Shown here piece after piece: positions 1-64,000 of a DNA stretch of 64,000 nucleotides; within the stretch, counting starts at the first letter, position 1, and each line of letters begins with the position of its first letter. The notes below the pieces were generated by a model, which did no database searches, was not told the DNA's origin, and saw only the letters and a program-made list of their open reading frames with translations. This stretch comes from Tomocerus qinae (lineage: Eukaryota; Arthropoda; Collembola; Entomobryomorpha; Tomoceridae). The position numbers and the translations under genes are program-made. The stretch spans positions 3,410,001 to 3,474,000 of the forward strand of contig CM034549.1 of NCBI GenBank assembly GCA_020055645.1, read 5' to 3'.

Positions 1-652
1 CAGATTTTTCAGTGTTAAAGATTTTTCGAGAAAGAAGTTACAATAACTACTGGATCAAAATGCGATTCCATCTAGCCAGTCTCAGTCTCAGTCAGACAAA
101 TAAATAAATTAGTAATTTTGAATTGAGTTGAAAATATTTTTGTTATTCGCAGACTTTATACTTTATACTGCATGCTTGCCATGGATGTGATGTGATGACT
201 TGATGACTACAGAGTGGGGTATCACAAAGTTATCATTCATAAAGATCACTTGCAGTCTCAGCGAATAAACTCAATTAAATAATAATAAACTCAATTAAAT
301 AATAACAAACTCAATTAAATAATAACAAGTAAGGCAGCACAGCCTCTTTAGTGAATGGTGACTTCCGCATGACGAAGCGAAGAGTGGGCCCCTCCTTCTA
401 TCTAGAAATATTTTACACCATGGAAGATTAGTAGGTTATTTCAAACATTTTGAGGCATCATGTTGCCCGGTCCGGTAGTTTACAGTTCAAATATTCACTT
501 TTTCGCATCTGGATGACAAATCCTATAACTTGCCCGGTACTCTACTGTGGGTGTGTAATGTCACTATGTCTTACTCAGGGTTGCGTTGCTGTGGATAAAA
601 AGTAAAATAGAAGGGTTGGTTACAAAAGTGGGACCAAATTAGTTTCTTTCTG
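1..652. other. Spacer without recognised gene
   Basis: No reading frame with recognisable similarity is visible. The only structure noted is a short 20-bp tandem repeat at 264-326, listed separately. From about 643 the sequence grades into a degenerate first unit of the 32-bp array. Confidence 0.6.
264..326. repeat. 20-bp tandem repeat, about 3 copies
   Basis: The unit AATAAACTCAATTAAATAAT occurs at 264-283 and 284-303. A third copy with one change (AACAAAC) follows from 304. It is a simple AT-rich minisatellite. Confidence 0.85.
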
Positions 653-1285
653 GGCAAAACCAATTTCTCTAGAACAAAACTGGACAAAACTAATTTCGTC
701 TAGAACAAAACTGGACAAAACTAATTTCGTCTAGAACAAAACTGGACAAAACTAATTTCGTCTAGAACAAAACTGGACAAAACTAATTTCGTCTAGAACA
801 AAACTGGACAAAACTAATTTCGTCTAGAACAAAACTGGACAAAACTAATTTCGTCTAGAACAAAACTGGACAAAACTAATTTCGTCTAGAACAAAACTGG
901 ACAAAACTAATTTCGTCTAGAACAAAACTGGACAAAACTAATTTAGTCTAGAACAAAACTGGACAAAACTAATTTCGTCTAGAACAAAACTGGACAAAAC
1001 TAATTTCGTCTAGAACAAAACTGGACAAAACTAATTTCGTCCAGAACAAAACTGGACAAAACTAATTTCGTCCAGAACAAAACTGGACAAAACTAATTTC
1101 GTTTAGAACAAAACTGGACAAAACTAATTTCGTTTAGAACAAAACTGGACAAAACTAATTTTGTCTAGAACAAAACTGGACAATACTAATTTCGTCTAGA
1201 ACAAAACTGGACAATACTAATTTCGTCTAGAACAAAACTGGACAAAACTAATTTTGTCTAGAACAAAACTGGACAAAACTAATTT
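653..1285. repeat. 32-bp tandem array, about 19-20 copies
   Basis: A 32-bp unit repeats head to tail. Its core is AACTAATTTCGTCTAGAAC followed by AAAACTGGACA. Most copies are identical. Variants include TTAGTCTAGA near 942, GTCCAGA at 1038-1072, GTTTAGA at 1100-1136 and GGACAATACT near 1180-1215. The variants are clustered toward the right end, as expected if the left part was homogenised more recently. The right edge of the array is the insertion point of the transposon at 1294-2818. There are no unique spacers between units, so this is a minisatellite. Confidence 0.95.
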
Positions 1286-1293
1286 CGTCTGGC
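1286..1293. repeat. Target-site duplication (left), 8 bp
   Basis: CGTCTGGC lies directly left of the terminal inverted repeat at 1294. An identical 8-mer lies at 2819-2826. Confidence 0.85.
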
Positions 1294-1360
1294 CAGGCAT
1301 CGAAAAAATTTAAATTTCCACAGTAACAAGCTCCTCCCACTTTCTAATTTCCAAACTTTA

Positions 1361-1411
1361 GCTCCGCCCCCAAGCCACGCCCCCTTCGGGGGCGTGGCTT
1401 GGGGGCGGGGC
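1361..1411. repeat. 24-bp G/C-rich hairpin inside the hAT-like element
   Basis: The stem GCTCCGCCCCCAAGCCACGC plus CCCC (1361-1384) pairs with 1388-1411 around a TTC loop, with a single T/G mismatch at 1363/1409. It stands out as a G/C island in AT-rich sequence. Its outer part GCTCCGCCCCC recurs in the hairpin at 2712-2754. Confidence 0.95.
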
Positions 1412-1429
1412 TAATCCAAATTTCCAGTG

Positions 1430-2520
1430 CAACATGAATTTTCTATTAATTAATTAATCCTTCACAGCCTGCGTTTTAAAAAAATTTCCCATCAATTTCC
1501 ATTTTATCTCAAAATTTCCAGTTTTCTCCAAATTTCCATTTTCACTCAAATTTTCCAGTGTACAGTGTACCCCAAATTTCCATTTTATACCAAAATTTCC
1601 AGGTTTTCCAAAATTTCCATTTTATACCAAAACTTCCAGGTTTTCCCAAATGTTCATTTCACACCAAAATTTCCAGTTTTCCTCAAATCTCCATTTTATA
1701 CCAAAATTTCCAGTTTTCCTCAAATTTCCATTTTCACTCAAATTTTCCAGTTTATTCCCAATTTTCTAGTTTTGTCTAAATTTCCATTTTATACCAAAAT
1801 TTCCAGTCTTTCCCAAATTTCTATTTTATAACAAAATTTCCAGGTTTCCCAAAATTTCCATTTTATACCAAAATTTCCAGTTATCCTCAATTTTCCAATT
1901 TATACCGAGATTTCCAGTTTTCCCCAAATTTCCATTTTATTCCAAAATTTCCAGTATCCCCAAATTTTCATTTTATACCAAAATTTCCAGTTTTCCTCAA
2001 ATTTCCCGTTTTTCCCAAATTTCTATTCTATTTTTACTCTAATTTTCCAGTTTCTTCCCAAATTTCTAGTTTTGCCTAAATTTCTTATTTTCACTCAAAT
2101 TTTCCAGTTTCTTCCCAAATTTCCATTATATACCAAAATTTCCAGTTTTCCCCAAATTTCTATTTCACCTAAATTTTTCAGTTTTTTCCCAATTTTATAG
2201 TTTTCCACACAATTTCATTTTCACCCAAGTTTCCAGTATTTTTCAAATTTTTCAGTTTTTCTCTAAATTGCAATGTAAACCCAAATTTCCAGTTTTTCCC
2301 TAAATTTCCAGTTGTTCCCTAAATTTCCAGTTTTTTCCAAATTTCTGGTTTTCCCCAAAATTCCAGTTTTTTCTTCAAATTTCCCTTTCCCCAAATTTCC
2401 AGTTGTACGGCATATTTCTAATTTTGCTGAGAAATTTTATTTTTTACCAAAATTTCCAGTTTTTCCCAAATATCCAGGTTTTCTCTAAATTTTCAGTTTT
2501 CCCCAAACCAATTCCCCAAA
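1430..2520. repeat. Degenerate TTTCCAGTTTTCC array
   Basis: This stretch consists of dozens of diverged units of the form CAAATTTCCAGTTTTCCCC or CAAAATTTCCATTTTATACC, with a period near 17-25 bp. Long open frames here are by-products of the repeat and encode low-complexity peptides. It forms the body of the hAT-like element. Confidence 0.9.
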
Positions 2521-2711
2521 CTGCATTAATTAAAAATTAGCTATAAATGCGTACTCGACTCAAAAGGCCATACTCATTTTTCATGGTTCCATAAAAAACC
2601 AATTTGCATTCAGTTTCAAAAAATTTAAATGGTCAAAACAATTTTGCCGAGCCCCAACTTTCCGATTTCCAGCTTTTAAATTTCAAATTTCCACACTTCA
2701 CATTCCAATTT

Positions 2712-2754
2712 CCACACTAAGCTCCGCCCCCTTCGGGGGCGGGGCTTAGTGTGG
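2712..2754. repeat. 20-bp G/C-rich hairpin, related to 1361-1411
   Basis: The arms 2712-2731 and 2735-2754 pair around a TTC loop with one mismatch. The core GCTCCGCCCCC matches the outer stem of the left hairpin. The two hairpins sit near opposite ends of the same element, so they are probably a subterminal inverted feature of it. Confidence 0.92.
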
Positions 2755-2818
2755 GAGGAGCAAGGGTTGATTTCCACAGCAACCTCGTTGCAAGGTTGCA
2801 AGAGATTTTCGATGCCTG

Positions 2819-2826
2819 CGTCTGGC
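2819..2826. repeat. Target-site duplication (right), 8 bp
   Basis: CGTCTGGC follows the right terminal inverted repeat directly and is identical to 1286-1293. Confidence 0.85.
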
Positions 2827-3700
2827 AGATGGAATTCGAAAGTAAAGTAATTTAAAATGTCAATATGGTTTGCATCATATTATTTTCATGGTATATGATA
2901 ACTTTGTAGGAACCCACTCTGTAATTTGTAACTAAATAGTACACGCAGCATCACAATAAATAAAGATAATCATACCTATATATGTCGCATCATGTATGTC
3001 TGCCTCTATTTATCTATCTGTTATCGTTATCTATGTTCTACACCATGGGTCTGGCGGCTTTTTGTTGCAATGTGCAAGCTCGAATGCTTACAACAATTAG
3101 CCCTCCAAGGGTTAACACTATTTCAAAATTAAACCAAATTTTGATACAGAAGCATTTTGTTAAGCAAAAGTACTGGTAGCCTAGTAATAAGTACATATAA
3201 AAATATAATATGATTAAACCCTCTCATGCTAGTTTCTGGCTCGATTTACCAGCGAGTCGACTAGGCTCGTCTCCGCGATATTAACGGGTTAATTTCAAAA
3301 AGACTACTTTTGCTATCCCCAGTCCGTGGAGTGTATCCTTAAAACAAAAATTGAAACAGCAGTGCAGTACCAATACCAAGCCAAACCGAGCCGTCCAAAG
3401 TCCTATGTCCAACGATGGCTCCAAAAAAATTTGAACGCTCCAAGCCTATGAACCCCAAATTGGAGCGCATTGAACCCGAAACCAACAATTTAAAAAATTC
3501 CATCGAGTAGTGAAAATGGAAAATGAAAAATCTCAAATTCGGTTCGGTTTTAGAGGAACCTCTTTGGTTCGTCAATCCTCAAGTAACAACAGTGCAGTAA
3601 TAAGAAGTCGGATCGTCAGTCGGATAATTTTTTGGCAGGATCGGTTCGAATCGATCACTTTTGTAGTAGCTCTGGTTCAGTTCGGATGGAATCGCTTAAA
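2827..3700. other. Spacer without recognised gene
   Basis: No gene is supported. The segment from about 3360 to 3700 carries diverged words such as GGATCGGTTCGAATCG that recur at the right end of the next array, so it is probably part of the same repeat domain. Confidence 0.5.
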
Positions 3701-4335
3701 ATTTTGAATTACAATTACAGCGACTCGGATCGGATCAGATCGCTTAAAATTTTGAATTACAGCCACTCGGATGGGAACGCTTAAAATTCTGAATTACAGC
3801 AACTCGGATCGGATCAGATCGCTTAAAATTTCGAATTACAGCAACTCGGATCGGATCAGATCGCTTAAAATTTTGAATTACAGCAACTCGGATCGAATCA
3901 GATCGCTTAAAATTTTGAATTACAGCAAATCGGATTGGATCGCTTAAAATTTTGAATTACAGCAACTCGGATTGGATCGCTTAAAATTTTGAATTACAGC
4001 AACTCGGATCGGATCAGATCGCTTAAAATTTTGAATTACAGCAACTCGGATCGGATCAGATCGTTTAAAATTTTGAATTACATTACAGCAACTCGGATCG
4101 GATCAGATCGCTTAAAATTTTGAATTACAGCCACTCGGATGGGAACGCTTAAAATTTTGAATTACAGCCACTCGGATCGGATCTCTTAAAATTTTAAATT
4201 ACAGCCACTCGGATCAGATCGCTTAAAATTTTGAATTACAGCTACTCGGATCGGATCAGATTGCTTAAAATTTTGAAATACAGCGACTCGGATCGGATCA
4301 GATCGCTTATAATTTTGAATTACAGCGGCTCGTTC
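3700..4335. repeat. Variable-length tandem array (31-45 bp units), about 16 copies
   Basis: Each unit contains CTTAAAATTTTGAATTACAG followed by CAACTCGGATCGGATCAGAT. Copies lacking one GGATCNGATC block are about 31 bp (for example near 3925-3990), so unit length varies by loss or gain of the GATC-rich part. Flanking sequence on both sides (3600-3660 and 4336-4490) has diverged GGATC and TTCGAATCG words. It looks like a satellite or the body of an old repeat element; no terminal repeats were found. Confidence 0.9.
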
Positions 4336-4900
4336 GGATCAGATGAGTAAAAATTTTTGTTGGGCCGGATCGGTTCGAATCGCTAAAATTGTTTGGGAGG
4401 TTCGGTCCGGATCGATTACATATTGCAATAGCTATGGATAGGAACGGATCGCTTAAATTTTTGAATAATAGCGACTGGTTCGGATCGCCGATCATGAAGT
4501 TGCATGTGTGCGAGTGAGGCCTGCTGTGCTGACAGACGGACATAATAATAAACTGTTGGCAAACAGGCGTATACGCAGGATCGAAGCGGGAGATTTAAAA
4601 AAAAATTCTGATGTTCTGGTTGTCCTTCGATAATAAAATGCACGCATATTTTGGAACGACATAACTTGTTTCAAATCTGCTTTTTGCATATTGTAGCACA
4701 TGTATTCAGCCACAATCAGTTATCATTAGAATCAAGGCAAATAGACAGATTCCTGTCTCTTCCTCCCCCCATACCCTGCCCGTATCAGGTGGGTTCTGTA
4801 GAGAAAGTCCTATAAAATAGTTTGAAATTTTATATGGGACTTTCTTTTGAATTAGTCCCATTCCGGAATCCCATTCCTGTCCCAGATCAAACTGCTGGTA

Positions 4901-4908
4901 GTCATGAA
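4901..4908. repeat. Target-site duplication (left), 8 bp
   Basis: GTCATGAA sits directly left of the transposon end at 4909 and is identical to 5160-5167. Confidence 0.85.
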
Positions 4909-5159
4909 CAGGGAACAAAAAAGGACCTTTTTTGCCTTTTACCTTTTTTGCCTTTTTTATAAAAAAGGTAGGAGGAAGATTTTTAAAAAGCAGTCCTTTT
5001 TTGCCTTTTTACCTTTTTTGATGTAGCAGAGTGCCCCATTTACTTCACTTTACATGTAAATAAGGTAAAAAAGGTAAAAAGGTAAAAAGGACTGCTTTTT
5101 TAGAAAAAGTAGTGCTTTTTACCTTTTTTGTAAAAAAGGAGTACCTTTTTAGTTTCCTG
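4909..5159. mobile_element. Non-autonomous hAT-like MITE, 251 bp
   Basis: The left end CAGGGAACAAAAAAGG and the reverse complement of the right end, CAGGAAACTAAAAAGG, are imperfect terminal inverted repeats. The element is bounded by the exact 8-bp duplication GTCATGAA. Inside is a large foldback built from AAGGTAAAAAGG-like words, including the perfect 17-bp arms 4985-5001 and 5084-5100. It has no coding capacity. The size, ends and duplication fit a hAT-type MITE. Confidence 0.85.
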
Positions 5160-5167
5160 GTCATGAA
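5160..5167. repeat. Target-site duplication (right), 8 bp
   Basis: GTCATGAA follows the right end of the 251-bp element and matches 4901-4908 exactly. Confidence 0.85.
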
Positions 5168-5289
5168 TATCCACCCTTCAGGAGTCAATTAACACCAAGC
5201 TAAATAGTGATATCTTGTCGATTTTGTAGATTCCACGATAAAATGTTTATTCCAAATAGTTAACTTCAATTCTTCACCATGTGTCAACA

Positions 5290-5460
5290 TGCAGAACTAA
5301 ATCAATTCCTAGTAGGCTGTAAAGCTGGAAAGAATGGAATATGTCATTTAATAATGAGTAGGGATGCATTCGGCAAGTCAGCTGGAAATACAAATTCAAT
5401 ATAGTAACGTGACTTAAACAATACCTAAATAGTAATATCTTGTTGATTTTGTAGATTCCA
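5290..5460. repeat. Diverged copy of the 274-bp repeat
   Basis: The words TCAATTCC, CTGTAAAGCTGGAAAGAAT and TTAAACAATACCTAAATAGT appear in the same order as in the copies at 5581 and 5855. The middle is diverged, so this is an older third unit. Confidence 0.65.
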
Positions 5461-5580
5461 CTTATTACGCCATCTAAAATGTAGGGTTATAGTTGGAGTC
5501 TTTGGTCCAACAGTCTGGGCGGGAGTTGATGGTATTGGTATTAGAGTATTCATATAAGTTTGGAGTCAACATGCAGAACT

Positions 5581-6120
5581 CAATCAATTCCGCACCAGGT
5601 GACTGTAAAGCTGGAAAGAATCGAGTATCACGATTAGGATTATACCCGATTAATAATTTTTTGGATTTCAATACAAATTGAATATAGTATTGTGATTTAA
5701 ACAATACCTAAATAATGATTTGTGACAACCGTAGTTAACTGCACTCAGCACTGATGAATCCCACACGTGTATTTATAATGAAGTGACGATGGACGACCAT
5801 TTCCATTATATTTTGACAATTTTTACGATAAAATGTTTCAAACTAATCCCAACCCAATCAATTCCGCACCAGGTGACTGTAAAGCTGGAAAGAATCGAGT
5901 GTCACGATTAGGATTATACCCGATTAATAATTTTTTGGATTGCAATACAAATTGAATGTAGTATTGTGATTTAAACAATACCTAAATAGTGATTTGAGAT
6001 AATTGTAGTTAACTGCACTCACCACTGATGAATCCCACACATGTATTCATAATGAAGTGAAGATGGACAACCATTTCCATTATATTTTGACAATTTTCAC
6101 GTTAAAATCTTTCAAACTCT
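5581..6120. repeat. Tandem duplication, 274-bp period
   Basis: Copy 1 (5581-5854) and copy 2 (5855 to about 6120) both start CAATCAATTCCGCACCAGGT. They stay closely similar through ACCCGATTAATAATTTTTTGG, GTAGTTAACTGCACTCA and the closing AAATGTTTCAAACT-type end. A further partial repeat of the last 37 bp follows at about 6122-6160. No gene is encoded. Confidence 0.9.
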
Positions 6121-6601
6121 TATATTTTGACAATTTTTACGATAAAATGTTTCAAACTGTATTTAACTAATCACAATGGACAAAAATCCTCTTCTTTAGC
6201 CAATTTTCACTTTTGGGTTACAATGCAGTGACAATATTGTTGCAATGAAACGAAAATTGTATTCAACTAATCGTTGCTCTAGAGAAGCTATTTTATATTG
6301 CATTTGTCTCCCGCAGTTTCAGAGCATGTTAATACCAGCGCGGTGTGTAGTCTCTTAGATAGCTCAGCTCATTCACAGTCCTCTATGTTATACGCTGTCT
6401 GTCTCACCTGCCGTACTATTACTGTCTGCCTCACCTGCTGCACTTTTATAATTTCCACAAAGCAGGGGATGCGTCGAATTTGAATTTTAATGATAACTGG
6501 TTGATCCTGAATATATATGCTACCATATGCAAAAAACAGATTTGGAATAAGTTATGTCGTTGCAAAGATATACGTGCTAATAAAGTACCAATAAAATTAG
6601 T

Positions 6602-6632
6602 GGACGACCAGACGACCAGACGACCAGACGAT
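6602..6632. repeat. 8-bp microsatellite (ACGACCAG)n
   Basis: About four copies of GACGACCA run in tandem, ending in a degenerate GACGATCG unit. Confidence 0.85.
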
Positions 6633-9600
6633 CGCCAGAGTGACAGCGACAAATTCATAAGGATACTAAGCAAAGCTTCGATCCTAATAATATTATAGAA
6701 TTTGTGCAAGGTGATACAGGGTTTCCTAGAGTGCAGTGCACTATGCATAAACACGAAGTGAAAGAGTGAATGGTTTTACTTGTGTCCCTGTGCAAGAGTT
6801 TGGGGAAGAAATCAATAAGGGAGGGAGAAGTAGTGGGTGGTTGGGTGTTATCTGTGTATGGGATTTGAATGTTGGAGATGTTTGGGGATCGGACGGAAAG
6901 TTCGTCTGCCAGGTAATGGCGTTTTGAATAGGTAGGAGGTAAGTCGATTATTTTGTGTTTCTCAAAATTCTATATTTTTGTCCAGATTTTCACATCGGAA
7001 ATCAATTACTGTCAATTGTTTCCAGAATTGAATAATCACGAAATCAAAAAAAGGCTCTTTATTTTATCCATTCATATAGTTTTCCACCTCTACTACCTAT
7101 TATTCACTCTCGTTGTGGTGTAGTAGGTCATAGGTACTTCAAAAGTGAGCTTTTTGTTGGTTTAGTCGTGTCTTGTTTACACTTGGCATGACTTAACTAC
7201 TGTTTTGTTACTTTATTTTTATTTTCAACTCTTATTTCGTCTTTGTTATACTCATACTAAATTTATTCTTGTGACAAGTGCTTGGACTGAAACGAAATAT
7301 TATTCTTGAATCAGTTACAGATGCTGCTGACTGGAGAATTTGACTCATTTTGTTGGATCTAATCTATCATATAAGCTGTCCTACGGCTGTGTACAGCATT
7401 GAGGAAAAAGGCTTTTCAAATAGGCAGGAAGGACGGAGTTATTTTCCAAACGGCGTTTTCTACGTCTGCAGCCATTCGAGAAATTGATGGTTTTTATGAT
7501 CAATCAAAAAACAATTATATAGTAGAAGATCTTCTGATTCATAAACAATTAGCCACATTGTCACCATCGACGCCGTATTTGGAGCCAAACGCCAACTCAA
7601 GAAAAATTTAGATGACACTTATGATGCCATGGAGCCCAGCAAGAGCTGCCCTTAGTTTTTTCATCTGATTTTCCAAGTGTCTTCCCCTCACTTTGCATTT
7701 TGTCGATATTTGAAATCGATAAATTGCAGTCATAGCTCGTGTTACTGGAAGGTGATTTGATATGTTTTCCAAATACATACTCTTCGAAGTTTTCATTACT
7801 TCTACATAATTGCGACAGACAAGACATAATACCTACATTGATTGATTTCTAATTAATTTTTGTTAAAGCATAGATGTAATATTATTATTAATTCGTTACA
7901 TTACAAGAACATTGTTATCTCTTATAACATATGTAAAATTACCTAATTAGTTCTAGTATATAGTTCAACTTGTATACATGGCGATTATAAAGTTCAAAGT
8001 AGCTCATTCTCGTCTTCATCATTTTTCAAGTTATTAAGCCAAGAAAAGAGGCAGAAAGGCAAGGAAAGAATCCTTAAATAGAGAATCCATCATGGCGTTC
8101 CATGTAAAAGATCTTGTTTGTTATTACGTAACGTTATAAATATACTACATTTTAGCGTAGCTTCCATTGCTGGGCTATGAAATATATGTTTAAAAGTAGG
8201 TGCCTAACTCAAACCCAAAGTAATTCCAATCCAATTCCCTTTGTATCCACTTTTGTATGCCATGTTTATGTGAAGAGAAACTACGCATCAGCCTGACTTG
8301 ACTTGGGGGATGGGGATTGCCATTTCTAACCTTAACTCGACTATTCAAAGCAGACACGACAGGGCTGCCAAGTTGAAAATTCTTTGAAGCACTCGTGAAT
8401 TTTCCAACTCCATTCCAAGCATTCAATCTTGCTAGGCAACGTTGTATGTGCGGGTGGCACACTTTCATGATGTTCTCTCTCTCTCTGTCTTCCCAAAGAA
8501 CCATTCTGCCGTCGAAACGATAAAACTTGTTTGTGAGCTAAAGTAAAGCTAAAGTTGCATGTTAAGCAAAGCAAGCAGAGCAGAAGGCTAAAGCAGTACA
8601 AGCAAGTGCAATAGAGTCTGGCTACGAGTCCACAAAACCAACCATACATTCACAGCAGAGAGCAAGTTATAAAGAAACTGTGGATATATAGCGTAGCCAC
8701 ACACTATTGCTCACAAATCCTCCGCTATGTCGCTCAATATCATTCCTCCCTGTCCCAAACTCTTTCCACCATTGTAATAATATAATACAAACGTATGAAC
8801 CATCCCTTATAGTCAGTTATACGCTCTTGTCCTCTGGCAAAGCGAAATTATCTACTCCAAACTTGCCTACATATACAAAGTTGCACATTACATTTTGAGA
8901 AAGCAGTCTGCAAAGCAACCAAGAAAAAGTCCATGCAAAAGTCAATGTTGAGTCGATTGAACTGAATCCCCCTTGCTGTTCGTCGAGTCGGGTAAAGCGA
9001 AGACGAACGATGAGAATTGTGTTGAGCTGTAGGAACGGCCACTACTCACTCCAAGACGAGATTCATTTAGAATGTCAGGGGGCGACGTTAAAAAATATAC
9101 ACTAACTAAAACTCAGCAGCGAGTCTGCACTATTCTAAAATGCTGACTATAAGCAACTCTTTCACATTTTCATTCGCGTATACCCATGTAATGCAAAATG
9201 TATGTACATTGTATCGTACATACATAATTGTATACGCTATAATAATATAACACATCCCACCAAATCCTAAATGGTCAGGTATGGTATAATGTTTATTTTA
9301 TAGGTAGATAGACAGCAATGTATAAATGCTTAGACGATATTTCATTCAAATCAGTCTATTGCTGTGTGCACTTTATCTGTGCACATTAGAATTGTAATGT
9401 AATGAATGCACTTGTTCTTACGCTCTCAAGTCTTGTCTGTCAACATTTATTCGTTCATGTTTGCAGTTTGTGCAAAGTAATGTACACAATGTATTAATAC
9501 TCGGGTTATTTATTTTTACAAGCCAAATGTATGCATTGTATTGTAACTATTAGAAGGCTGTTATTACTTGTTCACATGACACAATGGCCACTGTATCTAT

Positions 9601-9685
9601 TTTGTATGGGATAGCACTTTTTGTATGCATGTTTATGCCCATACACAATAAGTATATATATGTAGCTGTATAAAACTATGCGAGT

Positions 9686-9727
9686 TAAGAATATTTTGAT
9701 ACAGATATCTTTATCAAAATACTCTTA
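9686..9727. repeat. 16-bp hairpin
   Basis: TAAGAATATTTTGATA (9686-9701) and TATCAAAATACTCTTA (9712-9727) pair with one mismatch around a 10-nt loop. The function is unknown; it could be a remnant of a foldback element. Confidence 0.75.
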
Positions 9728-10208
9728 TTTTGCATGCAGTATCTACAGTAAATACAATTTTACATTTCTTTTACATGTAAAAATGGAGTAGTCTTAGACC
9801 AGACAGGTACAGGATCTCTACAATGTTATACTAGCAATATTATGGTTTAAATAGGGCAAAATATTTTTTTACATATTTTTATAATATGTTTACATTTACT
9901 TGTATTGGTTTCAGGAAAGAAGCGCAACGCAACCCCTTTTTTCTCTGTCGTTGACCGACTCATTTAGTCGCTAGAATAATGGGTGATTGATAAGACTAAA
10001 ATCTATTTTGAGATTATTGTGATGTAATGTTATAATATGGTAATCATCCCCATTTTATTTTGGGGATTAAGTATTGACACTGACAGGAATTGTTGGACTT
10101 CTTGTGATTAATGAAAATTTTTGGTAAAGTGGTACTTAAAGTACTTATTGTTGACAAATAACAATGCAAAATACGTACATTAAAACATAATGCATTGTAT
10201 GTGCATTA

Positions 10209-10216
10209 TGTATATG
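10209..10216. repeat. Target-site duplication (left), 8 bp
   Basis: TGTATATG precedes the inverted repeat at 10217 and is identical to 10792-10799. Confidence 0.85.
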
Positions 10217-10791
10217 CAGTGTACAAAATTTACCACTTTTTAGCCTTTTTTACCATCACAGTGGTAAAAATGCACTTAATGGTAAAAATGCATTTAATGG
10301 TAAAAATGGTAAATTTTAGCGATTGATTAGACAGCTGAGTACAGATACACTAGACTTCCTAAAATATAAGTTATAAAACATTATTTTCTTTGAAATATTT
10401 CCAATTAGCCCCTTAAGCAATTAAATTAGTCATATTTACTTGATTGTACACCAAAAAGATTGTATTTGGTATCGCCCATTTAAAATTGATGCTAATTTAA
10501 TTGCAATTAATTTCTCAATCGGCAAGGGTTGTTAGCGCCCCCATTGGTTGAATCCTACTCTGATTGCTGAACACTTATCAAATGTGACAACAATGATCAT
10601 CTGCTAAGCTATTTCATACTTTCGCACCGAATTTTATTCAAAATTCAAACACGAAATTTAAATGAAACTATTTTTTACCATTTTTACCATTTATACCACT
10701 TACCACTACTTTTTAGGTAGTGGTATTTAACGTTAAATACCATTAAAAACCACTTACCACTGGTAAGTAGTAAATGGTATTTTGTACACTG
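10217..10791. mobile_element. Non-autonomous hAT-like MITE, 575 bp
   Basis: Perfect 13-bp terminal inverted repeats, CAGTGTACAAAAT at 10217-10229 and its complement at 10779-10791, are bounded by the exact 8-bp duplication TGTATATG. Subterminal regions on both sides are rich in TACCACTTTT, GGTAAAAATG and related words in inverted orientation. No transposase frame is present. The ends differ in sequence from the other two elements, so it is a separate family. It lies about 0.8 kb upstream of the PNUTS start codon. Confidence 0.88.
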
Positions 10792-10799
10792 TGTATATG
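10792..10799. repeat. Target-site duplication (right), 8 bp
   Basis: TGTATATG follows the right terminal inverted repeat and matches 10209-10216 exactly. Confidence 0.85.
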
Positions 10800-11556
10800 C
10801 TCTAAATTGCTGTATGCATGCAAATACATCATGCATGCATACAGCATGTATGATGTATGTAAATAAGTAGGTTTTGTCATTTTATTTATTGGGGTACATT
10901 GAGACATTAACTTGAAATGGCTAAAATCTTTGTCTCTTTCATTTTCAGCTGATGACTCAATTATTGTTGTGAATATAGGTAAACTTTAGGAGAGGAAAGC
11001 TATTTTAATCTAGGTCGTAATTTTCCTTAGTTTTGATGACTACCCAACGTATAGACCTTAGGTACTTTATAAACTTGGGGCCAATAGCGGAAGAAAATTG
11101 ATGAAACAACAATTGCTTTGTTTGTGAGAGCTTTACTTTTAGAGTTATGGAGGATTATTTTTGTACTTTATAAGGCCGCGGTTTGCAGGAAATATAGGTG
11201 TTAATCCTTCTGTTGAATCGTATTAGTTGAAAAATTAAGTGGTGTAAGTTGGTATGGTCTTGTCTAAACTAAAAATAGTCGCACAATTGTGTAGAAGAAT
11301 GTACAATGTACCAATCTAATTGTCTATGTCTACTCAACGTAAAATATTATATATTGAGTTTTAGTTTTGGAATGAACTAATAAAACATGGATCATTTTGT
11401 TGTCGATTATAGATTTAAGACCAGAACTCGTGAAGATGGATGCCTTTGATGTATCAACAAAAGCAACATAAATCCCACATTTTATTGTAGAAAAATACTT
11501 CGATGTTCTAAAATTGTTCGTAATTGTTGTACATATTGCGTCAATTAATATCCGTT
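10800..11556 (+). other. PNUTS upstream region and 5' UTR (inferred)
   Basis: No separate gene is recognised. The stretch lies directly upstream of the PNUTS start codon, so it should hold the promoter and 5' leader. No TATA box or initiator could be assigned with confidence. Confidence 0.4.
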
Positions 11557-14500
11557 ATGGTGAGCTTAATTTATTGTTTCAGCGTTTTAAGTACTCATCA
11601 ATACCTCTGCAGATTGATTTACATTTACATTTAGTACTGATGTTTACTAATATATTATTGTTTTTAATTGTAGCCACGTATTGACCCAAGTCGGTTATTG
11701 AAGTGTCTCACTCCTTTGTTAGATCCTAATTCTGGTGCAATAAAGTCGGACAAAGAAGTTGATAAAATATATGGGTAAGCAAAATACAAAAAATTTTAAT
11801 TAGTCGCAATTAGAGAATGATGAAATTATTAATTTAACAAAATATACTTGCTAATTTGTACATTTTTGCAATTTTCAGATTAATGTCCAAATTTTCAAAG
11901 AAACTTGTAAGCAAATGTACTTACATCAATATTCTTAAGGCTTCCAATTCCGGAGTGCTAGATTTGTAAGTTCTAAAGAAGTATATTTACTGTTTTATAG
12001 AATGATTTTAGTCTGGTTGGACTCACCAGTTTTAATATGATATAATTTAGGTTTATGCAGAGAGGGGGATGGGAAATGATTCATGGTTGGACGGTAGATG
12101 CAACTTCTAATAAAAATCACGCTCTTTTAAATGAAATTGCTTCATTGCTCATTCATACCCCAGCAAGTATTCAAAGGCTTAAAGAAAACGATCTTCCAAG
12201 ACTTATAAAGACGTTGTCGAAAGACTGCGAGAACGATGGTAATTACTTTACAAAATTTATATTTTCTTTCATTTATAGAGGTAGGATTAATTTGTACACG
12301 TAAACCTTTTAATTAACGAAATATTTTTTGTTTTTAATAGTTACAAGAGAACTAGCAAAGAAGGTTGTAGCCAAGTGGATTTCTATTGCAAAACAGGAGG
12401 ATACCCCGCCACCGATATCACCGAACAAGACTTTAAACAACGTCAATGCACCAGGGCCAACTAGTCACCCGCATTCTGTGTTGGTTTATAATCCTCAAGG
12501 TATGAAGTGCAACATGCCCAACGAGGGCGGTGGCAGTCACATAGATCAAAGTATGAACATTCAAGCAGCGTCAAGTGCGATGGAAACAGAAAACCAGCAA
12601 GAATTTGACAGCACTAACTTTGATATAGGAAATACGGACTTGAATGATCTTTCAGACTTTAATCCAGAAGATTTTAGCAAGACAATTGATCAACATTTGG
12701 GAGAACTGCAGTCTGAAAGCAATAATACAGAAATGGCGACATTCCCAACACCAAATGTGGCCAATAGCAATAATACTGTTAAAGTACAACCAGCTCCTAC
12801 TGTAATACAAACAGCCCCGAAAATTACAATCAGAACTGTTGGAGGCCAAACAACAGTGTTGAATCCATTAAATACATCCGGTAACGACGGCACTCCTTAC
12901 TGTCTCGTCACTAGAGACGGTAAACATTTCCTGATGAAGTTAAAATTGGCTGACCAACCCACTTATATACAACAACAACCTCAGCAGTCGGTAAAACTGG
13001 AAGATGTGACGAAACAAATTAAAGTGGAAGAGGCGCCTACACCGCTGCAAACCACGGAAGTCAAGCAACAGCAGCAATCGGTTATACAAACAACTCCAGT
13101 TCCTCAGGCCAGTCCCAACTCCAAAAATGCAGTAGTATCTTCAACAACTACTTCTACGTTACCTGTACCCGCTCCTGGGGAAAAGAAACGACGGCCTCGA
13201 AAAGACCCTTCAATTGCAACAGTTGGGAAAGTTGGAGCTGACGGAGTGAGAACGTATGGAAAAAAGTCTCCTGTACAAACTGGAAATAATGTCCCAATTA
13301 ACCAGGTACCGAAGCCAAATATGTCTCCTACCATTAAATCAGAACCAGAAGAGAAGAAACCTGTTGTTAAGAAAAAATCTTCCAGTGCCAGTGCGAAATC
13401 CGCCGCTGCGGCCGCAGCTGCTAAACAGGCTGAAGAAGAGGCAAAGTTGAGAGAAAAGATTAAAAAGGAAAAGCAAATGATGAAGCAAAGACAGAAAGAT
13501 GCTAAAAAGCAGCAACAAGAGGTTAAAGATCAAGAAACTTTGAAAAAATTGAATTTGACCAGTGGAAGCGCTACGCATCCTCCCACTCCCAATACCATGA
13601 AAATCCCGAAGATCCCCAAAAAGGCTTCAAGTTTCTCCGATGCTATTGGAATTCCAGGAGCTACAGAAGGAGGTGCTGCTCCAGATAAAATATCTCGCAA
13701 GAAAGAGAAGACTGAATCTTCTAGTAATGTGGAAAACAAGGATGTTCAGCCTGAAGCTGAGGCCGCCAAAAAACTGGAGATAGAACCGGGTAAGAAATCT
13801 GATGAAGACGAAGAAAGTAAAAAAGAAAAAGATTCCCCACCAGGATCGAAACAAAGAAGACATCGAGTCAAAGTATACAACTCCAAGTCAAGTAGAGCCG
13901 ATGATCTTTTAAAAGATATGACTGAAAATTATACTAAGGGTAAGACGGAAGTTGCCAAAGAGAAAGATAAAGAAAAAGTCGGTGAGCCTAAATCAATCAC
14001 AAGCACTTCTGGAGGCAAACCCATCAAACGTCCATCAGTAGAAGGTATCAGTAAACCAGGTGATTTGAAAAAAATAAAATTATCTGATGAAAAACTGGAA
14101 AAAGACAAAATTGAAAAAAAGAAGGAAGAGAAAGAAAAGGAAAAAGAAAAGCAGAGAATGAAAGAGAAACCTAAATCTGTTAATATGATTAAAGAAAGCA
14201 GTCTTTTTATGGATATGCTAAATGCTGAATCCGAATCACAGAAAACCTCAAAAAAGAAACGAAGGTTGTCTTCTGGTGGCAGCATAGATAAAGAAAAGGA
14301 TGTTAAAGTAAAAGATAAGAGTATTTTGAGTCCAACTAAGCAAGATGTCGTAAAACCAATGTTTAATTTCTACAGAGATACTTTAGCAGACAACGAAGAG
14401 AATGAAGATGTTGCAGTAGAGGACACATCAATGGAGATTGATGAAAAGAACGACAGTGTCGTAAGTTCGCCTACTAAAGGAGCGTTTACCCCGCAGGACG

Positions 14501-16500
14501 ACGAGGGTAGATTAAAAAGTGCCTTGTGCATTCACCGTGTCAAAAATAAGCCGAAGAAAACTGTTCGATGGAGGGAAGAGCAGGAACTCAAGGAATTCCA
14601 TTATTTTGAAATGGATGAAACCGAAAGGATAAATGTGACAAAACAGAACCAGTGCCGAGATTTCACCGCAATGAAGCAGCATGAAAAAGCAGAAGAAAAG
14701 TTGTTTCTTAGGCGGAAACTTATTGGCGACCCAATGGCGGAGAAAACTGAATGGAAAAAATTGATTCCCGTTTGGTTAAGTAGTGATACCCCAATCCCAG
14801 TAGTTACTAGTGAAGAGAGAGACGTCCAAGAAGCGAGGGAAAAAACTATTTTAGGATTGTTCCTTCCACCGGGAAGTATTCTTCCAGACAGTGCCTTAGA
14901 ACCAGATTTAATCGATAACGCAAGTGCTGAAAAGGGAGAACATAAGTAAGTATAGCCTCACAGAAGTTACAGTTACGTGTTAGGCCATTCATATTCTAAA
15001 ATTCTGTTTTCAAGATAACTAATGATGTTTTGTTTTTACAGGTCCATTCCAAGTGAAGATGTTAATGGTGTTACTAAAGTTTGTGACCACAGAACTCTTC
15101 CATGGCCAGCCCCTCAGGGTGTAGGATTCCAGCTTCCAGCTAATATAATGAATGTCAGCAAACAATTTGATCCAGAACCTGTGCCTGTAAATAACTTTAC
15201 CATGGCTCAAACTCTTCCAATGCAAATGCCTAACGTGTCTTTTCCCCCAGTTCAAGCTCCTCCTGCTGTCGATTTCAATAATCCATGGAACAATCCATTT
15301 TCAGTACCTGTACCTACATCGGTGCCTCCTCCGGTTGTTAATGAATGGAATGTAAGTTACTATACCAGTCAGTATAATTTAATACAAAATTCAGAGCGAT
15401 TTTTATCAAACTGATTTATGATTTTATTTTAATAGGTGGCCCATGACAATTTTGCTCCGTTTGGAAATCCTAATCTAAATATGCCTCCACCTTCTGCTAT
15501 GCCTTTTGGAATGAATGCAATGAATCCTTATGGCAACTTCGAAGGCCCACCGCCAATGGTACAAGAAGGTTTCAATAATTTCCATCCACCTGGACCTGGT
15601 CAGGGTTCTGGAGTTGGCGGCCAAAATTTTAGTAGCAATAATAATAACGGTCCTGCTCATAACCGTGAACAAAACTTCTCTCATCGTGGAGGTAGTAGCC
15701 ACTCGTCAATGAGAGGAAGAGGAGGTGGCAGTAGAGACTTTGATCGTGACCGAAATAAGGATTACCGAGGCGGAAGGGATGGAGGGAGAGATCGGGATCG
15801 AAATCATAGAGATCGTGATCACCGAGACGATTGGGAAAGCAGAGGACGGGAGCGCGATAGGGACCACAGAGATCGCGACCGGAATAGAGATAGGGACAGG
15901 GATCACCACGACCGGGATTATAGGGACCATGACAGGGATAGGTCTCGGGGAAAGGGTAATAAACTGCACTAAGTATACATGCATGCGATCTTAACCTTTG
16001 GAGATTGAAAGTAATATATGGTAATTTTGTTTACAGGAAAACGGGATGTGCTGTGTAGATTTTTCAAGAGAGGCTACTGCCATAACGGTGCTAATTGTGA
16101 ATTTTTACATACGGGTGGCCCACCTCAGAGTAATTCTCATTATTTCGGCAGCAAAGATCGGGGGAGTCATCATAGTCATAACAATATTGGCAGTGGTGGG
16201 AGAGACATGAACTCCGGATTTTCTCAGATGCCAACGCAGTCCAATGATTTCTCCAGAAGTTCAAAAGGAAGACCTGCGTCTCCCTCCCTTTTCGAAGTGG
16301 ATGACCCTAGCTCAATATCCAATAATATGGTCAGTTCCAATTTAAGTGCTACTTCCTTCGCTCAACAACCTCCAAGTGTTCCTGTCATAGTCGACGATGA
16401 GTCAACTCGGTTTTCAATGCCTCCTAGTTCACCTACAAACGAACTTTTTCCTCCCGGAACGGAGCCTACCAAGGTCATACCTGTGCACACCATCGACTGA
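11557..16500 (+). CDS. PPP1R10: PNUTS / PPP1R10-like PP1 regulatory subunit
   Basis: Nuclear scaffold that targets protein phosphatase 1 to chromatin and the RNA polymerase II termination machinery (family knowledge). Exons: 11557-11559, 11674-11774, 11879-11965, 12051-12238, 12341-14945, 15042-15351, 15436-15955, 16037-16500. They join in frame to 1425 codons and end in TGA. Residues about 60-145 form a TFIIS N-terminal (LW) domain. The PP1-docking RVxF-type motif KKTVRW is at about 865-870, followed by a block (FHYFEMDETERINV) nearly identical to vertebrate PNUTS. An Arg-Asp repeat at about 1190-1272 is followed by a CCCH zinc finger, C1278-x7-C1286-x5-C1292-x3-H1296. The linker is long and Lys/Glu-rich with a Gln-rich part, making the protein longer than the human one (about 940 residues). 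The start codon is an exon end: ATG is directly followed by GTGAGC, then MPRIDPSRLL resumes at 11674, matching the human start. Identity is very likely; the first exon is inferred. Confidence 0.93.
15700..15955 (+). repeat. Coding Arg-Asp (RD) repeat region in PNUTS
   Basis: The end of exon 7 encodes a run of RD, RDRD and HRD dipeptides after a Gly/Arg-rich stretch. The DNA is a matching degenerate GATCGNGACCG repeat, so long frames on the other strand and in other frames here are by-products. Vertebrate PNUTS has a Gly/His/Arg-rich repeat in the same place before the zinc finger. Confidence 0.85.
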
Positions 16501-17609
16501 TATGATATGATCATCAATGAGATCAACATTTACCACTCAATAGGCTTCACAGCCTTCTCCGTCACCCTGCTATATCATGTTCAGTCAGTGGCAATGAAAT
16601 ACCTAGTTTCTAAACAATCTGAGTTATAGCTCCGCAAAAGTTGAAAGGCCAAGTTCTACCAGTGACACCAACGATAGTTTCAAATTTTTATGCTTAGGTA
16701 CCTATTATTTTAGTTTGTTACTCTACAATACTTCGTTATTGACAATGCCACTTTACATTACGTTAGGCTTCAACTGGATTTAGTGAATGTCAAGAACATA
16801 CGCTTACTATGGTGAAATGGAGTAATACGAATCGTGCAGTAGGTATATTGTAATAAGTAATAATAGGATTACCTAACAAATTACTTCTACTTATTTGTTA
16901 CTAATTGTAGGTTGGTTTGATTTGGTTGCTGTTATATTGTATTATTGGTACTTAGTATTTGGTGCTGGCCATCTGCATGCTTCAAGGCATGCTAGGTAAA
17001 TGTATAAAGCCAAGCCACGATTATAAGACTTTTGGAATTAGGTTTAATGTAATTATATTAGTATAGGAAAGCTATTTAATTTAAGAATGCATTGTTTTAT
17101 TTTCTCGCTGAGAGTTGATAATTTATTAATATTTAAATGAACAAAATGCGTTTCTTTATTTTCTTCATTGTACTATTAGTGTGCCCTAATATTAATGAAG
17201 GGCCGTAAATGAAAAGCTATTTAGTCAAGTTTTCTTCATTTTTGTAATATATTATTACTTTGCTTCTGCTTTGCATAATATTATTATGAGTGAATTCTTA
17301 GGGGAATTTATCGTATTCAAAGAAAAGTGTCTCTTTGATTAGATTATTGTAATAATTTCTACATTAAGTTAAAAGGAAACATAATTTTTAGTTTTCTGCT
17401 TTATGCCTGTCATGCCTGTCATGCATATCTAAATCTACTATGCATAATACAACTTCGACTATCTGACATAATATAAAATGCACAATATAAATGCACACTT
17501 GGAGTTCGAATTTTTCCAGCAAGCTTTGTGGAAGTAAAAAGGGGCTAAATATTATATTACGACATCTAATGTCCTATTTTACATATTGAGACTATTTACA
17601 AATATCAAC

Positions 17610-17615
17610 AATAAA
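17610..17615 (+). other. Candidate polyadenylation signal for PNUTS
   Basis: AATAAA lies about 1.1 kb after the stop codon and is followed by a T-rich stretch (TTATTTGTTTTCTCTCTC). It is one of several candidates, with another at 17762. Which is used cannot be told from sequence. Confidence 0.35.
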
Positions 17616-19185
17616 GTCTCTATAGCCCTTATTTGTTTTCTCTCTCTTTTTACTGCTGGTCAAATTAATAGTTTATTTTGGAACAAGAATCCTAACGTGT
17701 TTGTATCTGAAATAAATAATTACTCGAAATCGTAAACATCTTGGAAATAGATGGTACACATAATAAAGCTTGCTACAATAAACAATTTGCATCAGTACTA
17801 TCATAAGCTAAAGACTAATTAGTTGGTTTGATGAATTTCAACTTTCCTATAGCCCAGAAGATTAGTATTGATACTATATGGGACTTATACTAGCGATAGA
17901 TAACCGTACTTAAATAGCCAGTACTGATGTTGTAGACTAAGTAGTTTATTACATATAATAGCTAAAAACATAGAATCACTACTATAATAATAAGATATCG
18001 AGTACTTAAAAAGGGAAATAGTTATAATTTTACCCATCATTACTTTCATCACATTTACTTTTGCTGGAATATGTAATTATGTCTTTCGACTATAGCTTGT
18101 ATTTGTTTTTTAGTTTAAGATTAATACTATGCAACAGAGTTGATATAGCTATGCTTATTACTAAATACAATGTGGTATATGCTCATTATTAGTGAGACAA
18201 TTATAAGTGGTTATAATGTGGTTAATACTGGAATGTAAATTATCTAAGTGAGAAATAGTACAACTAATTACAGTATAGTACCTACCTACCTATGCATTAC
18301 TTACTAATCACCCGACATCCAACACTATGCAAATATCATATTGCTAAAAAGTTTTAACATTTTATTACCTAAATATATATGTAATTGTCTTTGGTACTGT
18401 GCATAAAAAATGTATTATTATTGTAGTAAAATTGTAATGTAACTATATTATAACGGTACTGAATAACAGACACGATAAATGTCTGTCGTCGATTGTGTGC
18501 AAAAGTTTCTAAAAGAGGCTTTATTGTAGTAGACAGTAAAGGGAGGTAAAATTATGTTCTATGCATTTACTACATTGCAGTAGCTCAATGCAATCAAGTT
18601 AAAAATGACTCTGGAATAAACATTACAAACATTTTCATGTAATTTGAAAAGCAAAACAAAGTTTCCTGTCAGCCAGCATTTTACATTGCACTCATTATTA
18701 CTACTAATATAAACAAGGGAAGTTTATTCATATTCATACTAGCACTGTAGTATAATTTTAATTTAATCATAATGATGGAATTAGATGTGCTCAGACACTT
18801 CGTGTCGCGTCACGATTTCCTAAGCGCATTTATTGGCGACTTATGCCTCACTCAGATCATTAAAGGAACAATAAAGAATGCACAGGAAGATATACATTTT
18901 CTGCTTGCCAATTACTAACTCTGTACACTAAATAACTTTTATGGCATACAATCCTCATCTCCATAATGAGTGTTCCCTGATGAGACGAAACCTGTTAGCT
19001 TCGTGTATCTGACTACAGCCGAGAAGGTAATAACTACTTAACGTTAACAAAACAAAGGGCAATTAGTATTCATCCTAAAGAACCTTTCATTTAGTGCTCC
19101 AAGCATGAGAACACTATCCTATAGTTACAGTTGTAAACATAATTTTGGACCTAATTACAACTCTACCTAGTAGGAAAGATAAAAT

Positions 19186-19273
19186 ACGTCTTGGGAATAA
19201 TTTTTAAACTTCTAAGAATGCTACTGCATGTAGTATGTAATTTCTACTCTCTATCAGGTCATTCCCAAGACGT
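19186..19273. repeat. Foldback with perfect 13-bp arms
   Basis: ACGTCTTGGGAAT (19186-19198) and ATTCCCAAGACGT (19261-19273) are exact inverted repeats separated by 62 bp. No target duplication or further pairing is evident. Confidence 0.8.
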
Positions 19274-22200
19274 GCTCTCTACAAAAAGATTAATGCAATT
19301 GCATTCGTTTACATCATACAATTGGATGATACGATTCAATCTCAATGCATGCACCCATGAAGATACTATTTATCATTGTTCTCTGTGTGAAGGACTGAGT
19401 CTTCCTTGGATAAAACTGTTTAAACTGTTTCTTTTCATAGATACCCTTAGCACAATATGCGTTTTGAACCTTAGCTTTCTTTTACCTTGGATTTAACTTG
19501 GATTGGCAACGTTCAACATCAAAGTACAGAAATGGTTAACTTTGAAATAAGCATATTTGATAAGTACTAAGAAATTCGTAGTACGAAGAGTGGAGGCAAT
19601 TATTGCGCACGTCTGTTTATTATGCATTGTGCAGCATAGTGGTTAATTATTAACCATGAGAGTTCTGTGGTTGAACAATTAGTTAACTATGAGAATCTTG
19701 CAGAGTTAGGTCTAGCTACGATGCACTTCATCTTGCCTGTTTTTTCGTATCGACAGTAGGGCTATCACAATCTTTACAAGTAAATAGGTACCCCATGTGC
19801 TCAATGCAAACATGTTTCTTTCTATTACAATTAGGCACTACACTGCAGGAGTAACAATAAGCTAAACCTATATTGAGTGTACAGTACACACACATAATTG
19901 ACATAATAATATAAACTACAAATCACATTGCATGCATATAATTATTAGTGATTAGCAGTGCTAATGTATTTTAGTACCTACCGTTCACAATACTGTTTTT
20001 ATCTGCCTATCTATTAGAAATTATTTAATAGCTAAACGTTCTGAGTTCTGACCTATGTAGGGAAGGATGATAACAGCCTATCCTTACTACACTGTATAGA
20101 CCCAGAAAAAACTAGTTGAGGGAGATAAACATTGTAATTACGTGCTTCATATGATTCCTAAATTAAATAAATAATTTGCATATTCATTGCAGTGTAGTTC
20201 TTCGTGTATATTGTTCGATAGATACCGAATAGCACAACAAATGATTATATTTAGTACTCATTCCCTATCGGTGTACATATTATCCCCTATGGGGACATTG
20301 GCCTGTCCAAAGTGTACATACATACATATACATACAGCATAATATACTTCTACGTCAAGAAATCCAATCAAGGTATAGGAATGTGAGGTACAGGTAAACA
20401 GTATTAATAATTTGGAATCTGGAATAGGATTCTAGGCCAAATGTTTATATTATAGAAAATAAGCCTATGACCCAAGTAGGAGAAAATGTTATAATTAAAT
20501 AGCACCAACCCGTGATTGTGCACATTTATTAAGTATTTAACATCCCGTCCTACATCTACATCATTGAAGATTGGATATCATACATCAAAATTGTGTGTAC
20601 TATCATTATTTACTAAATTGCCCGTCTATGCTAACATTGCCCATTGAATATTGAGATCGAGTTGCCCTGTTGTCCTACTTCCTTTACTTTTGTATTTAAT
20701 TGATACTCTTTCGAAACGAGATACGGAATTATTAAAATGTCTTTCAACATTAAATACGACTACAGACCGACAATCAAAAATATAGGAAGTTGTGGACTAG
20801 TGAGATTGCTTTGATATTTGCTAATTTTATCTTATCGTTTGTGTGGTGATGATAACCGCAAAGTTTGGCCAGTCAAACTGTTTATTGGCATAATTATTTG
20901 TCTTGCCTTCGAATTCGAGTAGGCGTGTTCTGTTGTTTATTTTGTTCAATAACAGGAACTAACTTGTGTATAAAAACCAACGGCAAGAGTAAATATTAGC
21001 CCGAAACACTTTTCAGTGTCTATTCTCTTCTATAAAGACAGTTTTAAATTAATTATGTTACCATTCTTCATGACAAACATAAGAAATTGGAATTGTTGTT
21101 ATGTCTACATATTTTAATGGGAAAGGCCTCTGTTACTATCTTTATGAGATAAGAAGGCAAGTAGTAGTAAAAAAGTGAAAGAGCGACAAAATTCTTTCTG
21201 TGTGGAGTCTTAGGCCCGATCTTCTACAAAACTCGGGGCCCCGAAGGAATTCCCAGAACAGAGCCACCCACTACTTCAGTTTGGACAGGCGGATGTATAT
21301 TGCTCAAACTACAACATCCTAGCTATAGCACAGGACACAGGTATCAATCTATCCACATACGCGTACGTATAAATTCTTCGACGACTATGTCAACTGTGTA
21401 CAAATACAATGCACATGTACAGAAACGGCTCAGTCCTGCTTTCTGACTCACTCGGCACGGAAGTTAGGGCCGACTCTGCCCTCCTTGCACATAATATATT
21501 TCCAGCTCCATAAACTAAATACATAGCAGTCTATCATAGTATGATAGTCCGCATTTCACGATAATTTCTTACTCACCAGCGACAGGCAGAAAATAGAAAC
21601 TGTGCCTTCCAAATATTTCATATAGCCTGTCGTTGCCAATTCACTGTTCCAACCAACATTCTACTGTAGCTCTACAGATTACGTTTAACTGCTCAATAAA
21701 ATTTTAAGTGCTCTGTGCTTAATTGTATCTAACGATTTAGCATTGAGCCTCAATAAGCCGCGCTATTATTTTTATCATTGTCCTTTCGGCTATCATATAA
21801 CACAACTCATTTGTCAAGCTGTGCCTAACACATTCAAACCTCTCCAAGAATGTTTGTCTTTTAAAAGTATCTGTCTCTACACAACATTTTGAACACAAAC
21901 ACGCACGTATAGCACGTCCCCACCTACACAAGATATATCCATAATATTCTACTGGAATCTTACGGTTAGTGCTTCACTCTTTTATATGTAATACATAATC
22001 TATTCATAGAGCCATCACCCAAATATATTACAACCAACTCAGGAGTCACTTATACTGCTATATACTTAAATATATTATTATAGAGATCATGTCCTATTAC
22101 CTATACCTGCTACCTTTTTGTGGTTTGCCTTTCTGTATTGATCTATGGAGCTGGAGCTAATCGAAAGTTTTAGTAATCTTGCGGTGTGAAACAATAGAGA

Positions 22201-23550
22201 AAGTATATTGCTTTCACTTTGTTTTGAATTTTCTCTTTCGGGTATTAGAGCGCTTTCTAGTTCATCGACCTGCTTCTCTCCCAATCCGAATGTAGTGGAA
22301 AATAATAGTGTATCTTACAAGTATCACTTTCTAATTGCAAATCGTGATACCTACATAATACTATATAAAACAGTTGTACTATATACATGTACTTTAACCC
22401 TTTGGCTTTAAATGTTACAATTGTGACCATTTTCACTCGACACTTTTTTGGTGATGAAGTTTACTAATTTTAGTCCAAGAAGTTAAGCAGATGGCAGATA
22501 ATGAATAGTCCTTTTGCGATGAGAATTAAAGTGTCTTCCTGAGAAACATTTGGTTGGTTACATACATAATGTCTTGTGTACGTGTTTATTGGTGCTGCAG
22601 TCCTCTAAAGAGTTGGGCTACTCTGTACATGCATTTAAGTAGGAACAAAATGAAGCAGGGTATTGTGTAGTAGTATGTAATAGTAGATACTAATCCGGGA
22701 CATTGCCGTTTTGTCCTAAATATAGTCTCGGCTACACCTCCTTGAATATCTACACGATACACACACTGACTGAGTACTCCTCTCTCATCATGCAGTATGC
22801 ACTACATATTCGATATACATGTACTATATATATTATGTACATTTGTATATAGAATGGGGCAGGTCACTTCCGAAGATGAACTTGGGAACATTTTCTTGCT
22901 CTCTGCACAGTCTTTCCAACAACTCTTTGATAATAACATATTGCTCAACCATAGATTTAGGGAGACAGCATTGTGATATTTTTACCAAGTATTTTTCAGT
23001 TAGAAAATGAATATAAATAACATTCCCCTCTACAAGTTGGCTATTCTGGTTGCCTTTGTACTCTACGGTCTCCTTTTCGTTTGGTATATCTTCCTTTCTA
23101 TGCGGAAACTTGAAATGGACCGTAAAATGCAGAGTAATCGATGAAAATTTTCTTAAAAATACCTGACACTTTTACACAAACACATCTTAAGATTTTTTAC
23201 TAATTATCGTAATAAATAAGCAGATATCAAAACAGTTTTTACAAAGGATATGGACAAACATATTCATACAAATTCCCTAATTCATTATTCACTCACCAAT
23301 CAGTTGCACGACTGAGTTAAAATTCCTATTTCTATGTGCGCACTTACATTCATATAAACATGTTCACGTATGCATTCACCTGCACTGCAGGTATTTCACA
23401 TAATTTATGTACCGCTACTTCGAAGAAAAGTTAATTATCCTTTGAGTTTTAATTTAATTTCCTCAAATACAAACCCACAAGCACATAAGAGATTTATACA
23501 ACAGAAAATACTTACCAGTTTTTGTTGCAAATTGTTTCTTGCAGACGAGG

Positions 23551-26500
23551 ATGTCAGGAGATAATATACCTACTAGACGTGAGATTTTTTTCCAAGTTAA
23601 CTGTCCTACACTTCCTGGGGAAATCGTCTGCGTTTCGGGTGATTGTGAGGAATTGGGCAATTGGAAATGGAATAATTTGACAGCTCTGGTTCGGAGTAAG
23701 CAGGAGGCGGAGTAAGTGAATGCTATTTCTAATATTCTCAAGAAATAACATTTAACTATACAGCATTTACGTCATGACGGAATTACTTTAAGACTTAATT
23801 TTTCATAGGGAAGAAAGTTCTAATGATGCTCATCTGTGGTCAGCTGAGGTCAGCCTTCCTGCTGACAGGGACATACTATTTCGCTATATCGTCTGTGTTA
23901 AGGTAGAAGAAAATGAAGATGGAAAAATTTTTGTCATTAGAAGATGGGAAGCTAATATCTTTCCACGAAAAATCTCCAGCGTGAACAAAGGTAAAGAGGC
24001 TGCCAACATAATGTAGTGATGTACAATTATAGTATTGTACGTATAACATGATAAACTTAACTTGTTATCTGTTTAATATTGAATATTTTAGAAAGTCCAG
24101 TTACAAAGGATTCCGTTGATGAATTTGGAGTTTATGGAGGACGAAAAAATGTTGAACTGGGGTGGATAACTTCTGAAACTGTAGTGCAATTTAAAATCTA
24201 CAACAGCCCCATCGAACTTTGGCAGAAGAAATTCAAGAATTCAACAGTGAGTTTGGCAATTAAAATTTCAAGTTAGCCAATATTAATACCTTGTTGTGTT
24301 TTATAATAGCTCAGATTAAAAATGGTCCCGGTTCCTTTGTCAGGGGAAAATGCTGGTCTAGAAATTATCGACGATTTTCATGTGAGAAATCTGAATTCTA
24401 ATTTTAAAAATATGGTACGTTATGGAAATGAAAACTGCATATGAAAATGCAAATTTTCTATTAGATTCGCAAAGATTTTCAGTTACAGAAAAGCATTGAC
24501 TAATGAGCTAGTTCCTTTTTAGGAGTATACTCCCCAAGTTGGATGGCCTTTTGTAGAAATTGCTGTGATGAATAAGGAGGAAAATCAAATGTCTATCCAA
24601 CATCAGTTCGGTAGAGCTTATCGACCCGAAGAAATGATCATATTCCAAGCAAAAGTTTCCAATCACAAAAATGTGGTGAGTCAAAAGCTGTGTAATATTT
24701 TTTATTAAAGCTATAATTTGGATATGAAAAATAAATCTTTTAGGCTTTCCTTTCAATTTTATGAATGTTTATTTATTCCAGGCCTACATGATTGACTTTT
24801 ATTTGGATGGGGATGATGAGGTGCCTGCTCTCATTGGATTTTGTCACATCCTTCCTTGTAGTCTAAAAGGTTCAAATGGTTATGCCACATTGCCTATTAT
24901 TAATGTTCATCAGCAGCCGGTGGGTCAAATTAAAGGTATTTATAGTCTTCAACAAACACATTAGATTTTATTCTCTACTCATACAGTTTTTGAAACAGTA
25001 TCAACACTGTGTGTGATGAAAAAATAACCGACCATTAATCATTGCTAGGTACTTATATTAGTACTGTTTTAAGTTAAATATAGTCATGAAAATTTTTTAT
25101 TTGATTAGTTGAGTATTCAGTTGTGACACCCCTAGAAGACTCTCCATGTGATTTTGCAGCTAGTTACTGTAAGTATTGGCCAGAGTCTTGGACAGGATTA
25201 GATGTTGGTCATCGGGGCGCTGGAAATTCTTCGAAAACCTTCAAATCGTAACCTAAATCTCCTAAGCTATCTGTAAATTCACATTATTCAAAAGTCATCT
25301 GTTATGTCATAACTATAATTTATTTCACAAATGTTAGATGTTCGAACATAAGAGAAAACACAATAGCATCTTTTATGAAAGCTGCTGACCATGGCGCAGA
25401 TTTTGTGGAGTTTGATGTGCAGCTTTCAAAGGACTTGATCCCAGTGCTATTTCATGATTTTTTTGTCAACATTGGTTTACAACAAAAAGCTAAGAAAGGC
25501 GGAGAATTGACAGCTTTTAAGACCCCGGTGCAAGATCTAACTGTGAAACAACTGCAAGATTTAAAGGTTTCGATCAAAATTTTGTTCTTGCGATGGGAAT
25601 TCAATTCTTAGATGTCAAAAATATACTTTACAAAAATACTCCTTGAATAGCCAACTCACTGATGAATTGGGATTTTTGAAGGTAACTCACGTGAGTGAAG
25701 ATCCTGGAGCGTCTGATGACGATTTAACATTCGAACACGATCCTTTTCCGACCTTGCAACATGTCCTTGAAACAGTACCTATTCACACTGGATTCAATGT
25801 GGAAATTAAATGGTCAATGCTGCGAAAAGTGCGAATCAACATTTGATTACTTTATTGTTTCTTTTCGCAATTTTGTCATAAAAATGTATTTTGTATAGAA
25901 CGGTTCCTGGGACGGGATTGAAAATTCAATCGATCTCAACCTTGCTTTAGATACAATACTCAATGTCCTTTTCAAATTCGCTAAGACGCGTCAAATTATA
26001 TTGTCCTGTTTCCACCCGGTAGTATGTACCATGTAATGACATAATAGTATTTCCATATTTATACAGAAAAATTGACATTATGTACTTAATTGATTCAAAT
26101 ATTTTGTTTACAGGTTACGTTTAAAGCAGAATAAGTATCCAGTGTTGTTTTTAACGCAAGGAATTACTGAGAAATGGCCCGAATATGATGATCCCCGTAC
26201 TAGGAACATACCCATGGCCATTTATCATGCATTGTCAACTCAAGTCTTGGTAAGTCATCTTATTGATCTTATTTTTGTGCAAATAATTTCACAGGTAATA
26301 TTCAAAGGGGTGATGGTTATTAAAATGCTCTGTATTTTCAGGGTCTTTGTATTCATACCGAAGACATTTTGAGAGATCCGTCTCAATTGAAAGATATAGT
26401 CGCAAACGGTCTAATTGCCTTCTGTTGGGGAGATGATAACAACGACTCAACTACAATACAATATTTGAAACAGCTGGGATTTAATGGTGTCATTTATGAT

Positions 26501-26572
26501 AGAATAGACGATCACATGAAAGCTAAAAAGAACATTTTCGAAATAGAGCGTAATGTGCAAGTAATGAATTAA
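23551..26572 (+). CDS. GPCPD1: Glycerophosphocholine phosphodiesterase GPCPD1-like
   Basis: Hydrolyses glycerophosphocholine to glycerol-3-phosphate and choline in the cytosol (family knowledge). Coding exons: 23551-23711, 23809-23990, 24092-24246, 24310-24414, 24523-24675, 24782-24935, 25109-25247, 25338-25566, 25682-25828, 25899-26032, 26114-26249, 26342-26572. They join to 641 codons plus a stop, close to the human 672. Residues about 10-115 form a CBM20 starch-binding-like domain (VSGDCEELGNWKW). The GDPD catalytic domain runs from about 333: HRGAGN with H338, REN with E356, EFDV with E374 and D376, and FHD with H389. Later conserved blocks are FNVEIKW, YPVLFLTQG, HTEDILRDP and FCWGDDNND. 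All catalytic positions are intact. An acceptor-like GCAG 6 bp before the ATG suggests an upstream non-coding exon. Orthology is strong over the whole length. Confidence 0.94.
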
Positions 26573-29500
26573 AATGTCAAAATTATCAAGTGCAATTCTC
26601 CCTTTTGGCCTTAAAATTTGTATAAATGAAATTATCTTTGTCTCTACATGGAATTATTTATTTGATTTGTATTTAAAAGCAATTGACATCTTCCAGTTCG
26701 GCACTGATTCATCACGCTTATCAAGTTATCATTGAGATTTTTGTGCCAGAGCAGGTCTCTGCTGTGTTGTGTCTACTCTTGTTGTACGGCTTTACTTGTA
26801 CTAATATTACTAATGCTTTTATTTTCAATTGAATATTATTACTGAAAAATTAACTAATAATAACATTGATAAAGGTAGTTAGTGAAAACTATGTCACGGC
26901 CTTTAAAACATGTACCTTCATCGAAATATTATTCGTAGATAATTTATTTATTATGTAAATACGAACTTTTGTAGCATAGCTAGGTAATCGGAAACGGAAG
27001 TTTTCTCATCCGCATCTGCTCAGATCAGTCAATAAAATAATCGTTTCAAACTGAAATTTCCAATACGGAAAAATTAAACCTTATTTAACTGCAGCGCATC
27101 CCTCCATCCATCGTATCCGAGGGTTTGTATATTTATGGGCATCTTAAATTGGCATCCAACATACATGAACACTTTAAGTATGTCAATAAGTCATAAATTG
27201 TGTTTAACAAATCATTGACTTTTCTCTAAACCCGCTTATGGACTGTAAAAATCCAAGTATATCTGTAGATATCCCTATTTTTTATATCTGTTGGTATTCC
27301 TGATCAAGAAATGTTTGCAATCTCAACTCAAATACCTGTTTGCTTACAATCGCCAACAATAACAGACAACAACTTCCATTTCAATGAATCAGCAGCTATG
27401 CACGTATAAAGTAAATGCTCAAATAATTTTTCAACATCAAAATTGGAAGACATGGCATATATTTGTATTTTATTCTGTTGTTGTTGTCCCTTGAAAATGA
27501 AATCCCACTTTATCCCACTTAGTAAAAAGATTTTGCACTCGAGGAAAAAAGTGCTTATGATGTAAACATAGTAATGGTCTTTCACTTACGTTTACAAGGT
27601 TATGTATTAGAATCATAACTACTATTACGTAACAAATTAATTTGTGCAGGTAGGCTAGCTCATTTGATCTCATCTTTGCGAACACAACACTTTAAAGGAC
27701 CCATGCTATACATACATAATATCAAATGTACAAAGGTCCATGCAGGATTAAAAGGGTTTTATGTAAAGTTGTGCAGTAAGGAATAGTTTTCTTGCATGGA
27801 CATGCGACCGAACGGGATTTTTCTCAAGGTCATAAAATGCATAGCAGAAACTGTTCATAGACGAGTTTTATTTAGAAATTACATTTAAGACAATAGATTT
27901 AGATTAGAAATGGTTTAAGGCAATGGGGATTCACGGCAATAGATTACATACTTGCATAACAAGTAGCTATTTCATTAACAAAAGTCTTTTGTCCGATCTT
28001 ATCATCAACCACCACCTTTGCATTCACTGATCTATCTCAGTTCCTATCTGTCCAACAGATTCAACTCGTCTTCATTGTAACCTATTACCTTATAATGCCA
28101 GAATATTAAAATTAATATAGTATCACAGCCAGGAAAGACTGTTAGTGTAATCTTGCCCCAAACTATATTTAAATCACAATCGTTGTCTATTGTTATCGTT
28201 GCGGCGTAGATAAATAGTCTATTAGTATGTAGTACTACAATGAGAAAAATAATGACACTTATTACAACTACATTAATGGTTGTTATCGCTGAATTAGTCT
28301 TATTTTTAAGAATACAAGGAAAAGAACATTTCTACTTCATATATTCTGTTACTTGCAGTCTGGAAGTGTATCACTTGTTCTAGCTTACAAAAGTGTGTAT
28401 TTTAGAATGATAAAATTATACATTATATAAGGTTATTACGTTTTCGTTATATGCATTTAATTTTTCAATTTTTTAAGCTGTAACTCTCATGCAAGTCTCC
28501 CATCAATCTGGAGACGCAATGATTCAATGTGCAATGGCCTTTTTTAAAAAGTTTTTGGTTGCTTTATAAAGTTCCACGGGGCTTGTTTGGTCCCATCTCA
28601 TGTTTGCACACGTAAATCCTGCTTATGAACATTAATAATGTATGTTTAATCACTTAATCACTAATACACACGTTGGTTGGTAGTGCTAATCCTTCAGAGT
28701 TAGGTCATAATGGAGTCATCCCTAGTTGTGTAATTATTCCAGGATGAATTATCAAACATTTGTTTTCACATGAATTAGCGCTCATTAAAATTAAAATGCG
28801 AGGATTTTTCATGCATTAAAACATAATCGTCCCTTTTGGAGTACCGAAATTTCCAAATATTTGAATCACAAGTAGACTGACGTACGTATAGACTGATTAG
28901 TATAATCGCGTATAATTAAGCCATGTAAATCTGCATTAAAGATAAGTACTATATGCACTAGTTTAATCTGGATACAAAGAAATCTGTCTCAAGTTTCTAG
29001 AGATAGAATGCATAGACATTGGGGAATCCAAGTCTAGCTATTCACTCTTAGCAATTTTAGTATTATCGTAAGTCAAGTTCAGTACTTTGGCTATGCATAA
29101 GTGCAATCTCACTGGATCTATGATAAGTTGATTACTGATAAGTTTAATTTGTTATGTTTGGCAGCAAATGCTCACCAGCATTGTGATTTATTGTAGTTTA
29201 TATCAGATTTGACACTATTATACGTCTGATATGTTCATAAGGCGAGATTCAAACGTTTTTGCTAATTGAGAAGACAGAAAAGGTCGAAGTTGAGAAATTG
29301 GATTGATTGTGGACGAGTGGAGTGCAGGAGTGCAGAGCAAGGAGCAGACTAATAATTGATGATGGAGCTACGTCAGTCTTGTGGCTTGAGTGATTTTTAG
29401 TGCTTACACATTGCAGCTAATAGTGGCTAAGTATATAGGATATAATTGTGTGGCAATCACTTTTGATCGAATGCAAGATAGGCAGGGTAGGATTTACAAT

Positions 29501-32500
29501 AGAAAACTAATAGTTACGACCAAATATACTATTTAACATGCTACACTATTGCTCTATTGTGTTCAGCTTTCGATTGTTATGCAACGCATTGCAAATTGCA
29601 ATGTAAAGGCCAAATATTATTTGAGCTTAAACTTGATTGTTTTATCTGAAGAAATCTGCACTTGTCATTTTGATAGCAGAATAATGCAATACATACGTCC
29701 TTCACTCGCTATATATACGAGTGATGTACATCTGACATACACATTACACATGTTTATTTGTTTTATCCACACTGGTATTTACTACACTTAATAATTCCAT
29801 ATAGACATAGATTAGTGATAACTTATGGCTCTCTAAATTAAGTCGATTTGTATACAAAACAATAGAAACGAGTTCATAATGCGGCTTTACTCATTCATTC
29901 TGTATGATTTATTATCATTGGATTTCAGTCATTCACCGCAACTGTATTCTGCATATTATCAAGTCCTCACACACTTACATGTGTACATTTATGAATAAGC
30001 AAAGTTTTTTTCCTGATGCAATTGTAAACATTTTTTATAGTAAAGAAAAATTGCAAAATAGGCTTAAAATGTCTAGAGGGGTGCGTCATATTAACCCCAA
30101 AACCTCAACCCCATTCCATATTGTATTATCCCAATCTTTATAAGGATATTTTATTACTCAGTCAGATTAGAGTGTACAAGATCACTAAATTGAGTATTAC
30201 ACAACAGTTCACCTTCACCTTGCAGACAGAATTCCAACAATGTACTAACGTCTTGTCACTGCAATAACTGATTAAGTACCGATTATCAAAGATATTATGT
30301 GAGATGAGTCAAATGATTAATTAATATTTGATTTGAATTGCTAATGAGAGTGATAAACCTTTTATGAATATTTATTCGATTCCCTTTCTATAATGCGTAA
30401 GGAACAAGTTGTACAGTAAGACACAAGAGTTAGTATATTCAATCTAGCAACAAATATTGCTTGCCACATATTATACAAACCGTTGTAACAATAGGGAAGG
30501 ATTTCATCATCGTAATTTTAAAAACGAGCATGAATGGCATAGTTGATGGCAGTAATTTAATGACAAATGGTACTTTTTAAATGTAATTGGTTAAGAGATT
30601 CTGTGTAAATGAATTGGGAGCCCAAAATGACGAAATGTATGACGAAGTGACTCAGATCCTTAATTGTGACGTGACTTGGCCATACCACTTTAACCTAGAT
30701 ACAAAATGGCAAGGTGAATTAATCATAATTCGCTGATTAGTCATTTGTTTACAATAACAATGTCTACGTTGACACAGTGGACCTCATATGATGTACGTAA
30801 AGGACATTGACATCATTTAGAACGTTATCTCAACATTTAATTGCGAATTTGTTCATCTTATCACTGACAGCACTAACGGCTATGTTTGTATTTAAGAATT
30901 CAAGAATAAACGACCTTTCGGGTCAATGTTATTGCGTTGGATTGACATGCATCATTCACGCATTCATATTACGTCAATTGCTAATACGATGGCCATTTTT
31001 GAAGGTACACTATTGCATTGTGCTTTGTAGATATTTACTTATGAATTCTTATGATATTGATGAATCCGTTTCCTTTTAGTCTAGTATAGTAGCACTTGTG
31101 AGGAAAAAAGGATTCAAAAAGAGTAATTGCATAAAATCATTCTTCGTTGCATAATAATTTACTTTTACACAAATCGCTATTATAGAATGAGATTTTATAG
31201 TTTAGATAAAAATGTCTGTATAATATACAATTTGTAGATCTAATAGTATGAGACTATAGTGAGTGACGTAGTTTCAACTTCTGAGATTTTTACAAATAAT
31301 TCTAAAAACTGTTGTAAATGAAATACATAATTAACTACATTAGCTAGTACGTTCACCGACTAGTTCTCAAAAACATAACATTGTTCCAATTTAAGTGCAA
31401 TTACTTAAAAGTTTTTCCCTAACATCTGTTTTGTTATCTATATACATTATTAATACATTAAATATTCAAACTTTTTCTTTATTTTTAATGCAATTTCAGA
31501 AACTTTAAAAATGTGTATTTGTTCATTTATGCTAGTCATCCGTCAGTAGATATACCTATAGCTTTTCCTCTGTACTGTCTGTAGTACATTATAAACTGCA
31601 TGGGTTGGTGTGGGACAATTAAGCTACCTATTCCCTGTATTCACTATTCTATAAACTACTATTACCTTTTGCAATCCTAATGATCATTTAAGGAGTTGAG
31701 GTTCTACCCTAACTGTAAGATAAGATAAGCAAGTAGGGTTACTAATTAGATCACTACAATGAAGTTAAAAAACAAATATTTATTATTGATGGATGTCGAT
31801 TTGAGGTGGTTTGATTGCAGCCAATCTAAGATGTTTCTAATTAATATGTATCAAGGTAATATGCTAAGTGTAATGGACATTAAAGTAGTTCTAGTACATA
31901 CAATACTCCTAGCTAATGGTATTTTTTATTAAATACGTGACGGTAGTGCGAATTTGTTTGCAATACTATTTGGAAGCGAAATATCTCATGAAAATGAAAA
32001 CAAAAAGAACGAAAATGATATGTTCCAGCTGAGTGAATGTATTTCCTCATAGCCAGTTACTAAGAGTAAGGAGAATGTGCACCTATCGTATACCTATATC
32101 TAATAGATAAATAGTAATTTGTATATCTAAATGAATGGACTTGCAATAAAGTTAGACTCAGATCAAATGTGATTTGATGTAAACCAAGCTTAATGATAAG
32201 GTTAAGTTGATTTAAACATGTAATTGCAATTCCATCGCTAAAAGGCTGTATGCTTTGTTGTAATTGTATTGTCTGTGCTAATAATTGCTAACTACGATAA
32301 ATTGTTAATAACAAATTCTAGCAAATGAAAAATATTTCAGTTAGATGAAGCTGTACAGATTTAACAATAGTTGCTCAGTTAGAATTTCAAGGGATCTGAG
32401 ATAGCATGCCTTTAGTCTCTGAACTGTGCTCTACAATCTGATTGCATGTTTAGGAATACAATGCTATCTGCTACTTATTATTACAACCTTCGCTAAACTA

Positions 32501-35500
32501 AAATTATTGTTTGCACTACAATAACCAGCTTTTAAACCGCATTACATTGGATTTCTATACTATTACACATTTTAAATGTAATGCAACAAAAAGCTTATGT
32601 AACATTTAGCGTTAATAGATGTTTTGTTTTAAATGGATAACAATTATAAAAGGAAAGAGGATTAAATTGGATCTAAAAAACAAACGTTCTGCACTCAGCT
32701 GCCTAAATTACACTAAATGGTAATTGTACAGCAGTTTTGGGTAAACTCAAGCAGAAATCAACTTAATTTACTTAATTAAATCTCTAAATCTATTAATTAA
32801 ATATATTGTACAATTTATTAAAGGTAACTTATGGCGAGTAATTATTTACTTGGTATAATTTTATTACCTTCCGTTACCCATAATATTTCCAGCCGCTACA
32901 ACAGGTGGGAGAAACCCGGAGCTCTGTATTACTATTATGTAATACCTATCGTAAATTTTCTTTACGATCTAAGCTAAAATAGATCTTGGGTTCTTAAATC
33001 CTGCTTCAATGGCAAGTATATACAACTGGAAATTAAAAATCATTTTTCGAGACAAAATTGACCAAACAAAAACCTAAATTGACCCAATTAATGCTTGGTT
33101 ATATTATAAACAAGGTGGGTGTATAGTAGTAGTAGGTGAATATACTAAGTAATACTATAAATATGTATCTTTAAATGCTCAATTTGATTTACCACAATCA
33201 CTTACACGCATACCAGAAGTAGAACGTTGGGATGAGATCTGATCTGACTGTCAGACTATAATAAATATCACTTTTGTAATTAAAGTATAGACAGGGATTG
33301 CATAAGGCATTGCCGGTCTTTGTTTCTTGTCAAAAGTAAAGAGGGTTTTCCTAATTACATTTCAAGCATAGCGATGATAATACAACCGACAGCTGCTTTA
33401 TGACATGTAAAGTAATAATCATTTCATTTCCGTCATGGGCTTATAATGATCTGCAGGAATGAAGTACCTACTTACCTACTTTTCGACTAACTTTCTGCTA
33501 TTGTTGTGTACCCAGAAATAAATAAGACGTGGACTATCCTTAGGATATTTATTATTGCTTTATACTGCAATGAGGAACATCACTAAGTTCAATCAAGAGA
33601 AGTTGATTACACTTGTAATTAGTAGTGCTAAGGTATATAGACATAGTATCTGTATTTGCATAGAAAATAAAATCGATGGTATGGAAATATCCATTTGGGT
33701 ATGTGCGAAATAAAATTGCAGTCACTTTCATCATCTCTATTTACTGTTACGTGAACACAAGTGAATTGATGCTAGGATTAAGTAGGTAAGCACTTACGTT
33801 TTCTGCACACACTAACCCACTAGCAATAGCAACCCAGAATAATAATATTATTGCATGTGTGCACTAGCGTTTCATTTCAAAGTAAAGATCTCTCTGTTGT
33901 TTATGCTGTACTTATGTAGTATTCAGCTGCTAGTAGTCTGTAATAAGGTTACCTAACAATGGGATGGAGGAGCGCGCTCGGGCCACGGCTATTATTCATC
34001 GTGTACCTACTACATGGCTAAGAAAATGACAATCTCAAGTCTCAATCACTTCAAACAAACTACTCTCTAAATCTTCTTTCAGTTCTCTAATGCATCTGGA
34101 GATGTAAGGATCATGAGAACATTCACCTCGTTATTACCAAATCAATCTCAACTTATCATACCTTTTGGGGGAGACAGGTGAGCCCTTAATTATTTCATTT
34201 TTCATTTCAAACATCATTATGTAATAGTTTTACTTTGTCACTTTCTGTAATTCTTGCCTTATCTCTTATCTCGCAAGTTTTAACAATTGCACATGTACAC
34301 AAACAAAGCTAACATTATTTGTTATAGTTGGTTCGTTATTTTTTACTTGGACTTGGTATATTAATTTATCCAATTACTTATATTTGAATAGAATACAGAT
34401 TAATGTCACTTCAGGTGATAATAGATCTCAAGGAAGTGCATCAATATTAAATATATTATACAGTGGTAAGTGTTTGGCAGGTGAATAACAATTTTTTATG
34501 TTTGTACTGTTTAGGCATCTTAAAAAAGTAAGAAAATTGTTTGGAATATGAAAAAAGTTTTTAGCATATGACTTATGTAAATATAATTAGTGTGTTCCTT
34601 CCTCAACAACCTCTTCTACAGACGACCACTAAATAACACATCCAATAAAATCAATTAAAGGTAGGGAATGGAAACTTCCTAGGTAAAGCTTAGGGTTAGA
34701 TTCACGGAAATGCCGACAGGCAAGAAAAAAAAGATAAGTTGTCCAGTCGACTATTTGCTAGTCGAGATCCATCAGGATACGGAAGTAAAGTGCAGACTGC
34801 TTCCACATAAAAAGTTATGTAGATAGTTAGTTACCTAATGAAGTGTAGGATATGCAAGTTGCAACCCTACAGAGCAAGTATATAGCACTATTGGACCATA
34901 TAGACATTTTTGGGTGCAAAATAAAAGCTGACTCTGGTTAAGCACAGAAGAACGTATTTTCTGATATTTACTCATATGAGAAATTGTCCTTCAAGATTAA
35001 AACAAAAGTGAGATTCGTGTATGAATTTGCATAATATTATCGCTTATGATGATCAGAGATGTGAGTAAAGGAGTCAAGTGAATCTCAGGTTGCCACAATG
35101 GAGAAGAGATCGAGGAGGAACTACTTACCTAAATCAACAAAAGTCTCAAGTCCAGTCAAGCTGTTCTATTTCCTTTCAGCTGTCGCTTAGACCAGAGATC
35201 TTCCAACAACATCATCTCTAAATTGTGCTGTGTTCACGTTTCAGGATTTCACAGGAAAACACCCCTATTATTAGCAAGACGATAATACTTGTTTACAGAT
35301 AATTACAGACATAACTGATAATACACACTCGGGTGACAATCGCGCAATTAATAGGCATCTCTATTATTATGTCTGAGTTACACGACGGTATTTAGTAAGC
35401 AGCATAAACGACTACCTCGTTTGTTCTACACAGATGTACTCTTTAATTAACTTTGCCTTTCGTTTTGTCCATTTAATTAGGTACCTCATCCCCATTTAAC

Positions 35501-35733
35501 TACCTGGGCTCTCCGTCACTTGTCTTTAGTCATAAGTAACTCCTCGAAGTAAAGTGTTCCTGACCTTAATTTATTGAGAATACAAGTCAGCCTTTTCTCA
35601 ACACTTGCAATTTTAGTGTGTTTAGTTTGTGTCATATTTGATTTTAATTCAATGACAATTCGTCACTAAATATTAAGTGGATTGAAATACAAGTTTGTGT
35701 CAGTTTATTGTGCGACGGACACATTTTTCCAAA
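26573..35733. other. GPCPD1 3' flank and long spacer without recognised gene
   Basis: A candidate polyadenylation signal AATAAA lies at 27031-27036. No frame in this 9-kb stretch carries a recognisable domain or consistent splice context, and the short frames present are what AT-rich DNA gives by chance. No rRNA, tRNA or conserved small RNA was recognised by eye. The last 200 bp should contain the promoter and leader of GMC gene A. Confidence 0.5.
27031..27036 (+). other. Candidate polyadenylation signal for GPCPD1
   Basis: AATAAA lies about 460 bp after the stop codon. It is the first clear canonical hexamer downstream. Use is inferred only. Confidence 0.35.
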
Positions 35734-38700
35734 ATGGCAAGTACTTTGCAAATGTACCAAAATGCCCTTAACCCACTTAACAATTGGTACTCTCTGCTGG
35801 TATTTGGACTCGTGGGTACCTTCTCAAATGTGATTTTCCTATTTCATAATTTGGATAACATGAGAGATCAATTCCAAGCCAGCTTCTACGACACGGACAA
35901 CACTTTCGACTTCATTGTCGGTAAGTTTACCCTTGACTCTTCAACGAGTTTATCATTCATAATAATGGGCAATAGCTTTCCTCTAACTTTAATTTGTGTG
36001 ATAAAATCATTCTAGCCTAACTAGTTGCTTTATAAATCAGTTGGCAAGTTGTAATACGAGTGCATAATAGGCATGTCTGCAGAAATTGTTTTTACTTTAA
36101 GTACATGTAGACATGTAACTTTATACATATTATTCAGTTCAGTATTATATAGAGAAAAGTTTACACAGAGAGGTACTTAGGTACTTCTATATGCAACGAT
36201 ACTTGCAGACACGTGCACACTTACTATAAACATAACATCTAATGTAAATGTATATTTATTAGCAAATCGTACATCCGCAAAAACTTGGCTATGCTAATAG
36301 ATTGGCTAGGATGGAATTGCAATATTAATGATGATCTTACATCTATTGAGACATATAATACACATACTTGATGCATATCGCAAATTGACATTTGAAGTTT
36401 ATACGATACTCTTATTCATCATTTCTTTTAAAATACGCATGGTAAAAAGATTTGCTCAGTGTTTTATCTTTCAAAGTAACAAATATGTGCATTTGCTTGA
36501 AAAGAATTTATTTAGCTAACTAAAGTACCAACCATACCATGCATAGGAAATAAACTATTACTGTGCATTTGTATCTGAGAATATCTTATATTCAAGATAC
36601 AATTACAAACATAAAATATATTACCTCTCATCAGTTCTCATGCAAATTAATTCAGTGTTTTAGTAGAATTAGAAAACCATTACAAAATTTCAGTTTCAAT
36701 GACCTCATCGCTACTTAATTATATGAACCATTTCTCAGAATTGATTAAAAGTGTTAGGTAGCAGAATATATTACAAGGGAAGCATCTCCAATCTTAAACA
36801 GTACAGGGCAAGGCCTTTTTCGCTTTCATAATTTTGAAGTGACAAAATGTATCCATAATTTGTTTTACCACTGGAGTAAATGGTGTTTTTATGCTAACTG
36901 CATGTGTAATGTCAATTTATTAACGACTTAAGGCACAAAATGGTTCTCGCTTGTTACTACCCCTTTATTTCAAACAACAATTCAGGCACGTTTAAAATCT
37001 CATGAATGCCCCATTTTAAATTTCTTATTGAGTTATTTCATGTCAAAATGCATGAAGGTAGTGTAACAAATGCAGACACCACCCTGTACATTACAATGAT
37101 GTTTTTGTTGGGAACAGAAAACAGAAGTATGAATGGTTTTAGAATTTGAAAAGGAAATCGTACCTATTCAAACAACCTGAGAACTTTGGATTTCTCAACT
37201 TTTTATTGTTCTTATGTCTCTTATTAGTTTTGTGCTTGGCATTGGCAGTCACATAAATACTTATTCCTTCCTTGACTGAGCTACAGACATATTTCTCCGA
37301 AAATACTAATTCTCTAACCAAGTTGCCAAATCTGTGCAATTAATCTGGTTTTGCTAAGAGAAGAGAAGGATAGTAAAGAAGTTTATGTCTGATTAGGGTT
37401 TTTATTTTTGACGTATTTCACTCTCTCTCTAAAGCAAGGTGGACATTGAACGTAATAATATCAAGAAAAAATTAAGATGAAACCATTATTTTAAAAATCC
37501 ATTTCTCCACTAGTAAGAATTTTGATAGGCACAATTACGTTTACAACTGTATATAAACACAATTCGATTTTACGTGTACCACCAATTATTTCGAATTGCA
37601 TGTATTTAATAAAATGTAATAATTATTACATTTTCAAGTTTGTTATTCAAATGTGTTTTTCTAGCACGCGCTTATTCAATTACATTACCAATGTACAATA
37701 CTGCACATTGCACATTTTGGATATCATTTAGTGTAGTACATATAGTACATGTGATGTATTCATATTATAGGTATTACATTGGTATTGCATATTTTATGAA
37801 TTTATATACACTTTATTTACTTTACTTTACTTTATTTTATGCATTTATATTTATATATATTTTTATTTATATATTTATTGCTGAGCAAAATTTATTCATT
37901 GATAATTCCGCTATGCACTTCAGACAGAGAAGTATATGAACAAAAATTTAGTAGAACAGTTAAAATAATAATTAATCGTAAGTATTTTGATAACTTATAT
38001 ATAGGGAGATTAATAAATACTTGAATGATATTTACAGTTGGAGGAGGAAGCGCTGGAGCAGTTGTTGCCTCAAGATTATCGGAAGATTATAAAGTTTTAC
38101 TTCTGGAAGCAGGTTAACTTAAAGAATACTAATATATTTGACACATTCTTGTGATACCATGTAATTGCTACTTTTCTGCATACGTGAAACATAAAATGAC
38201 GTGATTGTGTGATCGCTTTAATGACCAATTTCTTGTTCAGGTGGAGAGCCAAGTCCGTTGTCTGCTATCCCAGCCCTATCTCTACTGATATTAAATTATC
38301 CCCATATTGATTGGCGATTCTTCACAACTCCCCAGAAAAATGCATGTTTTGCTATGAACAAAAGACAATGTTATCATCCGCGAGGATTAGGTCTTGGAGG
38401 CAGCAGTAACAGCAACTTCATGATATACATGAGGGGCCATCCGCTGGATTTCGACACTTGGGCTAATATGACTGGAGATTCTCGGTGGTCATTTGACGAA
38501 GTAATCAGATTCTTCAAAAAATCAGAAGACTACAAAGGAGACTGGGACATTCGTTAGTTTACAATAATATTTATTTCTTGGTGAATTATTTTACTCGGGA
38601 AAAATGAATGCAGTTATGCACAAAATTAAAATTTTGGCATGATATATTATATGTCTATCTGTGTCTCAATGTACTAGCTCAATTTCACGGTCATGGAGGA

Positions 38701-40706
38701 AATCTGAAAGTTGCACAAGCCCCTTACGATGGGCTTTCTAAAGAGTTTGTAGCTGCTGGAGAGGAAATGGGCTATCAAAGAGGAGATCTGAATGCAAGAT
38801 ACAACAATAGTAATGATGCACCAAAAATGATTATGATTTTTATTTGAAAATGCATTTTTAAACAACTTAATAATAAATTCTATTTTTAGCATTTTCGCCT
38901 ATATATTACACGCAAGGAAACGGAAGAAGATATGGAACTATGAAAGCCTTTATAGAACCAGCAAGGACCCGGCCTAATCTTTCAATATACAAATTCTCGA
39001 GAGCACACAAGGTAAATAACTTCAATTTAGAATCCATAACACGTTTTTATAATCATGATTCCAATTCATTACAAAAATAACATGGCATATTTCTGTTTTA
39101 GATTCTGTTCAAAGGTCCTGAAAACCAAGCTTATGCTGTTGAATATGAGAGACATGGAACCAAAAGAGTAGCCTTCGCCAAAAAGGAAATTATTATCTCT
39201 GCTGGAGCGATTATGTCTCCTCATTTGCTTATGTTGTCAGGAGTTGGACCCAAAGACCATTTAGAATCTCACAATGTAATAAAAATGATGCGATACAATT
39301 ATTTGCGGCAATGCTCTTGAGTGTATTAAGTTCTATAATATTGTATGTATATTTCAGATTCCTGTAAAGAGAGATCTCCCTGTTGGTAAAAACCTGCAAG
39401 TAAATATGCTTTTTGGTTTTGATTCACCTTTGCTAAAAAAAATAATTCGAATTTGGGCTTATTAGAAAAACAGTAAAAATGAAAGTTGCAATTTCATTTC
39501 TTTTAATTACTCTTGTTTTTATAATCTGTCTCTTAGGACCATATTTCCGGATTCGTAGGACCATTTCTGATTGATGAGCCCAGATCCATGCTTTTCGACA
39601 GAGATATAAATGCAAAATCAATGATGGAATTTACGGAAAAGGGAACTGGTCCTGTTTCATCCACTGGAATCCAAGCATCGGCTTTCCTTGTTTCCTCCTT
39701 GGCGAAAGCAAGAGGAGAGTATGACTGGCCTGACATTCAATGGCTCCTTTTAGGCACTGGGGTTTACAGTAGACAAGCACGGGACATGGCTCACTCTTTC
39801 AACGTCCCCGAGTCAACTCTGAAAAAATGGTACGAGCATGTCCAGGGAAAAGATTCTTTCACCATTATCAACATGTTGAGTCGTCCCAAAGGTCGCGGAG
39901 AAATTACTTTAGCCTCGAGCAAACCAAACGATTATCCATTAGTTAACCCTAATTACTTGGCTGAAGAAGAGGATGTTAAATTAATGATAGAAGGTAATCT
40001 TGAAATTCAATTACTACCGTTTATTTTATCTGCTGTACTAAAAGTATCACTTTTATAACTGGTGGTAAATGCAACTTTCGCGTTTTAATAAAACATGAAA
40101 TCTTAGGAGCACATCGGGCAGTTCAACTCGTTGAGAATACCACAGTATTTCAAAGAATGAATGGCAGATTATCACCCACACCATTCCCTGGATGCGAACA
40201 TGTGCCATTCCGTAGTGATGCGTAAGTCATACTTAAACTACTGTTGAAGCCTTAGAAATTGTGCTAATAGGCGCTATATTTTCTTTACTAGTTACTGGGA
40301 GTGTTTTCATCGTCATTACACCCTAACCATTTACCATCTTTCCGGAACTTGTGCTATGGGAAAGAAAGATTCGAAGGAAGCAGTTGTAGACAGTGAACTA
40401 AGGGTTTTGGGAACAAGAGGACTTCGAGTAATAGACGCGTAAGTGAACTTTTATATACATGTGCATTATGTACGGTTAAATATTTAGATTTCAAATCTTT
40501 TTTCTTGTAATTTAGATCCGTGATGCCAATTGTAACTTCTGGTAACACCAATGCTCCAACTATTATGATAGGTAAAGCTTCAGGAATTATGTTTTTGTTA
40601 AATTCAGGTTTTGTAATGTTCAAATAATGTATATCAATGTTTTGCAGGCGAAATGGGCTCTAATTTCATTAAGTCAACCTGGTCTTCAAGATCAAATGAG
40701 GTCTAA
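35734..40706 (+). CDS. GMC oxidoreductase A (glucose dehydrogenase-like, membrane-anchored)
   Basis: FAD-dependent alcohol or sugar oxidoreductase of the GMC family; the substrate cannot be read from sequence. Exons: 35734-35920, 38038-38112, 38241-38552, 38678-38809, 38890-39011, 39102-39275, 39358-39399, 39537-39993, 40107-40221, 40292-40438, 40516-40571, 40648-40706, giving 625 codons and TAA. Residues 20-36 ([17 protein letters not shown]) are a likely signal anchor. The FAD loop VGGGSAG is at 63-69, GMC signature 1 ([13 protein letters not shown]) at 135-147 and signature 2 ([15 protein letters not shown]) at 311-325. The active-site pair is His554 in HLSGTCAMG and Asn598 in SGNTNAP. Intron 1 is 2117 bp, the longest in the gene. 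All key residues are present, so it looks functional. It is the first of four tandem paralogues on the same strand. Confidence 0.93.
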
Positions 40707-43700
40707 TCATCAGCAATGCAAATTACCGTTTAATTAAACGAAGAGTTCAGCTCAAATTGTGATAATATTTAATAAGTCAACCAATTTTAGTATACTTCAC
40801 TTCTTCATCTAAATGGAAGCTATAGGTGTAAATACGATTAACCTACGAAATAATTTAAGATTTGCTTTTAAAAGATTTTACAACAGTTCATTGAACTAAT
40901 AGTTTATGAAATTAACTAATTTCTATCCAAACACCATAAACAGTAAGTAGACATTATGCGTCACCATCGTGGATTATATGATTTAAATGAGAACGATGCA
41001 CACATGTATCATAATGTATCAGCAGATGTATCAATTAGCCTGTATCTGATTTATACACAATATCTCAACAAATGTAAAGTAATTTTCTTAGCATATCACA
41101 AAAATCTGATCTTTCGTTCCAGACCTGACCAGTATTTTCTCACAAATCGAATGAAATGCCGTACACAACCACATTATTATGCACTTATGTAACAAATATA
41201 ATGATCTTATTAGTCATTATCATATAGCAAGTCCCTGTGATTGTTCCTGAAGTAACAGTGACAGATTCAATTGTAATTCCAGTATCTGCTATTTTTATTA
41301 AGTATTGTATTTAAGTACATACTGTGTTGTTTATCAAAAATAACCACAGATCATTCTGCATACCGTTGACGCAAGCATCATGTTGTTCCCATAAAGACTC
41401 CTGTGACGACCCAGCATCGAGATCCGAGTAATTATAACATTATATTCTTTGTTCTGTGTCATATCTTATTTAATGTACCTGTAGTTTTATACACCTAAAA
41501 TACTTAGATAACTTGGAGTGGTAAATCATTAAATAGAATAGAATTGTAAATTGTAATGCAATACAAACTTTTGTACATTGTAATTAAGTTTCTTTAAGTT
41601 AAGCAGCTATCTGTGCACTTGTAAATTATGAATAATAAATTTAACTTTGGTAGTGCGTACCAAGCCTTTAATGTGCAAATAAACTGAAAACTATTTCGCA
41701 AATAATTTTGAGAAAGCTTAATAGCTTCTATTACTGATTCAACTCGGATGCAGTTAAAACTTTGAACCCAGCAGCATATAGTTCTCTAAAAATAGTAAAT
41801 AAGCATACTTTATTTAGAAAAAATACAACATTAACAAGTACCTTTATGTAGACATGTAAAAGTCATTCTCCCGTACTGACGTTTATGATATCATCGCACA
41901 TGTTCAGTATGGCTTAAAGATAAAAGACATTAGCATAAGCCACTGATTGTTCATATTTGTATCAATCTATAATTTTGCTGTCCGAAAATTCATACATATT
42001 GCTCAATACCATTTCTACATTTGTCTCAAAGTTCATTGTCATATTGTCATGTAATTTTATTGGGCTACCTTGTCACATTAATTCAATTCCTTTAGAGTGC
42101 AATGTGGATACAATATAACTTTTAATGATGAACTCTTTCCTTGAATTGAATAGAAATGGCCTCTCGACTTACGTCATTTAGTGCACGCGTCGGTTCCTAA
42201 GAACAATTGTCCAGTTTTGAAAATAATGTGAATGAATAGAATGCCAAACCAGGAAAGACTATGAATAACGAAATTTCATCTATTCATTTATGAATGGGTG
42301 GTACTGAAAGTATAATGCAAACATAAGTTAAAAGAAAACAAACGCAACCCATTATTTCAGTGCATTAGATTAGATTTATTAAAGATAGCATAACTATGGC
42401 CAGTAAGCATGGTCTACACTATATTACTACATATTATTAATAAATCTTATCTAAGTACATGTTAATAATATAAAACGAAGAGCTAACTCAAGAGCTAACT
42501 TACTTATCTTTATATCGATAATAATTATATACCACACAGAATACTCTTCTTTTCCGAAGTCCTATGAACAGCTTTAGATCCTACAAGTTATATAAGTTCC
42601 AGCAAGCAATCTATAGAAATAATGGTTTTAGCACAAGCTTGAATTTTTATTGCAAGAAGGTTAGCATAGCACTGCCCGTAATTGTATCTGTATCATTACT
42701 GCCTGTATTCTATCTGTATAATTTGTAGAATGGATACTAGTGGCTAATAATTAGGTAATTCAGTTTAAAAAATTATGCAGATCATGCTTGATTGGCCCAT
42801 TTTGTTTTTGCCATAATATTTAGTTACATATAGTACATCTTGTGTTTATACTCCATCAAATTGCAACTTATAACCTACTAATCAAAGAAATGAACGCAGA
42901 GAGAAATCCAAAAACATGCACTCGTACATACACTCTACTCACTTACCTCATCTTACACACCTTTGTTATTAACGTTGACTTTTGATGGTATTAGTATTTC
43001 TGCAGTAGAGATTCGTACTACCAGCAAGACTGGAGGTCAGGTCAGATGGCCAAAACAAAACGATTGCCGTAACTATTGTAAACGCAACATGTGGACTGCG
43101 GCGGCCGTACGAATACCTTACATCGCAATGTCAGAATGTCACAGAGTAACAGGATAAGACATTATCTCAAGACAGTCGTCCTTTTAAACACTATACTTTC
43201 AATTTTCACAAGGATACACTAGGAAGATCACAATATTATTTAATAATAATGGTATACTTAAAGTGTATATAATACCACAATGCATTGGACATGGACAGAT
43301 ATTTATTGTATTCACATGGACGCACGTGCGAGCAAAATGAGAATTTCGGCAAACCAAACTACAAATCCTTTTTACGTTGGAACCAAAAAAAGTTATACAC
43401 GTGGCAGGCCCAAGATTGTTGAAAAATGATCATTGGGAATTCAAAAGCATTAGGGACGATTTCTGACCATGTACGTTAACAAATTGCAAGTTTGAGAAAC
43501 ATAAGCGAAACTATAACCGGCAGACTATGTGACGAAGGAATACAACATTATGGGCCTTCAAAAGAAAATTCCAGGCATTTTTTTAAAAACTCCATTAGTA
43601 GAAGACTTTTGAAAGAAGAGGTTACCGTAAAGTAACATGTAAAGGAAGAAAAGGTTTGTACCATAATAGCTTTTAGAATAAAATTTATAAGCATTCATAT

Positions 43701-46484
43701 TCGCACAAAAATTGCACATCCTTGTACAATTCTAAACGATTATTTAAGGTAATAATTGCAAGTATTGCATTCTGGCGATGGTTTGACATTTTGGCATTGG
43801 CAAATAGAAGCATTCATTGTTTTTGTTTAGTATTAGGAATGTCTATGTACACCCACTTCATCAAGGCAGGGAACTTTTATCACGTATTAACAATAACCCA
43901 ACTATAGGTAGGGCCTTACGGAATTTATGACTGAATAACAACCATTGACCATATTAATTTCATTTTGTAAACAAAACTGCAGCAATAGAGAAGAGAAGAT
44001 GGTTATTCTTATGCTTCATAAAATGCTGTTTTCATTGTATTCACTAGGCCAGGCCGGTTTATAATAATCAAGGGCCTAAGTATAAATGGACACTTTAATG
44101 AATGAGTAACCTAATAAGCTTATTGTTCCAATTGTTAACCAAGCCGGAAAAAATATGAATTAAACAACGCTACGGCTATCAAGCCTTAACTTTTTCTTTT
44201 GCGTTTATTTTAAACTTTTATAGTGTCAAAAATAGTGGAGGAATTATGAGTACAGGAGGGCATAGCAAAGAGTTACTCTCAGATACTGTGGAATTAGCCT
44301 CACTCATCGAAATCATCAATTAGTATTGCTATATCATTTACCCTAAAGCAGAGGACATTGTAGATCTTAATAACCACGAAAAATATAGTTATTATAAAAA
44401 CTTCAAAAATGTTACTCTGAATTCTTCCTCATTTGTAATGAAGTGTGAACTCCCCAGAAATTATGTTACCCTACTTGCGCAATTAAGACTCAACACGGAC
44501 TCTTTGTTTTACAATAAGACTATCTTTAAATTTGACGAAAATGAATTGTGCCAAATTTGTAACTTAAAAAACCCTAATACCTTGTTACACTTATTATTAG
44601 ATTGTCGGATCCATGACCGCTCACTAGCTCCTTTTCTAATTGATAGCAACCGTTTTGATATACTTCAAATTATTGATTCTAATAATTATGAGAAAATTAA
44701 ATCTTTAATCAAATTTGTTATGACCGCGCTAAATAGAATTAAGATGTTAAACCAATTTGAAATTGACATTATGTAAGTAGTTATTAAGTTGATGCGTACA
44801 CTAAGTAAAGATAATCCTAATAGTAATCTGTTCTGATCTGCTGGTGCAGAGTGTAATTTTCATATCCAAAAGGATGGGTATGTCCTGGTAATTCGTGTGG
44901 CTTAGGGAGGGGGCGAAAGTATCCGTCCACACGTTAGTAGAAGAGGTATTTTATTTACCCAATGTAAATGGGATATTTCTTACGAAGTTATCAGTTATTC
45001 GGCTAGCAAATCTGTATTACTAGTATATTATTTTATATTTAACGTATGTATAATATTGTCATGCTCTATGGGCCATTGCTCGTCAAGTGCATTAAATAAA
45101 ATCTTATCAAAATATCATTTACCCTTGTGAAAAAATGAAGGCAAAATGAGACGTCTTGGGGGATAGCTTAACTTGGTAAACTTGAACTGAATCGAGTCAA
45201 TCCAATAAGTTAGAAGACTAACAACGTAATCGTAACAACAACAGAGTACAAGCAGAATGTCTCGTGAAAGTCTCCAAATGCCTACTTACTTTTTGTTGGT
45301 AAACAATAACAATGTAAACCGGTACAGTGCATAATTTAATAGCGGCATAATAAATATATCAGCTTCCATTTACCTGGCTTTGGCTTCATAGATTGTTTTT
45401 GTCTTCAGCATTATGACTGAATAAATGATAATTTCGTTAATGAAAATCTTGTCAACAATTTTACAGTACCTTCAAAATAAAAGTAATTTTTCTGCACCAA
45501 AGTACATATCGGGATATTTTAGTGCAAAAAATCTCCCGTCAATTAAGGATGGCTAATGATATGGCGTGGGTATTTCATATTCATCCTTGTCGGTATCAAA
45601 AAAGTTAATTTTAAGTAGGTAAAGCAATTCCTCGATATTCTGAGAGCAGCAAGAAGTGGAGCCAAGATTGAGTACCTTTTGTGTAAGTCATATGCACTTG
45701 GATGTGTTAACGCTGTAAAGTGTTAAAGCATAATGCTTCAGCAATGAATGCGAACAGAAGACCTTAATGTGTTCATCTACTTTGACATTGACAACAGCCA
45801 AGAAATGAAGAAGCTGTCACGTCAGTGACTATTGGTCAGTTCACCCACAAATCTTGAAGTAACAAATACATACACAAAGGGCACCTCGCCACTACATTTT
45901 ACCCATTTGCACGTAGGAATGCAATGCATTTCCCCAACGTGATTCAGAAACATAATAGTAAAGTTTACAATAGCATATTATGTAAAATAAGTGAGTACAT
46001 GTGTGTATGTATACCTTTATAATTTTTAAGGGGTTTATTCTTAATGAATTTTAATGATCTAATGGGAAGTAATGTCTACATAATGAATATGGTTATCTGA
46101 ATGGACGCATGGCATGTTCACACTTTTATGCTTCATAATAATACTAGCGAGATTTCGATTGTGACAAAGATAGCATTGTGTAATGTCCACTTTTAATTTT
46201 GCGACTTTTTAGATGCCTACGAGGAATAGAGATATTTATTATAAAAGAATAGCGTCTAATTTCCCCTACTGACTGAACCTGACCTTAGGCTCCTGCCTAG
46301 CTAACTACTGTAGCCATATCCTACCTGTACACATGCAATTCTTTTAAAATTGTCGATTTCTTTTCTAAAAGGATTAGTTAGTCGCAGTAGTTTCAGGGAG
46401 AAGGAAGTTGGCCCTCAGCTCACTCTTTCCAGTAATTCTGTATTTTTGATTGAGTGCTAGTTTTGGACTTTTGAGAATAGAACA
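40707..46484. other. Spacer between GMC genes A and B
   Basis: Candidate polyadenylation signals for gene A lie at 41634-41639 and 41678-41683. Apart from the retrotransposon relic at 44324-44776, no frame shows recognisable similarity. The frame 42963-43157 has no identifiable domain. Confidence 0.5.
44324..44776 (+). pseudogene. Relic of a non-LTR retrotransposon ORF2 C-terminus
   Basis: An open stretch of about 150 codons, bounded upstream by TAG at 44321 and ending at a stop at 44774-44776, resembles the C-terminal tail of a LINE-type polyprotein. It contains a basic LLAQLRLNT segment, then CQICNLKNP, then HLLLDCRIHD. This spacing (CxxC, then HxxxxC) is that of the zinc-knuckle found after the reverse transcriptase domain. 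No reverse transcriptase or endonuclease lies upstream, so it is a 5'-truncated fragment. The call rests on this motif only; a chance resemblance is possible. Confidence 0.6.
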
Positions 46485-49400
46485 ATGGCACCGATGCCAC
46501 CGATGGACATAATTCGGCAGAGCTTTAACAGCTGGCATATGTGGTTTCCAACAATCATCTACGGCTTCCTCGGTGTCCTTTCCATGTACAACACTACTTG
46601 GGTCAATATGGACATGATGCAAGATAAATTTAGAGCTACCTTCACGGATACCAAAGATACTTTCGACTTTATTGTCGGTAAGTTCGTATTTTAAAATATT
46701 ATTACAAAATATGAATAAAAATTATTACTAAAATTCAGGAAGACAATTGTGGTTCGTTTATTGAAAACAATAATAGCTGATATGATATGTGTTAATTACG
46801 TGACTAGATTATATTATTATCATGAAGGACTATACGCATCTGTACATACATAAATCGTTGCACGGGGCGAGTGTCGCATACATGTTCTAAAAAGTCACAA
46901 TCGTAAAAAAGGAAGAAAGATAAATGGGTTAAGCATGAAAAACAAGTATAGGCACAAATATCGTATTCCTCTTACGTTTACTGAATCTGTCCACAAGTTG
47001 GCATGTTATTCGACTATTGTCATTTCGTTTCCTGTTGACTAATGGACAATCATACACTCTCTACTCGCTACCTTACTTAATATTAAATATTTTCTATTAC
47101 AAAAACGACAAAAAGACCAAGTTTAAATCCAGGTTGTTCAATAACATAATGCATACAGTAATAAGTTTCTTAGTTGTATTAGGTTTAGAATTATAATGAT
47201 CTCCAATTCATGAAGGAAGTAACGGGTATCATGTTAACCTATATATGTACAGATGAAGGATGAGTTAATGTCAACTCAGATTGCTAATTAGGTATCTGCA
47301 TACACCTTTTGGCATAATAATATTACATTTATTGATGTAAAACATGATAAGAAAATCTAATGTTATTTGTAAACACGGTTTCAATCAAAGGTTTTTGCAC
47401 ACCACTACTTACGCATAGCTCGAGTATGAAAATAATGAACTGAAGAATAGCGAAAACTGACAATAAACTATTACTTTTTTTGCAGTTGGAGCAGGAAGTG
47501 CTGGTTCGGTTGTAGCGAACAGACTTTCCAGGCATTACGATGTTCTACTCATTGAAGGTAAAAACGACTCAGTCCTTAATGTTATTAAGTTAGATTTTCA
47601 CAAAACCGAACATTGAAATATCGATTGTGATGCTCCTATGTCCTAGTTTGAGAAAAATATTTGTATTAGCTAAAAATGCTTCAAAGGTTCTTTTGCATTT
47701 TCATGTGAACAGCCGGAGGTGAACCAAACCCATGGACTTCAGTTCCTGCAATGTCGTTTATGATGCTAAACTATCCAGGAATGGACTGGATGTACAAAAC
47801 CGTTCCTCAGAAAACCAGTTGCGGAGCCCTGCCTAATAGAGTAATTGCTAATATGCGTTTTCTGAAATTTTTGAGTTTTTATATTTCAGTCTCATTCTAG
47901 TTTTCAATACTGGGAATAATAAAATAATCCAAAGCTTTACAAGGTTCATTCAGTGTGACATTTACTTCATGAGAGCTATGTAAGTAATATGTATACCTAT
48001 CTCTTTCAAATTCAAATGTTTTCTTGATGTGTATTTCAGCAATCTGGATGGTCTGGAGGAAAGGGATTAGGTAAATACGATGTACAATTGAATATATTAT
48101 GCACATTTTTATAGTTCTGCTAAACCCTTTGTTATTAAATCAAATAATCTGACCTTTTTTATATTTGGGGTTTAATTTCTCACAGGGGGAACATCCAACT
48201 TGAATTTCTTGATTAATCTTCGTGGTCATCCGCTTGATTATGACTACATCGCCAATTTAACAGGGGATTCTACGTGGAGTCAGTGTCAATCTATTTATTT
48301 GTTATGAACAACTTTTATTCTGAAGTTTGACGCGAGAATGAAACTTTAATCTTTTAAAATTCTAATTAGGTTATGACGGTGTAACTCCGTTTTTTAAAAG
48401 CGTTGAAAGCTACAGTGGCCCTTTTGATAATGGTAACTATATTATAATCTTAATAGAGCATTCCTCATTTTCAAGGCAGGTAAACAGAATCTGAGAATTA
48501 ATGCTTTTAATCAACATTGTCTACCAATATAGAACAATATCATGGACACAGTGGGGATATGCCAATTCAGCTTCCTCCTTATTTGGGGATGGGAGAAACG
48601 TTTCTGAAGGCTGGCAAGGAACTTGGCTATCCTATAACAGATTTAAATGCTCGATTCGATGAAGGTTATTAGAAATTCGATTTATCTTGGAACAAAGAAT
48701 TTTTAAATCCCATTAACACTCTATTCATTTAGTTTAATCAAGGTCATAGAAAATTTTACAAGTTTCAGTCATAATAATGTTGTAAATTTTCAAAGGATTC
48801 TCGTTCATTGTGTATCCAACTAAAAATGGAAGAAGGATGGGTTCTTTTCAATCATTCTTAGCTCCTATCCGTGATAGACCAAGGCTGACAATTTACAAAT
48901 GGGCCCAAGTTACCAAAGTTTGTAAAGTTAATTAATTTTCCAAAAATGTAGAACGGTAATTGGAGAACAAATGCTTTAACTTATGTGAAATGAATAGGTT
49001 TTGCTCAGAGGAAGCGACAACCAGGCTTATGGGGTCGAATACGAACGACATGGAATGCATAAAACTGCATTTGCTAAACGAGAAATTATTCTTTCTGGTA
49101 TGTATTATTGTATCCTGTAATACATTAATTACTTTACTTGAATGGAACAATGCCACAGTAGCCATTGACAAATACGGAGAGGGCTACGTCAATAATATAA
49201 ATACATTTGAAATCTTTTCAGGAGGTTCTATTGGCTCCCCAAAAATTCTCATGTTGTCGGGAATAGGTCCTAAAAAGCATTTAGAATCTGTTGGGGTACG
49301 TATAGCAATAATTCAATTCAATATTTTAATAGTTTCATTTATGTACGTTTATTATACCATCAAGTCATAATTAATTAATACTATGGACTTCTACATTTTA

Positions 49401-50944
49401 CAGGTAAAGCCGAAAATAGACCTGCCTGTTGGATTAAATTTACAAGGTGGAGACAATTTTTAATTATGTTCAAAATTAGGATTGGCAAATTGAAGTCTAA
49501 TGATGATAATATTATTGTTCTCATCTTTCATGTGACCCATGAAGACCATATCAGCACATATTTAGGCCCTTTCTTCGTAGACAAGCCGGTGAGTATGCTG
49601 CTGGATCGAGATCTCACTGCGAAAAGCTTTATGGAATTCACACAAAATGGTAAAGGAGAATTGACGTCTTCAGGTTGTTCTGCCACTGGCTTTGTGACAA
49701 CGTCTAAAGCTAAAGCTGCTGGAGAAGAAAAATGGCCAGATATTCAATTCATATTTTTAGGTTTGTCATTCATTTTGTTTCGAAGTGACAATAAACTTAT
49801 TTGCAATCATACATCATACTGAACATAAAAAATTGGAGAGAGATGTCTTTTTATTAGGAAACGGAGTTTACCAAAAAATGGATCAAGATTTTGCGCACGC
49901 TTTTCATGTTAGAGAAGATGTGATGAGAAATTATTTTGCTCATGCCAAGGGAAAGGATTCTTTCCAAATTATCGTCTCATTAGCACGTCCTAAGGCAAGA
50001 GGAGAAATGAAATTAAGTGGACCGAGACACACTGATGAATTTTTAATCGATCCGAAGTAAATTTTTATATTTTAGTCTTTAATATTTTTATTATTTTTAA
50101 AATAAATAAATAACTATATTAATTGAATAACAAATCAAGGTATTTGGACAATGAACAAGATATCCAGACTTTGATTGAAGGTAAGAAATTAATCACATTT
50201 TTAATGCAGTAAATCTATATACGATTAATTTGTTTGCTAACTTGTATTATGAATTTTAGGTGTAAAAATGGCAGTGAATCTGGCTGAGAATACGACAGCA
50301 TTCCAAAATATCGGCTCGCAGTTCACAAATGTAGTTTTTCCAGGTTGTGAAAATGTTCTCTTTAGATCTGATGCATACTGGGAATGCTTTATAAGGTAGG
50401 AATAAAAACATTGCATTTCCACCCCATTTGTAAAGTAGCTTTAAAAATATTATGTACACAGGCATTTGTGTAACCATCGAAAATCGTCCTAATCTAAAAT
50501 ATCCTAATATCAAAATCTTAAGATTTAGTATGCCAATTGTGGAGTAGTAACAGTATTGAAATAGCTATTTAATGGAAATTATAATTTTTTCAGACAATAT
50601 TCCCTGACTCTTCATCATATAACTGGTCCATGTTCAATGGGTCGACAAGATTCCAAAGATGCAGTTGTAGACAGTGAACTGAAAGTTTTAGGAGCAAAAG
50701 GACTTCGTGTGATAGATGCGTAAGCTGTTATACTTTCAGTGCAATAAATATAGAATAAATAAATAAATAATAGTTTAAACTATTATTTTTTTAAACTTTT
50801 AATTCTAGGTCTGTGTTGCCAAAAGTACCGATTAGTAATACAAATTCCCCATCTGTGATGGTGGGTGAAAAGGGTGCCTACATGATTCTGAAATCCTGGG
50901 AGGGTTCTGTGAATGGAATTACTACAAATGAAATTATCCGCTAG
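46485..50944 (+). CDS. GMC oxidoreductase B (membrane-anchored, divergent active-site motifs)
   Basis: Paralogue of gene A. Exons: 46485-46677, 47486-47557, 47713-47840, 48040-48070, 48186-48278, 48370-48432, 48533-48664, 48796-48917, 48998-49097, 49222-49295, 49404-49446, 49545-49760, 49858-50056, 50140-50180, 50260-50395, 50594-50719, 50809-50944, giving 634 codons and TAG. The hydrophobic anchor is at 21-35 (FPTIIYGFLGVLSMY). The FAD loop VGAGSAG is at 65-71, signature 1 (GKGLGGTSNLNF) is split by an intron, and signature 2 (GSIGSPKILMLSGIG) is at 313-327. His556 is kept, but its motif reads HITGPCSMG, with Pro for the usual Thr. The second site reads SNTNSP (Asn600), with Ser for the usual Gly. 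The C-terminus extends past the family end. The frame is intact, so this may be a paralogue with altered substrate. The donor after 48278 (GTCAGT) and the acceptor before 49545 (ACCCATGAAG) are weak but frame-required. Confidence 0.92.
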
Positions 50945-53900
50945 CATCCAATGTCAGAGATTGTCAGAGAATGATGAATTGAGTTATGCAACTCCAAAAT
51001 CCTGACAAAATGCTGCATTTGGTTAATGTTAAATTACAAATTTTACGTTTGAAATTATGTTTGAATGTCAATGGACTAGTAATGAATGGACGTAAAGTGT
51101 GTAATGTAAAACTGTGTATGATGTAGTGATATTGTTGAATAAGTGAAGTAGTAAGCCAAAAATGTTATTTTTTATTCTTGCCAGTGTCATTGGTAATTTA
51201 GTACCATTGTGTTTTGTTCTTGTCGTAACCTACCAATTATTTTATAAGTTTAACCACATTGTTGCATTGTGACCAAAATATTTAGCATTGAAATTTGAAC
51301 ATGAATTTCAATTCTTATCAACCAAATAAGTAAAGTTCATGATATTTTTCTTTGCACTTGTTCACAGAGCCACACCACAGGCATTGATACACGCCTAGAG
51401 GTTAAATGGTGATGAAAACAATGAGTTTGTTTATGTTCAACGTGTGTACTAAATGTGCAATATCAGTTCTACTGTGGGAAATAGGGTTTTAATGGTTTAG
51501 TTAAAATAACCTGGGGTCACAATGATAATTCTGCATTGAATTAGCATTATAACTATTTATATTCATTTGCTCAGGTCAGTTTATGCTTAGGTATTTATAT
51601 TTACATTTCACACAATAATATTACGGTCGAAACTTTGTGAGAACACAAGCCATGCCCATTTATTATTTAATGAAAAATGAGATATGTATCTCCATCTTTG
51701 TCTTCCAAATGTTTTAAAAGTACACGTAGTATATTTCTTCGTGTATTTATAACAAGTGTATACAATACTTAGTCTTTTGTTTTTCTTTATAAGTGTATTA
51801 TTGTGTATATGAACACGAAGCGATGGGAATCGACTTAGTATGGTTTCAACTCTAATTAAATAAAACGTATCAAATGAGAAATAAAGTACGTTCAGCGTAA
51901 AATGCCTATTTGGTATCAACACTTTAACACAACGTTGCATGCTTAGGTAGTTGCCACAATGTCTACCTGTGGCATATGGACACAGTTGATAAATGACTTC
52001 ATTAAGCATTATTGTTTATACCTGTGATTTATGTCTAATGCTAAAATATTACTGAATCATTTTTATTTACGCTTTCTGATTTAGCGGACATTTGAGTCCT
52101 CTCTGCAGTCTTTATGACAGATCATTCACAATTTCCATTGCAATTAGTCGTGATGGAATCGCACGGTATTTCACAAAAGCCAAACCTTGACAGACAAAAC
52201 AGCCGCTTCAGCAATTTGACTCTGAACTTAAATAAAACGACGTTTTACGTGGAATTGCTTTTATCTCTCGTTCTCCATCGTTTGTAGCTGCAACAAATTA
52301 GTTACAGCCAACAATCATATTCGCTGCATTCATTAATTTGTTTACACTACTTGTGCATTTACTGGTATTCACATAAAAGGAAATAGCCCTTGCAAATTTA
52401 ATTTTAAGCCATTAGTGCTAATTTACTTTAAATACTCTAAAAATTACTAGACCAATTCTGTGCAGTGATCAATAGTATTAAAGTAATGTATCTTCTGCGT
52501 GCATGGAGTAACATTACATTACAAAACCCACATCTTCTAATGATTTTAGACAGTTGTGACATTATTGGGGTGCGAGCACGAATTAGTTAACCCTGCCCAT
52601 AGACATTAGGCATGTGCTTAGAAATTACAATATCATCATTACAACATTTATAATGCTCATTCAAAATGCAATTCGATTTCATGGCACAACTTTGACTAAT
52701 TATCGTTGTAAAGTGTAAACTCAAAAGTACTTTCATTTTCCTTAATAACTCTGATAGTTGATTTGGCTATATCTGCTAACATATTATTATATTCTACCAA
52801 TGCAATGCATCAAAGTATTAAATGGTAGGACAAGTACTAATCAGGTAACACAGCTGTATAGATAAATGAGATAGCACTACACAATACAAAGTCCACTGAC
52901 TTGCCGTAATACACAATCGTACTGCGTAAGTAGTATTGGTATTATCTACGGAAGTGTTTCAAATCTCATGTACTTTTTCTATAGACTGACTTTCTGTTAC
53001 ACTCCACTAATGCACTACGGAACTTATTACTTAATACGCATTCTTAAATATAGGTAATTTCGTATGCCTAGATAAATGCAAGTACTTTCATTTCGTCTAC
53101 ACTTTATTACAATTGGTAAGCGGTTGATTATACACTTGCTATCTGTGGTTTACATCGCTACGATAATAATATGTGGTCGAATTAAATAGTTTACTTTAAA
53201 AGCATCGAAAAAAAGTATTTCCACTGTTAGGAAGGAAGGAGTCTCTAAACAAGTCGATGATCAAGTAATAATTAGTTGGGATAGTTTTAAAGTTTTAATC
53301 TGCTGGTATTATACAGACACCAAGGGATGTATTGCCCATGTCAGACTGAAAGACAGTAATTATATGTATAAAAATTAATAGTTTAGTTTACATACTTACC
53401 TATATACTCTAAAGATATAGGATATTGCAGAGTGGAACGTATTTAATAGGTATAAAAATATACAACTAGCATATTAATACTAGAACGTACTTCAATGACA
53501 TAAAAATTGCAATTATTCAACGATGTGAAGACTTAGTTTATTGGACTGTGAAGAAAAAAATAGTCGTGCTAAGACAGAAACCATTCAAACGCACCTAGTT
53601 AATAATTTCTACAGTTTATAATTGAATAGTAATAGTAGAGCAGTCAGTACCGGCGGTTGGTGCAATAACAAGTTGCAAAACTGTAGCAAAATCATAATTT
53701 TCTCACTAATAAGTAAATTGAGTGTTAGAATCATGTTGGAAGCAATTAAACGTGATCTGCACGCGATTTTGTGGTTCAGCAGTATTATGCTTAATGTCAA
53801 ATGTGCGCTTCTCATTTCTGGTGTTGACATGTCTATACTATATTTATTCCACGAGGTGAATATTTTCAAGAAGCAGCATATGGATGGATTCGGCATGCGT

Positions 53901-55324
53901 CTGGGATTGAGTAAAACAAACCTCATGTCAAGGTGTGCGTATGACATAGGCAATAGTTGGCTCTAGGTAGGTACACTTACCAACCTGCAATTTGTGCTAA
54001 ATAAATCGAAATATTTGAAAGTAATTTCGTAAGATAAGCAATAAGCAAGGGCGCACTCAACTTCATCTTTAAAATAAAAAAGTGAATTAAGGACATCTTA
54101 TAAGATTCTGTAACATTAATAATCTACATATATTCTTCCATTAGAACCTTTGCAAGTGAAGATTGCATTTGTGTATATACCCGTAGTAAATAGTTGCATA
54201 CAGCCCATAGTCGACAGACCTACATATGTAGAGTGTATATAGGTTAGTTTATGCATTATAGACACAAAGCACTGAAAACGAGTTCCTATTGCATTTTCAA
54301 TAAATCCAAATGCACACAATGAATGGAATACTAAGTGAGAAGGGAGATTGAAAATTGGATTACGCACGTAGGTACCAATCAGTATGTATAAATATTAGCC
54401 AGCAGCCACCACACACAACACCGTTAGCCACTTGCTCAGATATAAAAATGTATTTCATAAAGGCCTAATAGGCAGTTACGTTGTAAGGTACCTGACAGGC
54501 ATTTATGAAGTGAGAGTGTTCTGTTTTGTGCATAATATAAAGATACATGGCTATATAGTCTTGCTTGTTATAAGAAAGACTTGACTCGCTTTGACTTGAG
54601 TTGCGTAACAATACGGTTACGATAAGTTCTCAGTCTTCTTTCTATACTTTTGCATGTTATTCTAGATTCTGTTCACTATTTACCTAAGACATTCTATATC
54701 TACCTGTGCAGTGATAAGTACTAATAAGTAATATGCGTTTATCACAACAATGCAATCAACTCGTTAGAATGTTAAGTTGTATAATATGCAATACTATGTG
54801 TGTCTGAATGAATATTCTCGTATAAACAAAGAAAAGGAGTCGAGGTGCGTGTAGTCAGAGACAACTGCTAACTACATTCACATTCACTGATTACAATTCA
54901 GTGTACATCTGTCCGTGTTATAATAACACACTCAACTCTTGCATTGGATGACCAAGCAGGAGAGACTGAGGATTTTCAATCAGTCTTCTTCATTAGGCGG
55001 CTGGCTACACACGACCATTCCTTCGCTAAGCAGGAAGCCGCTTTTGCCAAAAATTATTTGGGTCCAATCTTTGTCTCATTTTCACAGAAACGTGTTCAGA
55101 AGTAAACAATAAATTACACGACCTGTTTTGTTTACGTTTTTCCATAATTCTGTTGTTCCATATTCTTGATAGCTGTGCTCTATTATACATGTAAAAAGTG
55201 GTCATTACAAGTGCGCTAACCAAACAAGGCTACTATCAACTATTACAAGTGCTGTTATGTTACTTTTAGTGTCTTATACTTAATCTTAACAACATCAGTG
55301 TAGAAATTGTGTCAAATAGTGAAA
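50945..55324. other. Spacer between GMC genes B and C
   Basis: No gene is recognised. Overlapping frames at 53609-53966 on both strands have no identifiable domain and are likely chance. The right end should contain the promoter and leader of gene C. Confidence 0.5.
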
Positions 55325-58300
55325 ATGCATCGACAAGTTCGACAAGCAGTGGAAGGCGCCGGAGGCCCTTTTCCAGGACTAGCCGGAGCAACTTTATTAG
55401 GACCTTTAGCTAATTGGTTCCAAATTTTCATGTTTGGTTTTCTCGGGGTCCTCGGCCCTTCTATTTTAATGTTTAGTAATATGGACGCTATGACGGATCA
55501 GATGAAAGCCAGCTTTTACGACACCGAAGACACTTTTGATTTCATTGTCGGTGAGTGCACTGTCAAAAAACGTGATGAAGATTGTATTGAGGCAGGCATG
55601 TAATCATTAAATAGTGTAAATAATAAGCATGTAAGGTAAGGTGCATACCATCATGCTGTTATGCAAGATTGCGTAGTTCATTTGCAAAAAAGAAGCTTAT
55701 TATTACAAATTTCGTAAGATTCTGGCTAAAGGGTAACATCAGATGTAGGCGTAAAAGTAGACAAAGAGACTACCAAAAGCAAAGCACGAATTCTTCAACG
55801 ACGAAACTACGCAATGCAGCCTTTCAGGTTGAAACTAAAGCTTCTCCAAGTTATATAGAGTTTTAGCCACAAATTATATGTGGAGATTGATTAGATGCAT
55901 TATTTGGCAAAGCTGAACCCATGCAGAAATTGTGTGGTCAAGTTTTTGCTGTTAGGATGGTAAATGATAAGTAAAATGCAATGCGTGCAATAACTACTTA
56001 CGATGTGTAATGTGTAATCACCTACGCATGTGATTTAGCTATGCATATTATTATTGTATCGTCTTAAGCAACCAGACGAGACCGAGGGAGTTGTCTTAAG
56101 TTAGCTAATTTTTATACTGAATTAAATCTTTCTTAGTTTGTAATTTTGTGATAAATTTTGCGCATAAAAGATGTCTATTTTTTGTTCAATTATGTACACA
56201 TGTTTGGACATTAACCTGTTCGCGACAACTTTATGATGATGTTATGATAATGTGACATGCAATGATGTTTTGCAGTCGGGAGCGGAAGGTAATTTAATGT
56301 TTTTTGTACAACCTTTAGTAGTAATAATTCGTACACTAAATGAGGCAACACGTAAAAATGTACTTATGAATACGTATTCTGCATTAATAGAGTAATTAAG
56401 CTATGTATGTACTTTTTTGCAGTTCTGGAGCAGTTGTAGCTCATCGGCTTTCCGAGGATTATCGCGTTTTATTGCTAGAAGGTTTGTTAACAGATCTATT
56501 AATTATAGCTATAATTGTTTGCTTGAGGTATCTATCAGTAATTAATTACTCATGATGAATAAATAAATAAATAAATAATGAAGCTGGAGGAGAACCATAC
56601 CCTGGAACTGCAATTCCAGCCACAGCTTTTCTCTTGCTAAATCGACCAGGACTGGATTGGAATTATCTCACAACACCACAGGAAAAAGCATGCTTTGCTA
56701 TGAAGAAAGGTCAATGCATTTGGCCCAGAGGAAAAGCACTAGGAGGTAAAACAACGAATTACAATTATGCATTTTCTTTTTATAACCGTTGAAAGACTCT
56801 GCGTGGTTTATGAAAATTCTGGAGATTTATGCATATGTTACGCAATTAGGTAGCAGCTTGTTAAATTTTATGGCTTTTCACCGAGGACATCCGTACGATT
56901 ACGACAATTGGGCGAATATAACTGGAGATCCTGTTTGGAAATTCGACAATGTACTAAATTACTTCAAGAAGTCGGAAAATTTTAATTATGATGGAGTTTG
57001 GGATGACAAGATGCGGAAATTTCATGCAAAGAATGGTCCCTTGAATATTGCTGTTCCAGCCTACACGGGAATGGGAGGTAAATAGTGGCCAGGTTATCAA
57101 TGTAACTTCATGTTTCAAGATATTATCAAAAATCTAACACTGAAAATTGTGAATATTTTAGACTATTTTGTCAAAGCTGGAAGAGAAATTGGATATCCTA
57201 CTATTGACTATAATTCAGAATTCCAAGAAGGTAATAAATCTACGTTTTAAAAAACTTTGGTTTTTGATTACTTGGTACAATGTAATAGCAAAGTGATTTA
57301 TTTTAGGCTTTGGACTTTTCCAGTACAATCAAAAGAGAGGAAGACGCATGGACACTTACCATGCATTTTTGGAACCTATTCGAAATAGACCAAGTTTGGC
57401 TATTTACAAATTCGCTCATGTGGACAGAGTAAAATTTTGTGCTGAACTGAACATTGGTTTTTGCATTTATCTGAACAAATTAACATTACTTGTGTGATAT
57501 TTTAGGTTTTGCTAAGGAATAATAATGGAAATGTTGAAGCATACGGAGTAGAGTACACTAGACATGGTCAAAAGAAGAAGGCATTTTCAAAATATGAAGT
57601 TGTACTCTCAGCTGGGGCTTTAAACTCCCCAAAAATTCTCATGTTGTCAGGAATAGGTCCCAAAAAACACCTCCAATCGCACGGGGTAAGAATTATTTTC
57701 ATTTTAGTGCTAATATAATAGCAGTGATATGCAATGTTCTTTTAAAAACTGTGATCAATCACCTTAAATTTATCTACTTTTAGTACTGATACAATAATAT
57801 ATTTAAACTTCAAATGATTTTCAGATCAACGTTATAAAGGATCTGCCAGTTGGCCAGAATTTACAGGTACAATTATTAATTTTTAGTACTTTAGCATGCA
57901 ATTTTTTAAAAGTATTATATAATGTATTGTATTAGAAGCCATAAACATTTTCCGTTTCTTTTGTTACAGGATCATGTAATGAAGCTTTCATATTGGCATC
58001 ACTTTTCGTCGTTTGCAAAATATTACTTAGATTTACATGGATGATTTGTAATAACTAATCGTAATCTTTTCAAAAGGTTTCAACTTTCCTTGGTCCGTTC
58101 GTCATTAACAAAACAGTGTCATTTAATATGGACCGAGACATAAATCCGGAAGCTTTGACTAATTTCGCCTTAGATGGTAAAGGACCAATGACAACGACAG
58201 GTGTCCAAGCCACAGCTTTTCTTTCTAATGCACGAACAAAGCGAGAAGGGTTTGGCAGTTGGCCTAATTACCAATGGTAAGTAGCAATGATCGACAATAA

Positions 58301-59398
58301 ATGCATTGATTAATCTATTTTTGTCTATTGTTTCGGTGTAATTAACAAAATAATTACATCAATGAGATTAAATCTTGAGATTAATTTATTTCCTAGGGTT
58401 ATGTTGGGAACTTCCGTGTATAATCGCTATGGATCAGATAGTGAATTTGCGTTCAACATAAAGAACGGTCTTATGACTAAATACTACCAAACTGCCAAGG
58501 GAGTTGACTCTTTCCAGATAATTAGCATTTTGAGTCGACCTGAGGGAAGAGGCGAAGTCCTCTTAAAATCTGCCAATCCTGCTGATGGTTACACACAAAC
58601 TTTCATAAACAATTATGCATTATTATCGAATTGTCTTCATGCATTTTCATGTTCCTTATTGTAGCTCCTCTGATGGATCCTAAATATTATCACAACAAGG
58701 AAGATATCAAAAATATGGTCGAGAGTAAGAAGTCGATTTCATCCGCATATTCATTTAAACCATTCCCGATTTATCTTTTATTTATCTCTAAGTGTCATCT
58801 TTATTTTTAAAATAGGTATGAAACGAACTGTTGACCTTGTGGAGAAGACTGAAACTTTCCGTAAACTCGGAGGCCACCTTCTTCCGGTTCCTTTTCCAGG
58901 ATGCACAGTCTTTAAGTTCCGATCTAATGACTACTACGAATGTTTTGCAAGGTTTGTCCAGTCCTGTAAAGAATATTATGCAAAATCTAAAAAATGTAAA
59001 ACTAAACTTGTGTTTATGATTTCAGATCTATTTCTCTCACTATGTACCATCCTGTTGGCACCTGTCCAATGGTAAGTAATACCAAAACCTCATTAATTAA
59101 AGCATGAAAGGATAATTTATAAATATTTTGCTTAATTTACCAGGGAAAAGCTACTTCTAATAATGCCGTTTTGGATTCTCGTCTAAGAGTGATTGGAGTT
59201 CGTAATCTGCGAGTTGCAGATGCGTCTATAATGCCTAATATCGTAAGTGGTCATTCCTCTTACTTAACTCATCTGTATTCTAAAATTGTAATTAATATTT
59301 TGTATTGTTTTATATAGGTAAGCGGTAACACCAATGCACCTTGTATCATGATAGGAGAATTAGCTAGTGACTTAATTAAAAGAGACTGGATTAAATAG
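55325..59398 (+). CDS. GMC oxidoreductase C (membrane-anchored, with two microexons)
   Basis: Paralogue of genes A and B. Exons: 55325-55550, 56276-56288, 56423-56481, 56584-56745, 56850-57077, 57162-57230, 57307-57428, 57506-57685, 57825-57866, 57970-57975, 58077-58276, 58397-58587, 58665-58724, 58816-58951, 59026-59071, 59144-59242, 59318-59398, giving 639 codons and TAG. The anchor lies within 37-54 (WFQIFMFGFLGVLGP); a Gly-rich cytosolic or luminal head precedes it. The FAD loop VGSGSSG (76-82) comes mostly from a 13-nt exon. Signature 1 (RGKALGGSSLLN) is at 148-159 and signature 2 (GALNSPKILMLSGIG) at 330-344. Asp368-His369 come from a 6-nt exon. The active-site pair is His573 in HPVGTCPM and Asn617 in SGNTNAP. 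All canonical residues are present. The intron before 56584 ends in an AAAT repeat instead of a pyrimidine tract. Confidence 0.92.
56276..56288 (+). other. 13-nt microexon of GMC gene C (FAD-binding loop)
   Basis: TCGGGAGCGGAAG is flanked by TTTTGCAG and GTAATT. It joins exon 1 (phase 1) and exon 3 (phase 2) to restore VVGSGSSGAVVAHRL. Without it the frame shifts and the GxGxxG loop is lost. Paralogues A, B and D encode the loop within a larger exon. Confidence 0.85.
57970..57975 (+). other. 6-nt microexon of GMC gene C (Asp-His)
   Basis: GATCAT is flanked by TTGTTACAG and GTAATG. It lies between phase-0 introns of 103 and 101 bp and supplies the Asp-His of DHVSTFLGPF. A and B have [10 protein letters not shown] and DHISTYLGPF at the same place. 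Skipping keeps the frame but removes two conserved residues. Confidence 0.78.
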
Positions 59399-62300
59399 TA
59401 TGTAGACACAGAGTACAGATTAGAAAGTATCTCTACTAAAGACATGTACAGATAGATATTGTTTATTTACAAATGATATTAAATACTTATGTATAGCCAA
59501 AAATATTAATTAAGATGCCTCCATAGATAACGATCCTCAATCTCAGTGCAGAAACAGATATTACTTGTCTTGCAGGGAAGAATTAATTTTTCGCTATTTT
59601 AGCCAAAGTCATTTTTTCTTTGAATGACATTACTACAGAGATAAGTGTAACTTACATAAGTAATAGTAACAGAGATGATTACGAAATGCAGAGTACAGAT
59701 GAGATTTGTTAATCGTGAAAGTACTGATATATTGTATACAGCTATTGCCTACCTATACCTACTAAGTTGACCTAAACGTATCTAGTTTTACAATGGGCGA
59801 AATAAGGTGTATATTGTATGAAAAGGTAGTTTATAGTTATTTATTGCGAATCCTAGTATAAGTGTATAGATGTCAATGAATCAAAGCCAATAATATTCTT
59901 ACGTAAGGTTAATGGGTGCCTTGTCTATTTGTCATGAAGTAGTACTCTCACTACAGCCATTATGATTTACAGGTTTTCAAAGTTTTTAATTTTCAAAGTA
60001 GAGTAATTGGACAAAAGAATATTTGCGTGTGATGAAGGCCTCTCACTCTAATGTCACTGTCACTTATCTATTTAGAAGGAATTTTTTAAATAAAACTAGA
60101 AATTGAACCTATCTGCATCTGAGTACCTTTACTGCCATTTCATTAGATTGTATGTAGCTTAGCTACATATTCAGGTACTATTAATGTGATTCGAAATCAA
60201 AAGCTGAAAAACCCATACACAGATGTCACAATCCGATGCCCTTGCACTTGCACTGCCATGAACTACATAAAACTTGTTATCATTTGCATGACACATCGGT
60301 TGCATAACGCTTTCTTAACAAATTACCACTAAGTAGCCCAGATTAGGGTAAATAATTGGTTTCTTCGCGTGTTGTATGTAACAGAGTAACAGGATCACTT
60401 TCAAATAAGCATTTGCTTCAGAGAATCACCATCATCTATTGGATTGGGACAATATTTTAAGCAAACAGTCCAATGTAGTGTTATATATTCTTACTACATA
60501 TTATCATTATTTTATTTATACTTAATTTACTTACTTGTTTCTTGTGAATTCAATTCAATTCGATTTTAATATCTAAATCCACGTCGTGATTGCGTCATCA
60601 TGAACTGATGCCATCCCAATCACTAAACTCATGGTAAATCCCAATGAGTGTATTGCTTTTGCGTAAATTCTATCTGTTATTCATTTAAATCTGGTTTGTA
60701 GGCACTACTATTGACAATTACTCCTAGTATTTGATGTTATAAATATGTTTATCCTATATGTGAAAAATGTTTTAGTAGTTCACACTGTTAATTTTTATTG
60801 GACTCACTCCGGCCACATTTCCAGCCCTATCACATAGTGATCTGAAGAAAAACAAGTTTGCCGAAGGTGATGGTTATAGGGTTGGAGTTTCATCAGAATG
60901 CATCATACTTAAATATCTAAGTTTTCCTCTGGAGCACTGCGTCACTATTTCACCATGCTATGCCCGTGTGCTTTTAAACAAGTATCCGTGAGAATTTCCA
61001 GAACAGTCTGTCATGTAACTATAATTACCTTGAAGAAATAGAGCATTTATTCCAACGTTTAGTAGTACAAAAATGGAACATTTTTACATCCATACAATCA
61101 AAGCTGTATCGAGTGGGACTTTCGATGTCAGCCATCCCCGTCGACAAATCCAAAAAGACAATTTTCTCGAATGCTGAAGAAATTTTCGCCTCGTGCAAAT
61201 ATGTCAATTTTAGATCATTATGTTGACATAAAGAGACATTTATACTTGACAACTTGACATTATCATCACACCTCAAAACCGAGTTCGAAATATGGTAATA
61301 AATACTGCTTTGAGTATTGTAGATATTTATTTACACTGCCCGTCAGTAGATATTCACACTGACAAGGTACAAATTATTTGCAAGAAGGAAATGCAATAAC
61401 AAATCCAAGTATTAGTGAAGTAACATCTACTCATTAATTCTGCAGCCAGATCAAATCAATGCAAAAGTTACACAATAACAATAGCATTTTACCTTGTAAT
61501 AATGATTCAGATATGGGATATGGCATTACATTTTCTATTTTTTTCTGGAGATATATGAGATTAGAACAGAAATCTAAGCATAGTATTAGTAATGTAATGG
61601 TCCAACAAAATTTATGCATAAAAGACACCTCACCTTGGCGAATCTCTGTTCTCATGAAATTTATTCAGTGATCCCTATTTGGAAAAAATCTATATCATTG
61701 CATAATGCAGTGCAAATACTGCATTATGTTAATCTTAAGCTTGTGATTAAGAGTCTACAATATTGACACTATACTATGTTGACATTTCTAAGACTGCTCT
61801 AGAATTGATAAATGAAGAGTTTTCTTGTGTCTGCAAAGAATTAGAAATTAATCCTTTAAATTTCAGATTTTACTTAGTACAATTAGTAACACCTTAAAGG
61901 TGTTCTGGGTAAAATTCCCACCTCAAGTTAAATAAGTAGTATATAACACCGTGGTAATAGTACCAATGTAGACAGGAAAAGGAAATGATATTATAATAGT
62001 GCAGTGAATATCATTTATATGTGTAGCTAAGAAAGCAGAAAAAATGCTTACTCGTTCTCCAGAGACCTGCTACGTAACAGCAAACAGATAGAGTTCACAT
62101 ACAAACAGGTACATAATTAGTTTCGCTGCCATTCCTTTAGCAGTGCGTCCACTTAAAATTTCCAGTGAGTACAGTGAGAAGGAGTGATCCAGATTAGCTG
62201 GCAGTTTGTGAACAGAAAGGCTTAGTCAAGGATTTTAGCTTTTCGTTTCACTCCATTGATAAAAATGCTCTAGTGATTTTAAACATTGGTTTCAAATTTC

Positions 62301-62598
62301 AAATTCATCTCAATATAACTTTAGTATATTAAATTGCATTATCTTTATTACCGACCAGATTATCACTACTAATTCTGGAAGAGCATATTGTACCTAGCTA
62401 TACTAGAACTTACGAATTTTTGAATCTGTATGTCATTTTGTCAGCTAATTAATTCTAAGTTGAGTTGAGTACTAAGTTGAGGTACACGAAAGTATGCGCG
62501 TAGCCTACCGTTATAACATATTCGCGGAAATAGTTACGATCGGCCTAAGAACATCAATTTCTGTTAAAAGATCAAGCTAATTTCAAAATCGTATCAGA
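59399..62598. other. Spacer between GMC genes C and D
   Basis: No gene is recognised. Small perfect hairpins are present at 60151-60169 (TATGTAGCT arms) and 61701-61728. The right end should contain the promoter and leader of gene D. Confidence 0.5.
61701..61728. repeat. Perfect 11-bp hairpin
   Basis: CATAATGCAGT (61701-61711) and ACTGCATTATG (61718-61728) pair around a 6-nt loop. No function is evident. Confidence 0.75.
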
Positions 62599-63929
62599 AT
62601 GGCTGCCCAACTGGGATATTTTCAGTATATATTCTCGCTTATTCTCAACTTTATGTTCATAATGGTGGGAGTAGGAGTTATTGTGTTCAATTCCTTGGAA
62701 TTAGTGGGAGATCGAGTCAAATCCTCCTTTTTTGACCATGAGGACACATTTGATTTTATTGTTGGTAAGAATTACATACTTATGCATATTATTATTTAAC
62801 TATACATGCGCTGTAACGTAATGTGCTTCTGAACAGTTTACATTCATCTATCCGGATATAATTGACTAATTCAAAAATGAAAATCCGAAACAGTTTAATT
62901 GCCACCATTGCAAATAATACATTCCGTTTCCCAAAAGGAAGCAAAAACGAGCAGATTTGGAGGATCAGTCCTGTTGTCAATTAAAAATTTGTATTGTGTT
63001 AGCATCATGATTATTTACTTCCCGTGTGACTACATTAGCAAGGCTTATATCGGTGGAAAGATCGTGTCATGCATTATTAAAATTTGGTATTTTCAACGGA
63101 CAGAAAATTGTTGAATTTTCTAGTCTTAAAATCTACATTATAACCACAGTCTGAGTCAAAGGAATTTTACCAACCTTTTATCTATCTATATAATATGTCT
63201 GGTAGGGAGAGCCTAAACGCGCAAATGCTAGATGTCTTCAACTTTTCAAGCACATTGGATTACTATGAAAATGATTCAGATTTATATATGTATCAAAAGC
63301 GTTTCATATCATTTGTACTGTAATTACAATTATATCTAATCTAAAAGTCAAACAACTACGTATACCAATAATATTATGGATTATACCAAAAATACCTAGG
63401 CTAAATACCTATAGACTGCAATTTTGAATGAATAGGGGCTAGGGCTAGTAGCTATACATTTTTATAATTTTTATGAATATTGATACTCAATAGTTAGATA
63501 GAATGCAGATGGCTATTTCACTACTAAAGCTAATCATTAATCTTTATTCATCCTTATATGCTTATTTTATTAGCATGCATTTTTACTTGCAGTGGGAGGA
63601 GGAAGTGCGGGTGCAGTTGTCGCATCACGATTGTCAGAAAATTATAAAACATTGCTGCTGGAAGCCGGTGGGTCACCAAATCCCATATCATATATTCCAA
63701 TTACAGCTTTTTTGATGCTCAATCGTCCTGCAATAGACTGGCAAATGCTAACAGTGCCTCAAAAAAATTCTTGTTTAGCAATGAACCAACAGGTAGTAGC
63801 AAATAAATGTCAACTTGAATAGTGGAATTACTGAGTGAAAAATGAAAACGCCTAAAATTATCATAATAATATGATCCATTGTCAATTTTATTTTGCAGAG
63901 AAGTATATGGAGTAGCGGAAAAGGTTTAG
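62599..63929 (+). CDS. GMC oxidoreductase D, 5' part only (runs off the window)
   Basis: Fourth paralogue. Visible exons: 62599-62764, 63593-63792, 63899-63929, followed by a GTAAG donor; the rest lies beyond the right edge. The N-terminus has a long hydrophobic anchor at about 10-31 (FSLILNFMFIMVGVGVIVF). It is followed by the array-specific linker (FDHEDTFDFIVVG) and the FAD loop VGGGSAG. Exon 3 ends in SSGKGLG, the start of GMC signature 1. The intron that splits LEAG in A, B and C is absent here, so exon 2 is correspondingly larger. Catalytic residues cannot be judged. Confidence 0.88.
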
Positions 63930-64000
63930 GTAAGCTAGGAAAATTAATATACTCCGAATTTAAAGTACTATAACATAATAAAATCAGATTAATGTAATTA
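63930..64000 (+). other. Start of intron 3 of GMC gene D
   Basis: GTAAGC follows a phase-1 exon end, the same position and phase as intron 4 of gene B. The acceptor is outside the window. Confidence 0.8.

Follow-up and report, generated by a model that had tools for sequence, protein, structure and literature searches.

Five glucose-methanol-choline (GMC) oxidoreductase genes, A to E, lie on one strand in an array that runs from position 38037 of the window, the whole 64,000-nt stretch of Tomocerus qinae DNA analysed here, past its end at 64000 to locus L035 (Table 1). The GMC family of this genome is very large for an arthropod, and at least 157 exon matches to the GMC_oxred_C domain were found genome-wide. 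Gene C has an intact frame from its assumed start ATG to the stop codon, position 59399 being one base past that stop. Its protein scores above the curated cut-off in both Pfam domains of the GMC oxidoreductases, with 162.6 bits for GMC_oxred_N (cut-off 23) and 126.2 bits for GMC_oxred_C (cut-off 24.6), and it matched 66 distinct solved-structure sequences at E up to 0.001. The best explanation of this sequence is that C is a working GMC oxidoreductase gene with predicted enzymatic activity.

Table 1. Coordinates, in window positions, of the GMC genes and of the exons and introns of gene C discussed in the text.
Feature	Positions	Strand	Description
Paralogue A	38037..40682	+	Conserved part; intron 39400-39536 at position 0 (NLQ/DH); end approximate, first exon not located
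Paralogue B	47486..50900	+	Conserved part; intron 49447-49544 at +1 (CAAG/ACCAT, phase 1); ends approximate, first exon not located
Gene C	55325..59399	+	17 exons, 639 aa; GMC oxidoreductase (PF00732, PF05199)
Exon 2 of gene C	56276..56288	+	13 nt (TCGGGAGCGGAAG); second microexon, in the VGSGSSG glycine motif
Exon 9 of gene C	57825..57866	+	42 nt; ends ...VGQNLQ
Intron 9 of gene C	57867..57969	+	103 bp; position 0 (NLQ/DH)
Exon 10 of gene C	57970..57975	+	Microexon GATCAT = Asp368-His369; phase 0/0
Intron 10 of gene C	57976..58076	+	101 bp; position +6 (DH/VS)
Exon 11 of gene C	58077..58276	+	200 nt; begins VSTFLGPF
Paralogue D	62602..64000	+	Gene start as aligned, continues past the window; no intron near DH

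Between exons 9 and 11 of gene C, the codons for Asp and His stand alone as a separate exon. Exon 9 meets intron 9 as ...AATTTACAG/gtacaa, the intron starting at 57867; exon 10 is bordered as ttgttacag/GATCAT/gtaatg; and intron 10 gives way to exon 11 as ttcaaaag/GTTTCA, the exon starting at 58077. In the gene model GATCAT is thus an internal coding exon of 6 nt, within the 30 nt allowed for a microexon, and is flanked by AG and GT. The initial annotation had proposed this microexon, and its letters, coordinates, flanks and intron lengths (103 and 101 bp) all match our own. It had also placed Asp-His before the GPF block in paralogues A and B, correctly so; B reads DHISTYLGPF. Anatomy, frame, conservation and splice-site scores are shown here, as is the distribution of introns in the gene models, the introns of paralogues being taken from a self-written spliced aligner and not from annotation.

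Several lines of evidence argue that GATCAT is more than a chance match. When A, B, D and E each served as protein query at five intron penalties, GATCAT was picked in 20 of 20 spliced alignments; masking its letters, tried at a single penalty, lowered the score by about 21 units for all four queries. After the 210-nt stretch that holds the exon had been dinucleotide-shuffled 20,000 times, AG-GAYCAY-GT appeared in only 5 of the shuffled versions, and a stricter pattern that requires YAG and GTR in 1 of them. Across the 64-kb window, both strands counted, AG-GAYCAY-GT occurs once, at the microexon itself, and the 21-mer around GATCAT has a single occurrence in the genome. Retention of intron 9 brings in-frame TAG and TAA codons and retention of intron 10 an in-frame TGA, so Asp-His cannot derive from a read-through exon. 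On this sequence evidence GATCAT is well supported as a real coding exon; most likely it is a constitutive one.

The two residues themselves are strongly conserved. Asp-His was present in 50 of 50 aligned GMC paralogues of the genome, the query itself containing Asp-His; L004, L021, L025 and L029, in which this stretch gave no reliable alignment, were excluded. The five solved-structure homologues printed at this motif read NLQEH, NLNDH, NLQDH, NLQDQ and NLQDQ, that is, Asp in four of five (Glu in the fifth) and His in three of five, where two of the five are the same photodecarboxylase; Asp is therefore nearly constant and His less so. Skipping of exon 10 would preserve the frame and remove both residues. 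That His369 may correspond to the active-site histidine of choline oxidase found no support in one literature search, and no use is made of this idea here.

We then compared intron positions across the family, counted from the start of the Asp codon on a common alignment of 50 genes, several of whose rows are partial. The counts cover fetched genes only; loci that repeat an already included gene and introns longer than 2,000 bp were dropped, and leaving out the near-copies L042, L045, L012, L064 and L053 gives 45 genes. Introns are found at position 0 in A and C, at +1 in B and L075, at +6 in C, L009, L049, L056 and L070 (all in the same phase), at +7 in L068, and at +10 and +13 in six genes each. 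These six positions fall within 14 nt around Asp-His, and at least one of them is occupied in 21 of the 45 non-duplicate genes, a figure inflated by nine regions that were fetched since their match broke off near Asp-His, and hence not a family frequency. On the common alignment, the intervals -41 to -1 and +14 to +71 received no intron. When the 42 distinct positions were placed randomly, a 14-nt window was equally dense in 138 of 20,000 placements, a comparison made post hoc against a uniform null. Gene C is the only one of the 45 that carries two of the six positions, and each of its flanking introns has a positional counterpart, that at 0 in A and that at +6 in four other genes.

Where homologous genes have introns at two positions separated by less than 32 nt, these positions form what is known as a near intron pair (Lehmann et al. 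2010, PMC2891723). All six positions around Asp-His lie within that distance, although the comparison here is among paralogues and that paper used orthologues. According to the same paper, the members of such a pair are very unlikely to have coexisted in a single gene. In contrast, the gene model of C has both 0 and +6, only 6 nt apart, and gene E presents a milder case at 21 nt. The latter gene (L034 and L035, C4:3.500-3.503 Mb) has its two introns, with a 21-nt exon between them, near the C-terminal FRSDDYWECF stretch; the first is found alone in A and the second alone in B and C. Close introns are thus found together in more than one member of the family; this lends support to the process and makes C its extreme and not its sole case. 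Six positions in 14 nt, with one member carrying two of them, offer a within-genome test of sliding against gain followed by loss.

To place these introns in a phylogenetic context, two trees were used, both without L068 and L069 (fewer than 100 residues). The first is a maximum-likelihood tree of 48 rows; the second, of 41 rows, additionally excludes L016 and L028, which form long branches, as well as the five near-copies. On the 48-row tree 17 changes account for the intron labels, compared with 19.3 on average after shuffling; 4 of 200 shuffles gave a value as low, so the labels are mildly clustered on the tree. The sisters E and L056 (support 100/99) differ in position, with introns at +10 and +6, respectively. 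Five changes are required for the +6 intron on the 41-row tree, and a single clade of its five carriers was rejected (AU 3.3e-6); the +6 intron was therefore gained more than once or lost often. Most likely, the microexon exists because introns of this family repeatedly landed at one spot and two of them did so here six bases apart: within a 14-nt stretch of repeated intron gain or shift, their arrival would have cut out GATCAT. More tentatively, the 14 nt may be a hotspot of independent gain, with C as the "very unlikely" intermediate, so that apparent sliding could proceed through a second gain that yields a microexon, followed by loss of the first intron.

A somewhat doubtful alternative, which concerns origin only and is compatible with inclusion of the exon, is that the microexon is ancestral, both introns having been present in an ancestor from which A lost +6, L049 lost 0, and D and its relatives lost both. 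C indeed groups with an intron-less set of D and others (support 96/88 on the 41-row tree, 98/92 on the 48-row tree), and the next to join this group is L049 with its +6 intron (93/97 and 90/69, respectively). Nor was a pairing of C with L049 (AU 0.114) or with A (AU 0.057) rejected. However, C lies nearer to the D group than to L049 on both trees, the introns at +1, +7, +10 and +13 cannot stem from losses in a two-intron ancestor, and the five changes of the +6 intron and the rejected clade of its carriers also count against this history.

That an intron slid or was copied, so that C would now carry it twice with GATCAT enclosed by the two copies, is in our view an unlikely origin. For Drosophila, PMC2891723 infers that sliding produced 9 of 31 near intron pairs, and the introns of A and B, at 0 and +1, are just one base apart. 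Against copying, introns 9 and 10 are dissimilar (222 and 231 of 300 shuffles were as good in two runs), as are the introns and their flanking exons (274 and 90 of 300), a dissimilarity to be read with the limit that old copies could have lost their likeness. Tandem duplication or intron copying was rejected after 18 comparisons (16 between introns and 2 with flanking exons), none of which stood out; the best of the 18, intron 9 against the +6 intron of L049, was equalled in 11 of 300 shuffles and was not taken as a signal. A repeat or mobile-element origin was likewise set aside, the 210-nt stretch having matched only itself in a genome-wide search that passes over simple repeats and frequent words. 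The introns of C showed no resemblance to their positional counterparts in paralogues in the shuffle-tested comparisons; together with the single genomic match, this means that intron homology cannot be shown.

How the exon may be spliced was assessed against 265 family introns, a set without introns shorter than 60 or longer than 1,600 bp and without those beside exons of less than 20 nt in genes other than C. The intron 9 donor, CAG/gtacaa, ranks at the 45th percentile and the acceptor of the microexon, ttttgttacag, at the 94th, whereas the donor of the microexon, CAT/gtaatg, is at the 8th and the intron 10 acceptor, tttcaaaag, at the 18th. With a score of 9.9 the microexon acceptor exceeds the other eight of nine AG sites listed for this stretch; the runner-up, at 57895, scores 8.0. 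The microexon donor (3.4) is outscored by GTs at 57912 (4.3) and 58077 (3.7). Exons of six bases are hard to bind at both ends simultaneously, as has been argued for plants (PMC8831610), so intron 9 would most likely leave first and intron 10 second. The strong acceptor at 57969 would pair with the exon-9 donor, removal of intron 9 would join GATCAT to exon 9 as a lengthened exon of 48 nt, and this exon would then use the weak donor at 57976 for removal of intron 10. As the weak site is the donor, the predicted failure is retention of intron 10, a by-product with an in-frame stop, rather than skipping. GATCAT would in this way be present in essentially all productive transcripts, supplying the Asp-His of the VGxNLxDH motif, and constitutive inclusion is the use that the sequence favours. 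We hold with high confidence the joint explanation of a real exon, included in practically all productive transcripts through ordered splicing and bounded by two introns six bases apart, of which we infer the inclusion, the splicing order and the origin.

The initial annotation had suggested that an exon of six nucleotides, a multiple of three, could be optionally skipped. Its premise stands, as the frame would survive, but the suggestion fits poorly with Asp-His in all 50 paralogues, with a best-scoring acceptor and with a weak site that is the donor. We consider it improbable that GATCAT is a regulated cassette exon, skipped in some tissues to give an NLQ-VSTF isoform of altered or dead activity. 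Its phase of 0/0 and its weak donor would suit such a role, and alternative splicing affects 68.9% of 411 Drosophila microexons that lie between two exons (PMC8042270); however, conservation of both residues and an acceptor that is encountered before 58077 point the other way. It is very improbable indeed that the exon is never used, with 57866 joined to 58077 and the residues lost in protein C, or with the gene a decaying copy: the donor at the 8th percentile would agree with this, but exact in-frame Asp-His codons between AG and GT arise in just 5 of 20,000 shuffles and gene C is otherwise intact.

Exons of six nucleotides are not in themselves exceptional, and the description of this length as near the lower limit for known exons was overstated: exons of 3 and 5 nt (PMC7392893) and, in plants, of 1 nt (PMC8831610) have been published. 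Direct parallels exist, as ME18 of Drosophila UGP (PMC8042270) and the 6-bp exons mentioned for Drosophila invected and chicken cardiac troponin T (PMC7392893) are, like that of gene C, internal exons of exactly six nucleotides. ME18 shows a difference between the sexes and was detected by both RNA-seq and RT-PCR (PMC8042270), whereas the exon of C is known from genomic evidence that favours constitutive use, and lies in a core motif of an enzyme. The 1-nt exon of plant APC11 resembles it in being tiny and needed for a conserved protein, and in APC11 homologues without introns the letter lies within a larger exon, as in our comparison of C with its paralogues; yet the APC11 exon is described as kept across most land plants (PMC8831610), while that of C is found in 1 of the 45 paralogues examined. 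Six-nucleotide exons are thus established, and what is less ordinary here is the setting, a coexisting near intron pair in one gene. We found no literature on microexons in Collembola, on microexons in the glucose-methanol-choline family, or on intron gain in GMC oxidoreductases of insects. Genome annotation often misses exons this tiny, and the two strongly conserved residues could thus be lacking from protein C as annotated.

Small exons occur at other sites in the family. Exon 2 of gene C is made by an intron inside VGSGSSG that comes right after a V/VG intron; the V/VG intron is also in D, and the site of the downstream intron is unbroken in A, B and D. Four other genes, fetched since their match began late, have introns in or beside the glycine motif at other positions. 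In two of these, L078 and L079 (the genes of L069 and L067), introns in the glycine motif yield exons of 25 and 26 nt, respectively. The aligner also placed small exons in L058 (19 nt) and L071 (29 nt). A second 6-nt exon, GGTATT, called in L022 with L074 (C1:104.01 Mb, +208/+214), was discarded as a probable artefact, given its poor splice sites and poor local alignment. Counted from the Asp codon, further clusters of nearby, differing introns among paralogues span +206 to +226 nt and +397 to +416 nt, which suggests that intron shifting or repeated gain is not confined to Asp-His. Elsewhere in the window, an open frame of 878 aa at 12313-14949 has no Pfam match at E up to 0.001, and a frame at 16015-16500 matches a CCCH zinc finger.
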